Source: Candidatus Coproplasma stercoravium (GTDB taxonomy: Bacteria > Bacillota > Clostridia > Christensenellales > Borkfalkiaceae). From it: a stretch of DNA of 64,000 bases. The stretch lies in contig DVFR01000020.1 of assembly GCA_018713165.1 (NCBI GenBank), forward strand, positions 1 to 64,000, written 5' to 3'. The notes under the pieces were generated by a model. It saw only the letters and a program-made list of their open reading frames with translations. It was not told the DNA's origin and did no database searches. The translations under genes and the position numbers were made by a program. How positions within the stretch are numbered: the first letter of the stretch is position 1; every line of letters starts with the position of its first letter. Positions 1-64,000 of the stretch are shown here, piece by piece.

Positions 1-101
1 GGCAGCGTGGTGTTGTAATTTTAAGCAATTTGAGCGCAAATGATAAAATTTCAATGACGGTAATCGGGGCAAAACTTTTGACGGAACAGTTTGATTTATA
101 A
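1..101 (+). CDS. 3' end of a CDS entering from the left (C-terminus ...QRGVVILSNLSANDKISMTVIGAKLLTEQFDL*); possibly a beta-lactamase-family serine hydrolase
   Basis: Open frame from nt 3 to TAA at 99-101, followed by a hairpin terminator at 135-159; C-terminal 'GVVILSNLSAND' style. Confidence 0.45.
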   Translation, partial: QRGVVILSNLSANDKISMTVIGAKLLTEQFDL

Positions 102-134
102 AATTCGATTTACGTTACTAACGCTCCGCCACGC

Positions 135-165
135 AAGGGGAGACATTTGTCTCCCTTTTATTTTT
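135..165 (+). terminator. Intrinsic terminator AAGGGGAGAC-ATTT-GTCTCCCTTTT + T-run
   Basis: Inverted repeat followed by TTTTATTTTTTCTT. Confidence 0.8.
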
Positions 166-234
166 TCTTAAAATACTGACATGCACCGAATAAAAAACAG
201 GCGCGTAGGCAAAACTTTGCCAAGGAGGTATTCT

Positions 235-423
235 ATGGCTGAAAATCTTACAGCAAAAGAACTTACGATGCTTTCACAGGCGCTGACCACCGAGGGACTG
301 CTCTGCAAGAAAGCGAGAATGTATTCGAACACCTTAACAGACCCTGCGCTCGCCGACTGCATGGCGTGCATAGCGGACGAACACGAAAAGCGCTACGCCG
401 CGCTTTTGAAACAGCTCGGCTGA
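235..423 (+). CDS. Small ferritin-like/spore-coat (CotF-related) protein, 62 aa
   Basis: ATG at 235 preceded by AAGGAGG; helical 'LTAKELTMLSQALTTEGLLCKKARMYSNTLTDPAL...' pattern; pairs with the next CotF-like gene. Confidence 0.6.
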   Translation: MAENLTAKELTMLSQALTTEGLLCKKARMYSNTLTDPALADCMACIADEHEKRYAALLKQLG

Positions 424-450
424 GCGGAACTATATTTTCGGAGGTAAATA

Positions 451-765
451 ATGAAGCTTACCAAATGCGACACCACTCTGTGCGAAAAAGACGCGCTGCA
501 GGATATGCTCGACAGCGAAAAAACGCTTATGAGCCTGTACACCACCGCGCTGTACGAAGGCAGCGGCAAAAGTTTACGCAAAAACTTTTCGGATAACCTC
601 ATAGCTGTGGCGCAGAACCAGTACACTTTATACCAGCAGATGAGCACGCGCGGCTATTACGAGGCGGCACCCGCAAAAAAGGATATGATTGACCAGGCGA
701 ACGATATGTTCAAAAAACAGCAGAGCACATTGAAATCGACCAAAGCCTCGGGCGGGTCAAATTAA
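451..765 (+). CDS. CotF-like spore coat protein
   Basis: 'EKDALQDMLDSEKTLMSLYTTALYEGSGKSLRKNFSDNL' CotF-type pattern; RBS GGAGG. Confidence 0.65.
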   Translation: MKLTKCDTTLCEKDALQDMLDSEKTLMSLYTTALYEGSGKSLRKNFSDNLIAVAQNQYTLYQQMSTRGYYEAAPAKKDMIDQANDMFKKQQSTLKSTKASGGSN

Positions 766-803
766 TTGAGCGGCATATATGCCGCAATAATCGCAAAAAT
801 AAA

Positions 804-845
804 GCGCGGCGGGCGAAAAATTTTTTCGCCCGCCGCGCCTTTTTA
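804..845 (+). terminator. Intrinsic terminator, GCGCGGCGGGCGAAAAA / TTTTTTCGCCCGCCGCGC
   Basis: Long GC-rich perfect inverted repeat plus T-run. Confidence 0.85.
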
Positions 846-858
846 ATGCTTATATCGA

Positions 859-1176
859 TTACATATTTTTAGGTATGTAATAATACACCATCAAAAACGG
901 CGCCAGAAGCAGCGGGAGTATTACGACGAGTACCCACAGAGAATACGCAAAAAAGCCGAAGCGCGAATACAGCTCATCCGCGCGGGCGCGCATCCAGGCA
1001 ACCGCCGCCACATATGCGGGAACTGCCGAAAAGCCCCATACGGTAAAAATTACCGTACCTGCAATTTTTGCGGGATAGAACGGCTCGGCGTCTAAAAAAC
1101 ACAGCAAAAGGCACAGCCCCGCAAGCACAAGCGACACGAAAAATATTATAACCTTGTTTTTTACGCCGTTGCCCAT
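859..1176 (-). CDS. Small integral membrane protein
   Basis: 105 aa ORF with several hydrophobic segments. Confidence 0.55.
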   Translation of the reverse strand: MGNGVKNKVIIFFVSLVLAGLCLLLCFLDAEPFYPAKIAGTVIFTVWGFSAVPAYVAAVAWMRARADELYSRFGFFAYSLWVLVVILPLLLAPFLMVYYYIPKNM

Positions 1177-1219
1177 TTCGCACCACGCTATAATGCAGTA
1201 TTTGCGGCATACTATGCGG

Positions 1220-2077
1220 TCAATTAGCCTTGCCCGAGCCCTCGGCGCCCTCTTCGAACACCGAGAAAATGTCGGCCGACGAAACGCTGTGCGAGTGAAT
1301 GAGGTCGTAATATTCGTCGCCCGAGAAGTCGCGCTGTTTGGTGTATTCGCCGCCGAGCGCCTCTATCGCGTATTTGAGTTCCTGATACTCTATATAGGAA
1401 ATGCCCTCTTCGTCAATCTTTTCCAAAAGATAGGGAAGAGCCCTTTCGTCGCCGTACGACGCGAGATATCCCGCATGCATCGGAACGTCCTCGCCGCTTA
1501 AAAATTCGGCGAGGAGTATATCGTAAACCCGCCCGTCGCGCTCCTTTACCTTGGATAAAATTTCGAGCATGAGCGGCTTTTCTACCCCGTTTTTATAATT
1601 TTCGAGCGCCTGCTCCTTTACGAGGTCGGCGTTCTCCTTTATAAAATCGACGCACTGGTTTTTGAAATCTTCGTCCTCTTCCCTTTCAATCATGCGCATA
1701 TATACGGGAATTGCCGCCGGTGAGGAGCCGAGAATGTTTACGACGTACTGTTTGAGTCCCTCCTCCCCGTTTTCGAGAAGGGGCAGGAGCATGCCCTCGC
1801 ACCCGGGGCGCGCCTCTATCGCCTTGCACAAAAATTCCGACACGGGCACGCCGTTTTTTACGTGCGCGCGCAGGCATTTTACAAGTTCTTCGGGGCTCAT
1901 CGCGGCATAGTAGCCGTTGGGACTTGTGCCGAGGGACTTTAAAACGGTGTTGCCGAACTTTGCGTACATTTCGGGAATCATATCCTCCCACTCTTCCTCT
2001 TTGTACTTGCCGACGTTTTTGGAGATATACTCCGAGAGCCGTTTATCGAACATGCCGTCGAAATCGTAGAGTTTCAT
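1220..2077 (-). CDS. HEAT-repeat-like helical protein
   Basis: ORF overlapping the next start codon (translational coupling); alpha-helical repeats. Confidence 0.6.
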   Translation of the reverse strand: MKLYDFDGMFDKRLSEYISKNVGKYKEEEWEDMIPEMYAKFGNTVLKSLGTSPNGYYAAMSPEELVKCLRAHVKNGVPVSEFLCKAIEARPGCEGMLLPLLENGEEGLKQYVVNILGSSPAAIPVYMRMIEREEDEDFKNQCVDFIKENADLVKEQALENYKNGVEKPLMLEILSKVKERDGRVYDILLAEFLSGEDVPMHAGYLASYGDERALPYLLEKIDEEGISYIEYQELKYAIEALGGEYTKQRDFSGDEYYDLIHSHSVSSADIFSVFEEGAEGSGKAN

Positions 2078-3735
2078 TGCATTGCCTCCATAATCCGGTC
2101 GTACGCCGCCTTATCGGCGTCGAAAAAACCGCATACGTTGTCTGCGGGCACGTCGGCCTCCCTCACGCCCGAAACGGTGAACATCGCCGCGGCGAGCGCG
2201 TGAAGGTCGGCACTGTTTGCGAGCAGACCCTTTTTTGCCATATTTTTATACAGTCTTTCGGCGGCGCCGCAGAACCTGCCCGAATAGTCCTCGTCGAGAA
2301 TTCCGAAGCGGGATACGAGCACGGAGTACGCCGAAAGGAAATATTTGCGCTTGGAGCGCCCTATGTTGAGCGCGTAGATATCCACGCACTTGTATATGTT
2401 GCATATAACGACGCCGAACTGGTTGTCCTCGTTGCGCTCGCAGATGTCGTGCAACACGGCGATTTTGAGCGAATCGGAGATGAACGCGTCGAGAAGAAGT
2501 CCGCGCAGATAGTCGTCGTAGCCAGCCTTTACGGCGCACATCGCCGCGACGTAGTGGAGCTGGTTGTCGTCGGAGTTCTCCGTTTCGTCGAAACACCACT
2601 TTATGCATTCGAGCACGTTGACGTCCTTTGCCAGCCGCTTTGCGCTGCGTTTGGGCAGGCGGTAGTAGGACGAGAGAAATTCGAGCGAACTTTCGCGCAG
2701 CTCCTGGGGCAGGCGGTAGAAATAGCCGAACTCCTCCTCTTTGCCGGAATCGATGTTTTCGCGCGCGCGGCGCATATAGTAACGCGCCACCACGGCGTCG
2801 GGGTTGATGGTGAGGAGCTTGTCGAACGAAGCAAAGCTTTCGTCGTAGTGCCTGCTGTTGTAGGCGGATATCGCCTTGAAATACAGCACGGTGGTATCGT
2901 ACGAAAATTCGCCCTCCAGCTTTGAAAAGAGCGCGAACGCCTCGGCGTGCAGCTTGTTTTCGCAGCAGACCGTGGCAATCTTGTATATGTCGTCGGGGTT
3001 GGTCGGGTTGAGCTTTACCAGCCTGTATGCAAGTTCCCTGCCCTCTTCGGCCTTTTTCTGCTCGGTCTTTACCGCGGCGAGCGTGGTGAGCGCCTGAACG
3101 TCGTCGGGCTTTTTGGAGAGAATGGAGAGGCACTCCTTTTCCGCCTCCTCGGCCTTGTCGCAGATTATGTTGCACATGGCGATATAGTTGCGCGCCGAAA
3201 GATAGCGAGGGTTGCCCTCCGCCACCTTTTCAAACTCCGAAACGGCTTTATCGTACTGCTGCGCGCGCATATACTCCACCCCGCGCGACATCTCGGCCAA
3301 ATAGTCGGCGATTTCGGGCGGGTAGGCGAATTTTAAGGGGTTTTCCTGCCTGCGCAAAAAGTTATCGATAATCTCGCGCCTGCTCTCGGGCGAGAGGTCG
3401 TCCGTTTCTATGAGCAGCTTGTTGTAGTAATACGCCGCGAAATGCTCGTTATCGATATTCATAAAGTCGACGGCGAGCCCCTCGTACGCGTCGGCCAAAT
3501 CGCCGTCTGGAGCCTCGTCGAGATAGCGGAACCAATAGTTTATCGAACGCTCGTAGAGCTCCATGTCGTCGAATGCTTCGGCATACAGCATAAATGAGCG
3601 GTCGTCGTCGTAATTGAGTTCGGCGTTTTTGTTCAGAATTTTAAGCGCGCCTATTAAGTTGTGGTCGTCCAGCATATCGGCGGCTATCGCTAAAAGCCGC
3701 TCGTCGCTGAAATCAATCTCTTCGGTTTTACTCAT
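2074..3735 (-). CDS. TPR-repeat protein
   Basis: Multiple TPR-like units (e.g. YDKAVSEFEKVAEGNPRYLSARNYIA). Confidence 0.8.
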   Translation of the reverse strand: MSKTEEIDFSDERLLAIAADMLDDHNLIGALKILNKNAELNYDDDRSFMLYAEAFDDMELYERSINYWFRYLDEAPDGDLADAYEGLAVDFMNIDNEHFAAYYYNKLLIETDDLSPESRREIIDNFLRRQENPLKFAYPPEIADYLAEMSRGVEYMRAQQYDKAVSEFEKVAEGNPRYLSARNYIAMCNIICDKAEEAEKECLSILSKKPDDVQALTTLAAVKTEQKKAEEGRELAYRLVKLNPTNPDDIYKIATVCCENKLHAEAFALFSKLEGEFSYDTTVLYFKAISAYNSRHYDESFASFDKLLTINPDAVVARYYMRRARENIDSGKEEEFGYFYRLPQELRESSLEFLSSYYRLPKRSAKRLAKDVNVLECIKWCFDETENSDDNQLHYVAAMCAVKAGYDDYLRGLLLDAFISDSLKIAVLHDICERNEDNQFGVVICNIYKCVDIYALNIGRSKRKYFLSAYSVLVSRFGILDEDYSGRFCGAAERLYKNMAKKGLLANSADLHALAAAMFTVSGVREADVPADNVCGFFDADKAAYDRIMEAMQ

Positions 3736-4556
3736 TTAAATAACTTATCTATGTCGTCCTGCCCGAATTTGTAGTCGGTGTTGCAGTAGTGGCAGTGCAC
3801 CGAAATTTCGCCCTGCTCTTTTATTATGTCCTCAAGCTCGCTTTTTCCCATGGTGAGCAGAATGGCGCTTATCTTTTCGCGCGAGCAGTTGCACTTATAC
3901 CCGGGTTCGGTGATATATACGTGCTCGCCGCCCGTCTCCTTTGCAAAGTATTTCTTTAAAACGCCCTCTGCGCCCAGAAGGCGGATATCTTCGGCGACGT
4001 CGCCTATCTCCTCAGTTTTTTTAAGTACCGTCTCCCTCGCCGCGTCGTCTGCGCCGGGGAGAAGCTGCATGACTATTCCGCCCGCCGCAAGGCACTTTTC
4101 TCCGTCGAAGAGCGCGCCCACGCGCACTTTTGTGGGAATTTGTTCGGAGAGCTCGAAGTAATGTTCGAAATTCTGCGAAACGTCGTCGGAAATGAGCTCG
4201 CACGCGCCCGTGAAGGGGCGGAAAAAGCCGTCGTCCTTTATAACGGTCATAAAGCCGCCCGCAAGCCTGCCTTCGGCGGAGCCGTCGATATAGCCGCGCA
4301 TATGCAGGCTGATATCACCCGAAACGCTGGCAGAACCCGCGCCCGAGGCGCCCTTTATAGTGATTGAAATGGCGCCCTTTTCGCTCTTTAAACAGCCCGA
4401 CATATACACGCCGCAGGTAAGAAGCTCGCCGAGCGTCTTTGCCGCGGCGGGTGCGAGACCGTGTATGTCGCGCGCACGCTGAACGAGGCCGGTAGTTTCG
4501 GTTACGGTGAGCGAAACCTGTTTATTGCAAATCAGAGTTTTGTATAATCTGTTCAT
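3732..4556 (-). CDS. hslO: Hsp33 redox-regulated chaperone
   Basis: Full-length Hsp33; zinc motif CNCS...CHYC at C-terminus. Confidence 0.93.
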   Translation of the reverse strand: MNRLYKTLICNKQVSLTVTETTGLVQRARDIHGLAPAAAKTLGELLTCGVYMSGCLKSEKGAISITIKGASGAGSASVSGDISLHMRGYIDGSAEGRLAGGFMTVIKDDGFFRPFTGACELISDDVSQNFEHYFELSEQIPTKVRVGALFDGEKCLAAGGIVMQLLPGADDAARETVLKKTEEIGDVAEDIRLLGAEGVLKKYFAKETGGEHVYITEPGYKCNCSREKISAILLTMGKSELEDIIKEQGEISVHCHYCNTDYKFGQDDIDKLFK

Positions 4557-4571
4557 AAAAAAACACCTTAT

Positions 4572-4750
4572 TCACGAAATTCTCGCGCAAGCCGTGCGCG
4601 ACAATTTCCGTGATTTTAGGGGCACTGCCCCTCTTTGCGCAATCATAAGAGCCCACGAAGCGTATAATTGCGCAAATTCACCCTGCTGAGGCGCAGGTAT
4701 GCGCAAATTGAGTCCTGCTGCGGCGGCACAGCCGCCTTGCGACATAATTT
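4572..4750 (-). repeat. Structured intergenic element, copy A (~179 nt, 5 hairpins)
   Basis: Aligns with 8422-8605 (-) and 37418-37598 (+); helices conserved with compensatory changes. Confidence 0.75.
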
Positions 4751-4878
4751 ATTTCAAAATAATGATTGTCATACTGCACGCGCGAGGCGTTAGCCGAAGC
4801 TCTGCCGAGGGACTCATGCTTGTGGGAAACGGCAGAATGAATCTCGGAGCTGCCTAATGTCCGCCGCAAGGCGGCGCA

Positions 4879-5613
4879 CTACACCGCTCGGCAGATAAAG
4901 TTTATCCTCAGGCTGTCCTCTCTGAGCGGCTCGCCGAGGTGCCCCTCCGTGCGCAGCACTTCAAACCCGCAGCCGTGCAATGCGGCGGCAATATCATCCG
5001 CTTTGTGCGCGTACTGCACATGCCGCTCGTCCTCGCGCCTGAACAGCCCGTCGCCCGCGGGCGTGAACACCGTGATGTCCATTATCGCCTTTTCGCCGTC
5101 GAATTTGTTGAACCAGAGGTAGGTTATATCGTCCAAATCTTCGGCAAACAGATTGTCGCCGAGCACGTTTTTCAGCTTGTATTCGCTGCTGATATCGAAC
5201 ACGAATGCGCCGCCCTTTTTGAGGCAGGAGCGCACGTGCGAGAACGCCGCACAAAGTTTTGCGGGCGGAACGTAGTTTATGCAGTCGTTTACGGCGACGG
5301 CGAAATCGACCCGCTTTAACAGTTTTAGTTTGGTTATATCGCCCAGTAAAAATTCGGCGCGCACACCCTCGCGCGAGGCAAGCTCGCGCGCCTTTTGCAG
5401 CATTTCGGGCGAGATATCCACGCCGCAGACCTCCTTGCCCGCCCTATACAGCGCGCGCGTAAAATAGCCGTTGCCGCAGCCGATATCAGCTCCGCACGCG
5501 CCCGCGCCGAGCTCCTCCAGCGTTTTAATTAAATACTGCGACCATTTATCATAGCCGCAGTCTGAATTTAAATATTCAAATTTGCCGCCGAGGGCGGCGT
5601 AACTCTCTTTCAT
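4879..5613 (-). CDS. Class I SAM-dependent methyltransferase
   Basis: ADIGCGNGYFTRALYRAGKEVCGVDIS motif I. Confidence 0.85.
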   Translation of the reverse strand: MKESYAALGGKFEYLNSDCGYDKWSQYLIKTLEELGAGACGADIGCGNGYFTRALYRAGKEVCGVDISPEMLQKARELASREGVRAEFLLGDITKLKLLKRVDFAVAVNDCINYVPPAKLCAAFSHVRSCLKKGGAFVFDISSEYKLKNVLGDNLFAEDLDDITYLWFNKFDGEKAIMDITVFTPAGDGLFRREDERHVQYAHKADDIAAALHGCGFEVLRTEGHLGEPLREDSLRINFICRAV

Positions 5614-5629
5614 TTTGCGCTTTTCGCCT

Positions 5630-6883
5630 TTATCTTAAAAGATTGTCGGCGCTTATCTTCTTTTTCTTCTTCTTTTTGCCGTCGTCCTGGAGAGCCTTCT
5701 CCCTCTCGGCGAACAGCTTGTTGTATTCGACGTATCTCTCGTCGTTCTTATGCTCGTCCTCATAGGCCGCTATACTGTCTTCAAGCGCTTTTCTGCCCGC
5801 CGCGACGTCGGCTATGTCGGCGCGCGAGAAGCTCTTTTTAAGCGAGGGAACGGGGGCGGGGTCGATGGGCGGTATGGGGCGGCCTACAAGCTCGCTCTTG
5901 CCCGCGGCGAGAATTTCGCGCGCGATGCGGCGCTCTTCCTCCGCCTTTTCTTCGGCAAGCTCCTTTTCGGTCTTTTTGGCGCGCTCGGCCGCCTTCTGGG
6001 CCTCCAAGTTGGGCGTGATGTACATATCGAACACCCACTGCGTGAAGCTCATCCACACGAGGAAGATATATGAAAAACCGAATACGATGAATATTATCAG
6101 CGCGATTACCTGCATGAAGCTGCCCATGAGCAGGAACCATACGGGGATAAACGCAAGGCCGAGAATGAATATGGTCTGTATAACCGAGCCTATGAGCAGG
6201 ATAAAGCTGTTCTTTATCGTCTGCCAGGGGCCGACCCTGTAGCTTACGCCTACGGCGATGAACCACATGCAGATGATGCCCACAAGCACGCACAGAATTA
6301 TCATCAGCACGGTTGCGGCTACAGGCCATGCGGACGAGCCGCCCGTCGCTATCGTGAGGTCTTTCCAGTCGCTGACCATAACGGTGCAGAAGAATACTAT
6401 CATAAAGAGCGCCACGGGGAACGCCACGTTCAAATAGCACTTTTTAACGCCGCGGAAATAGCCCTTTATGGTGAAATCGCCGTGGGTGTTGACGAGCTTT
6501 TTCATTGAATAGCATGCGCCTGCCACGCCCACCGCGGCAATGAGGCCTGCAACTATAGCAAGAGAATAGAACATCATGTCGGCCGACATATACAAACTTT
6601 CGGCAAGGCCCGAAACGTTGGGGTTAGCGGGCAGGCCGACGGGTCCTATGTTTGCGCTGAACGGATAGGCGTTGGAAATGGAGTTTACGTACAGCTCGCG
6701 GATATACACGATTGCTATAAGAGGAATGAAAAACAGGAGCGTGAACAGGTTGTTTATGATAATTTTGCCGAAGTTCGACTTGAACACGTTCCACGTATCG
6801 CCCCACCTGCCTTCGGGGAGTATTGTGCGGGCGTAATCGATAATTTCGTTGCCTTCCAAGGATTTTACTCTGGATTCTGCCAT
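5630..6883 (-). CDS. Multi-pass membrane protein with long charged cytoplasmic tail
   Basis: Six or more hydrophobic segments then K/E-rich tail. Confidence 0.65.
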   Translation of the reverse strand: MAESRVKSLEGNEIIDYARTILPEGRWGDTWNVFKSNFGKIIINNLFTLLFFIPLIAIVYIRELYVNSISNAYPFSANIGPVGLPANPNVSGLAESLYMSADMMFYSLAIVAGLIAAVGVAGACYSMKKLVNTHGDFTIKGYFRGVKKCYLNVAFPVALFMIVFFCTVMVSDWKDLTIATGGSSAWPVAATVLMIILCVLVGIICMWFIAVGVSYRVGPWQTIKNSFILLIGSVIQTIFILGLAFIPVWFLLMGSFMQVIALIIFIVFGFSYIFLVWMSFTQWVFDMYITPNLEAQKAAERAKKTEKELAEEKAEEERRIAREILAAGKSELVGRPIPPIDPAPVPSLKKSFSRADIADVAAGRKALEDSIAAYEDEHKNDERYVEYNKLFAEREKALQDDGKKKKKKKISADNLLR

Positions 6884-7044
6884 TTTGTTTTCCTTAAATT
6901 AGTTTTTGTGCAAAGCGCTTAATACGCGGCGCGGTACAAAACCGCATTTACAGCATTATACAGCAAAGTAATGATTTTTTCAATTATTTTAATTGAGGTT
7001 TAAAAAATTTCTTTACATTTAGACTGCGCTGTGATATATTTATC

Positions 7045-7232
7045 GTACTGAATAGAGGAGCGGGCGAGCATAAGTACACGCGGAGTTGAATTTTAAGGGA
7101 ATTTTTATTCTCCGCGTCGAAAGGGTATCTCCGCCGAAGCGCAAGCCGCCTTGCCTTGCGCTGGGTGCAAAGGTCAATACCTTTGCAACTGTCGCTTTAT
7201 GCGTTGCGCTTTTCGGTAGAGACTTACAGTTT
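7045..7232 (+). ncRNA. Lysine riboswitch (L-box)
   Basis: AGAGGAGCG...AAGTA...GCGTCGAAAGGG...GCCGAAGC...GCTGGGTGCA...GCAACTGTC...AGAGACTT in consensus order; directly upstream of asd. Confidence 0.85.
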
Positions 7233-7242
7233 AAGTTTTTTA

Positions 7243-7274
7243 CCCGCAGGCGCCGCCCGCGGGATTTTTATTTC
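7243..7274 (+). terminator. Riboswitch expression-platform terminator
   Basis: CCCGCAGGCGCCGCCCGCGGG hairpin followed by ATTTTTATTT, between L-box and asd. Confidence 0.7.
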
Positions 7275-7343
7275 CGCAGCGGCAGAATTCACGGCACTCA
7301 ACCGCTGCTCAGGGCTTTATACAAAATTTTGGAGTTTATATAC

Positions 7344-8417
7344 ATGAAAAAATTCAACGTGGGCGTTATCGGCGCCACGGGCATGGTGGGACAGCGTTTC
7401 CTGCTCTTGCTCGAAAATCATCCCTGGTTCAACGTAACCTGCCTTGCCGCATCCTCTTCCTCCGCGGGAAAGAAGTATAAAGATGCGCTCCGCCGCTGGC
7501 ACATGAGCACGCCCATGCCCGATAAATATGCGGATATGGTCGTTTATGACGCCTCTGCCGACAAGGAGAAAATTGCCTCCTCGGTAGACTTCTGCTTCTG
7601 CGCGGTAAACATGAAAAAGGACGAGATAAAGGAGCTCGAGTATGCGTATGCAAAGCTCGAATGCCCGATAGTTTCCAACAACAGCGCGCACCGCTTTACG
7701 CCCGACGTGCCCATGGTTATCCCCGAGATAAATGCAGACCATATTTCGGTTATAGACGCGCAGAAGAAGCGCCTGGGCACCAAACGCGGCTTTATAGCGG
7801 TGAAGAGCAACTGCTCGCTGCAATCTTACGTTCCGCTTTTGCACCCGCTTAAAAAATACGGAATAAAGAGCGCGGCCGTTACCACATATCAGGCGATATC
7901 GGGCGCAGGCAAGACCTTTGAGACAATGCCCGAGATTATCGACAATATAATACCCTACATCGGCGGCGAAGAGGAAAAAAGCGAAAAAGAGCCGCTTAAA
8001 ATCTGGGGCAAAGTTGAGGGCGGCGAGATAGTGCCCGCCTCCTCCCCCGCGATAACAGCGCAGTGCCTGCGCGTTCCCGTATCGGACGGACACACCGCGG
8101 CGGTATTCGTAAACTTTGAGAACAAGCCGACCAAGGAAGAAATTCTCTCCGCGTGGGAAAATTTTGAGGGCGAACCCCAGAGGCTCAACCTCCCCTCCGC
8201 GCCCAGACAGTTCATACATTATTTTGAAGAGGACAACCGCCCCCAGGCAAAGCTCGACAGAATGACCGAAAACGGCATGGCCGTTTGCGCGGGCAGGCTT
8301 AGGGAAGACAATGTGTTCGACTATAAATTCGTCGGACTTTCGCACAACACCCTCCGCGGCGCGGCGGGCGGCGCGGTACTTTTAGCCGAACTTCTTGCGG
8401 CGAAGGGATATATTTAA
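7344..8417 (+). CDS. asd: Aspartate-semialdehyde dehydrogenase
   Basis: MKKFNVGVIGATGMVGQRF N-terminus, catalytic SNCSLQ; RBS TTGGAG; start placed after the riboswitch rather than the ORF-track TTG at 7086. Confidence 0.93.
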   Translation: MKKFNVGVIGATGMVGQRFLLLLENHPWFNVTCLAASSSSAGKKYKDALRRWHMSTPMPDKYADMVVYDASADKEKIASSVDFCFCAVNMKKDEIKELEYAYAKLECPIVSNNSAHRFTPDVPMVIPEINADHISVIDAQKKRLGTKRGFIAVKSNCSLQSYVPLLHPLKKYGIKSAAVTTYQAISGAGKTFETMPEIIDNIIPYIGGEEEKSEKEPLKIWGKVEGGEIVPASSPAITAQCLRVPVSDGHTAAVFVNFENKPTKEEILSAWENFEGEPQRLNLPSAPRQFIHYFEEDNRPQAKLDRMTENGMAVCAGRLREDNVFDYKFVGLSHNTLRGAAGGAVLLAELLAAKGYI

Positions 8418-8421
8418 ATTC

Positions 8422-8605
8422 TCACAGATTTTCCTTTTGGTGACAAAGGAAAATCTTCGTGATTTCGGGGAGCCAGCTCCCCCTTGCCCCGATTTTTAGA
8501 AGCTCTCTTATTATATAATCGGGGCAATTCCCCTTTGGTGAGCCCGCTTACGCGGCAAATTGAGTCGCGCTAACGCAGGGAAACCCTGCTTGCGCACATT
8601 ATTTT
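8422..8605 (-). repeat. Structured intergenic element, copy B (~184 nt, 5 hairpins)
   Basis: Aligned with copies A and C in reverse complement. Confidence 0.78.
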
Positions 8606-8634
8606 TTATTAACAGCACATTATTTTTTATTAAC
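8593..8634. repeat. Tandem direct repeat, 2 x GCACATTATTTTTTATTAACA
   Basis: Two exact consecutive copies at the edge of structured element B. Confidence 0.85.
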
Positions 8635-9023
8635 ACTTGTCATTTCGACTGAAGCCGAAGGCGAAACGGAGAAATCTATTCCGCATTAAAGCCTCCTTTA
8701 ATGCTTTAGTTTTAAGGGAGCTGGCACGGACGAGCTATGCGAGACCGTAACGGAGGGATTGCCGCACATACCTATCCCCCTTTAATTTCCCCTTAAGCAA
8801 AGGGGGACGAGGGGCCACATGTATGCTCACACGCCGCAAGGTTGCACAAAGTGCAATCCATAACGCCGACGAAGGCGGTTCATCACCCATCCGCGGCGAA
8901 GCCGCTCATCACTTGCCGCAGGCACCATTGCCCTGCATATATGCGGCAATTAACTTGCAAAAGTCAATTATTTTAAAATTACAAAATATTATAATAAAGA
9001 GAAAATATAGCGGAGGCATTGAT

Positions 9024-9914
9024 ATGGTAGGTTTCTTTAAGGGAACGGCGACGGCGATGATTACTCCCTTCAAAAAAGACGGGAGCATTAACTTCGACGC
9101 GTTCGCGAAAATGATTGAATACCAGATTGAAAACGGCACGGATATGCTGCTCGTGCTCGGCACCACGGGCGAGCCGCCCACGATGACCGAGGAGGAAAAA
9201 GAGGCGCTTATGCGCTTTACCGTCGAAAAGGTGAACGGGCGCGTCAAAGTAATGTTCGGCTGCGGCTCCAACAGCACGGCTCACGCCGTTGAGATGGCAA
9301 AGCTGGGCGAAAAGCTGGGCGCCGACGGACTTTTAGCCGTGACCCCCTACTACAACAAATGCACGCAGAAGGGCATAGTGGCCTACTATAAGGCCATATG
9401 CGAGGCGGTAAGCGTGCCGGTGATAGCCTACAACGTGCCTCCCCGCACGGGCGTGAACATTCTCCCCGCCACCGCGGAAGAACTTGCAAATATACCCAAC
9501 ATGGCGGGCATTAAAGAGGCGTGCGGCAACATGGAGCAGATTTGCGAGACCATGAGAAGAGTGCGCGGCAAGATGGACGTATATTCGGGCGACGACAACC
9601 TGAACGTGCCCATTCTCGCCATAGGCGGCGCGGGACTCATTTCGGTAGTTTCGAACATTGCGCCGAAAGAGTGCAAACAGGTTTACGAATATATGGCTGC
9701 GCACGACTTAGACAGGGCAAACGAGCTCGAAGATAAGCTCCTCCCCCTGATTGACGCATGCTTTGTTGAAGTAAACCCCATACCCGTGAAATACGGCTGC
9801 GACGTGATAGGCCTTGAGGCAGGGCTTCCCCGCCCTCCCCTCACCGAGCTTGAGGACGCGCACAAGAAAATAATGGACGAATGTATTAAAAATTTAGGAC
9901 TTAAAAAGGTATGA
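9024..9914 (+). CDS. dapA: 4-hydroxy-tetrahydrodipicolinate synthase
   Basis: LVLGTTGEPPTMTEEE, AYNVPPRTGVN, Schiff-base region GIKEACGN; RBS GGAGG before ATG 9024. Confidence 0.94.
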   Translation: MVGFFKGTATAMITPFKKDGSINFDAFAKMIEYQIENGTDMLLVLGTTGEPPTMTEEEKEALMRFTVEKVNGRVKVMFGCGSNSTAHAVEMAKLGEKLGADGLLAVTPYYNKCTQKGIVAYYKAICEAVSVPVIAYNVPPRTGVNILPATAEELANIPNMAGIKEACGNMEQICETMRRVRGKMDVYSGDDNLNVPILAIGGAGLISVVSNIAPKECKQVYEYMAAHDLDRANELEDKLLPLIDACFVEVNPIPVKYGCDVIGLEAGLPRPPLTELEDAHKKIMDECIKNLGLKKV

Positions 9915-10666
9915 TAAAGGTACTCGTTTGCGGCATTGCAGGACATATGGGCCGCAATATATGCGATTTATTGAAGGATGACGGCGAAGCGGAAGCAGTT
10001 TGCGGCGTCGACCTGCACACGCCCGAAAATTTTGCGGGAAAGGTTTACAAGACCTTTGCCGAGGTGAACGAAAAAGTCGACGTTGTGATTGACTTCTCCT
10101 CCCCCGCCTGCCTTGAAAGCGAAATGGAATACTGCATAAAACACGGCGTGCCCGCCGTAATCGCGGCGACGGGATACACCGCCGGACAGCTTGCGTACAT
10201 AGACGAGTGCGCGAAAAAGATTGCCGTATTCCGCACGGCGAACTTCTCGGTCGGGGTAAACCTCCTCGTAAAGCTCGTGAAGGAGGCTGCTGAATTTTTG
10301 GGCGAAAAGTTCGACATAGAGATTGTCGAAAAGCACCATAACTTAAAAAAGGACGCGCCCAGCGGCACGGCGCTCATGCTTGCCGACAGCGTAAATTCCG
10401 CCTTCGCGGATAAAAAGCCCTACGTATGCGGCAGAGAGGGAATGGTCGGCGCGCGCGGCAGGGAGATAGGCCTGCACGCCGTACGCGGCGGCACGATAGT
10501 CGGCGAACACGAGGTTATGTTCTGCGGCGAGGACGAAATTATAACGCTTTCGCACTCGGCGCGCTCCAAAAAGGTGTTCGCGGCGGGCGCAATCCGCGCG
10601 GCAAAGTGGATAGTCGGCAAACCCGCGGGCATATACGACATGAATAACGTTTTATCGGGCATCTGA
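9911..10666 (+). CDS. dapB: 4-hydroxy-tetrahydrodipicolinate reductase
   Basis: EIVEKHHNLKKDAPSGTA signature; overlaps dapA stop. Confidence 0.94.
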   Translation: MIKVLVCGIAGHMGRNICDLLKDDGEAEAVCGVDLHTPENFAGKVYKTFAEVNEKVDVVIDFSSPACLESEMEYCIKHGVPAVIAATGYTAGQLAYIDECAKKIAVFRTANFSVGVNLLVKLVKEAAEFLGEKFDIEIVEKHHNLKKDAPSGTALMLADSVNSAFADKKPYVCGREGMVGARGREIGLHAVRGGTIVGEHEVMFCGEDEIITLSHSARSKKVFAAGAIRAAKWIVGKPAGIYDMNNVLSGI

Positions 10667-10686
10667 TTTTTTAATTTTGAAAAATT

Positions 10687-10728
10687 AAGCCGCGGCGCGC
10701 AATGTTTTGCGCGCCGCGGCTTTTTAAT
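10687..10728 (+). terminator. Intrinsic terminator
   Basis: AAGCCGCGGCGCGCAATGTTTTGCGCGCCGCGGCTTTTT. Confidence 0.9.
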
Positions 10729-10786
10729 TGTAAACGATACGGTTTATCTGCAAATTGCCCCGCATATATGCGCGAAACAACGCTGT

Positions 10787-11695
10787 TTACACCTTGCTTG
10801 CCGCAACTTTTTGTTTATTCTCTTCGGCGTTTATCTCGGTAAACTCCTCGGCAAGTTCTCTCAGCATCGCGACGCGCTTTTTACCGCGCGAACGGGCGGC
10901 GACCTGCGCCCCGTTGAGCGCCGAGGCAAGCTGAGGGTTGCCAATCTTGTAATAGTCGCAATATACGCAGTCGCTGAGTTTTGCACGCCCGCACATAGCC
11001 TCGTAAACCTGAGCCCTGAGGCTTTCGGCCTTTTCTTTGAGCGTTTCGCCCTCGGCGAAGAACGGGCCGTCGACATAGACGACCTTTTTGGGCTTGCGCG
11101 AGAATTTGCGGCGCCTGTAAACGGTGGTGTACGCAAACACGGGCACGCCGCACTTAGCGGGATATTTGAACGACGCCGCGCCGAAGGGGCGTATGCCCGT
11201 ATAGTACGGCCAGATGTGCGCCTCGGGATAAATTGCCACCCAGTGCCCGCTCTTTGCAGCCTCCTCGATATCTGCTGAAAAGTTTTTCAGTCCGTGCAGG
11301 TCGGTCGGCACGGGCACGCCGCCGAGCATCCGCACAAGTCCGCCCGCCCCCTTTATCGAAACAGCGTCGGAATTGACTACGATATCCGCGGTGCGGGGGA
11401 AGGCAATGCGCGTGGGATTCATCGCGTCGGTGAGATATGCGGTATGGTTGCCGTAGATGAACGCGCCGCCCTTTTTGTAGCCGCGCATGACGCGCTTGTT
11501 CTTCACGCGGGTTAAAAGAGAGCTTACGAGCATGATAAGCGGCGTTGCAAATACCTTATAGACGAGGAAACGCCCGAATTTCCAGCCGCCGTCGGTACGC
11601 ACGAATTTGTAGTCTTTGGGGAGCTGTCTTTTTTTGATTTTTGTGCCTGCGAAGTCGTCGTTGAGCTCGTCGCAGTAGTAGTATATTCTTTTCAT
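10787..11695 (-). CDS. PlsC-family lysophospholipid acyltransferase
   Basis: NHTAYLTD (NHx4D-like) and YPEAHIWPYY motifs. Confidence 0.75.
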   Translation of the reverse strand: MKRIYYYCDELNDDFAGTKIKKRQLPKDYKFVRTDGGWKFGRFLVYKVFATPLIMLVSSLLTRVKNKRVMRGYKKGGAFIYGNHTAYLTDAMNPTRIAFPRTADIVVNSDAVSIKGAGGLVRMLGGVPVPTDLHGLKNFSADIEEAAKSGHWVAIYPEAHIWPYYTGIRPFGAASFKYPAKCGVPVFAYTTVYRRRKFSRKPKKVVYVDGPFFAEGETLKEKAESLRAQVYEAMCGRAKLSDCVYCDYYKIGNPQLASALNGAQVAARSRGKKRVAMLRELAEEFTEINAEENKQKVAASKV

Positions 11696-11783
11696 ATAGT
11701 CCCTCTCTGCCTTTTACAATTTATTTATAATTTATGAATATCAATTTTTTATAAATTAAATGTAAACATAATGTAAATTTTAA

Positions 11784-11826
11784 AAAAGCCGCCGCGCGGC
11801 GCAAAAACTGCGCCGCGCGGCGGCTT
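11784..11826 (-). terminator. Intrinsic terminator/hairpin (GCCGCCGCGCGGCGCA...TGCGCCGCGCGGCGGC)
   Basis: Perfect GC-rich inverted repeat between two minus-strand genes. Confidence 0.7.
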
Positions 11827-11889
11827 ATTAACGGCTTATTATATAATACGGCATATAAAAAAGGCGGCAATGCGCCGCCTTTTGTTTAT

Positions 11890-12771
11890 TTACTGAAAGA
11901 GTGCGATAAATTCGCGCAGGGCGAAGGGAACGGGGACGTTTTTGGGAAGCGCCAGCCCGACCCCGCGCACGGGGAGCGAGGGCGTTACGTTGACTTCGAA
12001 GAGTTCGCCGCTTTCGAGTTTCTTTGAGCAGTACTCGCGCGGAACGCAGCCTATGCCCATTCCCTTTACCGCAAGTTTGAGCATCAAATCCCAGTTTGCA
12101 ACCTCTATATCGGGCTGGAGCACAAGTCCGAGCGTGGCGAGGTACCCGTCGACCGCGCGGCGGGCGACGGTGTTCTGTTCCATCATCAAAAGGGGATATT
12201 CCTGCAAAGTCTTTATCGAAACCGCCCTGCCTTTGAGCTCGGAGAAACGGTCGCTCGCGACGAAGATATCGCTTAAAAGGCTGACGCTGCCCGAGAGCAT
12301 TACGTCCTTGTCGTCTATCGGCAGGTTTAAAAACACGATATCGCACTTGTTGTCTTTGAGCTGGGCTATCGTGTCGAGCGTTGTGCCCGTTATAAGGTCG
12401 AACTTGACTGCGGGGTACTTGTCGTGATACTCGGCAATCTTGTCGGCGAGAATGTTCGAGAAGATTGAGTCGGTCGCGCCGACGCGTATGGTGCCGGTGG
12501 CCGTCGTTTTAAGCTCTATGAGCGTATTTTCGGCGCTGTCTAAAAGGTTGAGCGCCTCCTCCACCTTGGGAAAAATTATCTTTCCGCCCTGAACGGAGAG
12601 CTCCATTCCCCTGTGCGTGCGGTTGAAGAGCGTTGCCCCGAGCTGACTTTCGAGCTGTTTTATAGCCTGCGACACCGCGGGCTGGGATATGTAGAGTTCC
12701 TCTGCCGCCTTAGTAAGGCTGCCGCACTTCGCAACGGTGTAAAATACCCTGTAAAGTTCAAGATTTACCAT
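11890..12771 (-). CDS. LysR-family transcriptional regulator
   Basis: N-terminal HTH 'CGSLTKAAEELYISQPAVSQAIKQLE'. Confidence 0.93.
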   Translation of the reverse strand: MVNLELYRVFYTVAKCGSLTKAAEELYISQPAVSQAIKQLESQLGATLFNRTHRGMELSVQGGKIIFPKVEEALNLLDSAENTLIELKTTATGTIRVGATDSIFSNILADKIAEYHDKYPAVKFDLITGTTLDTIAQLKDNKCDIVFLNLPIDDKDVMLSGSVSLLSDIFVASDRFSELKGRAVSIKTLQEYPLLMMEQNTVARRAVDGYLATLGLVLQPDIEVANWDLMLKLAVKGMGIGCVPREYCSKKLESGELFEVNVTPSLPVRGVGLALPKNVPVPFALREFIALFQ

Positions 12772-13272
12772 TTTTTGTGCCTCTCATAGAAATCCAATAT
12801 TTTATACGGAAAGATAGAGCAAAGCAAAATAATGCCACGATTGCTTAGAACTCTATCCCCCTTTAAATCCCCCTTAAGCAAAGGGGGACGAGAGGGCGCA
12901 CCTTGTTGCGCCGCTCCACTTTACATACTCCTTAAAAAGTGAGTTCTGAATTGCGGAATAATTTTTCTAAAATAAATAATGTCGCAAGGCGGCTATGTCT
13001 CTTACGGAATTATGCGACAAAGACATTACAATCCCTCAGTCGCGTTCCGCGCCAGCTCCCTTTGCACAAGGGAGCCTTATTGCGAAATAAACTAATTAAT
13101 TTATAAATAACATGCGAATCTAATACAATTAGCAACTTCACAGAAGCAAGTAAGACACGGAGCGAGCGGAAGCCGTGAAATCCGCGGACTCACTTATAAA
13201 ACTTTAAAGATGCGAGCAAGACGAGGAGCGCGAGGAAAACCTGAGGGAGCTCAGCCATGACCTGCTCGTTTA

Positions 13273-13391
13273 AACCTCGGAGATACGAGCAGTACGCGGA
13301 GCGTGCGGAAGCCGTGAAGGAGCTTACTTAGAGGTAAGTGACTGAACGGAACCGTAAACGCGACAAAGTAATGCGAAGTATATACGAGGTT
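13273..13391. repeat. Structured repeat family 2, copy 1 (closing stem AACCTCG/CGAGGTT)
   Basis: Aligns to 32852-32960 with compensatory changes; internal GCTTAC-TTAGAG-GTAAGT hairpin. Confidence 0.75.
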
Positions 13392-13411
13392 TTGCGAATT
13401 AACTACGTAGT

Positions 13412-14746
13412 CTATTTCCCTACGCAGAATTTGGAGAATATAGTATTTATAATCTCCTCCGTGGCGGTGGCGCCCGTAATTTCGCCGAGCGCGTCCCACG
13501 CCTCCTTTATGTCGACGGAGACGATATCGGTGGGGAAAACGCCTATCGCAGACGCCGCAGAGCCGAGAGATTCGGAGACGCGCGCAAGCGTTTTATAGTG
13601 CCTCTCCTCTATCAGAAACGCCTCGTCGGAGGAGGTGCCGCCCGGAAGCGCGGCGCTCTGCATGAGCTTTTTGAGCTCCTCCACCCCCTCGCCCGTGAGC
13701 GCCGAAACCGAGATATCCTCGTTGCCGTCGGGCCTGTCGGAGATGTCGCGCTTGTTGCGCACCTTTATCGCGGGGCAGGGGCATGCCTTGCGGAGCTCCT
13801 CTTCGTCGCCGGAGTATGCGCCCTCATACACGATAAGGGCGACGTCCGCCGCTTCCAGCGCGCGGCGCGCGCGCTTTATGCCGAGCTTTTCAATCTCGCC
13901 TGCGTCCTCGCGTATGCCCGCCGTGTCGTACAGGTTGAACCTGACCCCGCCGAGCTCCATAGAGCCTTCAACCACGTCGCGCGTGGTGCCCGCAGAGGAG
14001 GAAACTATCGCCTTGTCGTAGCCCAGAAGGGCATTTAAAAGCGAGCTTTTGCCCGCGTTCGGCTTGCCGCAGATTGCCACCGAAACGCCGTTTTTTATCT
14101 TTTTGCCCCCGTCATATGCCGCGACGAGTTTATCCGTACGCTCTTTGAGCGAGAGCAGAATCTGCTTTATGTCCGAAAGTTCGCTCCTCTCGATGTCCTC
14201 TTCGGGATAGTCGACGTCGGCGCCTATTTTTGCGAGCACGTCGGTGAGCTTATCCTGTATTTCCTCCGCCTCTTTTGTAAGCCTGCCCGAGTATAACAGG
14301 CTGCCCGCGCGCACCTCGGCAGAGCTTTGGCCGTTTATCATGTCGGCCATGCCCTCCGCCGCCGAGAGCGAAATTTTACCGTTTACAAAGGCGCGCATCG
14401 TGAACTCGCCCGCCTTTGCGGGGCGCGCGCCCGCGGCAAGCACCGCCCTTAAAACCGCGCGCGAGAGCTCTACGCCGCCGTGGCAGTGCAGCTCTACGAC
14501 GTCCTCGCCCGTAAAGGAGTGCGGTGCTTTGAAATACACGCACAGACCGAAATCGGTTATGCCGCCCGCCGCCGTTATGTTGCCCGAATACATGTATCTG
14601 GGCTTAAATTTTTTAACCGCCGTTTTGCCCGACGGGGAAAAGACTTTTTCCGCAACCGGGAGGGCTTCGGCGCCGCTTATTCTTATTATGGCAACGCCGC
14701 CCGCAGCGGGCGCCGTGGAGATTGCGGCAATACATTCACCGTTCAT
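13412..14746 (-). CDS. mnmE: tRNA modification GTPase MnmE
   Basis: MNGECIAAISTAPAAGGVAIIRISG; G1 GKPNAGKSSLLNALL; C-terminal FSKFCVGK (CIGK-type). Confidence 0.95.
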   Translation of the reverse strand: MNGECIAAISTAPAAGGVAIIRISGAEALPVAEKVFSPSGKTAVKKFKPRYMYSGNITAAGGITDFGLCVYFKAPHSFTGEDVVELHCHGGVELSRAVLRAVLAAGARPAKAGEFTMRAFVNGKISLSAAEGMADMINGQSSAEVRAGSLLYSGRLTKEAEEIQDKLTDVLAKIGADVDYPEEDIERSELSDIKQILLSLKERTDKLVAAYDGGKKIKNGVSVAICGKPNAGKSSLLNALLGYDKAIVSSSAGTTRDVVEGSMELGGVRFNLYDTAGIREDAGEIEKLGIKRARRALEAADVALIVYEGAYSGDEEELRKACPCPAIKVRNKRDISDRPDGNEDISVSALTGEGVEELKKLMQSAALPGGTSSDEAFLIEERHYKTLARVSESLGSAASAIGVFPTDIVSVDIKEAWDALGEITGATATEEIINTIFSKFCVGK

Positions 14747-14867
14747 TTTACAGCCTTAAGAGTGCAAAAAATAAATAATATTAATATAATCTTAATTTAT
14801 ACGTATAACCCTGCGTTATACCTTTAGCTAATTATAACACACATACATAATCTGCGCAAATAATTTA

Positions 14868-14906
14868 AGGGTGTGCAACGCGCTTTAAGCGTTTTGCACA
14901 CCCCGA
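14868..14906 (-). terminator. Hairpin GGGTGTGCAA...TTGCACACCC between mnmE and 14928-15902
   Basis: Inverted repeat with short A/T-runs. Confidence 0.55.
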
Positions 14907-14927
14907 AAAATTTAGTGATAAAAATTA

Positions 14928-15902
14928 TCAGTTGAACTCGTCGAAAGGCGAACCGCCGTCGGACGAACTTCCGCCGCTGCCGTTTGAGGAGCCATATGGA
15001 TTGCCCTGCGAGGAGCTGCCCGAAGAGCCGCCGCCCTGCGAAGAAGTACCGTACTCGCCGTCGTAAGGGTCGGGCGCGGAAGAGCCCTGCGAGTGACCCT
15101 GATAGTAACCGTTCTGCCCGTCGTATCCGCCGTTGTTTCCTCCGTTATAGCCGCCGCTGTAAGGATTCTGGTTATACTGGTTGCCGTACTGCTGCTGATA
15201 CATGCGGTAGTTGCGCTCGCGCACTTTTCTTATATAGTCGGTATAGCTCATGCCCTTGTTGTTGCGCACGACGTAAATGAGAATGCCCGTGAGGGGAAGA
15301 AGCGCGCCCGCAACTGAGAACCATACGTACTGCCTTGCGGAATAGGTGCGGAAGAACGCCGTGAGAAGCAGAAGTTTGAGCACTATGAACACGAGCTCCA
15401 CCCACGAGAGGATATAGTCGTTCAGATTGCTGAACACCCAGCCCATCCAGTCAAGACTTGCGGGCATACTATCTTTGAATCCGTTAGCATAATAATACAT
15501 GGTTTCGCCAGTATTTACATTTTGCATCGGCGTCCATTTTATATGAATCCAAACCGAGAACGCCGAAACGTAGTAGATAATATAGCCCGCGACGAGCAGA
15601 AGCTCGAGCACAGCAGTGATAACGGCGAAGTGCCTTGCCTTCATTCCGTAAACCTTGTTCTTTTCGGCGCACACGCCTATATAGTACAGATTGAAAAACG
15701 GAACGAACGCCATCCATTTGTTGCCGTAACCCTCGCGCTTTGCGATTGTGAACAGACCGACCGCCTGGAAGATATAAACTATCAAAAAGCAGAGCCCGCC
15801 GACGAGCAGGCATATCCACAGCCTGTTTGTAACAGTCTGGTCCGGGTTCATGCTGAGCGATACGAATAATTCCGCGTAGCTTGCAAACTGAAAAAAATCC
15901 AT
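14928..15902 (-). CDS. Membrane protein with Gly/Asn/Ser/Tyr/Gln-rich disordered C-terminus
   Basis: Several TM segments then low-complexity tail GGYNGGNNGGYDGQNGYYQGHSQGSS... Confidence 0.65.
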   Translation of the reverse strand: MDFFQFASYAELFVSLSMNPDQTVTNRLWICLLVGGLCFLIVYIFQAVGLFTIAKREGYGNKWMAFVPFFNLYYIGVCAEKNKVYGMKARHFAVITAVLELLLVAGYIIYYVSAFSVWIHIKWTPMQNVNTGETMYYYANGFKDSMPASLDWMGWVFSNLNDYILSWVELVFIVLKLLLLTAFFRTYSARQYVWFSVAGALLPLTGILIYVVRNNKGMSYTDYIRKVRERNYRMYQQQYGNQYNQNPYSGGYNGGNNGGYDGQNGYYQGHSQGSSAPDPYDGEYGTSSQGGGSSGSSSQGNPYGSSNGSGGSSSDGGSPFDEFN

Positions 15903-16089
15903 AGCTCTCCGTTAAAATATATTGTTGCTCCGATATATATTATGGTTTATCCGAAAGGTATAAACCGCCTTTTAGATATTTTGCACAAATATTATAATCA
16001 GATCAGGTGTATTAAGTAAAACAGAATTGTGAAAACGCGGTAAAATAAACAGAATTTTTAAAACTTTAAATGGCCTGATTGAGACACGC

Positions 16090-16851
16090 TCAGCCGAAAA
16101 GGTCGAAGCCGTAGTCGACGTTTTCGAGGGTAAGCCCCTTTGCCGGCATTGTTTTGCCGACGAGCGAACGGTCGCCCGCAGCGAGCGAACGCTCTATGTC
16201 GGAAAGGGTCAGCCTGCCCTGCCCTAAAAAGAGAAGAGTTCCCGCCATCGTGCGCACCATGTTGTATAAAAAGCCGCCGCCGCAAACGGTGAGCAGAATA
16301 TCTTCGCACCCGCGCGAGAGCGAGCTCTGCACCTCTACGGAAAACACGTTGCGCACGGTGGTTTTTGCCGAGGAGCCGCTGGCGCAATATGCCTTGAAAT
16401 CGTGTTCACCGCAATATAGTTGCGCCCCTTTTTGCATAAGCTCCACGTCGGGGCGGGGATATACGGCGACTGCGTAGCGCGATTTTAACGGGTGTTCCCT
16501 GCGCGCGGCGTACATGCGGTAGCAGTAAGTTTTTTTCTTCGCCGAGCGGTTCGAATCGAACTCTTCGGGAGCCATAACCGACTTTAAAACGCATATATCA
16601 GGGGGTAAACGGAAGTTGAGCGCATCGGCAATCTTTTCCGCGGGCACCGAAATATCCGCCGAAAAGTGGCACACCTGCCCCGCCGCGTGCACTCCGCTGT
16701 CCGTTCTGCCGCTGGCGATTATATTCACTTTTTTGCCGAACGCGGCATATGCCGCGCCCTCCAAAACGCTCTGAACGGAAATTCCGTTCTTCTGCGTCTG
16801 CCAGCCGCGGTAATGCGTGCCGTCGTAAGCAACTTTTATTGCAAATTTCAT
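16090..16851 (-). CDS. truA: tRNA pseudouridine(38-40) synthase
   Basis: MKFAIKVAYDGTHYRGWQ, ASGRTDSGVHA (catalytic Asp). Confidence 0.94.
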   Translation of the reverse strand: MKFAIKVAYDGTHYRGWQTQKNGISVQSVLEGAAYAAFGKKVNIIASGRTDSGVHAAGQVCHFSADISVPAEKIADALNFRLPPDICVLKSVMAPEEFDSNRSAKKKTYCYRMYAARREHPLKSRYAVAVYPRPDVELMQKGAQLYCGEHDFKAYCASGSSAKTTVRNVFSVEVQSSLSRGCEDILLTVCGGGFLYNMVRTMAGTLLFLGQGRLTLSDIERSLAAGDRSLVGKTMPAKGLTLENVDYGFDLFG

Positions 16852-17083
16852 AGTATTTATATTCACAAAAATTTAGCGCAAGCCGTATAAAAAACTCTAT
16901 GTCATTTCGACTAAGTGAGCAAAGCGAACGCACGGAGAAATCTCTCTTTGTCCATCGCTTCGCTCCGAGATCCATTCGACTGCGGGCTTCGCCCTCCGCT
17001 CAGGATGACAAAGAGAGCGCATTTTGGCTTGTTGTAAATTTTGCCTTGTGCCGACGAGCGATACATATACAAGGGAAAGCGGC

Positions 17084-17932
17084 TCAAGTTATTACAATGT
17101 ACTCGTAAATTGCGGGGAAAATTTGCTCGGCATATATATTGAAAAGAACGACGCCCGCAATGAGCGCGGCGAATATAAGCGCACCGACCAAATCTCTCCA
17201 GCCAAACGTTAGTTTTTTATACTTGGTGCGGTTTTTGGAACCCGAATAGCAGCGGGCGTCCATGGCGTCGCCCAGCTCCTCCGCGCGCCTGAACGCGCTT
17301 ATCAGAAGGGGAATGAGTATGGGCACCACCGCCTTTATTCTCTTTATGATGTTGCCGCTCTCAAAGTCGGCTCCCCTCGCCTTCTGCGCCGCTATGATGC
17401 GGTTTGTTTCGTCTATAAGCGTGGGGATAAAGCGCAGGGCTATGCTCATTATCAGCGCAAGCTCGTGCACGGGGAACCTTATCCACTTCAAGGGAGTGAG
17501 AAGGCTCTCTATGCCGTCGGTGAGGCGGACGGGCGTGGTCGTGAGCGTGAGCACGGCGGAGGCCATAACCAGAAGGAACAGGCGAAGCAGCAGGAATACC
17601 GTGTACACGACCGCCTCGCGGTAGATGGTTACGGGCGAATCGGGCGGGGTGAGCGGGTGTTCGCCGCCGTGGAAGAACAGGTTTAAAACCGAAGTTAAAA
17701 TGAGAATGAAAAGTATGCCCTTAACGGAGCGGAGCACCGAGCCGAACGGCACGCGCGCGGCTATTACGGCGGCAATGAGCACCACGGCGCACAGTATCAT
17801 GCCGTAGAACGTATCGGCGATGAAGATTGCGACGATGAACGCGATGAGCGCGAGCAGCTTCGTGCGCGGGTCCATTGAATGGACGAAAGATTTGGCGGGG
17901 TAGTATTGCCCGAACGTTACGTCGTTAAGCAT
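17084..17932 (-). CDS. ecfT: ECF transporter transmembrane component EcfT
   Basis: CbiQ/EcfT fold with AxxARG-type coupling motif (AQKARGADF). Confidence 0.85.
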   Translation of the reverse strand: MLNDVTFGQYYPAKSFVHSMDPRTKLLALIAFIVAIFIADTFYGMILCAVVLIAAVIAARVPFGSVLRSVKGILFILILTSVLNLFFHGGEHPLTPPDSPVTIYREAVVYTVFLLLRLFLLVMASAVLTLTTTPVRLTDGIESLLTPLKWIRFPVHELALIMSIALRFIPTLIDETNRIIAAQKARGADFESGNIIKRIKAVVPILIPLLISAFRRAEELGDAMDARCYSGSKNRTKYKKLTFGWRDLVGALIFAALIAGVVLFNIYAEQIFPAIYEYIVIT

Positions 17933-19868
17933 TCTCCCCTCCTTGGAAAAGGCTTATCACCTTTTCGGAAAAATCTTCGCAGGTAAAGTCGGTATCAATA
18001 TCGATTCCGAGCTCTCTAAGGCGCGCGCACGCCTTCGCCGTGAGGGGCACGTCCAGCCCGAGCGAGGTGAGCTCGTCGGCCTTTTTGAAGAGTTCGCGCG
18101 GGGCGGCGCAGTCGGCGACTTCACCGTCGGATATCACAGCCGCCTTCGTGCAGTTGTCGGCAATTTCGTCCATATCGTGCGAAACGACGATAACCGTAGA
18201 GCACCACTCGCGGTGAATTTTGTGCAGAAGCTCCATTATCTCCTGTTTGCCGAGGGGGTCGAGCCCCGCGGCAGGTTCGTCGAGAATGAGTATGTGGGGG
18301 CGGCTGACTATGACGCCCGCGATTGCGACGCGCCTCTTTTGCCCGCCCGACAAATCGAAGGGTGACTTATCTTTCACCTCTTCGTAGTTAAGCCCTACCA
18401 TCTCCAGCGCGTCGCGCACGGCAGATTCGGTCTCCTCCGCGGAAATGCCCTTGCGGAAATTTTTGAGCCCGAACGCCACGTCGGCAAACACCGTTTCGGC
18501 AAAGAGCTGGTATTCGGGGTACTGGAACACCATTCCCACGCTTTCGCGCAGTTTTACGAAGGGGCACTTTTTATCGGCGAGGTTGAACCGGCCGACGGTT
18601 ATTGAGGGAAGAACGGGCGCGGGCTGACCCTTTTTGGGCTTTTTGGCGCGGTACCTCTTTTCAGCCTGCGGCAGTTTTATGAGCGCGTTTAAATGCTGCA
18701 CGAGCGTAGACTTGCCGCTGCCCGTGTGACCTATTATGCCGAAGAACTCGCCCTCGTCTATGTGCAGGTTGATACCCTTTAAAGCCCTGGAGGCAAAGGG
18801 CGATTTCGCAGAATAGGTGAACGCGAGATTTTTCACGTCGATGTCCCATTCGTGCGGGCTTTCGGGCAGGGGAGCGGCGGTGAATGCCGCCGTCCTGCTT
18901 TTTACGCCGGCCGCGTCGGCGGCGTCCTTTATCTCTTCGGCGAGAATTTCGGGGGTGAGGCAATCTGCCACTGCAATTCCCGCCTTTTGCAGAGTTTTGC
19001 ATATCCTGCCGATTCTCGGCAGGCTTAAATTGTAGGCCTCCAGCCGCTCGCTGTGCAGAAATATCTCCGCGGGAGTGCCCTGCATCACTATCTCTCCGCG
19101 GTTTAAAACTATGGTGCGGTCGGCGAGCAGCGCCTCCTCCATGAAGTGGGTTATGAGTATTACCGTCATCCCCTCCTCGCGGTTGAGGCGGGAAACGACG
19201 CCCATAACCTCTCTTCTGCCGCGCGGGTCGAGCATCGCCGTAGATTCGTCCAATATTATTATGTCGGGCTTTATGGCAAGCACGCCCGCAATGGCAATGC
19301 GCTGCTTCTGTCCGCCCGAAAGGCGGGATGGCGTGCCCGTGCGGAACTGCTCCATTCCCACTGCTTTAAGCGCCCAGTCTATGCGCCTGCCTATCTCTTC
19401 GCGCTCCACCCCGATATTTTCGGGGCCGAAAGCCACGTCGTCCTCGATTATCGAGGCGACCATCTGGTTGTCGGGGTTCTGGAAAACTATGCCCGCCTTT
19501 TTTCGTATCTCAATCGGGTTTTTGCCCTCGGCGGTATCCAGCCCGAACACTACAACCTTGCCCTCGTCGGGAATGAGCAGTCCGTTTATCAGCCGCGCGA
19601 GCGTCGATTTGCCGCTGCCGTTGTGCCCGATTATTGCGAGGAACTCGCCCTTCTTTACCGTAAACGATACTCCGCTCAGCGCGGGGGCGGGCTGTTCGTT
19701 GTATGAGAAAGTTACGCCGTCGAAAACGACCGCGTTGCCGTCATCCGTATTTTCGGCGGCATCGGGGGCGCCTGCCTGCGCTGCGCCCGCCGCCATGTTT
19801 TCGCCGCCCGCCACTTGCGCGGGCGCAATTTTTTCAGCCGCGTCGGCGGCTTTGATATCTTCTTCCAT
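17925..19868 (-). CDS. Fused EcfA1-EcfA2 energy-coupling ATPase (two ABC domains in one polypeptide)
   Basis: Two Walker A (GHNGSGKST, GHTGSGKST), two LSGGQ and two Walker B motifs in one 647-aa ORF. Confidence 0.9.
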   Translation of the reverse strand: MEEDIKAADAAEKIAPAQVAGGENMAAGAAQAGAPDAAENTDDGNAVVFDGVTFSYNEQPAPALSGVSFTVKKGEFLAIIGHNGSGKSTLARLINGLLIPDEGKVVVFGLDTAEGKNPIEIRKKAGIVFQNPDNQMVASIIEDDVAFGPENIGVEREEIGRRIDWALKAVGMEQFRTGTPSRLSGGQKQRIAIAGVLAIKPDIIILDESTAMLDPRGRREVMGVVSRLNREEGMTVILITHFMEEALLADRTIVLNRGEIVMQGTPAEIFLHSERLEAYNLSLPRIGRICKTLQKAGIAVADCLTPEILAEEIKDAADAAGVKSRTAAFTAAPLPESPHEWDIDVKNLAFTYSAKSPFASRALKGINLHIDEGEFFGIIGHTGSGKSTLVQHLNALIKLPQAEKRYRAKKPKKGQPAPVLPSITVGRFNLADKKCPFVKLRESVGMVFQYPEYQLFAETVFADVAFGLKNFRKGISAEETESAVRDALEMVGLNYEEVKDKSPFDLSGGQKRRVAIAGVIVSRPHILILDEPAAGLDPLGKQEIMELLHKIHREWCSTVIVVSHDMDEIADNCTKAAVISDGEVADCAAPRELFKKADELTSLGLDVPLTAKACARLRELGIDIDTDFTCEDFSEKVISLFQGGENA

Positions 19869-20111
19869 TATCTACCTTTTTATTTGCACTGATTATAACA
19901 AATAAACAAAACTTTAACAACAGATTACGCTCCGTTTTTTACCAAAGAAAGATAAAAAATTTGTGAACGCGCGCCCGTGCGCGCGGAAACGGGCGCGGGC
20001 GGGGCTAATATTTTTTGGCAGATTTTGCCTTGCGTGACAACTTTTAACAGACTTTACGCCCGATTTTTAAACAAGTTTTAAAATATATTGAAAATATATT
20101 TCAAATGGATA

Positions 20112-20140
20112 TTGACTTTTTTCAAGTATTGTTCTATAAT
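20112..20140 (+). promoter_or_regulatory. Sigma-A type promoter for nifJ: TTGACT-17-TATAAT
   Basis: Near-consensus -35 and -10 with 17-bp spacer, ~65 bp upstream of nifJ ATG. Confidence 0.75.
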
Positions 20141-20204
20141 ATTTTCGTGTGAAAATACACAAAGTTATTGATTTGCTTAAATATTTCAAACGGAGGTTTT
20201 ATTG

Positions 20205-23200
20205 ATGAAAAAGTTGACTATCGACGGTAATACCGCCGCCAGCCACGTTGCGTACGCCTTTTCGGAAGTAGCGGCAATTTATCCCATTACGCCCTCTTCC
20301 CCCATGGCGGAAGTTGCCGATGAATGGGCAACCGCAGGAAGAACCAACATGTGGGGGCAGAAAGTTAAGATTGCCGAGATGCAGTCCGAAGGCGGCGCCG
20401 CAGGCGCGGTTCACGGCTCGCTCTCCGCAGGCGCTCTGACCACTACCTTCACCGCGTCGCAGGGTCTTCTTTTAATGATTCCCAACATGTATAAGATTTC
20501 GGGCGAACTGCTGCCCATGGTAATGCACGTTTCCGCGCGCGCCCTGGCTGCCCACTCGCTCAACATATTCGGCGACCATGCCGACGTTATGGCATGCCGC
20601 CAGACAGGTTTTGCAATGCTCTGCGATTCGTCCGTACAGGAAGTTATGGACCTCGCGCTCGTTGCGCACCTCTCCACCCTCAAATCTAAAGTTCCCTTCA
20701 TCAACTTCTTCGACGGTTTCAGAACCTCGCACGAAGTTGCAAAGATTGACGTCTGGGACGAAGCAGACGACTATGCAGAGATAAGGGCTATATGCGACGA
20801 GGCAGGCATCGCCGCCGACGTTGCAGACTTCAAGAGCCGCTCTCTTAACCCCGAGCACCCCATCCAGAAGGGTACCGCGCAGAACGGCGACACCTACTTC
20901 CAGAACAGGGAGACTGCAAACAGCTACTACGAAGCAACCCCCGCTATCGTTCAGAAGATGATGGACCTCGTTTCCTCCAAGTGCGGAAGGAAATACCACC
21001 TCTTCGACTACGTGGGCGCACCCGACGCGGAAGAAGTTATCGTTGCCATGGGCTCTGCCTGCGAAACGATTGAAGAGAGCATCAACAAGCTCAACGCGAT
21101 GGGCAAGAAATACGGCCTCGTAAAAGTTCGTCTTTACAGGCCTTTCGTTGCAGACGCATTCGTTGCCGCTCTTCCCAAGAGCGCCAAGAAGATTGCCGTA
21201 CTCGACAGGACGAAGGAGCCCGGCTCCCTCGGCGAGCCTTTATACCTCGACGTTTGCTCGGCGCTGCTTGAAAAGGGCGTAACCAAGGCGAAAGTAGTAG
21301 GCGGCCGCTACGGCCTCGGTTCCAAGGAGTTCACCCCCTCCATGGTTCTCGCAGTTTACAAGAACCTTGAAAAGAAGGAACCCAAGAACCACTTCACCAT
21401 CGGTATTTACGAGGACGTAACCAACAGCTCGCTCGATTTCTCCGAGAAGTTCGACGCAGCTCCCGCAGGTTCGACCTCCTGCAAGTTCTACGGTCTCGGT
21501 TCCGACGGTACCGTTGGCGCAAACAAGAACTCCATCAAGATTATCGGCGACCATACCGACAAGCACGCACAGGCGTACTTCTTCTACGACTCCAAGAAGT
21601 CGGGCGGCATCACGGTTTCCCACCTCCGTTTCGGCGATACGCCCATACAGTCGGAATACCTCATCGACTCCGCAGACTTCGTTCAGTGCTCCAACCCCTC
21701 CTACATCACCCGCTACGATATGACTAGCGACATCAAAGAGGGCGGCACCTTCCTCATCAACACCGACGCTACCACGGTTGAAAAGCTCGAAGAATTCCTG
21801 CCCGCAAAGGTTAAGCAGGACATCGCCAAAAAGCACATCAACCTCTACGTTATCGACGCTATCCACATCGCAGGCAAACTCGGACTTAAAGGCAGGACGA
21901 ACACCATTCTCCAGTCGGCGTTCTTCCGCGTTAATCCCCAGATTATGCCCTACGACAAGGCTATCGAATACATGAAGTACATGGCCAAGAAGTCCTTCGG
22001 CAGAAAGGGCGACGCTGTCGTTCAGATGAACTACGACGCCATCGATTCCGCCGCAGGCGACAACCTCGTAAAGATTGACGTTCCCGCTTCGTGGGCAAAC
22101 GCTACGACGGGCGCCGAGATGGTCGAGGGACATGCCGACAAGTACTATCAGGAAATAATCAAACCCATCCTCTATCTCCAGGGCGACAAATTAAAGTCCT
22201 CGCAGTTCAACGCAGACGGCCACGTTCCCACCGGCACGACCAAGTTTGAAAAGCGCGGCGTTGCCGTTACCGTTCCCGAGATAATTCAGGACAAGTGCAT
22301 ACAGTGCGGCACCTGCTCGTTCGTATGCCCTCATGCTTGTCTGCGTCCCGCACTCGTTGCTAACGACGCGACCGACAAGCCCGAAACGCTTACCACCAAA
22401 CCTGCAATCGGCATCCCCGGCTACGGCTACAAGATGCAGGTATCTCCCCTCGACTGCATGGGATGCGGCGTGTGCGCAACCGTTTGCCCCGTAAAGGACG
22501 GCGGCGCCATAAAGATGATACCTCTTGCAGAGTCGCTTGAAAAAGGCGAGGACAAGAACTGGGAGTATGCGGTTGACCTTCCCGCGGTTGATACCTCCAA
22601 GTTCAAGAAAGAGACCGTTAAGGGCTGCCAGTTCTGCACACCCCTCTTCGAGTTCTCCGGCGCATGCGCAGGCTGCGGCGAAACTCCTTACGTTAAAGTT
22701 ATAACCCAGCTCTTCGGCGAAGACATGGTTATCGCAAACGCGACGGGCTGCTCCTCCATTTACGGCGGTTCCTCGCCTACGTGCCCCTACACGACCAACA
22801 AAGAGGGTCACGGTCCCGCATGGGCTAACTCCCTGTTCGAAGACAACGCAGAGTTCGGCTACGGCATGAACCTCGCATATTCGGCAAGGCGCAATGCCAT
22901 AAAGGGCAAAGTTGAAAAGCTTGCCGGCCTTTGGGACGGCGAAGGCAAAGCTGCTTGCGAAGCTTACCTTGCCGCATTCGAAGACAGAGAACCTTCCAAG
23001 AAAGCTTCAAAAGAGCTTGTAAAATACCTTGAAGGCTGCAAGGACTGCGGTTGCGAGGCCGACGCGCTCGTTAAAGAGATTCTTGCCGACAAAGACTGCC
23101 TTGCCAAGAAGTCCATCTGGATATTCGGCGGCGACGGCTGGGCATACGATATCGGTTACGGCGGACTCGACCACGTTATAGCCGAAGGCGAAGACGTAAA

Positions 23201-23747
23201 TATCCTCGTACTCGACACCGAAGTTTACTCCAACACCGGCGGCCAGGCTTCCAAGTCGACCAACATCGGCGCGGTTGCCAAGTTCGCTTCCGCGGGCAAG
23301 AGGGTAAAGAAGAAGGACCTCGGCATGATTGCAAAGACGTACGGCTACGTATACGTTGCACAGTGCTCGATGGGCGCTAACCCCGGACAGTTCTTAAAGG
23401 CTATATCCGAGGCAGAAGCTTACCACGGCCCTTCGCTGATTATCTGCTACGCACCCTGCATCAACCACGGCATCAACATGACCAAGAGCCAGCTCGAAGA
23501 GAAGGCGGCTGTTGACTGCGGTTACTGGCAGCTTTACAGGTACAACCCCGAAGGCGAAGTATTCACGCTCGACAGCAAGCCCGACCCCAACTTCGAAGGC
23601 TACCAGTCCTTCCTCGCAGGCGAGACGAGGTACTCCTCGCTTGTTAAGACCCAGGGCGCCGAAGTTGCAAACGAGCTCTTCAAGAAGACCGAGGAATCGG
23701 CAAAAGAGAGGCTCGAAGGCTACAAGAAGCTTGCAGGCAAAGAATAA
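20205..23747 (+). CDS. nifJ: Pyruvate:ferredoxin (flavodoxin) oxidoreductase
   Basis: AAVAYAFSEVAAIYPITPSSPMAE, two 4Fe-4S motifs CIQCGTCSFVCPHAC and CMGCGVCATVCPVK, TPP domain GDGWAYDIGYGGLDH. Confidence 0.96.
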   Translation: MKKLTIDGNTAASHVAYAFSEVAAIYPITPSSPMAEVADEWATAGRTNMWGQKVKIAEMQSEGGAAGAVHGSLSAGALTTTFTASQGLLLMIPNMYKISGELLPMVMHVSARALAAHSLNIFGDHADVMACRQTGFAMLCDSSVQEVMDLALVAHLSTLKSKVPFINFFDGFRTSHEVAKIDVWDEADDYAEIRAICDEAGIAADVADFKSRSLNPEHPIQKGTAQNGDTYFQNRETANSYYEATPAIVQKMMDLVSSKCGRKYHLFDYVGAPDAEEVIVAMGSACETIEESINKLNAMGKKYGLVKVRLYRPFVADAFVAALPKSAKKIAVLDRTKEPGSLGEPLYLDVCSALLEKGVTKAKVVGGRYGLGSKEFTPSMVLAVYKNLEKKEPKNHFTIGIYEDVTNSSLDFSEKFDAAPAGSTSCKFYGLGSDGTVGANKNSIKIIGDHTDKHAQAYFFYDSKKSGGITVSHLRFGDTPIQSEYLIDSADFVQCSNPSYITRYDMTSDIKEGGTFLINTDATTVEKLEEFLPAKVKQDIAKKHINLYVIDAIHIAGKLGLKGRTNTILQSAFFRVNPQIMPYDKAIEYMKYMAKKSFGRKGDAVVQMNYDAIDSAAGDNLVKIDVPASWANATTGAEMVEGHADKYYQEIIKPILYLQGDKLKSSQFNADGHVPTGTTKFEKRGVAVTVPEIIQDKCIQCGTCSFVCPHACLRPALVANDATDKPETLTTKPAIGIPGYGYKMQVSPLDCMGCGVCATVCPVKDGGAIKMIPLAESLEKGEDKNWEYAVDLPAVDTSKFKKETVKGCQFCTPLFEFSGACAGCGETPYVKVITQLFGEDMVIANATGCSSIYGGSSPTCPYTTNKEGHGPAWANSLFEDNAEFGYGMNLAYSARRNAIKGKVEKLAGLWDGEGKAACEAYLAAFEDREPSKKASKELVKYLEGCKDCGCEADALVKEILADKDCLAKKSIWIFGGDGWAYDIGYGGLDHVIAEGEDVNILVLDTEVYSNTGGQASKSTNIGAVAKFASAGKRVKKKDLGMIAKTYGYVYVAQCSMGANPGQFLKAISEAEAYHGPSLIICYAPCINHGINMTKSQLEEKAAVDCGYWQLYRYNPEGEVFTLDSKPDPNFEGYQSFLAGETRYSSLVKTQGAEVANELFKKTEESAKERLEGYKKLAGKE

Positions 23748-23778
23748 TCAATAACTAACTCCGTTTTATAAAAATACA

Positions 23779-23812
23779 AAAGCCCCCGCCTTTTCAGGCG
23801 GGGGCTTTTGAC
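23779..23812 (+). terminator. Intrinsic terminator AAGCCCCCGCC...GGCGGGGGCTTTT
   Basis: Perfect inverted repeat plus T-run. Confidence 0.9.
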
Positions 23813-23871
23813 AAATTTTGCATATCCGCATTTAAGGCTCCCTTGTGTAAAGGGACGAACATTGTTGTTCT

Positions 23872-23897
23872 ACAAACAGCAGACACCCGCTGTTTGT
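23872..23897. repeat. Dispersed hairpin ACAAACAGC...GCTGTTTGT (AAACAGCGG family)
   Basis: Same GACACCCGCTGTTT core at 35119-35142 and 51347-51368. Confidence 0.75.
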
Positions 23898-24269
23898 ACA
23901 ATGTGAGATGAGCGAGCATATAGTACAAGGTGCGAGCGATGACCGCGCGAGGAACTTTAGTTCCGACACTTTGCGGAGGGCTCCCTTCGGGAAACCGCAA
24001 AAAACGGCGTTCCCCTTGCGCCGTTTGAGAATGGCGCGCGGGAGCGTGACTGAGGGATTGTTTGTCGTTGCCAAAGCCAGCCTATAATTCCGAATACGTC
24101 GCAGCCTTATCTCCTACAATCCCCCCTTTACTTCCCCCTTTACACAAGGGGGGCTCATGGCAGGGCGTCCCCCTTTGCACAAGGGGGCTCGGGTTGAGAG
24201 CAAAAAACATTTACCCCTCTGCTGTCATTCTGAGCGGAGCCGCAGGTGCAGGTTAACTATTACGTGCTG

Positions 24270-24521
24270 CTAATTTATATTGTCGTCGTCGTTGAACAAC
24301 CCATCAAATAAATCGTCGGGCGTTATATCGAACAATTTGCATAAGAATACAATCTTTTCATAGTCCAACTCAATCTGACCGCTTTCATATTTAAAATAAT
24401 CGGTCTGATATTTACCTAATGCGTCGGCGACTTGCTGCTGCGTCATTCCCATAGCGATTCGCGCCGCTTTCAAATTTTTTCCGACTGCTTCCCTAAGATT
24501 TTTTACTTTACTCTTATCCAT
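24270..24521 (-). CDS. XRE-family HTH regulator, 83 aa
   Basis: NLKAARIAMGMTQQQVADALGKYQTDYFKYESGQ. Confidence 0.9.
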   Translation of the reverse strand: MDKSKVKNLREAVGKNLKAARIAMGMTQQQVADALGKYQTDYFKYESGQIELDYEKIVFLCKLFDITPDDLFDGLFNDDDNIN

Positions 24522-24562
24522 ACCGCAATTATATCCGTTTTACAGCAAATTTTTCTATAAAT

Positions 24563-24610
24563 ATAGTAAAAATTACTATAAAACTCTTGATTTATAGTAA
24601 AAATTACTAT
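24563..24610. promoter_or_regulatory. Two ATAGTAA-AAA-TTACTAT operator-like inverted repeats (24563-24579 and 24594-24610) in the divergent promoter region
   Basis: Two identical 17-bp dyads 31 bp apart; the second fills the 17-bp spacer of TTGATT(24587)/TATAAT(24610). Confidence 0.8.
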
Positions 24611-24647
24611 ATAATAGAGTTACAAACATACATAAGGAGATAATATT

Positions 24648-24911
24648 ATGTCTGCAATCGAGGATATTTTTTGGAATGCGAGGGGCTACTGCGAAAATAT
24701 TAAGCCGAGCAAAAAATATTTTGAACAGTTGGAAAAGTGTGCCGACCTGAGCGAAAAACTCGGCGAAGGTTTAAACGAAGAACAAATGAATTTGCTGCGC
24801 GAACTTTCAATCGAGCACGGCGGGTTGGAATCCGAAAGCAACCTCTCACATTTTTCAGAAGGTTTTAAACTCGGGCTCACCCTCGCCGCGGAGAGTTTTT
24901 TAAACAAATAG
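24648..24911 (+). CDS. Small helical protein, 87 aa (resembles DUF6809-type small proteins)
   Basis: ORF with RBS AAGGAG; 'SEGFKLGLTLAAE' C-terminus. Confidence 0.6.
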   Translation: MSAIEDIFWNARGYCENIKPSKKYFEQLEKCADLSEKLGEGLNEEQMNLLRELSIEHGGLESESNLSHFSEGFKLGLTLAAESFLNK

Positions 24912-24966
24912 GTAGATTTTTTAATTAATTGCCCTGCACATATGCCGCAATGAACACGCTTTGTAT

Positions 24967-25010
24967 ATAAAGAGCCCCCGCCGCGCATTCTTGCGCGGCG
25001 GGGGCTTTGC
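24967..25010. terminator. Bidirectional-type terminator AGCCCCCGCCGCGCA...TGCGCGGCGGGGGCT
   Basis: Perfect inverted repeat between convergent genes. Confidence 0.85.
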
Positions 25011-25041
25011 CAAACAATTTTTCGGGCTATGGCGCAATCTT

Positions 25042-26952
25042 TTATGCGTCTACACCCAAGCCTTTATCTACATACTGAATATTGCTGAATGTTGCAACCG
25101 TTTCTCTGTTTGCAAACAGACAAATGTAGTCAAACTCATTATCTCTCGCAGCGAAATCGAAATCGGTATAGGTATTCATGTAGGTGACATCGCCTATGGT
25201 GAAACTGGTATGAACCGTCTGATTCGTTCTCGTAATCTTAACGGTATAAGTTACTCCCGTTGCAATTGCTGCGGTATTGCTCTCTTTGTTAAGCTTTCCC
25301 GATTCGCGACTGAATAATATGTTGAGAGCGGAATCAGAAGTTACAACACCTGCCGCAACATAATTCGAAGCCAGCGTATCGTCACGCTCGTCTACTAGTA
25401 TATCGTCGCGAAGCATTACGCCAAAACCGGTCTGCTTGATACCCGTATAATTTTCGAGCGTAACGTCTACGGTGATTTCAAAATTTCTGTTATGCTCTAT
25501 CTGCATAAACGCGGCAGCAAAACCATCGGAAGACGACTGGAATTTTCCCTTATCGTCCGACGAACCAACCTTAAACGTAATGCCGCCTGCAGCATCGGTA
25601 CCCTGTTCGATAATGAAAGGGCTTACGCTATTGCCGCCGAGCGTACCCATTGCCGTGCCGTACCACCCATCGGCTGTAATCGTCCAATTCGCCGACTTAT
25701 CGGTTGCGGGGTCGAACGGCGTATAGTCGGGCTCTTTATACTCGGAATTTATGCCTGCCGCATAATCAGCCTCGTAAGTGGGCTTTACAATATCGCCGAG
25801 CACATAGTCGCCGAGAGGGTTATCCGACTTTGCAAGTTCGCTTGCAATGTGGTAAGCGTTCATCTTTGCGCCATACATGTTGGTATGGGTCGTATCCACG
25901 CCCGAACGCACTCCGTTTTTCGTGGCAGTCCATGCGTGGTAGTCCACAGCCTTATCATAGCCGAGAGCTGCATAGTCGGCCTTTGTTATCGCGGTGAGGT
26001 CTACCACCGTCGTATCCGTAGCCGCACCCAGGTCGCGTATTGCCTTTGCATAATCGCCGCCTGCAAATTCTATATCTCCGACCGTCGCGGTTTCGGTTAT
26101 ATGGGCGCTCGAACCTTCGTAATTGTCGCTCGAATTTGCCCTGACGATGGGCGTGCAGAGTATGGGCGTTGCGCCGGCGTCTTCGGCAACCTTTATATAA
26201 TAGTTATAAAGAGTATAGGCAAACGAAGCAGCCCTGCCGTTTATAAGCGTAGTCGAATCGGTATAGGGCAGATTGGGGTTGGTGTATCTCTCCGTCTCCG
26301 CCTTTTCGTCGTTATGCCCAAAGCCTATTATAATGTAGTCGCCCTCACCTATGCTGTTTACCAGAGTATCGTAGTTATCCTCCGAAAGGAAGCTGTACGA
26401 ACTTCTGCCGGAAAGCGCGAGATTGCTAACGGTAACTTTGTCGCTTACAAAATTTTCAAACTGCGTGCCATAGCCGTAGCGCGGCAGATAATATGCATCG
26501 CTAAACGAGCACACGGTAGAGTCGCCTACAAAATAAACGGTGGTTTCGGGCAGTTCTTCGGGGTCTGTCGCGGGTTCGACGGTATATGTAACAGTATTTG
26601 ATTTGTCACTGTCGGAATACTTTTCGTCGTTGCTCGTGGCAACAACGGCAAACGTATAACTTCCGGGGTCACTTATGCTTATCGTATACGAAGTGGCGGT
26701 TACGGTACCCGCAACCGTGTCGCCTTGATAAACGGTGTAGCCGTCGGCATTGGTGACTGCGTTCCACGAAATTACGTTTTCGCTGAGCGATATCTGTGGA
26801 GCAGCAAGCTGAGTAACAGAAGGCGTAGCGTCATCGCCTCCGTTCCCGCCACCGTCTCCGTTGCCGCCTCCGCTGTTATCTGCACAACCGGCAAAAACCG
26901 CCGCGCCCATGCAGGCCGCAACAAAAAGTGAAAATAATTTTTTCTTTTTCAT
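25042..26952 (-). CDS. Secreted lipoprotein, GDSL/SGNH hydrolase (rhamnogalacturonan acetylesterase-like) with FN3-like N-terminal and extra C-terminal domain
   Basis: Lipobox AVFAGC; FVGDSTVCSF block I; GHND; DTTHTNMYGA block V. Confidence 0.75.
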   Translation of the reverse strand: MKKKKLFSLFVAACMGAAVFAGCADNSGGGNGDGGGNGGDDATPSVTQLAAPQISLSENVISWNAVTNADGYTVYQGDTVAGTVTATSYTISISDPGSYTFAVVATSNDEKYSDSDKSNTVTYTVEPATDPEELPETTVYFVGDSTVCSFSDAYYLPRYGYGTQFENFVSDKVTVSNLALSGRSSYSFLSEDNYDTLVNSIGEGDYIIIGFGHNDEKAETERYTNPNLPYTDSTTLINGRAASFAYTLYNYYIKVAEDAGATPILCTPIVRANSSDNYEGSSAHITETATVGDIEFAGGDYAKAIRDLGAATDTTVVDLTAITKADYAALGYDKAVDYHAWTATKNGVRSGVDTTHTNMYGAKMNAYHIASELAKSDNPLGDYVLGDIVKPTYEADYAAGINSEYKEPDYTPFDPATDKSANWTITADGWYGTAMGTLGGNSVSPFIIEQGTDAAGGITFKVGSSDDKGKFQSSSDGFAAAFMQIEHNRNFEITVDVTLENYTGIKQTGFGVMLRDDILVDERDDTLASNYVAAGVVTSDSALNILFSRESGKLNKESNTAAIATGVTYTVKITRTNQTVHTSFTIGDVTYMNTYTDFDFAARDNEFDYICLFANRETVATFSNIQYVDKGLGVDA

Positions 26953-27056
26953 CTTATCCCCCTTGTTAAATTTGATACTATATATATTTTACGACACTTT
27001 TTGTCAGCAGTCAAATGTTATTCGCTATCAAAAACAGAAATATTTTCACAAACAGT

Positions 27057-27087
27057 AAGCCGTGGCGGCTTTTGCCGCCACGGCTTA
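27057..27087. terminator. Intrinsic terminator AAGCCGTGGCGGC-TTTT-GCCGCCACGGCTTA
   Basis: Perfect inverted repeat downstream of the minus-strand aldose epimerase gene region. Confidence 0.7.
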
Positions 27088-27106
27088 TTTAATATACATT
27101 TTAAAA

Positions 27107-27931
27107 TCAGTCTTTATCCACGGAGAGCGTGTACGAAAATTCGCTACCTGCCCCGCGGTCAAAATTCATGAACGGCTTTAACGAGAGCTCGCGCGGGAAG
27201 GCGGGGTTATCGTTTATGCCCCACCACGGCTCCACGCACACATAGTCGCCGCCCTCTTCGTTCGACCAGAACGCAAACAGCGGGCAGTCCGACCTGTACG
27301 CATAGGTATATCCGTCCTGCGTGCGCGCATATATCGCACCGCCCGAGAGCGAGCCGAGCTGAAAGGTTTTGCACTCTTTAAAGAACGCCTTGTCGGCGAC
27401 GAATCTTTTAAGGTGCGGCATTGCCGCCGCGCCGCCTTCGAGCGGATATATTACGGGGTGTTCCTCGTTTTCAAACTCAATCACCGCACTGCCGCCCGGC
27501 GCATACATGCCGGGGTGCCCGCCGACATAAAAGGGCATAACGCCGCCCTTTGAACGCACGAAGTAGGTAATTTTTACCGAATTTTTTATAAGCTCGTAGC
27601 TCACCGAAAAATCAAACTCAAACGGGTAGCTTTTAAGCGTTTCAGAATCGGACGAGAACGAAAGCGTAAGCTTGTTTTCGCCGATTTTCTCCGCCGAAAG
27701 GCGCGCATAGCGCGCAAGTCCGTGCGACTTTAATTCATAAGTTTTGCCGCACACCTCGAACGGCGCGGCGTGACCGATTATCGGAAATATCACGACGTCG
27801 CGGCTCTTCCACGCCTCGCCGCCCTGCCACAGCCGTTCTTCGCCCGAAGGCTTGTACACGAGCGAGTGCATCGCGCCGCCCTCGTCGTTTACCGTAAGTT
27901 TTAAAAATTCGTTTTCAATAGAATGAAGCAT
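27107..27931 (-). CDS. Aldose 1-epimerase family protein
   Basis: MLHSIENEFLKLTVNDEGGAMHSLVYKPSGEERLWQG, VEPWWGINDN. Confidence 0.85.
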   Translation of the reverse strand: MLHSIENEFLKLTVNDEGGAMHSLVYKPSGEERLWQGGEAWKSRDVVIFPIIGHAAPFEVCGKTYELKSHGLARYARLSAEKIGENKLTLSFSSDSETLKSYPFEFDFSVSYELIKNSVKITYFVRSKGGVMPFYVGGHPGMYAPGGSAVIEFENEEHPVIYPLEGGAAAMPHLKRFVADKAFFKECKTFQLGSLSGGAIYARTQDGYTYAYRSDCPLFAFWSNEEGGDYVCVEPWWGINDNPAFPRELSLKPFMNFDRGAGSEFSYTLSVDKD

Positions 27932-28088
27932 ATTTTCCCCCTTCAAGGCGCAACGCGCCTTAACTTTGCGCAGTATTGCGCAAATCACCACATACGCCGC
28001 AAGGCGTATTCATTACGCGCGCAACGCGCTCATAACTTTTTAACGCGCAACGCGCCTTAACTTATCATGCGCGCCGTTCTGGCGCATT

Positions 28089-28427
28089 TTACCAATCGAG
28101 TTGCTCCCCGCCGAGAATGTGTATGTGCAGGTGGAAAACGCTCTGCCCTGCGTCCTCGCCCTGGTTCACCACAAGGCGATATCCCTTTTCGCATCCGTTT
28201 TGCGCGGCGATTGCGGGAATTTTTACGAGCATGTATTTAACGAGCTCCGCACGGTCTTCGTCCATTTCGGAGAGAAGTTTGAAGTGGTCTTTGGGCACGG
28301 CGAGAAGATGTACCTTCGCCTTGGGTTCGATGTCCTTAAACACGAGCATTTTATCGTCTTCATACACCTTTGCAGAGGGAATCTCGCCCCTTATTATTTT
28401 ACAGAAAAGGCAATCGTCTTTAAGCAT
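28089..28427 (-). CDS. HIT family protein (HINT-like)
   Basis: CLFCKIIRGEIPS...VFHLHIHILGG (HxHxH). Confidence 0.93.
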   Translation of the reverse strand: MLKDDCLFCKIIRGEIPSAKVYEDDKMLVFKDIEPKAKVHLLAVPKDHFKLLSEMDEDRAELVKYMLVKIPAIAAQNGCEKGYRLVVNQGEDAGQSVFHLHIHILGGEQLDW

Positions 28428-28512
28428 AAAATTCTCCTTTTTGTCTGATTTTTTAAGCAGAAAAATGCCGTTATTTGCGGCATATTCCCGCACCAATTCG
28501 GTTATTTTAAAT

Positions 28513-29754
28513 TTACTCTACGGGTTTCGCAAGCGCGCCGCCCTCGCGCAGGGCGGTGAGCTCTACGTTTAAAATTTCGCCCGTATGGCGGCCTTTGAGC
28601 CACACTTTTATGTAGTTAGGGGTGTAGCCCGCGGTATATTCGCCCTCAGTATCCTCAAAAATCACCGACCGGACGGTGCCGATAAAGCGGGAAATATACT
28701 TCTCCTCCGCCGCCCTGCCCGCGGCGAGCAGTTTGTGAAGGCGCGCCTCCTTTATATCGTGCGGCGTATCCTTCATTTTATAGGCGACGGTGCCCTCGCG
28801 CGGGGAAAAGGCAAAGGCATGCACGCGGGCAAGCCCCGCCTCTTCTATTATAGAGAGGCTATCGCAAAAATCTTCGTCGGTCTCTCCCGGGAAACCCGCG
28901 ATAATGTCGGTAGTAATCGCCGCGTCGGGGAAAAAATTATATATCAGTGCGCATTTTTCAAGGTATTCGGCGCGCGTGTAGCGGCGGTTCATCTTTTTCA
29001 AAACGGCGTTGCTCCCGCTCTGGAGCGAAAGATGAAACTGCGGCGCAAAATTTTTCAGGTTTTTGCAGGCGGAGAGCAGTTTTTCGTCTATCACGTTGCA
29101 CTCGATAGAGCCGAGGCGTATGCGCTTATCCGTATCCGCGAGCATGCCCAAAAGGTCTGCAAGCCCCTTTCCGTCGCAGGAATACGCAGAGATGTTAATT
29201 CCCGTAAGCACGACCTCGGGGCAGGAACTGTGCATAACTTCGCACACGACCTCCTCTGCGGCGCGGCTGCGCACCCTGCCGCGCAGGTAGGGTATTACGC
29301 AGTAACTGCAAAAATTGTTGCATCCGTCCTCTATCTTAACGAACGCGCGCGTGCGCGCCTGGGCGGGTTCGGGCAGGTTTTCATACCCCTGCGAATTGAA
29401 AGAACAGGCATATTCTGCGTCCAATTCGGCAGCAAGCGCCGAGATGAGCTCATTTTTTCTGCGCGCCCCGCCCACATAGTAAACGCCCTTGTCCGCAAAG
29501 GAATTTTTATCCTTTTCGGAGGCGCAGCCAACTACGAAAATTTTCGCTTTATCATTGAATTTGCGTGCGCGTGTGACAAGCTGGCGGCTCTTTTTTTCAG
29601 CCTCGCGCGTGACGGCGCAGGTGTTTAAAACGTATATATCCGCGGGGCAAAGCTTATTTTCCACCTCAACGCCCCAGCTTTTGAGCGCCGCGGCGACGGA
29701 TGCCGACTCCACCTCGTTCACCTTACAGCCGAGCGTAAATATGCAGGCCTTCAT
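28513..29754 (-). CDS. mtaB: tRNA threonylcarbamoyladenosine methylthiotransferase MtaB
   Basis: TLGCKVNEVES; radical-SAM CNNFCSYCVIPYLRGRVRSR. Confidence 0.93.
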   Translation of the reverse strand: MKACIFTLGCKVNEVESASVAAALKSWGVEVENKLCPADIYVLNTCAVTREAEKKSRQLVTRARKFNDKAKIFVVGCASEKDKNSFADKGVYYVGGARRKNELISALAAELDAEYACSFNSQGYENLPEPAQARTRAFVKIEDGCNNFCSYCVIPYLRGRVRSRAAEEVVCEVMHSSCPEVVLTGINISAYSCDGKGLADLLGMLADTDKRIRLGSIECNVIDEKLLSACKNLKNFAPQFHLSLQSGSNAVLKKMNRRYTRAEYLEKCALIYNFFPDAAITTDIIAGFPGETDEDFCDSLSIIEEAGLARVHAFAFSPREGTVAYKMKDTPHDIKEARLHKLLAAGRAAEEKYISRFIGTVRSVIFEDTEGEYTAGYTPNYIKVWLKGRHTGEILNVELTALREGGALAKPVE

Positions 29755-30485
29755 TCCATCTCTCCGAGTTCAAAAAGTACGATTGCGCTGAGCGCTATCG
29801 CCGCCGTTTCGGCGCGCAATATGCGCTTGCCGAGGGTTATCCCATTAAAACCATATTTTTCGCGCGCGAGCGCGTATTCCTCTTCGGCAAAGCCGCCCTC
29901 GCTGCCCACGACTATGGCGGTTGAGCCCGTTAATTTGCGCATATCTGCCTGCGAATTGTGTTCAAACTCGCACGCAAACAACTTATTTTCGTAGCCTTCG
30001 GCAGATGCGAGCGCGTCTTCAAACCTCTCGAAAATTTCGACTTTGGGCGCAACGGAGCGCATGCACTGCTTCGTCGCCTCGCGCGCGACCTTATTCAAGC
30101 GTTCAAGTTTGGAGCCCGTGAGATATGCGGCGCAATACTTTGAGCCGAACACGCCTATCGACGATACGCCGAGCTCCGTCGCCTTCTGCACGATAAGCTC
30201 GGTCTTGTCGCCCTTCAAAGCGCCGCACAAAAGGCGCACCTTCGTTTTCGGCTCCTTGTCGCCGACGGTGAAGCCCGTGATATGCGCCGTCATCGAGCGC
30301 TTGCCGCAGGCGGCTATTATTGCCGAGTACTCCCGTCCGCTGCCGTCTAAAAGGGTAATCTCCGCGCCGACGGAAAGCCGCAGAACGTTTTTTGCATGGT
30401 TGAACTGCTCGCCTTCGAGCTCAACCTCGCCTGATTTCGGATAATCTATTATATTTTCGGTTAAAAATCTCTTCGGTGCTGACAT
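29751..30485 (-). CDS. rsmE: 16S rRNA (uracil-1498-N3)-methyltransferase
   Basis: IVVGSEGGFAEEEYALA, LGKRILRAETAA SPOUT motifs. Confidence 0.92.
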   Translation of the reverse strand: MSAPKRFLTENIIDYPKSGEVELEGEQFNHAKNVLRLSVGAEITLLDGSGREYSAIIAACGKRSMTAHITGFTVGDKEPKTKVRLLCGALKGDKTELIVQKATELGVSSIGVFGSKYCAAYLTGSKLERLNKVAREATKQCMRSVAPKVEIFERFEDALASAEGYENKLFACEFEHNSQADMRKLTGSTAIVVGSEGGFAEEEYALAREKYGFNGITLGKRILRAETAAIALSAIVLFELGEME

Positions 30486-30540
30486 TATTTTACTCTGTAT
30501 TTTAAAATTGCCCCGCACATATGCGGCAACTACTGCATTT

Positions 30541-30601
30541 TAATTGAGGGAACGCCCCCAAAAATCACGTAAAAAGATTTGCGTCACCGGCAAAGCTTTT
30601 T
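30541..30601 (+). repeat. Partial copy (3' portion) of the 180-nt structured element
   Basis: GGG..CCC small hairpin followed by TCACG...GTCACC...CGTGA hairpin as in copy B. Confidence 0.55.
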
Positions 30602-30608
30602 CGTGAAC

Positions 30609-31550
30609 TTATTTTTTAAACGCGCAGGCGTACCACTCGCCTTTATTTACAGTTTTTATGTGCTCAAATCCTACGGCGGCAAACGTCTGCAATACGCCAC
30701 TGAGCTTTTCCTTTATTATGCCCGAAAGTATGAGCGTGCCACCCTCCCTCACGTGTGCGGGCAGAGTGGGCGCAAGGCGGCACAAAACGTCGGCGGTGAT
30801 GTTCGCAAGCGCGATATCCGCCACTATCTCGCTCTCGCCTATAAGGTCGGTGCGCTTTACCGTGCACTTATCCGCCACGCCGTTGAGCTTGCAGTTGTGC
30901 GCCGCGCTGTCGGTCGCGACGGGGTCGATATCGGTGAGATACGCGCTCTTCGCACCCAAAAGGACGGCAGATATGCCCAAAATACCGCTTCCGCAACCCA
31001 CGTCGAGGCACACGCTTTGCGGCGTTAAATACTCCTGCAAAAGCTCGAGGCACATGGAGGTGGTTTCGTGCTCGCCCGTGCCGAACGCCATGTTGCTGTC
31101 GAGCAACACGGTCACCTCTTCGGGCTGTTTTTCGTACTTTATCCACTCGGGCACCACCACTACCCTGCCGCCAATGTGTATGGGGCGGAAGTGTTTGCGC
31201 CATATCTCAATCCAGTCGTCGCCCTCCACCGTGCGCGTTGTTATCTCCAGCGAGCCGAGCGGCATACAGCCGCCGCAATTTTCGCGCATTTCGTCGATAT
31301 CGGCGCGTATCTGCGGCATATATGCGGGCGTATCTTCAACGGTGATGAACGCCTTTACGAGCGCTTCGCCCGTGTCGCGGGTGAGCTCCTCGTCCATATA
31401 GTCCCAATACATAACCTTGTCGCGCTGGAGCGCGATTACGTCTTTGACGTCGGAGATTGCCACGCCGTAGTTTGAATAGCGCCATAAAATATCTGCGACG
31501 AGCTCGCTGCCCTCGCTTGTGGTGTGAACGGTGACTTCTGTAAACTTCAT
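30609..31550 (-). CDS. prmA: Ribosomal protein L11 methyltransferase
   Basis: MKFTEVTVHTTSEGSELVADIL; DSNMAFGTGEHETTSMCLELL; CLDVGCGSGILGI. Confidence 0.93.
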   Translation of the reverse strand: MKFTEVTVHTTSEGSELVADILWRYSNYGVAISDVKDVIALQRDKVMYWDYMDEELTRDTGEALVKAFITVEDTPAYMPQIRADIDEMRENCGGCMPLGSLEITTRTVEGDDWIEIWRKHFRPIHIGGRVVVVPEWIKYEKQPEEVTVLLDSNMAFGTGEHETTSMCLELLQEYLTPQSVCLDVGCGSGILGISAVLLGAKSAYLTDIDPVATDSAAHNCKLNGVADKCTVKRTDLIGESEIVADIALANITADVLCRLAPTLPAHVREGGTLILSGIIKEKLSGVLQTFAAVGFEHIKTVNKGEWYACAFKK

Positions 31551-31709
31551 AGATATTTTCCTAAAACGCGCCGCCCTGTGGCGGCTTTTTGTTTTTTAAC
31601 GCGCCGCAACGCGCGGCGCTTTCTTTATAATATTGTAACACCCCGCGGGCCGATTTGCAAGCATTTGCAAAAGCGGCTCTTTGTTACCCCGATAATCTTT
31701 GGCTTACAA

Positions 31710-31753
31710 AACCCCCTTTGGCTTTTGCACAACTGCAAAAGCCAAAGGGGGTT
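31710..31753 (-). terminator. 19-bp perfect hairpin AACCCCCTTTGGCTTTTGC/GCAAAAGCCAAAGGGGGTT
   Basis: Downstream of trxB on minus strand with TTTT tail. Confidence 0.85.
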
Positions 31754-31770
31754 ACATATATAATTTAACT

Positions 31771-32628
31771 CTATTCCCTGTGTTCGGCGAGGTAGTCAAC
31801 CGCGGCGTGCGCGGCGACGTTGCCTTCGCCGACCGACTTTGCGTACTGGTACGGTCTGCCCGTGCAGTCGCCTGCGGCAAACACTCCCGCGAGATTTGTT
31901 CGGCACTGCCTGTCGACGACGATATGCCCGCCGTCGGTATTCAGCCCGCGCAGCAGTATCGAGGGGGAAACGGAAGAACGCAGAATAAACACGCCGTCGA
32001 CCTCCCTCTCACCGTCGGCAAAGATAAGCTTTTGCACCTTCATTCCGCCGGCTATTTCCTTCGGCATTTTCATTACGACTTCGATATTTTCGCTGGAAAC
32101 CCCGCACCCCTTATACATAGGCATAAGGTAAACTTTGCCCGCGAGAGAGGCGAGGTATTCGGCCTCGTGCTCGAACGCCTTATCGAACAGAATTACGCCT
32201 ATCGTCTTGCCCTTATACAAAAAGCCGTCGCAGGTGGCGCAGTAGCTTACGCCGCGTCCCAAAAACTGTTCCTCGCCCCCGATGGGTTTTGCTGTCGTCA
32301 CGCCCGTACATAAAATTATGGTCTTGCTCTCAAAGGTATCGGTTCCCGCAGTCACGGCATATCTGCCGCCCAAATCGTAGATTGCGGTTACTATCTCATG
32401 CCGCGGCTCTATGCCCATGCTCTTTGCGTGAGAGACGAGCGCGGACGAAAGCTCCACCCCCGAGATATCGGGGAGCCCGGGGTAGTTGCGTATCAGCTCC
32501 GCCGCCTCCACCTTTTTCGACGACGCGCCGCTGCCGAACCATAAAAAGTTTTTATCCAGAATTTTAAGGTTGAGCGCCGCGGAAACGCCCGCGGGGCCCG
32601 TTCCGATTATTATCGAATCGTAAAGCAT
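31771..32628 (-). CDS. trxB: Thioredoxin reductase-like FAD protein
   Basis: IIIGTGPAGVSAAL; redox YCATCDG; ADCTGRPYQYAKSVGEG. Confidence 0.9.
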   Translation of the reverse strand: MLYDSIIIGTGPAGVSAALNLKILDKNFLWFGSGASSKKVEAAELIRNYPGLPDISGVELSSALVSHAKSMGIEPRHEIVTAIYDLGGRYAVTAGTDTFESKTIILCTGVTTAKPIGGEEQFLGRGVSYCATCDGFLYKGKTIGVILFDKAFEHEAEYLASLAGKVYLMPMYKGCGVSSENIEVVMKMPKEIAGGMKVQKLIFADGEREVDGVFILRSSVSPSILLRGLNTDGGHIVVDRQCRTNLAGVFAAGDCTGRPYQYAKSVGEGNVAAHAAVDYLAEHRE

Positions 32629-32691
32629 AATTACAAAATTCCTGAGTTTATTATACAGTTTTATTTTAAACCATAATCAGCTTAAATAAAC

Positions 32692-32719
32692 GCCGCGAAA
32701 GGCACAAGCCTTTCGCGGC
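32692..32719. terminator. Hairpin GCCGCGAAAGG-CACAAG-CCTTTCGCGGC
   Basis: Perfect 11-bp inverted repeat. Confidence 0.55.
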
Positions 32720-32851
32720 AGTTAGATTTGTACACCTTATATATGCCCATAATAACTTGATAGTTGCGAGCAGTAAATCCCTCCGTCACGCTAAGGCGTG
32801 CCACCTCCCTTTAAAAAAGAGGATTTTTGCCGCATTAAAGAACACATTATG

Positions 32852-32960
32852 ACCTCGGAGAAGCGAGCAGTATGCGGAGCTGGCGGAACGTTGCGAAGGA
32901 GCTTACTTAGAGGTAAGCAAACCCGTAACAGCGACAATGTAATGCGACGCTTATACGAGG
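32852..32960. repeat. Structured repeat family 2, copy 2 (closing stem CCTCG/CGAGG)
   Basis: Aligns to 13273-13391. Confidence 0.75.
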
Positions 32961-32975
32961 GCAAGCGGCTCACAA

Positions 32976-34508
32976 TTATTCAGGCTGTTCGGGAGGGGAC
33001 ATGCGCGTAAGCCTTGCACCCTCCTCCTCGAGCGACTTGTCGGGCACGGCCCTGTCGCTCGCCTTTACCATCTGTTCGACGGTGACCTTTGCGCGCTCTA
33101 CGGGAATTATGGTACCCACGCCCGCTACGCAGCCGCCGGGACAACCCATACCCTCTATCATATAGCCGTTCAGCTTGCCGGCCTTTGCCAGGGTAAGCAT
33201 CTTTTTGCATTCGGCGAGTCCCTCTGCATGCTGAATTTTAACCTCGGTGCCGGGGTAATATTCGTTTATGCACTTTTCAATCGCGTTTGCAACGCCGCCG
33301 GCAACGGCATAGCCGCGCCCTGCGCCCGTCGCGGTAAACTCGATAGGGCTCTCTTCAAGCTCCTCGGGAATTATTTCGAGTGCGTCGAACATGCCCGCAA
33401 GCTCCTCGAACGTTATAACGAAGTCGACATAGCTGCGGATATACGTGCGCGAAGCTTCGAGCTTTTTGGCGGCGCACGGGCCTATGAATACTACGCGGGC
33501 CTCGGGGTCCTTCTCCTTGATGTGGCGCGCGGTCGCAACCATGGGCGTGAGCTCCTGCGAAATTTCGGGAGCGAGGTCGGGGAACTGCCTGCGCGTAAGC
33601 TCTACCCACGCGGGGCAGCAGCTCGTGAAAAGGAAAGGCTGTTCGCCCGTGGCGATAGACTTTACGTAGTGGTGCGCCTCGGTAATGCAGCCCATGTCTG
33701 CGCCGTAGGCGACTTCGTAAATATCCTTAAAGCCCACCTTTAAAAGGGCGGTTTTGGTCTTTCCCGGGGTTACCTTGGGGCCGAACTGTCCTATTATTGC
33801 GGGCGCGACCGCCGCAACAACCTTGTCGCCCTTCTTTATAGCCTGAATGAGCTGGAATATCTGCGATTTATCTGCGATTGCGCCGAAGGGGCAGGCAGCC
33901 ATGCACTGTCCGCACGCAACGCACTTGTCGTTGTCAATCTTGGCCCTGCCGAACTCGTCGGAGGAGATGCACTTTATACCGCACGCCTGCGCGCAGGGGC
34001 GGATATGGTGCGCGATGGCGTCGTAAGGGCACGCCGCCTTGCACCTGCCGCACTTTATGCACTTCGACTGGTCGATGAAGGCGTGTCCGTTCACGATTGA
34101 AACGGCGCCCTTCGGGCATGCCTTTATGCACGCGTGCGAAACGCAGTTGCGGCACTGGTCGCTCACCACATACTCGTTGTCGGGGCACTTGTCGCACGCC
34201 GAGGGAATAACCTGCATGAGGGGCGGCTCGTAATACTTATCGGCAATGTTGCTCGCGTCGAGCCCTTCGGTGATGTGAACGGGCTTGTTTGCGGGACGGA
34301 GCGAAAGGCCCATCGCAAGGCGCACGCGCTCCGCGGCAATCTGACGCTCGCGGTAAATATTCTCTCTGTACTTGGGTTCTTCGTCGGGCGTGATTATGTA
34401 AGGAATCGCCTCGATATCGCTTGCAATCGAATCGGATTTGTAGGCAACCTTTGCCACTTCGGCAAAAATTTTGCGCCTTAAATCGGTTACTACGCTCTGA
34501 CTTTTCAT
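32976..34508 (-). CDS. Monomeric [FeFe] hydrogenase (group B-like), with 4Fe-4S domains
   Basis: H-cluster motifs TSCCPAW, GPCAAKKLE, EGMGCPGGCVAGVG; two CxxCxxCxxxC clusters; RBS AGGTGG before ATG. Confidence 0.85.
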   Translation of the reverse strand: MKSQSVVTDLRRKIFAEVAKVAYKSDSIASDIEAIPYIITPDEEPKYRENIYRERQIAAERVRLAMGLSLRPANKPVHITEGLDASNIADKYYEPPLMQVIPSACDKCPDNEYVVSDQCRNCVSHACIKACPKGAVSIVNGHAFIDQSKCIKCGRCKAACPYDAIAHHIRPCAQACGIKCISSDEFGRAKIDNDKCVACGQCMAACPFGAIADKSQIFQLIQAIKKGDKVVAAVAPAIIGQFGPKVTPGKTKTALLKVGFKDIYEVAYGADMGCITEAHHYVKSIATGEQPFLFTSCCPAWVELTRRQFPDLAPEISQELTPMVATARHIKEKDPEARVVFIGPCAAKKLEASRTYIRSYVDFVITFEELAGMFDALEIIPEELEESPIEFTATGAGRGYAVAGGVANAIEKCINEYYPGTEVKIQHAEGLAECKKMLTLAKAGKLNGYMIEGMGCPGGCVAGVGTIIPVERAKVTVEQMVKASDRAVPDKSLEEEGARLTRMSPPEQPE

Positions 34509-34649
34509 AAATACCACCTTTTGTTTAGTTTTGCGAAAAAATTATAACACAAACATTAATTGTTTGCAATATCATTTAAGTATTTTTTTGCCGCGCGCCA
34601 TGCATTTTTTTAATGCCCGCAATTCATACTGTAAGGGAATAAAATGAAC

Positions 34650-35250
34650 CTGATTTAAAACGGGAATATCGCGGCAATAGCCGCGTTAAATCCCTTGAAC
34701 GTGCCACCGGGCACGCCCTGCGGGCTTTGCCTTGCTCTTGCGCGCAATCTTTCTCGCAAGGCGTAAGGGAAAACGCCTTGCACGGTCAACGCAAACACAG
34801 ACATTTATGTTTGCTTATCTCGCGGAATACGTAAAGCGGGTAGCCGCTTTACTATGAAACATTCCGCTCGTCGCTTTAAATTGCTTTGCACCTTTAAACA
34901 GCGCATTTTGCGTTGAATTGGCGTGACTGACGAAGCGGCAATACTTTTCAGGGTTCCCAAAAAAAGATTTGCATAGCAAAGATTTTTTGGGAAGAGGAGC
35001 TGCCCGTGTTTAAATTGTAATGGTGCGCGTACGCAGCATTACAAAAAATTCACGGAGCAGTGACGAATTGCAATGAGGATGAACGCCAAGGCAGCGAAAG
35101 TCGGAGCCTTGAATCCTCAAAACAGCGGACACCCGCTGTTTTGCAAGGCGAGATGAGTGAGCGCATATGAAAGCGCGAACGGTGACCGAGCAAGGCGGTT
35201 TATTCGCCGCTCGCCTTGCGAGAGCGTTTAAAGGCTGGTTCGTATTACTC
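34650..35250. other. ORF-free, multi-hairpin intergenic region; candidate structured RNA or composite of repeats
   Basis: Series of strong inverted repeats (listed in findings); no ORF reported between 34517 and 35167 in the supplied track. Confidence 0.5.
35119..35142. repeat. Dispersed hairpin AAAACAGCGG-ACAC-CCGCTGTTTT
   Basis: 10-bp perfect stem; homologous to 23872-23897 and 51347-51368. Confidence 0.8.
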
Positions 35251-35278
35251 CCTTACAGTATAAAATCGCACATGCCGT

Positions 35279-35752
35279 TCAGGTGTTGGCGCACGCCGAA
35301 ATATCGGCGCGCAAAACCTTCTCATAGTCGCCCAGCTCGCGCCTGTCGACGACGAACGCGCCCAGTTTGCGGACATGCAGAAGCAGGTAATTTTTGCTCG
35401 TTTTTACCTTTTTAATCTGCGAATATTCCAAATCCAACGCGCCCGCAAAAGTGCCGCGGCGGGTAGCCTTTACAGAGAACGTCGTCTTGCCGAAGTCGTA
35501 AACGTTGAACGAATTGCTCCCGTCCGCCTGCGACAAAAGGCGCAGATACAAAATATATACGACAACCGCAAAGCATATCGGCGCGCAGGAAATTATTATC
35601 AGTTCAACATCGAAGGCGCGGTCAATCGCATATACTATGCCCCAAAGCGCCAAAAGCGCCACACCTATGCACAGCGCGACTATTGCGCAACTGAGCACCG
35701 AACGCGAAATAACTTTTTGCGCCTCTCTGTCTATCCGTGTCACACAGGTCAT
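35279..35752 (-). CDS. Small membrane protein with PH-like C-terminal region
   Basis: 157 aa, two TM segments. Confidence 0.55.
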   Translation of the reverse strand: MTCVTRIDREAQKVISRSVLSCAIVALCIGVALLALWGIVYAIDRAFDVELIIISCAPICFAVVVYILYLRLLSQADGSNSFNVYDFGKTTFSVKATRRGTFAGALDLEYSQIKKVKTSKNYLLLHVRKLGAFVVDRRELGDYEKVLRADISACANT

Positions 35753-36123
35753 ATGCCTCTCCCGAAGCGCCGCAGAATACGCGGCGCAAATTTAAGCTGA
35801 ATTTATTATACAACTATTTTAAGCCGAAATCAATGACATACTGTAAGGAATTAATAACAAACAGGTACAAATATTTATTTTAACGGCAAAACGCCCGCAT
35901 ATATGCCTTAATCAATGCCCGAATTTTATTTGAATACGCCGAAAAATAAAATTTATTTTTTGCGGCGGCAGGCGCGCAATTCCTTCACCGCGGGAGACAT
36001 TCCCGCACTCTGCGGGGCAAATTTTATTGACGGCGCGGCGGAATTAGCTATAATTAAAGTTGCAGACGGACGAAAAGTGCCGTATGCGGCGCGTCTTACT
36101 TATAAAATTCGAGGAAAGTATTT

Positions 36124-37164
36124 ATGGAAAAAAAGACGATAGGTAAATTTATTTCCGCCCTGAGAAGGGCAAAAGGGCTTACCCAGCGCGAACTCGGCGA
36201 TATGCTGTACGTTTCCGACAAAACAATAAGCCGCTGGGAGAACGACGAATGCACGCCCGATTTGAATTTGCTCCCCGCCATTGCCGACATTTTCGGCGTG
36301 ACCTGCGACGAACTGCTGCGCGGAGAGAAAACTTTTACCGCACAGAGCGGTGCAGAACAGCCCGCGGGCGACACCGCAACTTCCGTGCGCGGCAAAAAAC
36401 AGCTTGAAGCAATCTTGAGGAGAAAGTACTCCCTCTTCCGCAATCTCTCGTTTATCCCCTTCGGTCTGGCGCTTCTCGGACTGGTAGTGGCAATAATATG
36501 CGCATTTGCAGGGGCAGACGACGAAATCACGTGGCTTGGTTTTGTTCTGGCGGCATTTTTAACAGCAGTAGGCATTATATGTGAAGTATGTTTTGCCTTA
36601 AACGGCGCAATGCGCGCCGAAGACGACTGGACGGTTTATACAGACGAAATAGCTGCGCACAATGCAAAGTTGATGCGGCTTGCAATGGCGGCAATTTATG
36701 CCAACCTGTTTATTTTCGGACTGAGTTTTCCCCTGGCCGTATACGATAATTTTTCGGCCGGAATGTTTATACTCCCCGGTTTCGGGCTCGGCTGCGTGCT
36801 CGTGCTTGCGGCATACGGAATATATTTTAAATGCATACGCACGAGAATGATAAATGCGGGCATGCTGAACTTTACCGGAGAGCATAATAAATTTATTGCC
36901 CGGAACAACAGGCGGCTTTTGAGCATTTCTCTGGTATTCGGCATAATTTATATTTTGCTTATCATTCTGCTCATCGTATTCACGTCAATCAACAATTATA
37001 ATCCCGAATTTTTTTATACTGAGCTCGACCACGGCGGCGTATATTACGGCATGGCGCTGATAGCCGATATTACGTTGTCGGCATTTATCGTTCCCGTTGC
37101 AGGAACAATCATTTATTTTGCAATTTATTTTGCAAAACTCAGGAAACAAAAACTAAACAAATAA
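36124..37164 (+). CDS. XRE-family HTH regulator with C-terminal membrane domain
   Basis: KFISALRRAKGLTQRELGDMLYVSDKTISRWENDECTPDLNLLP plus TM segments. Confidence 0.85.
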   Translation: MEKKTIGKFISALRRAKGLTQRELGDMLYVSDKTISRWENDECTPDLNLLPAIADIFGVTCDELLRGEKTFTAQSGAEQPAGDTATSVRGKKQLEAILRRKYSLFRNLSFIPFGLALLGLVVAIICAFAGADDEITWLGFVLAAFLTAVGIICEVCFALNGAMRAEDDWTVYTDEIAAHNAKLMRLAMAAIYANLFIFGLSFPLAVYDNFSAGMFILPGFGLGCVLVLAAYGIYFKCIRTRMINAGMLNFTGEHNKFIARNNRRLLSISLVFGIIYILLIILLIVFTSINNYNPEFFYTELDHGGVYYGMALIADITLSAFIVPVAGTIIYFAIYFAKLRKQKLNK

Positions 37165-37190
37165 TTTAATTTTAATTTAATTTTTTAAGG

Positions 37191-37218
37191 CGGCGGAAAT
37201 ATTTCCGCCGTATTTTTA
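37191..37218 (+). terminator. Hairpin CGGCGGAAATATTTCCGCCG + TATTTTTAT
   Basis: Inverted repeat downstream of HTH gene. Confidence 0.75.
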
Positions 37219-37417
37219 TATGGCGAGATTTCTCCGCTTCACTCACTCCGTTCGTTACGGTCGAAATGACAGGTCAGAGAGAACATTTATGCCGCAGTAT
37301 GTAGCGCGGCGGCCCGCGCGTTAAGCATACTGCGGCATTTTAGATAATTTTTACCTTATTATAAGCTTTAAATTAAAACACTTTCACCGAAAAAAATTTT
37401 TCGGCGAAATTTGAATT

Positions 37418-37598
37418 AATAATGTTTGCAAGCAAGGTTTCCTTGCGCCGCAAGACACAATTTGCTGCGGCAGCAGGCTCGCCGAAAGTGAATTGCCGCG
37501 ATTATATAATCGTGGGCCCTTAAAAATCGCGGCAAGAGAAACTTAGTTTCTCCGCCTCACGAAAAATGCCGCGCTCGGCCAGCGCGGCATTTTTGTGA
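37418..37598 (+). repeat. Structured intergenic element, copy C (~181 nt, 5 hairpins)
   Basis: Aligned with copies A and B. Confidence 0.78.
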
Positions 37599-37601
37599 AT
37601 A

Positions 37602-39002
37602 CTATTTCATGAAAGCTATAAACGCCCTGTAATTGCTGTATAAATCCGCCTTGGAGATGAGCTCCCAGGGAGCGTGCATGGAAATTACGGGCACGCCCAA
37701 ATCAACCGTGTCGATATTGAGGTTGGCAAGGTACTTTGCAACCGTACCGCCGCCGCCCGCGTCGACCTTGCCGAGCTCTGCCGTCTGCCATACCACGCCG
37801 TCACTCTCGAACATGGCGCGCACCTCGCCTACAAATTCGGCGTTGGCGTCGTTGGAACCGCTCTTGCCGCGCGCGCCCGTGAATTTGTTCATGCAGGTGC
37901 CGCAGGCGAGCATTGCCGAGTTCATGCGCTCGTAAACGCTGGCGAAGTTGGGGTCGTAAGCCGCGGTTACGTCGGAGGAGAGGCACTTGGAAACATAGCG
38001 CGTTTTACGGAAAGATGCGCCCATTGCCTCGCATATATCCTCCAACAAATCGGAATAAATCCTGCTCTGCATACCCGTGTTGCCCTCGCTGCCTATCTCC
38101 TCCTTGTCGACGAGCATGGCAACGACGGTGTGTTCGCTTTCGTTATTCAAAACGGCGGTGAGCGCGGGATATGCGCACACCCTGTCGTCGTGGCCGTATG
38201 CGCCGATGAGAGCACGGTCGAAACCTATATCGCGCGCGGGATATGCGGGAACGGCCGAGAGCTCTGCCGAAATGAAGTCCTCCTCGCACATGCCGTACTT
38301 TTCGTTTAAAATGTTGAGCACGGTGAGTTTAATCTTCTTTTCCACCTTTTCGTCGTCGTAGGGCATGCTGCCGACGACTACGTTGAGCTGTTCGCCCTCT
38401 ATAATCTTCGCGCCGCCCTTCGCCATCTGCTCCGCGCCGAGGTGGGGAAGAAGGTCGTCGATGTAGAACACGGGGTCGGCGGGGTCTTCGCCCACCTTTA
38501 TTTCAACCTTTTTTCCGTTCTTTAAAACTACAACGCCGTGAAGCGCGAGGGGAATGGTCGTCCACTGATACTTTTTGATTCCGCCGTAGTAGTGCGTCTT
38601 TAAAAAGCAGAGCCCCGCCTCCTCATAGAGCGGATTCTGCTTTATGTCCACTCTCGGCGCGTCGATGTGCGAAGCTATGAGGCGGAAGCCGTCCTCTTCG
38701 AGGTTTTTCGTGCCGACGCGGAACACGACCACGCTCTTGCCGCGGTTTACGAAATACTTTTTGTCGCCCGCGCCGAGCTTATCGCCGAACTTATACTCGG
38801 TAAAGCCCGCGTCCTTCGCCATTTTAACGGCAACTTCGCAAGCCTCGCGCTCGGTTTTTGCATTGTCGAGGAAGGTTTTATAGCCCTCGGCGTAGTCGAA
38901 AATCGCCTTGCGCTCCTCCTTGGAAGCAACCGTGAAATAATTCTTCTTTTCGTAGGCAAGCTCGTCGTAGCGCTCCTGCCCCTTGCTCTTTTTTTCAGAC
39001 AT
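37602..39002 (-). CDS. M18 family aminopeptidase
   Basis: LIASHIDAPRVDIK, DKEEIGSEGNTGM, GARGKSGSNDANAE, ISMHAPWELISKADLY. Confidence 0.93.
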   Translation of the reverse strand: MSEKKSKGQERYDELAYEKKNYFTVASKEERKAIFDYAEGYKTFLDNAKTEREACEVAVKMAKDAGFTEYKFGDKLGAGDKKYFVNRGKSVVVFRVGTKNLEEDGFRLIASHIDAPRVDIKQNPLYEEAGLCFLKTHYYGGIKKYQWTTIPLALHGVVVLKNGKKVEIKVGEDPADPVFYIDDLLPHLGAEQMAKGGAKIIEGEQLNVVVGSMPYDDEKVEKKIKLTVLNILNEKYGMCEEDFISAELSAVPAYPARDIGFDRALIGAYGHDDRVCAYPALTAVLNNESEHTVVAMLVDKEEIGSEGNTGMQSRIYSDLLEDICEAMGASFRKTRYVSKCLSSDVTAAYDPNFASVYERMNSAMLACGTCMNKFTGARGKSGSNDANAEFVGEVRAMFESDGVVWQTAELGKVDAGGGGTVAKYLANLNIDTVDLGVPVISMHAPWELISKADLYSNYRAFIAFMK

Positions 39003-39132
39003 AAAAAGCTCCTTTATATAATTAATTCGAGGATATTATAGCACCTGCCAAAACTAAATGCAATATTTTAAACGGGAATTGCATTGCCGCCGCTATAATA
39101 AATTTTAATACCGCGTATCAGCGCGGCGACAT

Positions 39133-39162
39133 AAAAAAACGGGGCGGCGCCCCGTTTTTTTA
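39133..39162. terminator. Terminator ACGGGGCG-GCGCCCCGT + T-run
   Basis: Inverted repeat with A-run/T-run. Confidence 0.75.
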
Positions 39163-39201
39163 TTATACCGCTTTGATATATCTCTTCGGTATGGCATATT
39201 T

Positions 39202-40011
39202 TCAGTTTAAAACCATACGGTCGTTAATTTCGCCGCCCGACTCGCGGAAGCGCTGCAACAGGTCCTCCACTTTGAGCGACTTTTTCTCGTCGCCGCTCAC
39301 GTCGTATATCACCCTGCCCTCCTGCATCATTATCAGCCTGTTGCCGCAGCGTATCGCGTCGAGCATGTTGTGCGTTATCATGATGGTCGTGAGGTTGTTT
39401 TCCGCCGCAATCTCTTCGGTAAAGGCGAGCACCTTTGCCGCCGTTTTGGGGTCGAGCGCAGCCGTATGCTCGTCTAAAAGGAGCAGTTCGGGTTTGTTGA
39501 GCGTAGCCATGAGGAGCGTGAGCGACTGCCTCTGTCCGCCCGAGAGCAGCCCGACTTTTGCCGTCATTCTGTCCTCCAGCCCCAGCCCGAGGCGGGCGAG
39601 CTGTTCGCGGTAAAGTTCCTTTTCGCTTTTGCGTATGCCCGGCATGAGCGAGCGCCGCTTGCCGCGGCGGTATGCAAGGGCGAGATTTTCCTGTATCTCC
39701 ATGTTGGGCGAAGTGCCCGTCATCGGGTCCTGAAACACCCTGCCGAGATACTTTGCCCTCTTGTATTCCGAAAGGCGCGTGACGTCGCGCCCGCCGAGGA
39801 TTATTTTGCCCTCGTCTACGCGGAAAGTGCCGCATATGGCGTTTAAAAGCGTGCTCTTGCCTGCGCCGTTGCCGCCTATAACGGTGATGAAATCGCCGTC
39901 ATTTACCGTTAAAGAGAGGTTTTTGAGCGCAACCTTTTCGTTGACGGAGCCGCGGTTGAAGGTTTTGCATATATCCGTAAGCTGAAGTATGGGCTTATTC
40001 TGTTCAGACAT
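39202..40011 (-). CDS. ABC transporter ATP-binding protein (TrpX-type/ABC_sub_bind system)
   Basis: GGNGAGKSTLLNAI, LSGGQRQSLTLLMA, LLLDEHTAALDP. Confidence 0.9.
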   Translation of the reverse strand: MSEQNKPILQLTDICKTFNRGSVNEKVALKNLSLTVNDGDFITVIGGNGAGKSTLLNAICGTFRVDEGKIILGGRDVTRLSEYKRAKYLGRVFQDPMTGTSPNMEIQENLALAYRRGKRRSLMPGIRKSEKELYREQLARLGLGLEDRMTAKVGLLSGGQRQSLTLLMATLNKPELLLLDEHTAALDPKTAAKVLAFTEEIAAENNLTTIMITHNMLDAIRCGNRLIMMQEGRVIYDVSGDEKKSLKVEDLLQRFRESGGEINDRMVLN

Positions 40012-40966
40012 TTTCCCCTCCTTCGGCGGGCATTTCCGCCACTCCTCCGCCGCCGTCATGCTTTGTTCTCTTCTTCTTTTTGCCGAACTTTATGTTGCTG
40101 AAATATGTAGTCTTTAAGTAAGGAATGGCGAGGAATATTGCCACGACTATCGCGGCGAACATCTTTAAATATTCTGTATCTATATTCAGCCATACGACGA
40201 ACTGGTACACTACATAATAGATTATGCTGCCGAGCACGACCCCGACGAGCTGCACGGCGAAGTTGCGGGAAATGCGGGTTACTATCGCTTCGCCAATTAT
40301 AACCGCGGCAAGCCCTATTACTATCGCGCCGCGCCCCATGTTTATATCGGCAAAGCCCTGATACTGCACGAGCAGCGCGCCCGCGAGCGCTACGAGTGCG
40401 TTGGAGAGCATGAGCCCTATTATTTTATTGAGGCTGACGTTTATGCCCTGCGCGCGGCTCATGTTGGGGTTGTTGCCCGTAGCGCGTATGCCGCAGCCCG
40501 TCTCAGTGCCGAAGAACCAGTATAAAAGCCCTATTATGACGGCGACGAAGGCGAACAGAGTGAGTATCGACCACGCCGTGTTTTCCATGGAAGTGGCGCT
40601 TATTATCACGTACTGTCCGCGCGTATCCACGGCGGTGTTGGCCTGTCCCATTATTTTAAGGTTTACCGACCACAGAATGAGCTGGGTTAAAATTCCCGAA
40701 AGAATTGCAGGTATGCCCATGAGCGTGTGGAAAATACCCGTAACCAGCCCCGCGAGCGCGCCCGCGACAACGGCGACGAGCACGGCAAGCCAGGCGTTTA
40801 CGCCCGCCGCCATGAGTACGGCGCACACCGCGCCGCCCGTGCATATAGAGCCGTCTACCGTCAAATCGGCGAAATCGAGCACCTTGTAGGTGATGAACAC
40901 GCCTATCGCCATAATTCCCCAAATCAGTCCGAGCGACACCGCGCCCGGCAATGCTGACCAAAACAT
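40004..40966 (-). CDS. ABC transporter permease
   Basis: Multi-TM BPD-type permease overlapping ATPase. Confidence 0.88.
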   Translation of the reverse strand: MFWSALPGAVSLGLIWGIMAIGVFITYKVLDFADLTVDGSICTGGAVCAVLMAAGVNAWLAVLVAVVAGALAGLVTGIFHTLMGIPAILSGILTQLILWSVNLKIMGQANTAVDTRGQYVIISATSMENTAWSILTLFAFVAVIIGLLYWFFGTETGCGIRATGNNPNMSRAQGINVSLNKIIGLMLSNALVALAGALLVQYQGFADINMGRGAIVIGLAAVIIGEAIVTRISRNFAVQLVGVVLGSIIYYVVYQFVVWLNIDTEYLKMFAAIVVAIFLAIPYLKTTYFSNIKFGKKKKRTKHDGGGGVAEMPAEGGENV

Positions 40967-40991
40967 AAAAATTACTCCCTCAGATTATTTG

Positions 40992-41978
40992 TTAAACAGG
41001 GTCGTACCCTTCGGGAATGGTTATCCCGAGTTCTTCGCATATCTCCGCGTTGTATTTTCGCACGGGGTTTACGTCGTACCGCACGGGCATGGAGGGGACG
41101 TCGGCGCCCTGCAAGAGTATCTCCGCCGCCATCTCCGCCGTTATAACGCCGAGATTATAGTAACTTATGGAGAGCGTGGCAATGCCGCAGCCCTCGCATA
41201 TCCCCTCTTCGCCCGCAATCACGGGTATGCCGAGCGGACGGCATACGTTATCTATAAGCGCGGTATTGGAGGCGACGGTGTTGTCGGTGGGAAGATAAAT
41301 AACGTCGCTCTCCGACGCCATGCGCTGCACGACGCTCTGCAGGTCGTTGGAATCGGAGAAGGCGTACATTTCGCACTCGTAGCCCGCGTCCATAGCTTCG
41401 AGCGAGCGCACCATCTCCTCCACCTGAAAACGGGAATTGGGCTCCGCCGAGCAGTACAAAAGCCCCACCCTCTTCGCCGAGGGGACGAGCTCGGCTATCA
41501 TCTGCGCCTGCTCTTCCAGAGGGGCGAGGTCGCTCGTGCCCGAAACGTTTGCGCCCGTGCCCTCTTCGGCGACGTAGTCATCCAGCCCGAGAGCCACGTC
41601 GTAAACCGTTACTGACGTGCCTAAAATGGGGATATCCTCCGTCGCGTTATACGCCGCCTGCAGGGCGGTTGTGGCGTTCGCCATGATAAGGTCGTACTTT
41701 TTTGCGACAAAATTGTTGGCTATGACCGAACAGTTGACCGAATCGTTCTGCGCGTTCTGGTAGTCAATCTTAACGGTCTTGCCCGCCTCGTCCATAAGCT
41801 CGGCGAGCCTGTCGGAAAACCCCTGCGAGGCCGCGTCGAGCGCGTCGTGCCGCACGAGCTGGACTATGCCGACGGTATAGTCGTACTCCGACGAGCTGCC
41901 GGGCACGAAGCCGAGCGCCGTTATGCACGCGCCGAGCACCGCCACCGTTACGGCGAGGTTGATAATGCTCTTTTTCAT
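40992..41978 (-). CDS. ABC transporter substrate-binding protein (ABC_sub_bind family)
   Basis: Signal/lipobox VLGAC; GIVQLVRHDALDAASQGF; YLPTDNTVASNTALI. Confidence 0.9.
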   Translation of the reverse strand: MKKSIINLAVTVAVLGACITALGFVPGSSSEYDYTVGIVQLVRHDALDAASQGFSDRLAELMDEAGKTVKIDYQNAQNDSVNCSVIANNFVAKKYDLIMANATTALQAAYNATEDIPILGTSVTVYDVALGLDDYVAEEGTGANVSGTSDLAPLEEQAQMIAELVPSAKRVGLLYCSAEPNSRFQVEEMVRSLEAMDAGYECEMYAFSDSNDLQSVVQRMASESDVIYLPTDNTVASNTALIDNVCRPLGIPVIAGEEGICEGCGIATLSISYYNLGVITAEMAAEILLQGADVPSMPVRYDVNPVRKYNAEICEELGITIPEGYDPV

Positions 41979-42090
41979 AGTTGATTTATCCTGATAAAGC
42001 AATAAAGTGTTATTGTATAGATAATACCACATTACACGCCGCGCTGTCAACGGGGGCGGCGGAAGTTGCCGTATAAATATACTAAATAAT

Positions 42091-42130
42091 GCAAGAACCC
42101 GCAGGGCGAACGCCCTGCGGGTTCTTGCGG
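42091..42130 (-). terminator. Hairpin GCAAGAACCCGCAGGGCG-AA-CGCCCTGCGGGTTCTTGC
   Basis: 18-bp perfect inverted repeat. Confidence 0.75.
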
Positions 42131-42186
42131 ATAAGAATTCTATGAGGAATACTTGAATGAGTATGAGCAGATTTTAAGCGCGCGCA

Positions 42187-44646
42187 TTACATGGGGATAT
42201 ACGAAACGGAAGCCGATATCGTCATCGTAATGAATATCGCGCAGCATACGATTGCGCCCGTCCATACGTTGCCCGTTATCTTATAGAACAATCTGTTGAA
42301 GATGGGCAGGATGAACATCATTACCACAAGTCCGAATACCATGTTCACGTACAGCCATACTTCGGTGCCGTTGCCCCAGTAACCATAGTAAGGCGAACCT
42401 GTCGTGAAGTAGCAGAAGTAGTTGATGAGCAGTATGAACGCAAGGCCTAAGCTGTTTGCAAGCGCGCCGACGAGCATAACCTTCCACTCGCTCCAGCCTT
42501 CCCTGCCCACGCTGCAGTTTACGCGGATGGAGTTGGAGATATAGAATACGAAGATTATGGGGATATATTCGAGCGCGGTTACGAACATGCGCGCGTTGAG
42601 CGGCGCCGCCGAGATAAGCATGAACCTGAAATCCTGGTGGAATATCCAGTAGCTTACCTGCACCATGAAGTAGAACACGACGAAGAGAATGACTGCCATG
42701 AGCAGCATTTTGAGCACGTTTACAAGCACGCCCGTCCACTTTTCGCCGCCAATCTTTATGGGTCTGAACTTATCCCAGTCGTATACGGGAGCCGTGCCCT
42801 TTATCTTCGCGTACGAATACTCGTAGAGGTTTTCAAGCAGCGTCGTCGCAAAGAACAGCACCAAACCTATCGCGCCGTTTATGAGCGCCCATAAAAGGAT
42901 GGCGTTTATCATGCGCGCGGGGAAGGTGAATGTGAACACGCTCGAGGAGTTGCCGACGGGGAATATCTCTATCGAGAGGTTTGCAAGGGGGATATAGTCG
43001 AGGCAGGCGATTATCGCGGTGAGAATCATCGTCGACCAGAATATAACCCTGTGCGCAACCGTTTTGGGTTGCTGCTGAACTGCCGCCAGCGAACTTGCCG
43101 CCGTGCTGCGCATAGGTGCGGCCACGGCCGCCGCGCCGCCCTCGGAATATGCCGCGCCTTCGGGTGCGGGCATTGCCGAACCGCCTTCGGGAAGGGGTTC
43201 GAGCCCCGTGTTTTTGAGGTTGTCTTTCTTCATCTTCGCGAAGAAGGGAACCTTCATGAGTACCGCGCAGAGCGCGATTATAAACGTGAACGCCGAAGCG
43301 AGCGCAAGGCCGTTGGAGAGCTCCTTGCCGAACCAAATCTGGCTGTCGCCGTCTATGCCCGAGTTAATGCCGAGAGCCGCGTCGAAGAAGTCTATCGTGT
43401 TGGCAATGCTCGTATCGTCGTACATCTCGAAGCAGTGGTTGATATTTTCGCGGTGAACAACGCGGTAGGTGCCGTTCGACATATCGCCGTAGCCGTAGTC
43501 GTACGAAATCGTGCCGTAGCTGTTTTCGGCTCCGTTTACTTCGTTGATGAAGCGGAGGGCGATAACTTCGAACGCCGTTGTATCGGTCTGATAGCGGAAT
43601 GCGCCCTCATCGTAATACGCGTACGACATTGCCGCATTGCAGGTTAAGTTTTTGAATTTGTTGGCAGCAGAAGTTTTGATATAGCCCGAGTTGTAAACGG
43701 CCTTTATTATGCTGTCTTCGTAGCCCGAACCCGCCATATCGGAGGCGAGGGTTACGACGTTGCCGCCGCCCGCGGAGTGACCGACCGCGCCGAAGCGGTC
43801 TTTGTCGCAGAAACGGAAGTCGTCGGTGTTGTTATAAACATACTGTACGAGGTATTCCACGCCGTTGGCGCCCGCCGTCGAAGTTTCGGTCGTGCCGCCC
43901 TGACCGCCGGGGTCGAGGCAGAACACTACGGCGCCGCGGCGCGAGAGCTCTATGCAGTACTGCGCCATCGTGGCCTTGGTACGGGTGAAGCCGGGCAAAA
44001 CAAATACGGTTGCGGCGGGATTTTCTTCCGTAGCCGTTTCGGGAACGTACATGGTTACGGCATAAGTCGAATCCTCGTTCTCAATCACATACTGTTCGCC
44101 GTGAATTTCGCCGTTGTTGTATGCAAGGGTCATTTCCTGCGTGAGGGTGAAATCGGTTACGCTTACCTTAAAGCCCGAAGTTTCGAACGCCATTCCCGAG
44201 AAGCCGAGCACGAAAATCAGCACGAACGATACGCACATCGTTATGAAAGCGCTCGCCTTGTAGAAGGGCTTTTTGGGCTTGGGCGCGTCGGTTTCGGGCG
44301 CGCCTGCCGTTTCGGGAACCTCCCTCTTTACGAGTTCGTATTCGCCCTCTTTATTGCGGAAGAAGGCAACTGCGTTTAAGATGAACGCGGGAATGCATAC
44401 TATGCTGAGTATCCAGCATACGAGGTATTTTATCCACTCTTTTTTGTTAAGTTTTACGTCCGTCATCTTGTTGCGCACGTCGGATATAACGAAGCCGTCG
44501 TACAGGCTTATGAGCGCAAAGACGAGGAACAGCCAATAGATATAGTTTGAAAGGCCGAAAGCGCACGCCGCGGCTACGAACCACAGGAAGCTGAATACGT
44601 ACAGGCACACCGAAGCGGCTTTCATCAGATTTTTCTTAATGTACAT
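42187..44646 (-). CDS. Large polytopic membrane protein with internal alpha/beta hydrolase domain
   Basis: TVFVLPGFTRTKATMAQYCIEL...GAVGHSAGGGNVVTLASDM nucleophile elbow flanked by TM clusters. Confidence 0.75.
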   Translation of the reverse strand: MYIKKNLMKAASVCLYVFSFLWFVAAACAFGLSNYIYWLFLVFALISLYDGFVISDVRNKMTDVKLNKKEWIKYLVCWILSIVCIPAFILNAVAFFRNKEGEYELVKREVPETAGAPETDAPKPKKPFYKASAFITMCVSFVLIFVLGFSGMAFETSGFKVSVTDFTLTQEMTLAYNNGEIHGEQYVIENEDSTYAVTMYVPETATEENPAATVFVLPGFTRTKATMAQYCIELSRRGAVVFCLDPGGQGGTTETSTAGANGVEYLVQYVYNNTDDFRFCDKDRFGAVGHSAGGGNVVTLASDMAGSGYEDSIIKAVYNSGYIKTSAANKFKNLTCNAAMSYAYYDEGAFRYQTDTTAFEVIALRFINEVNGAENSYGTISYDYGYGDMSNGTYRVVHRENINHCFEMYDDTSIANTIDFFDAALGINSGIDGDSQIWFGKELSNGLALASAFTFIIALCAVLMKVPFFAKMKKDNLKNTGLEPLPEGGSAMPAPEGAAYSEGGAAAVAAPMRSTAASSLAAVQQQPKTVAHRVIFWSTMILTAIIACLDYIPLANLSIEIFPVGNSSSVFTFTFPARMINAILLWALINGAIGLVLFFATTLLENLYEYSYAKIKGTAPVYDWDKFRPIKIGGEKWTGVLVNVLKMLLMAVILFVVFYFMVQVSYWIFHQDFRFMLISAAPLNARMFVTALEYIPIIFVFYISNSIRVNCSVGREGWSEWKVMLVGALANSLGLAFILLINYFCYFTTGSPYYGYWGNGTEVWLYVNMVFGLVVMMFILPIFNRLFYKITGNVWTGAIVCCAIFITMTISASVSYIPM

Positions 44647-44658
44647 ACATAACCCTCC

Positions 44659-46284
44659 TTATGCCGCCAGCGCGGTCGTTGCGGTTGCCGCAAACAACGC
44701 ACGGGCTTCGTCGGTTTTAAGCCAGTCGAATACAAGCAGCGAAACGGCGTCGTCGTCGAGAAGATGAACCCTGCGGTCGGTCTTTTCGCCCATGGGGACG
44801 TCTTCCTGAACTTCAAGCACGCCTTCGTAATCGAAAGCCTTCATGCCCACCATGATATCCACGTCGCCGTCGGTATCCACAGCCGAAATCACTTCGTCAA
44901 CCTTGCCGTCGTATGCACGGAAAACTACCGTAAGATTTGCAGAGGTGTAGCCCTGCGTTTCGAGATAGGCATTGAGCCCCGCCGTGAAAGTATCGATTAT
45001 CGTCTGGTCAAGGCCTGAAGTACCCGACTTTGCATACCAGCCTATAACGAGCTGCGTCTGCGCCGCGGGAGTGAGGAGCAACGCACGCGCGTCGTCGGTT
45101 TTAAGCCACTCGTATACCGCCTTGGAAACTTCGCCTTCGTCGAGGAGGTGAACTCTGCGGTCGGTCTTTTCACCCATAGGGACATCGTCCTGCTGCTCTA
45201 TGATACCCTCGACGGAGAATGCCTTCATGCCTATCATCACGTCTACGTCGCCGTCGGTTGTTACGGCAGTTTCGACATCGGCAACATTGCCGTCGTATGC
45301 GCGGACGATAACTTCTACGTCGGAGTAATTATTTGCCGCAAGATAAGCGTTGAGTCCCCTCGTGAAAACGCTTATTATCGTCTGGTCAAGGCCTGAAGTG
45401 CCCGACTTTGCATACCAGCCGACAGTGAGCTGAGTCTGGGTGTCGGGGTCGGGGTCGGGAGTGGGTTCAGGCTCGGGTTCGGGCTCGGGGGTCGGAGTTT
45501 CGTCGCGACCGAGTATCCAGTTATAAACAAGGTTTACAAGCGGTTTATTAGTGAGTCTTGCCGCATAACGGTTTTTACCGTTGATTTCAATGCCGCTGAC
45601 ATTTTCGAGATAATCTACGCCTTCAACCATTCCGCCGGTGGAATCGATATTTCCGCCCCAGCCGTACATGATATCGACGTCGCCGTCGTCCATAATTTCG
45701 GAGCACGAAGGTCCTACATTGCCCGAATAGCCGCGGATGATTATATCCATGCTCTCAGGCGTATAGCCCTCGGTCGTAAGGAACGCATACAGATTCGTCT
45801 GGAACTGGTCCATCCAAGCCTGGTTTATACCGGAAGTAGACTCCTTATCATACCATGCAATTACAAGGTCATGCTGAGGTATGGGAGCAAAAGCAGCATA
45901 TAACGTTATGCTCAGGCTCTCGCCATCGACGAAATTTTTCACGTCGTCATAACGGATGAGTCCTTTGCTCGAAGAAACGCTCTCTATGCCGTCATCTTCC
46001 GTCCAGTCTTTTATAGGCGACCAACCCGCAAACTGCATTCCGTCGGGAGCGTAGTCAGGTTCGGGAACAATCGCATTGTTAAACTGATTTACCGTGTAGG
46101 TGCCAACGTATTCATACTGATAGGAACCATCGTCGTTGGTTACCAGGTCACCGCTCTCGGTCTGTTGCACGCCCATTAGAATGACCTGCACATCCCTCTC
46201 AAGCCCCTTTATCAAGGAGCAGCCGGAGAGCGCCGCGAGGCACATCACAACCACGATGAGCACCGCCACTAAGCGCTTTTTCAT
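44659..46284 (-). CDS. Lipoprotein with three tandem binding-protein-like repeats
   Basis: Lipobox ALSGC; repeated WYAKSGTSGLDQTII...DGDVDIMxGMKAF...DVPMGEKTDRRVHLLD units; PEPEPEPTPDPDPD linker. Confidence 0.75.
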   Translation of the reverse strand: MKKRLVAVLIVVVMCLAALSGCSLIKGLERDVQVILMGVQQTESGDLVTNDDGSYQYEYVGTYTVNQFNNAIVPEPDYAPDGMQFAGWSPIKDWTEDDGIESVSSSKGLIRYDDVKNFVDGESLSITLYAAFAPIPQHDLVIAWYDKESTSGINQAWMDQFQTNLYAFLTTEGYTPESMDIIIRGYSGNVGPSCSEIMDDGDVDIMYGWGGNIDSTGGMVEGVDYLENVSGIEINGKNRYAARLTNKPLVNLVYNWILGRDETPTPEPEPEPEPTPDPDPDTQTQLTVGWYAKSGTSGLDQTIISVFTRGLNAYLAANNYSDVEVIVRAYDGNVADVETAVTTDGDVDVMIGMKAFSVEGIIEQQDDVPMGEKTDRRVHLLDEGEVSKAVYEWLKTDDARALLLTPAAQTQLVIGWYAKSGTSGLDQTIIDTFTAGLNAYLETQGYTSANLTVVFRAYDGKVDEVISAVDTDGDVDIMVGMKAFDYEGVLEVQEDVPMGEKTDRRVHLLDDDAVSLLVFDWLKTDEARALFAATATTALAA

Positions 46285-46335
46285 ATCATTTTCTCCTCTT
46301 TGATTTTTATTAAAAACCGTTCAGCTTTTTTTATT

Positions 46336-47580
46336 TTAAAAAACTATGTCGTAAGCAACGTTCTGCAAAATTGTCGCAGTTTCCTCGCTGAGCGAGCCTG
46401 TAAACGTGACCGACCTCGGGTCTATTCCGAGAATAGTCGCCGCATGCACGCACGCCGCGAGATATGAGCCGGCATACGAAGGGTGCCTGTCGTTCGTCCT
46501 GTTACCGTCGTTGTTGTCGTCAAAGTAAAGGTCGATACCTGTGCCAGCCGCTTCGTCATAACGGTAATGCTCGTATACATAGGTGAACGCCTCGCCCACA
46601 CTGCATACCCCGGCGCCGATTGCCTTTGCCACGTCGCTATACGCACTGCGCAAAGCCGCCTCCAATGCGGGCACCGTCGTATAAGTGCCGTTGAGCCCCG
46701 CGGGGAAGCCCCATGTTGCGTAAAGATAGACGTCACAGTCGGTCTGCGTTTCGTCTATGCGCTGTTTTAATGTGCGCGCGGCGCTTAAAAATGCGTTATA
46801 GTTATCGACGGGTCGGGTGCTCTGCTCCTGCAGAATAATAACGTCGTAATCGTTATTGGCACTCAGCTTCTCCTCTACCGTCTTGCCGTCGCCCTGCATG
46901 TTGGGGTCGTCGCTCGGAGCGGCAACGTCGTCGGGATTGGCATAGCTCGTAAGCGTATAACTGCCGTGAACTATGCTGTCTACCTGTACGACCTCACCCA
47001 AAGATAAGGCTATATCTTCAAAAATAGAGGGCAGGTCGTTATAATAGGTGAAACTGTTTCCGATGAAAAGCACCTTTATATTCTCCCACACCGTGGGCGT
47101 GCCGTCCGTGCGCAGGTGCCAATAGTCTCCGCCCGTCGTCGGCTGCTGTTCGGAATAGGTATAAACCCTCACGCTGTCAGGCGAAGTCACCTGCGAATAG
47201 GCATAGAGCGTTATATCGTCGTAAAACGCATCGGCGCCTATCGAAGTTACGCTTTCAGGCAGAATTACGTACTCTACGTACGCGCAGCCCGTGAATGTAT
47301 TGTCGCCGACGTAAGTTATGCCGTCGTCCAGAACAATTTCTGTAACTCTGCCCGCCCTGCCGTACCACGGGGTCTCCCTTTCGGAAGCGTAGTCAGGCAT
47401 AGCGCCGCTGCCCTCAACAGTGAGAATGTAGCCGTTTTTCCCGTTATCCGAAAAGCTTGCGCTAACCGTATCGGACAGAGTCCAGGAAGTCGCCTCCTCC
47501 TCGCTGCAGCCGGAAAGGCACGCCGCGGTGAGCGACGCCGCAATCAGGACAACGGCCGCGGAAATAAATGTTTTTTTCAT
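46336..47580 (-). CDS. Lipoprotein with LRR_5/BspA-like segment and SGNH-like DUF4886 domain
   Basis: Lipobox ACLSGC; NTFTGCAYVEYVILPESVTSIGADAF; VLFIGNSFTYYNDLP. Confidence 0.75.
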   Translation of the reverse strand: MKKTFISAAVVLIAASLTAACLSGCSEEEATSWTLSDTVSASFSDNGKNGYILTVEGSGAMPDYASERETPWYGRAGRVTEIVLDDGITYVGDNTFTGCAYVEYVILPESVTSIGADAFYDDITLYAYSQVTSPDSVRVYTYSEQQPTTGGDYWHLRTDGTPTVWENIKVLFIGNSFTYYNDLPSIFEDIALSLGEVVQVDSIVHGSYTLTSYANPDDVAAPSDDPNMQGDGKTVEEKLSANNDYDVIILQEQSTRPVDNYNAFLSAARTLKQRIDETQTDCDVYLYATWGFPAGLNGTYTTVPALEAALRSAYSDVAKAIGAGVCSVGEAFTYVYEHYRYDEAAGTGIDLYFDDNNDGNRTNDRHPSYAGSYLAACVHAATILGIDPRSVTFTGSLSEETATILQNVAYDIVF

Positions 47581-47639
47581 TTTTTTTCCTCCGTAAGAAA
47601 GAAAATCTTATCCTTAAAAATTTTTATGAAGCATTGTTA

Positions 47640-47674
47640 GCAAGGCAAGCTCCCGCTTGCCTTGCTTTTTTTAT
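47640..47674 (-). terminator. Hairpin GCAAGGCAAGC-TCCC-GCTTGCCTTGC + T-run
   Basis: Perfect inverted repeat; T-run on plus strand. Confidence 0.6.
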
Positions 47675-47702
47675 CGCAAGATAAAAATTTTTAATTATTA
47701 AT

Positions 47703-48878
47703 TTATTTGAGCTTGGAAACGCCCGTCTTTTCCGCAGCCTCGTAAACGGCCTTGGCAACAGCCTTGTGCGCGTCCTTGTTCCATGCTACGGGCAGAATGT
47801 AGTCGAGCGCGAGCTTGTCTGCGGGAACGCAGTCGGCAATGGCGTCGGCGGCGGCAATCATCATTTCGATGTTTACCGTATTCGCGCGTGCGTCGAGCGC
47901 GCCGCGGAACAGGCCGGGGAACACGAGCACGTTGTTAATCTGGTTGGGATAAATGGAAGAGCCCGTGCCTACGAGGAACGCGCCCGCTTCCTTTGCGTCG
48001 TCGGGCAGAATCTCGGGTATGGGGTTGGCGCAGGTGAAGAGAATGGGCTTTTCGGCCATAGACCTTACCATATCCTTGGTTACGCAGTTAGCCACAGAAA
48101 CGCCTACAAACACGTCGGCGCCCTTCATCGCGTCGGCAAGCGTGCCCTTGAGGTGCGAAAGGTTGGTTATCTTTACTATCTCCTGCTTTGCGGCATTCAG
48201 CTTGGGGTCGCCCTCGCATAAAATGCCGTGGCTTGCGCACATTATAATGTCCTTTACGCCGTACGCAAGGAGGAACTTTGCAATGGCTATGCCCGCGGCG
48301 CCCGCGCCGTTTATAACCACCTTTATGTCCTCCGCCTTTTTGCCCGCAAGTTTTAAAGCGTTTTTGAGCGCGGCGGCGGTTACTATGGCCGTGCCGTGCT
48401 GGTCGTCGTGGAAAACGGGGATATCAAGGTCTTTTTTGAGCCTCGTCTCCACCTCGAAGCAGCGGGGAGCGGAAATATCCTCGAGGTTGATGCCGCCGAA
48501 CGAACCTGAGATGAGCTCTATCGTGCGGATGATGTCCTCGGTGTCCTTCGATTTGATGCAGATGGGGAAGGCGTCGACGTCGCCGAACTCCTTGAAGAGC
48601 GCAGCCTTGCCCTCCATTACGGGCATGCCCGCTTCGGGGCCTATGTCGCCGAGGCCGAGAACCGCCGTGCCGTCGGTTATTACGGCGACGGTGTTCCAGC
48701 GCCTCGTGAGTTCGAAGCTCTTTTCTACGTCGTCGTGAATTTCCAGGCAGGGCTGAGCCACGCCGGGCGTGTAGGCAAGCGATAAATCCTGCCTGCTTTC
48801 GATGGGCACGCGCACCTTCGTTTCAATCTTGCCGTGCCACTTTTCGTGCATTTTAAGTGATTCCTCACCGTATCCCAT
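47703..48878 (-). CDS. NAD(P)-dependent malic enzyme
   Basis: LSLAYTPGVAQPC, DGTAVLGLGDIGPEAGMPVMEGK, DDQHGTAIV. Confidence 0.93.
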   Translation of the reverse strand: MGYGEESLKMHEKWHGKIETKVRVPIESRQDLSLAYTPGVAQPCLEIHDDVEKSFELTRRWNTVAVITDGTAVLGLGDIGPEAGMPVMEGKAALFKEFGDVDAFPICIKSKDTEDIIRTIELISGSFGGINLEDISAPRCFEVETRLKKDLDIPVFHDDQHGTAIVTAAALKNALKLAGKKAEDIKVVINGAGAAGIAIAKFLLAYGVKDIIMCASHGILCEGDPKLNAAKQEIVKITNLSHLKGTLADAMKGADVFVGVSVANCVTKDMVRSMAEKPILFTCANPIPEILPDDAKEAGAFLVGTGSSIYPNQINNVLVFPGLFRGALDARANTVNIEMMIAAADAIADCVPADKLALDYILPVAWNKDAHKAVAKAVYEAAEKTGVSKLK

Positions 48879-49071
48879 AAATAATTACCTCCGTATCGAA
48901 TGTAAATTTAAAACAAAATTTTTTAATTACTTTCATTTTTATTTACATTATAAATTCAAAGTGCTATAATGTAAAATGATAATATTTCATATCAGGCATA
49001 ACAAAAACGCATATCATTGTTAATTTGCCGACAAAATGCGGCAATAGCCGCTCATTCAGGGGAGAAAAATT

Positions 49072-49965
49072 ATGAATTACGAACACTGCAAAATTTTTTA
49101 CTGCGTAGGCAAGCACAAGAACATCACCAAGGCTGCGAACGAGCTTTATTCAAGCCAGCCCGCCGTATCCAGGGCGATAATGAGCCTTGAAAACGAGCTG
49201 GGCTGCAGGCTGTTTATCCGCAACAAGAACGGCGTGGAGTTCACGCACGAAGGGCAGACGCTCTTCAACTATGCAAGCATCGCGTACACCCAGCTGCTTA
49301 AAGCCGAGGAGGAAGTCAGCCGTTCGGTGAGCCCCGAAAGCGGCACCATATATATCGGCGCGACCATCACAGCGCTGTACGGGTACCTCTTCGACCTTTT
49401 GGACGACTTCCATTTAAAACACCCGAAAGTAAAGTTCAAGATAACCACGGGTTCCTCCGACAAGACGATAGGCAACCTAAAAAACGGGTTCGTCGACCTT
49501 TCGTTCGTCACCACTCCTTTTAATATGAGCAAAGAGCTCTCGGTGATACGCATAAAGAAGTTCAACGACATTCTTATCGCGGGAGAAAGATTCTCCTTTC
49601 TGAAGGGAAAGACGATAGCGCTCGCGGAGCTTAAAAAATACCCCTTCATCTGCCTTGAAAAGGGCATGCAGCTGAGGCAGTTCATCGACGCTATATTCAT
49701 GAAAAAGGAGATTGACATTACTCCCGACATAGAGCCGGACAGCGCCGACCTGATTGTGCCCATGGCGGCGCACAACTTCGGGCTGGGCTTCGTGCCGCAG
49801 GGCATAGCCGAGAACGCCATTGAAAAGGGCGAAGTTTTCAGGGTGCATCTCGAGGAGGAACTGCCGCCGAGGTACGTGTGCCTCGTAATGAGTCCCAACC
49901 ACCCGCAGACGAGCGCCTCGCGCGAGCTCGCGCGCATGATTACTCGCGCGAACCAGAAACAATAA
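49072..49965 (+). CDS. LysR-family regulator, divergent from malic enzyme
   Basis: HTH KNITKAANELYSSQPAVSRAIMSLENEL. Confidence 0.92.
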   Translation: MNYEHCKIFYCVGKHKNITKAANELYSSQPAVSRAIMSLENELGCRLFIRNKNGVEFTHEGQTLFNYASIAYTQLLKAEEEVSRSVSPESGTIYIGATITALYGYLFDLLDDFHLKHPKVKFKITTGSSDKTIGNLKNGFVDLSFVTTPFNMSKELSVIRIKKFNDILIAGERFSFLKGKTIALAELKKYPFICLEKGMQLRQFIDAIFMKKEIDITPDIEPDSADLIVPMAAHNFGLGFVPQGIAENAIEKGEVFRVHLEEELPPRYVCLVMSPNHPQTSASRELARMITRANQKQ

Positions 49966-50022
49966 AACCGGCGGCCGCGTAGCATAGCCGTGCAGCGCTG
50001 ATGACGGGTACAAAAAGATAAA

Positions 50023-50066
50023 AAATGTACGCCCGCCGCGGAGATTTCCGCGGCGGGCGTACATTT
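50023..50066. terminator. Bidirectional terminator AAATGTACGCCCGCCGCGGAGATTTCCGCGGCGGGCGTACATTT
   Basis: Perfect inverted repeat between convergent genes. Confidence 0.85.
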
Positions 50067-50117
50067 CAAAATATATTTATAAGGAGGGAAATGAACTTTC
50101 AGTTTTTTTAATACGGC

Positions 50118-50648
50118 CTACTTTACGTATTTGTTGTCGTATGCCTGCATGCACTTGCCGATGATATCCATCGCCTCGTTCCTGCGGCTTATCTTTTTTA
50201 CGGTGGTCACCTTGTGTTCGAGCATCTTATACACCTCGAAAAAGTGCATCATCTCGTCGAAAATGTGCGAGGGAAGCTCGCGTATGTCGGCATATCCGCG
50301 GTACGTCGGGTCGTTGACGGGCACGCAGATAATCTTTTCGTCGCGCATGCCGTCGTCCACCATCTTTATCACGCCTATCGCCACGCACGTGACGAGCGTC
50401 ATCGGGTAGATGGCGTCGGAGCAGAGCACGAGCGCGTCGAGCGGGTCGTTGTCGGGAGCGAGCGTGCGCGGAATGAAGCCGTAATTTGCGGGATACACCG
50501 TGGAGGTGAACAGCACCCTGTCGAGGCGCAGAATACCCGTGTCTTTGTCGAGCTCGTACTTGCACTTGCTGCCCTTCGGAATTTCAATGAGCACCTCGAA
50601 GCGCTTTTCCGAAATGCGGTCTTTTGCTATATCGTGCCAGATATTCAT
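50118..50648 (-). CDS. ppa: Inorganic pyrophosphatase (family I)
   Basis: EIPKGSKCKYELDKDTG, YPANYGFIPRTLAPDNDPLDALVL. Confidence 0.94.
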   Translation of the reverse strand: MNIWHDIAKDRISEKRFEVLIEIPKGSKCKYELDKDTGILRLDRVLFTSTVYPANYGFIPRTLAPDNDPLDALVLCSDAIYPMTLVTCVAIGVIKMVDDGMRDEKIICVPVNDPTYRGYADIRELPSHIFDEMMHFFEVYKMLEHKVTTVKKISRRNEAMDIIGKCMQAYDNKYVK

Positions 50649-51127
50649 AATCGGCATACCCCCTTTGCCGCACGTCTTGCGGCCGCGCACAGCGCGCTTA
50701 AATGCCGACGGGCTTTGTTGCGGAACGGCGCGGTTGATACGTAAAACCCTGCGCCGTCCCGCGGCCCGCTGTGGAGAAATAATATGTTCCTATACCAAGC
50801 AGTGTGTTTTAACCCTTACACCCCGATTGTATCACGGATTTTTTATTTGTAAAATGATTATATATCATATTTGCCATACATAAATAGCATAACTTGCCAA
50901 TTCAGTTATAACACTTTTGTCTGAAAACTATCGGCTTGCCGACTGACGCTCCGCGGCAGAAGAGAAAAAATTGCTCAGCCCGCCGACTCGCCGCGGCGCG
51001 ATTGAGTTGACAAAACGCGCGGCAGAATATAAAATAAACACGTTGCAAATACGGCGCGTACGCGCCGATATTAATGTTCAGGTACGGGCGCTTGCACATG
51101 CGCCCGCAAAAAATAACGTTTAGGCAT

Positions 51128-51210
51128 GCAGATATGGCGGAACTGGCAGACGCGCGGGACTTAGAATCCCGTGGTTCACCGTGCAGGTTCGACTCCTGTT
51201 ATCTGCACCA
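51128..51210 (+). tRNA. tRNA-Leu(TAG), CCA encoded
   Basis: Acceptor GCAGATA/TATCTGC, anticodon loop CTTAGAA, long variable arm, T-arm GGTTCGACTCC, terminal CACCA. Confidence 0.93.
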
Positions 51211-51423
51211 AAACAAGGGGGCGCATGTTGCGTCCCCTTATTTTGGTATGTGTCTTGTAATATAACAGGAGTCGAGGGTGGAGGCGCGAACGGGAGTGAG
51301 CGGTTTGCGTGCGGACTTATTTTAAGCGACTAAATATGCGCAAACCAAACAGCGGACACCCGCTGTTTGCCGGGGCGCGTCCGCCTAAGGCGCGACTCCT
51401 GTTATCTGCACCAAAACAAGGGG
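51190..51423. repeat. 31-bp direct duplication of the tRNA-Leu 3' end (51190-51220 and 51393-51423), with an inverted 13-bp copy at 51262-51274
   Basis: CGACTCCTGTTATCTGCACCAAAACAAGGGG present twice; ATAACAGGAGTCG between; TTTTGGTATGTGT also duplicated (51241-51253, 51443-51455). Confidence 0.9.
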
Positions 51424-51458
51424 CGCACAAGGCGCCCTCTTGTTTTGGTATGTGTGTT

Positions 51459-52061
51459 TTATATTTTTCTAATTTCTTCGTAAATTTTCTGATTTTGCTG
51501 GCTTGACCATAAACCAAATTTTTCATTAAAACTAGTAAATAAAAATTCAACTTTGAAAAAAGGACTATCTTTCCATAAATCTTTAAATCGCTTAATTAGT
51601 ATCAAGTAAACATCTTTATCATCTTTAATCAAATTATGGCAATTTAATCGCCAACCTTGATTAGTTTTCCAACCACTATAAAAATCATTTAATTCAGGTA
51701 CAATGAAATTTACAACTCCGCCGATACCTACTGCTTCATCTGTATTGTGATTTTCAGCCGGGTTCTCACATATTAAAATATGCAACAACAAATGTTCAAG
51801 ATAATCACAATATACAATATTTTTTGCCAGTTGCCATTCGTAAGGATTTTTCATTGCATGTTCTTTATCTGCGAGCAAAATAGCATGATCCTCGAATTTA
51901 TGATGGGCTATAAGACCTTCTTTTGTACGTGTCACTTTAGAATTTTTATTCCATGACTTTGTCATGTAATCACTCAATCCAATCCCATATTTTTCTTGCA
52001 AATAATCACAGTATTCTAAATAATTAAGATTTTTAATTTTTTCGTATTCAGCTAATTTCAT
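51459..52061 (-). CDS. AT-rich accessory ORF, 200 aa; possible HNH-like metal-binding protein
   Basis: Markedly AT-rich versus flanks; 'EGLIAHHKFEDHAIL...NPYEW...LVYCDYLEHLLLHI'-type His pattern. Confidence 0.6.
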   Translation of the reverse strand: MKLAEYEKIKNLNYLEYCDYLQEKYGIGLSDYMTKSWNKNSKVTRTKEGLIAHHKFEDHAILLADKEHAMKNPYEWQLAKNIVYCDYLEHLLLHILICENPAENHNTDEAVGIGGVVNFIVPELNDFYSGWKTNQGWRLNCHNLIKDDKDVYLILIKRFKDLWKDSPFFKVEFLFTSFNEKFGLWSSQQNQKIYEEIRKI

Positions 52062-52263
52062 TTACAGCCCTCCTATTCATAAAAAAATACAATTATTCAA
52101 AACATAAACTTTATTAAAACTAAAATATCTTATATATTTATTATATCATATAAATTATATTTCGTCAATAGTTATGGTAAAATTAGCAAAATATAAACAT
52201 TTCAATCCTGCATTGTGTAGTAAAAATAAAAGGGGCGCATGTAGCGTCCCTTTTACTGTTATC

Positions 52264-52395
52264 GTAATTGCATGCCACATATGCGGCAACTAATTAATTT
52301 ACCCCGCATATATGGCGAAATTAATTTCATTTTAAAATGGAGCGCATATATGGGCAAACTATTTTAATTACACGGCATATATGCACGATTTAATA
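52264..52395. repeat. Cluster of four CATATG/CATATATG-centred palindromic motifs
   Basis: GCCACATATGCGGCAA, CCCGCATATATGGCGAA, GCGCATATATGGGCAA, CGGCATATATGCACGA at ~30-38 bp spacing. Confidence 0.75.
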
Positions 52396-52426
52396 TCAAA
52401 TCACTACCATTTGAGTAAACAACTGT

Positions 52427-53224
52427 TCATATGCGCTTTACGGCAAGTTTATAAATGCGCGTCAGCGGGATAAACAGCAGAGATACGGTGACGATTGCGC
52501 ACACCGTCTGCGGCGCGAGCGCCAGGAACGAGCCGTAAAAATATACCGCCCAACTTTCGGAAAAGAGCTCGTATCCATAGAATGCGGGGCCGAGAAAATC
52601 ATCGAGAATGGTGAAAAGAATGGTAAAAAACGCAGCGAGGGCGGCGGCAACCGTAACCTTTACCGCGGAAGCGCCCCTAACTTTTCCCGAACGCGAGAGT
52701 ATAATCAGGACGTTGAAAGTTACAAAAAGCGCGCAAGCGAGCGCAAAAATAATCCAGAGCAGCGTTTTTACGAGCACGGCATACAGACGGGAAATTTTTA
52801 AAAAATCCGTCGCTGCGAAGAAGCACGCCGCCGCGCCCACGGCGGCTATCACAACGTTTACGAGAACTGCCGCCCACACGGGAAAACGGGAGTAAGTTTT
52901 ATCGCTTATTTTTCCGAGCGCGCCGAACGTAAGCGCAAAGAGCGGATAATACAGCAGGTAGAGCACGACGACGTGGACGTCGACGCCCCATATCATGCAG
53001 CGGAGAAGCGAAAAGCATATTGCCGCAAGCACGCCCGCCCGCGGGCCGTACGCCCACGCAAAGGTGAGCAGCAGAACGGTGACTATCTCCACTCCCATCA
53101 CGGGGCCGATTGCCGCCTGCCCGCCAATGAGCAGCGCCACCTCCACCGCTATCGCCGCAATCTCCTTTGCAGGGGAGCGCCCATTTTTGTTATTAAGTTT
53201 ATTCACGCGCACCTCCCTCCGCAT
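52427..53224 (-). CDS. ECF transporter S component (substrate-binding membrane subunit), likely cobalamin-related
   Basis: Six hydrophobic segments of S-component type; downstream of DUF4430 gene and B12 riboswitch. Confidence 0.7.
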   Translation of the reverse strand: MRREVRVNKLNNKNGRSPAKEIAAIAVEVALLIGGQAAIGPVMGVEIVTVLLLTFAWAYGPRAGVLAAICFSLLRCMIWGVDVHVVVLYLLYYPLFALTFGALGKISDKTYSRFPVWAAVLVNVVIAAVGAAACFFAATDFLKISRLYAVLVKTLLWIIFALACALFVTFNVLIILSRSGKVRGASAVKVTVAAALAAFFTILFTILDDFLGPAFYGYELFSESWAVYFYGSFLALAPQTVCAIVTVSLLFIPLTRIYKLAVKRI

Positions 53225-53349
53225 TTTATAAAAATTTATTTAAAGCGGCGCTCCGCCGAAAAACGGCGCAAAACCGCAACAAACATAATATTAATGCGCC
53301 GCGCGGCGCACCAAATCCGGCGGCGTGCGCCCGCGCGGAACATTATTAT

Positions 53350-53802
53350 TTACCAGCTCGTGTGCTGGTACACCGCGGCGTAGGTATAGCCCTCCACAAC
53401 GGGCATTCCCTCTATGCCGTAAGAGCAACTTGCAAGCGTTTTGCCGTTATACTCGTACGTGCCGTAGTCGGGATTTGCATAGATAACGCCGTCGAGCTCT
53501 GTAAGGTCGCTGTAAAACATCCAGAAGTCGCCCTCGTTCGTGCCCGAAACGTTCTCCTTGCCGTTGATTTCGGTAACCATTCCGCCCGAGATTGTGTAGG
53601 TGAGTTTGCCCTCCTCTGCCAGCCCGTCGAAATAGTCTTTAACCGACATATCGCCCGAAACTTCTTCGGCGACGAACACGACGAGCGTATCTGAAACCTC
53701 TGCGTCGTATTTTGCAGTCCCTCCGCCGGTGCAAGCGGAAAGCGCCGCGAGCGCAAGCATTAAAACAGCGCCCGCAATAATTGCTGAAATTGCCTTTTTC
53801 AT
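53350..53802 (-). CDS. DUF4430-domain lipoprotein (transcobalamin C-terminal-like)
   Basis: Lipobox ALSAC; GTNEGDFWMFYSDLTELDGVI...VEGYTYAAVYQHTSW. Confidence 0.75.
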   Translation of the reverse strand: MKKAISAIIAGAVLMLALAALSACTGGGTAKYDAEVSDTLVVFVAEEVSGDMSVKDYFDGLAEEGKLTYTISGGMVTEINGKENVSGTNEGDFWMFYSDLTELDGVIYANPDYGTYEYNGKTLASCSYGIEGMPVVEGYTYAAVYQHTSW

Positions 53803-53961
53803 TTGGTTGTTCTCCTTTTTGTTCTGTCATCGGGCACCCATATTTTTGCAAATATAACTGTTTAAAATTAAGTAAAACCACGCAAGATTTGCAAATATAA
53901 TTTTACATAACCGTAAAACTGCAATCGCGCGCGCCGCCGAACGCGCGCATAAATTTTTACA

Positions 53962-54006
53962 AAAAAAATAAGCGCCCTCAACACTTCGGAGTGGAGAAAA
54001 AGCGCA
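53962..54006 (-). terminator. Expression-platform terminator of the cobalamin riboswitch
   Basis: Minus strand GCGC...CTCCACTCCGAAGTGTTGAGGGCGC followed by TTATTTTTTTTG. Confidence 0.7.
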
Positions 54007-54129
54007 ACGAAAAGCTTACCCGAAAGAAGCATGCCAAAACATTCGGCACAATTTAAGCACGGCGAAAAAGCCGTGCGGCGCCGAAAGCCCTTCGGATAAA
54101 CGGCCGTCTGCCTTTCCGCATCCCCTCGG

Positions 54130-54320
54130 AAATGCAAAACGAAAAACGCACGCGGCAGGTCTTCCGGCTTACAACAGCGGTTTTTGTGCCGCACCCCTTC
54201 CCATATGCGGCAGAACAACGTTCTGCCATGCACACAGTGGTGAGCGGCGCCGCTGAAACGGCAGCGGGGGCTGCGGGGCAATTGGCCCAGACTTCCCTAT
54301 TAAACGCCCCTATCTTATCG
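54130..54320 (-). ncRNA. Cobalamin (adenosylcobalamin-type) riboswitch
   Basis: Minus strand TAATAGGGAAGTCTGGGCCAATTGCCCCGCAGCCCCCGC...CGCCGCTCACCACTG...GGGAAGGGGTGCG...GTAAGCCGGAAGACCTGCC. Confidence 0.92.
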
Positions 54321-54583
54321 GGGCGTGCCTGCATGCGCCATTCAGTTTTGGAATATTTTATATTTTTGCGACGCATATGTCAAGCAATAACCCGATAAAC
54401 GGCGCAAAAATGGCTTAAAACGCACTTTTTTTGCATAATAATAGCATAAGCAGGCGCTTTGCGACTGAAATATTATATATTTGACAGCGGCGGCGGCTTA
54501 TGATAAAATTTAACCGTAAAGTATCTGTGCGGATATGCGCATTTGCGCTGGTTTAAGAGCGGATTGCCGCGACCCGGAGATTT

Positions 54584-55660
54584 ATGAAAGGCGACAATAA
54601 CGGCAAAGATAATTTAATTACGCAAAACACGGCCGGTTCAGACGGCACGGTCAACGTTTCCGACGCCGCGGAAATACGCGGCGAAGAAAACTCCCCTCCC
54701 GCAGAGAGCGCAGAAAAAAAAGCGCAGGGCGGCGGGGAGATTGACCTCAAATACGGGAGCGCCGGGGAAGCCGCCAAAGGCGGCGTTCTGGGAGCCTTTA
54801 TAGGGCTTGCGATAATCGTGCCGGGCGTGAGCGGCTCGGCCGTGGCGATTATGATGAAGCTCTACGAAAAGCTTTTGTATGCGCTGGGCAACATCTTTAA
54901 AAAGTTCAAAAGGTGCGCGCTCTTCCTCCTGCCAATCGCGGCGGGAATCGTGGTCGGGTTCGCGCTCGGATTTTTCGGTGTAAAAACGCTGCTCGACATT
55001 ATGATGTTCGCCGTGGTCGCGCTGTTTGCGGGGCTTATGGCGGGCGCGTTCCCCGCGGTTGCCGACGAGATTAAAGGCGAAAAGCACACACCGCTCAGAA
55101 TAGCGCTGTTTGCCGCGGGAATAGCCGTTCCCGTCGCGTTCTCCCTTATCGCGGTGTTTGCCGGCGGAGGCACGCGCAGCCTCGAAGAGCCGAAGGCGTA
55201 CGAATATATAATTTATCTCGCGCTCGGATTTGCGGTGGCTCTCACACAGCTCCTGCCGGGGCTGAGCGCGACGGCCCTTCTGATGTCGACGGGGCACTAC
55301 GTGCCGCTGATGAATTCGGTGAGCATAAGTTACTGGCAGTCCAACCCCGAAATTTTTGCAATATACGCCTGCCTTATCGCAGGATTTATAGCAGGGCTTT
55401 TGTGCTTTGCTAAGCTCATGTCCCTTCTTTTAAAGCGTTGCCGCGCCGCAACTTTCCACGCTGTTGCGGGACTTGCGCTCGGTTCGATAATAACGATGTT
55501 TTTCAACCCCGAAGTGTACGCCGAATACCAAAGCTGGGCAGACGGCGCGCGGTTCAGCGTCGACCTCGTTCTCGGCGCGATACTGTTCGCCGCAGGGGTC
55601 GTCGTCGCTTACCTGTTCGTGCGCGTACAGCGCAAAAAGAACCTGCCGCTCGCAAAATAA
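54584..55660 (+). CDS. popT: DUF368 membrane protein (undecaprenyl-phosphate translocase PopT-type)
   Basis: GAFIGLAIIVPGVSGSAVAIMMKLYEKLLYALG signature; PGLSATALLMSTGHY. Confidence 0.85.
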   Translation: MKGDNNGKDNLITQNTAGSDGTVNVSDAAEIRGEENSPPAESAEKKAQGGGEIDLKYGSAGEAAKGGVLGAFIGLAIIVPGVSGSAVAIMMKLYEKLLYALGNIFKKFKRCALFLLPIAAGIVVGFALGFFGVKTLLDIMMFAVVALFAGLMAGAFPAVADEIKGEKHTPLRIALFAAGIAVPVAFSLIAVFAGGGTRSLEEPKAYEYIIYLALGFAVALTQLLPGLSATALLMSTGHYVPLMNSVSISYWQSNPEIFAIYACLIAGFIAGLLCFAKLMSLLLKRCRAATFHAVAGLALGSIITMFFNPEVYAEYQSWADGARFSVDLVLGAILFAAGVVVAYLFVRVQRKKNLPLAK

Positions 55661-55680
55661 CGCAAAACCAGTTAAAATAG

Positions 55681-55722
55681 AGCTTGCGCGCCTGCCGTTT
55701 GGCAGGCGCGCAAGCTTTTTCG
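55681..55722 (+). terminator. Intrinsic terminator AGCTTGCGCGCCTGCC...GGCAGGCGCGCAAGCTTTTT
   Basis: Perfect inverted repeat plus T-run. Confidence 0.9.
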
Positions 55723-55797
55723 TTTATAATTTACAGCATTATATACCGCATTTTAAAGTAGTAAACCGCGTTAATTTGCGCATATGTGCGGGGCAAT

Positions 55798-57024
55798 TTA
55801 TTTTTTGCGCTTTTGCCACGGGCGCGGTTCGCCGCCCGCCTTAAAGTTATATACGGGCAGAATACGCCTTTTTATTTCTGCCGTTGGCGCGATATTGCCG
55901 ACAATATCTTCAAGGCTCTTGTATGCCATGGGGCTCTCGTCGAGGGTGTCGGCGCCGACGGAAGTCGTATATATGCCCTCCATCTGAGCGGCGAATTCCT
56001 CCACCGTCAGCTTTTTGCGTGCCTCGCCGCGGCTTAAAAGCCTGCCCGCGCCGTGCGGAGCGGAGAAGTTCCAGTCGGCATTCCCCTTCCCCTCACATAT
56101 GAGCGAACCGTCGCGCATGTTTATGGGTATGAGCAGCCGCTCGCCCCTGCGCGCGGATACGGCGCCCTTGCGGAGAATCATATTTTCCGTGTCGATATAG
56201 TTGTGCACGGTGACGAACGAACCTACGGCGGTAAGCCCCATTGCCGCGAGGATATCGGAGGCCATTGCGCGCCTGTTGACCTCGGCATATTCCTGCATGA
56301 TTTCCATGTCGTGGATATAATTTTTCATCTCTGCGCCCGTAAGGTACGACATTTCGCGCGGGACGTCGAACGAGGCGCGCACCCTGCCCGCCTCGGAGGC
56401 GATTTCCGTCACCATGCCCTCGGCTTTGAGCCGCTCTATCGTTTCGGCCACCCGCTCTTCGCGCTTTGCGCGCATGCCCCTGAATGCAAGATTCTGATAA
56501 AACTCCGCGACCTGCAACCCGATATGGCGGCTCCCAGAGTGAATTACGAGGTAGAGCGCGCCCTCTTCGTCCCTGTCGACTTCGATAAAATGATTGCCGC
56601 CGCCCAGAGTTCCGACGCTGCGGCGGGCGAGTTCGAGGTCTGCAAAATCACGGCAAATCAGCTCATCGATACGCGTTGAGCGCGCCATAGTATGGGGTGT
56701 TTTGCGTGCGGCCATGCCCGAGGGGATGTTTGCGCGGATAAATTCGTCGAGCGCGGCAAAGTCAATCTGCCGCTCTTTAAGTTCAATCGTGAGCATTCCG
56801 CAGCCTATATCCACGCCCACCATATCGGGCACTACGACGTCACAGATAGTCATTGTCGTGCCTATGGTGCAGCCCGCGCCCGCGTGCACGTCGGGCATTA
56901 TGCGTATTCTGCTGCCCGCAAAGGGCTCAAAATCGCACATTGCCTTTATCTGCGCTTGGGCGTTTTCGTCGACGACGTCGGTGAAAATATACGCCTCGTT
57001 AAACTTTCCTTCAATTCTCTTCAT
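55798..57024 (-). CDS. rtcB: RNA-splicing ligase RtcB
   Basis: MPDVHAGAGCTIG, VGVDIGCGM, LGGGNHFIE, VIHSGSRHIG motifs. Confidence 0.95.
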   Translation of the reverse strand: MKRIEGKFNEAYIFTDVVDENAQAQIKAMCDFEPFAGSRIRIMPDVHAGAGCTIGTTMTICDVVVPDMVGVDIGCGMLTIELKERQIDFAALDEFIRANIPSGMAARKTPHTMARSTRIDELICRDFADLELARRSVGTLGGGNHFIEVDRDEEGALYLVIHSGSRHIGLQVAEFYQNLAFRGMRAKREERVAETIERLKAEGMVTEIASEAGRVRASFDVPREMSYLTGAEMKNYIHDMEIMQEYAEVNRRAMASDILAAMGLTAVGSFVTVHNYIDTENMILRKGAVSARRGERLLIPINMRDGSLICEGKGNADWNFSAPHGAGRLLSRGEARKKLTVEEFAAQMEGIYTTSVGADTLDESPMAYKSLEDIVGNIAPTAEIKRRILPVYNFKAGGEPRPWQKRKK

Positions 57025-57388
57025 AAAAGCTCCTTTTAATCAGGCGGCGCGCACGCGCAGCGTGCGCGCCGCTTTCAGGCAAAAATATTGCGGATAAAAC
57101 CCCATGCCCGGGCGCAGGTTTATAGCCATTGCCCAAAGGCATTCAAACATCTCCGCACGCCGCAGCAAACCGCGACATGTTTTCGGCGGCAAAATGTTAA
57201 CTAGTTATCACTCCACTTCCGACATTAAACTTTATCAAAAAACGTACGCGGGCAAAAGCAATAACGTTGACGCTGAACAAAGACAATTACCTGAACACAA
57301 CCTTTTTGTTCAAAATACTTTCGGGATTTGCACCCGACATAATTGCCGCACGGGAAAATAACTTGCTTTGGCGCGGAATTTGCGCCGA

Positions 57389-57871
57389 TTATATCTCTAT
57401 ATACGTATTGAGGTTTGCCCTGTCTATCGCGAGCTGAAGCGCGTATATTCTGGCGCGCAACTCTTCGCGGTCGGATATGACTTCGTCGGGTTCGTAGTTG
57501 CACACGGTGTATTCGAGCACGCCGTTAGTCGTTATTCTGCGGGTCAGTTTTTCATGCACCGCAAGCGATTCGAGGCGGGCATTTTCGCCGTTGAGCTGGG
57601 CAAGATACACGAGAGCCTCGCCTATCGTAAGCCCGTCGTCGAGCTTTACGGTGCAGTTTGCAAGCGATATCCCGCACCTTATCGCGCGCACCTCAGCGTC
57701 TATCTTCGAGATTTCTTCGCGCGTCTTTTTATAGTCGTAGTCCACGGGAACGGGCTGTTCGCCCTCTTTATAGCTCGTGCGCATGCGGCGCTGTTCGTTG
57801 AGAATCAGCGTATCCTTGCGCTCGTTGAGCTCCTTTATTCTCTTCATTCCCTCGCTTAAACACATTTTCAT
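57389..57871 (-). CDS. Coiled-coil protein of unknown function (DIP1984/septicolysin-like)
   Basis: 160 aa helical: MKRIKELNERKDTLILNEQRRM...YDYKKTREEISKIDAEVRAIRCGI. Confidence 0.6.
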   Translation of the reverse strand: MKMCLSEGMKRIKELNERKDTLILNEQRRMRTSYKEGEQPVPVDYDYKKTREEISKIDAEVRAIRCGISLANCTVKLDDGLTIGEALVYLAQLNGENARLESLAVHEKLTRRITTNGVLEYTVCNYEPDEVISDREELRARIYALQLAIDRANLNTYIEI

Positions 57872-58070
57872 TTTCGTTTTCTCCTTCTCTTTATTGCACG
57901 ATTATTATATCACGCCCGTTTATTATCTGTAAATGCGCAGATTATTTTATTTTTACGACCCCTTATTTTTGGCAGAATATGGAATTTATTTACCATTTAT
58001 TGGCTTAATTTTGCCATATTTTATTTAATTTACTATTGAAAACAACCCCTTTTTATGGTATAATTTAGTT

Positions 58071-59057
58071 ATGGACAAAATAAAAATTTACCTTCCGGAA
58101 AAAATAGCGGAGATTATCGAAAAAGACACCGAGGCCTTCGAGTTTTTTAAAAGGGACGGCATGTCGCTCAACAAAAACGCGCTGCTCACCGCACTTGTGC
58201 TCAACTACGGCGAGGCGTACGCCCGCGAAAGGCAGAAATTTGCGCACATTGCGCGGAGCGCGCTGAAAAACGCCAACGTTTCGGATAAGGAGATTGACGC
58301 TCTGTGCGAAAGGATAGCCGAGGCGGCATATTCGCGCGGAGACGGCGGAAAATTCGGTGCGACGGTGGCGTTGAAGCCCACAAAACAATCGGAGGGCGCA
58401 ATAGAGTACATAGAAAACTATCTGCTTGCGGGCAGGAGTCTTTCGGAATACTTCCGCGCGATGATATCCTCCTATGCCTCCCTTCCTCAGGACAGGCGAG
58501 AGGCTATAATTTTCAAGCCGCAGTACGAGGCGGTACTGCGCGCGATTGAGAGCAAAAAGCGCGTGTTTATAACTACCGTGCGGAGCGGAGAAAAGGGGTT
58601 TGAACTTTCGCCGTACGCGATAGCGAGCTCGAAAGAGGAGCTGCACCTGTATGTTATAGGTATGCGCGGCGCGACGACCACGGTGCGGCTTTCGCGCATT
58701 TCGGGAGTAAAGCTGCTCGACGCCGAGGCGCGGTTTACTGAAAAACAGGTAAAAACGGCTGAAAAGATGATAAAATACGGCCCGCAGTTCTTTTACGGCG
58801 TGAACGAAGAAGAGGCGTGCGTCAAACTTACCGGACGCGGCATGGAGAAATTTAAAAAAATTTACGTGCACCGCCCCATTCCCGACAGGCGCGAGGGCAA
58901 CCTTATGTGGTTCAAATGTTCGCACATTCAGCTCGAGCAGTATTTTATACGCTTCGGCGCCGACGCAGAGGTGCTGTACCCCGAGAGCGTGAGGAACGAA
59001 ATGCACACCTTCCACTCTTCGGCGGCGAAAGTTTACGAAAAACGGCAACTGATATAA
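58071..59057 (+). CDS. WYL-domain regulator with N-terminal ribbon-helix-helix-like segment
   Basis: KIYLPEKIAEIIEKDTEAFEFFKRDGMSLNKNALLTALVLNY N-terminus; C-terminal WYL-type region (LSPYAIASSKEELHLYVIG...VRLSRISGVKLL). Confidence 0.8.
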   Translation: MDKIKIYLPEKIAEIIEKDTEAFEFFKRDGMSLNKNALLTALVLNYGEAYARERQKFAHIARSALKNANVSDKEIDALCERIAEAAYSRGDGGKFGATVALKPTKQSEGAIEYIENYLLAGRSLSEYFRAMISSYASLPQDRREAIIFKPQYEAVLRAIESKKRVFITTVRSGEKGFELSPYAIASSKEELHLYVIGMRGATTTVRLSRISGVKLLDAEARFTEKQVKTAEKMIKYGPQFFYGVNEEEACVKLTGRGMEKFKKIYVHRPIPDRREGNLMWFKCSHIQLEQYFIRFGADAEVLYPESVRNEMHTFHSSAAKVYEKRQLI

Positions 59058-59077
59058 ATTTCATTTCCTCATAAATT

Positions 59078-59124
59078 AAAAAGCCGCGGCGCGCAAAAAT
59101 TGCGCGCCGCGGCTTTTTTAAAAT
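59078..59124. terminator. Bidirectional terminator AAAAAGCCGCGGCGCGCA...TGCGCGCCGCGGCTTTTTT
   Basis: Perfect inverted repeat with A/T flanks. Confidence 0.9.
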
Positions 59125-59206
59125 TAACGTTATCTGCCGCATATATATGGGTCAATTTAAAAATAAGGAGAGCATATCGCCCGCCTTAAAGGACAAAACG
59201 GCACGG

Positions 59207-59551
59207 TCAGCCGACCTCCCCCGTGAGCGAGGCTGTGAGGATATCGCAGCACCTTATAAGTATCTGGATGCACTCGGTGAGGGTGACTTTATCCTCGGAG
59301 GAGAGTTTTCCCGTCTTTGCCGCGTCGTTGGCAATGAGCGCGGCATAGTTGAAGGAGGAATACATATTTTTGAGATACTCCTCCTGCTTTGCAAAGGAGC
59401 TGTGCGCCGTTAAATGGAAGTTGTATATATCCTGCAACTTCGGCGAGGCGTCTTTCAGCTTTGAAAGTTTGCCGCTGTTTGCAACTTCCTCAATCTTTGC
59501 CTTGAACTTTTTTATAAGGTCTGCCATTCTTAAATCTTCAAAATCGGGCAT
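59207..59551 (-). CDS. Small helical protein, 114 aa
   Basis: RBS AAAGGAA before ATG; no family recognised. Confidence 0.55.
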   Translation of the reverse strand: MPDFEDLRMADLIKKFKAKIEEVANSGKLSKLKDASPKLQDIYNFHLTAHSSFAKQEEYLKNMYSSFNYAALIANDAAKTGKLSSEDKVTLTECIQILIRCCDILTASLTGEVG

Positions 59552-59710
59552 ATTAATCGGTTCCTTTTAAAATGGTAAATTATGACTTAATAGTTGCGAG
59601 CAGTGAATCCCTCCGCCACGCTTTGCGCGCCACCCCCTTGGCAAGGGAGGCATAACGCGTGCGAAAAAATGTACTGAATAAAGGGGCGGGAAAACCCCGC
59701 CCCTTATAGC

Positions 59711-63397
<3,687 letters not shown>

Positions 63398-63421
63398 AGT
63401 TTAACTGCTACCTCCCTTCGC

Positions 63422-64000
<579 letters not shown>

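Follow-up and report, generated by a model that had tools for sequence, protein, structure and literature searches.

The window, that is, the whole stretch of 64,000 nucleotides analysed here, carries three full-length copies, A, B and C, of a folded element whose positions and parts are collected in Table 1. In all three, the 3′ end adjoins a gene. The GTGA that closes copy A lies 15 nt upstream of the start codon of hslO, copy B ends 4 nt beyond the stop codon of a convergent gene of the semialdehyde dehydrogenase family, and copy C ends 3 nt beyond that of a convergent M18 aminopeptidase gene. Reading of the sequence confirmed the coordinates and helices that a first-pass annotation had assigned to the three copies. 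Their folding beats that of dinucleotide shuffles (z = -4.8, -5.3 and -4.9 for A, B and C, respectively) and the mean column identity of the three-copy alignment is 77%. The layout could also be refined. The 5′ hairpin consists of a stem with a bulged G, P0, around P1; most copies have an extra small hairpin, P2b (TCACT.GGA.AGTGA), that separates P2 from P3; and P5 contains a conserved unpaired G (TCAC-G-stem-GTGA). An alignment of 24 copies further revealed the conserved unpaired motifs CAATTTG and GTGGGC. The P2 loops of many other copies are of the GNRA type, and P5 of copy C has a shape resembling a bidirectional intrinsic terminator. A degenerate or related copy, two riboswitches, a tRNA gene and short repeats flanking A, B and C are also present in the window.

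Table 1. Coordinates of the elements, their parts and other features. Positions refer to the window unless a locus is given.
Feature	Position	Strand	Details
hslO	3732-4556	minus	
Copy A, full length	4572-4752	minus	143.7 bits, E = 1.3e-38 (covariance model)
Semialdehyde-dehydrogenase-family gene	7086-8417	plus	
Copy B, full length	8422-8605	minus	179.4 bits, E = 6.5e-49 (covariance model)
Copy C, full length	37416-37598	plus	193.5 bits, E = 5.4e-53 (covariance model)
Copy C, 5′ module	37424-37456	plus	P0 enclosing P1; read from sequence and covariation
Copy C, P0	37424-37429 with 37450-37456	plus	one bulged G
Copy C, P1	37432-37437 with 37441-37446	plus	
Copy C, P2 hairpin	37465-37476	plus	CTGC-GGCA-GCAG; sequence and covariation
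Copy C, P3 and loop	37493-37535	plus	TTGCCGCGATT with AATCGCGGCAA; loop holds conserved GTGGGC; sequence and covariation
Copy C, P4	37536-37552	plus	GAGAAAC-TTA-GTTTCTC; sequence and covariation
Copy C, P5 (3′ end hairpin)	37557-37598	plus	TCAC-G-stem-GTGA; sequence and covariation
M18 aminopeptidase gene	37602-39002	minus	
Degenerate or related copy	30451-30606	plus	22.9 bits, E = 3.6e-4; end hairpin TCACG...CGTGA at 30565-30606
Short repeats flanking A-C	8630-8750, 4780-4900, 37250-37270		CTCCCTTAAAACTAAAGCATTAAAGGAGGC; TTCGCCTTCGGCTTCAGTCGAAATGACA-like; CCCTCGGCAGAGCTTCGGCTAACGCCTCGCG
Lysine riboswitch	7045-7219	plus	
tRNA gene	51128-51207	plus	
Cobalamin riboswitch	54137-54348	minus	
Second-family copies	L172:19622-19661, L183:1541-1580, L187:14452-14493, L206:2175-2216, others		
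Intact IS200-type Y1 gene (L212)	G000:C25:15630-15986		has end hairpins of its own that are unrelated to those of the element
Broken pieces of another IS200-type Y1 gene	G000:C47:8938-9293		

Copies A, B and C are members of an apparently uncatalogued family of hairpin repeats of ~180 bases, with roughly 60 copies per genome here. A BLASTN search with copy C gave 52 matches in its own genome (1,701,711 bases in 49 contigs, 94% complete). We then used a covariance model built from 24 aligned full-length copies of this genome, with helices P0, P1, P2, P2b, P3, P4 and P5 assigned by hand, which gave 80 matches at E ≤ 1. Of these, 56 have an E value below 1e-17, a density of about one good copy per 30 kb. 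One of the copies of this genome (L023) lies directly upstream of an FMN riboswitch, and head-to-tail copies separated by 6-14 nt occur in the family. A search of relatives, as the first-pass annotation had proposed, located the element in 34 of the 37 genomes sampled from a single genus of gut Clostridia, which is probably Candidatus Coproplasma. Element-bearing genomes contain from 1 to at least 43 copies, and five of them, the own genome included, contain at least 43, while the remaining three genomes of the sample (G008, G012 and G025) have zero recognised elements. The element was absent from all 24 genomes sampled from the order's other families, and in a 200-genome sample of the order matches were confined to the genus, apart from weak ones in a single sister genus, which belongs to the same family. 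Phages, plasmids and viral contigs gave nothing convincing, the single plasmid match being 33 nt long and chance-like. Neither the window, at gathering score, nor six copies searched at E ≤ 5 matched any Rfam family, HEARO included. The family thus extends far beyond three copies and, as described below, it covaries, both in agreement with the earlier proposal of a dispersed folded nucleic acid that is either selected or mobile.

Mobility, ends and exchange of hairpins

In genome G002, copies up to 99.5% identical are found at unrelated loci, and their similarity stops abruptly on the left at about TTCTAAAATAA and on the right at GTGAAC. Because near-identical copies at unrelated loci have the same sharp ends, we conclude that the element moves or is copied. 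The left and right ends (TTCTAAAATAA... and ...GTGAAC) are not inverted with respect to each other, that is, there are no terminal inverted repeats. Direct repeats at the ends showed no excess (7 observed among 155, 6.7 expected), and the stretches read contained no long version in which the end modules flank an ORF.

The same genomes contain a second family of ~115 nt, which shares the P0/P1 module and the TCACG...CGTGA end hairpin but has no P2-P4, and several of whose copies adjoin gene ends (Table 1). In the sister genus, repeats of ~100-230 nt display similar end modules and a CAATTTGC motif. The combination of common ends and variable middles suggests that the ends are recognised by the moving machinery. 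Among the sister-genus repeats L358, L359, L360, L362 and L363, some are tandem and some have long nested inserts.

Whole hairpins are exchanged among copies. A reshuffling test that took in P1, P2, P3 and P5, and left out P4, showed that many allele pairs among these helices occur in all four combinations in 130 copies. At a site shared by G000 and G030 (L111/L205), the elements are near-identical but their P3 stems differ around almost the same loop, and at another shared site (L175/L229) an identical middle is accompanied by a quite different P5 hairpin. This mosaic structure therefore points to frequent recombination or conversion between copies. In addition, other small hairpin repeats, such as CGCACAATGGGTGTCCATTGTGC and TCCCTCCGTCACGC...GTTAAGGGAGGC, replace or interrupt the 5′ part (L010, L021 and L024), P2 (L011 and L028) or the vicinity of P4 (L189, L197 and L200) of individual copies, and element-bearing genomes contain several nested short-repeat families.

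We consider that the element is probably a non-coding, non-autonomous mobile DNA repeat of ~180-190 bp, with a fixed 5′ module (P0/P1), an exchangeable middle (P2/P2b/P3/P4) and a fixed 3′ hairpin (P5, TCACG...CGTGA).

Anchoring at gene edges and shared sites

To describe the position of the element with respect to genes, we counted 151 copies of four species and considered as anchored any end located within 25 nt of a coding-sequence edge. The 3′ end was anchored in 118 copies and the 5′ end in 24; the ORF rule lets in some chance starts, though both sides were treated alike and the flanks show the anchoring directly. In 78 of the 118 anchored copies, the 3′ end lies by the stop codon of a convergent gene, in antisense and mostly 1-9 nt off, and in the other 40 it precedes a start codon in sense, mostly at 9-15 nt and just ahead of the ribosome-binding site. 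Anchoring is no less frequent among recent copies (16 of 19 at the 3′ end, 4 of 19 at the 5′ end). Thus, anchoring most likely arises at insertion, and later deletion beside the 3′ end is an unlikely cause of it.

We also compared 30 pairs of copies located at the same gene boundary in four species with 76-91% identity in the flanking DNA. In seven pairs the best match is the counterpart at the same boundary, and five of these are 92-96% identical, a similarity that, judged from the sequences, is due to vertical inheritance. For most of the remaining pairs, the resemblance does not exceed that of randomly chosen copies (64-70%). The M18 site holds a different subtype in each of G000, G002 and G030, and the element is absent there from G003, G015, G016 and G033; G003 and G015 present a terminator-like hairpin in its place. 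Either repeated insertion at favoured boundaries or conversion of old copies would explain this pattern. Upstream of hslO, only an isolated P5-like hairpin is present in two other species, one species has a partial derivative of the element and nothing can be recognised in three, which does not sustain the earlier idea that copy A is an hslO-specific leader. Since elements have been kept through speciation at some shared sites, a local function is possible.

These observations bear on the possibility that the copies are gene-boundary cassettes kept by the host, in which P5 acts as a terminator, mRNA-end stabiliser or ribosome-stalling hairpin and selection retains the helpful copies. For E. 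coli REPs located close to stop codons, a ribosome-stalling role has been proposed. The location of elements 1-9 nt past stop codons or right before ribosome-binding sites, the terminator-like hairpins at the empty M18 site and the presence, in several species, of an element or P5-like hairpin at the same boundary all argue for this possibility. P5 is terminator-shaped in 10 of 79 stop-side copies and in 1 of 41 start-side copies; however, this difference is not significant (p = 0.095) and only suggestive of a terminator chosen by context, and in most P5s the U-tract after the GC core is missing. Furthermore, recent copies are already anchored, so that selection after insertion is not needed, and three species of the genus do without a recognised element. 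As the main explanation, we find host-kept cassettes unlikely; such a role is compatible, as a secondary one, with the element being a mobile repeat.

Covariation and base-pair usage

The covariation test used 40 matches taken from loci in 29 other genomes. Both sides change in 52 of 57 pairs, pairing cells reach 92.3% (67.5% when shuffled), and the covariation score is 0.563, compared with 0.169 for shuffled alignments and no more than 0.105 after sliding of the partners; none of 500 shuffles reached the score. The alignment was fitted to the model and is hence biased toward structure, a bias that is far too small for the effect seen. Also, RNAalifold on a MAFFT alignment of copies of the own genome predicted 43 pairs, 31 of which change on both sides. 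The compensatory helix changes described for A, B and C in the first-pass annotation therefore hold for the family.

Such very strong covariation favours a dispersed non-coding RNA, as had been suggested for the three copies, or a family of leaders, in either case selected for the RNA fold and spread by duplication. The GNRA-type P2 loops, the conserved unpaired motifs and the 40 copies located in sense directly upstream of start codons speak in the same direction. The base pairs themselves argue against it. G-U pairs account for 1.8% of the standard pairs in the 24 copies of the own genome and for 0.9% in 33 copies of other species, with ratios of one-sided to two-sided changes of 0.07 and 0.02, respectively. 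In contrast, the lysine riboswitch of 30 genomes of the same genus, taken as a control with a mean identity of 0.68 (0.67 and 0.61 for the elements), showed 14.6% of G-U pairs and a ratio of 0.74. The ratio of G-U to A-C is 1.2-2.6 in the element and 9 in the riboswitch, and 29 distinct alleles of P1 and 41 of P2 include one G-U allele each. The RNA reading is unsupported for two reasons: the element has hardly any G-U pairs or one-sided changes, both of which the riboswitch of the same genus does have, and the abutting genes are more often antisense than sense (78 versus 40). The number of copies, which goes from one to dozens per species and is zero in three species, and the lack of an Rfam family also count against an RNA family, which we regard as distinctly unlikely. 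Strict Watson-Crick pairing with little strand preference fits, at the sequence level, what is expected of palindromic DNA or of arms that are renewed together. Finally, P3 displays a mild excess of G-U over A-C (16 versus 2), which, together with the GNRA-type P2 loops, allows for some selection acting on RNA of the plus strand and for a minor RNA role.

Candidate movers and relation to known repeats

We searched draft genomes, in which absence is not absolute, with profiles for five possible partner enzymes: Y1, RVT_1, the TnpB zinc ribbon, the IS110 Transposase_20 and DDE_Tnp_1. RVT_1 is absent from G000, G002, G016 and G030, the IS110 transposase (PF02371) from 10 genomes that include the four copy-rich ones, and DDE_Tnp_1 from all four copy-rich genomes studied. 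None of the five enzymes tracks copy number, and we reject them as movers. The remaining proposal of the first-pass annotation was a hairpin transposon derived from IS200/IS605 or an omega/reRNA relic, for which a Y1 transposase would be the mover. It is largely refuted and highly improbable: hairpins with unpaired bases do lie near both ends, no target duplication is visible and Y1 genes exist in 12 of 38 genus genomes, the own one included, but Y1 (PF01797) is absent from G002, G016 and G030, three of the four copy-rich genomes studied, each with at least 43 copies, IS200 copies carry their own end hairpins and no element lies within 1.5 kb of any Y1 gene examined, the TnpB zinc ribbon (PF07282) is absent from the 12 genomes searched, the four copy-rich ones among them, and HEARO is among the Rfam models without a match. 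An intact IS200-type Y1 gene and broken pieces of another are listed in Table 1.

BOX elements of Streptococcus pneumoniae are modular hairpin repeats in which end modules surround variable inner modules; their host is unrelated, and the number of inner modules varies in BOX, whereas in the element the inner modules change identity. REPIN/REP sequences are intergenic, high-copy DNA hairpins with common compensatory changes (PMC3116915), features also found here, and the position of the element near stop codons resembles that of E. coli REPs, which frequently lie at a distance of 1-20 nt from ORF 3′ ends (PMC12306157). Unlike a REPIN, which is an inverted doublet, the element consists of several dissimilar hairpins in a fixed order. 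It also departs from REP/REPIN-RAYT systems in that three of the four copy-rich genomes have no RAYT/Y1 gene and none of the Y1 genes examined is linked to the repeats, and from REPs in that, by eye, no GTAG or CGTC tag lies beside P5, which is preceded by AAA(C)TCACG. The bcr1-bcr18 repeats of the Bacillus cereus group are group-specific, interspersed and structured, behave like MITEs and are often parts of UTRs (PMC3446304); compared by description only, the element has another host and shows anchoring of one end at coding edges and hairpin-wise reshuffling. ERIC/IRU, YPAL/RU-2 and CIR repeats measure 100-200 bp, are non-coding or nearly so, strongly folded and mobile, and lie in the untranslated regions of their neighbours, and the mover of most repeats of this type is unknown (PMC2229807). 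ERIC is bounded by terminal inverted repeats and has TA ends, and YPAL generates target duplications; neither property was seen in the element. The closest layout is that of CIR, which is made up of two hairpin arms and a linker.

The ends of the element lack the terminal inverted repeats of MITEs. It is also unlike IS605/OMEGA systems (no TnpB-type nuclease in 12 genomes and no match to HEARO/omegaRNA models), IS110 bridge-RNA elements (no IS110 transposase in 10 genomes), retroelements such as group II introns and retrons (no reverse transcriptase in four element-rich genomes) and, in its 0.9-1.8% of G-U pairs as opposed to 14.6%, structured non-coding RNAs such as the lysine riboswitch. Overall, the element works like REPIN, bcr and ERIC/YPAL/CIR repeats, but the differences given above set it apart from REPIN and ERIC, and probably from bcr. 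Since it lacks those defining features of REP/RAYT, MITE and OMEGA that were tested, we place it apart, among the small structured mobile repeats of bacteria.

For a mobile DNA repeat of this kind, the entity maintained would be palindromic or folded DNA, as a single strand or a cruciform. Its two end modules may be recognised by an enzyme or by host replication and recombination, and hairpins would be swapped as units, either because copies convert one another or because one arm serves as the template for the other. The element may affect neighbouring genes: a copy landing just outside a ribosome-binding site or past a stop codon would become part of the 5′ or 3′ untranslated region of the gene, and P5 may sometimes replace the terminator of the adjoining gene. 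More doubtful is the broader picture of a mobile hairpin element that reaches scores of copies in genomes nearly free of common transposases, by a host-driven or other enzyme route that targets coding-sequence edges, and whose arms are renewed jointly by templated copying, giving covariation without RNA selection.

A functional RNA is usually proved by covariation. This family passes a shuffle-based test overwhelmingly, yet its scarcity of G-U pairs and its exchange of hairpins one by one point to palindromic DNA, which makes it a useful counter-example for RNA discovery. A simple check would be to compare the G-U fraction and the ratio of one-sided to two-sided changes with those of a known RNA of the same genus. 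The family also poses the question of what moves a high-copy hairpin repeat where transposases are few, and why one of its ends stops at the edge of a gene.
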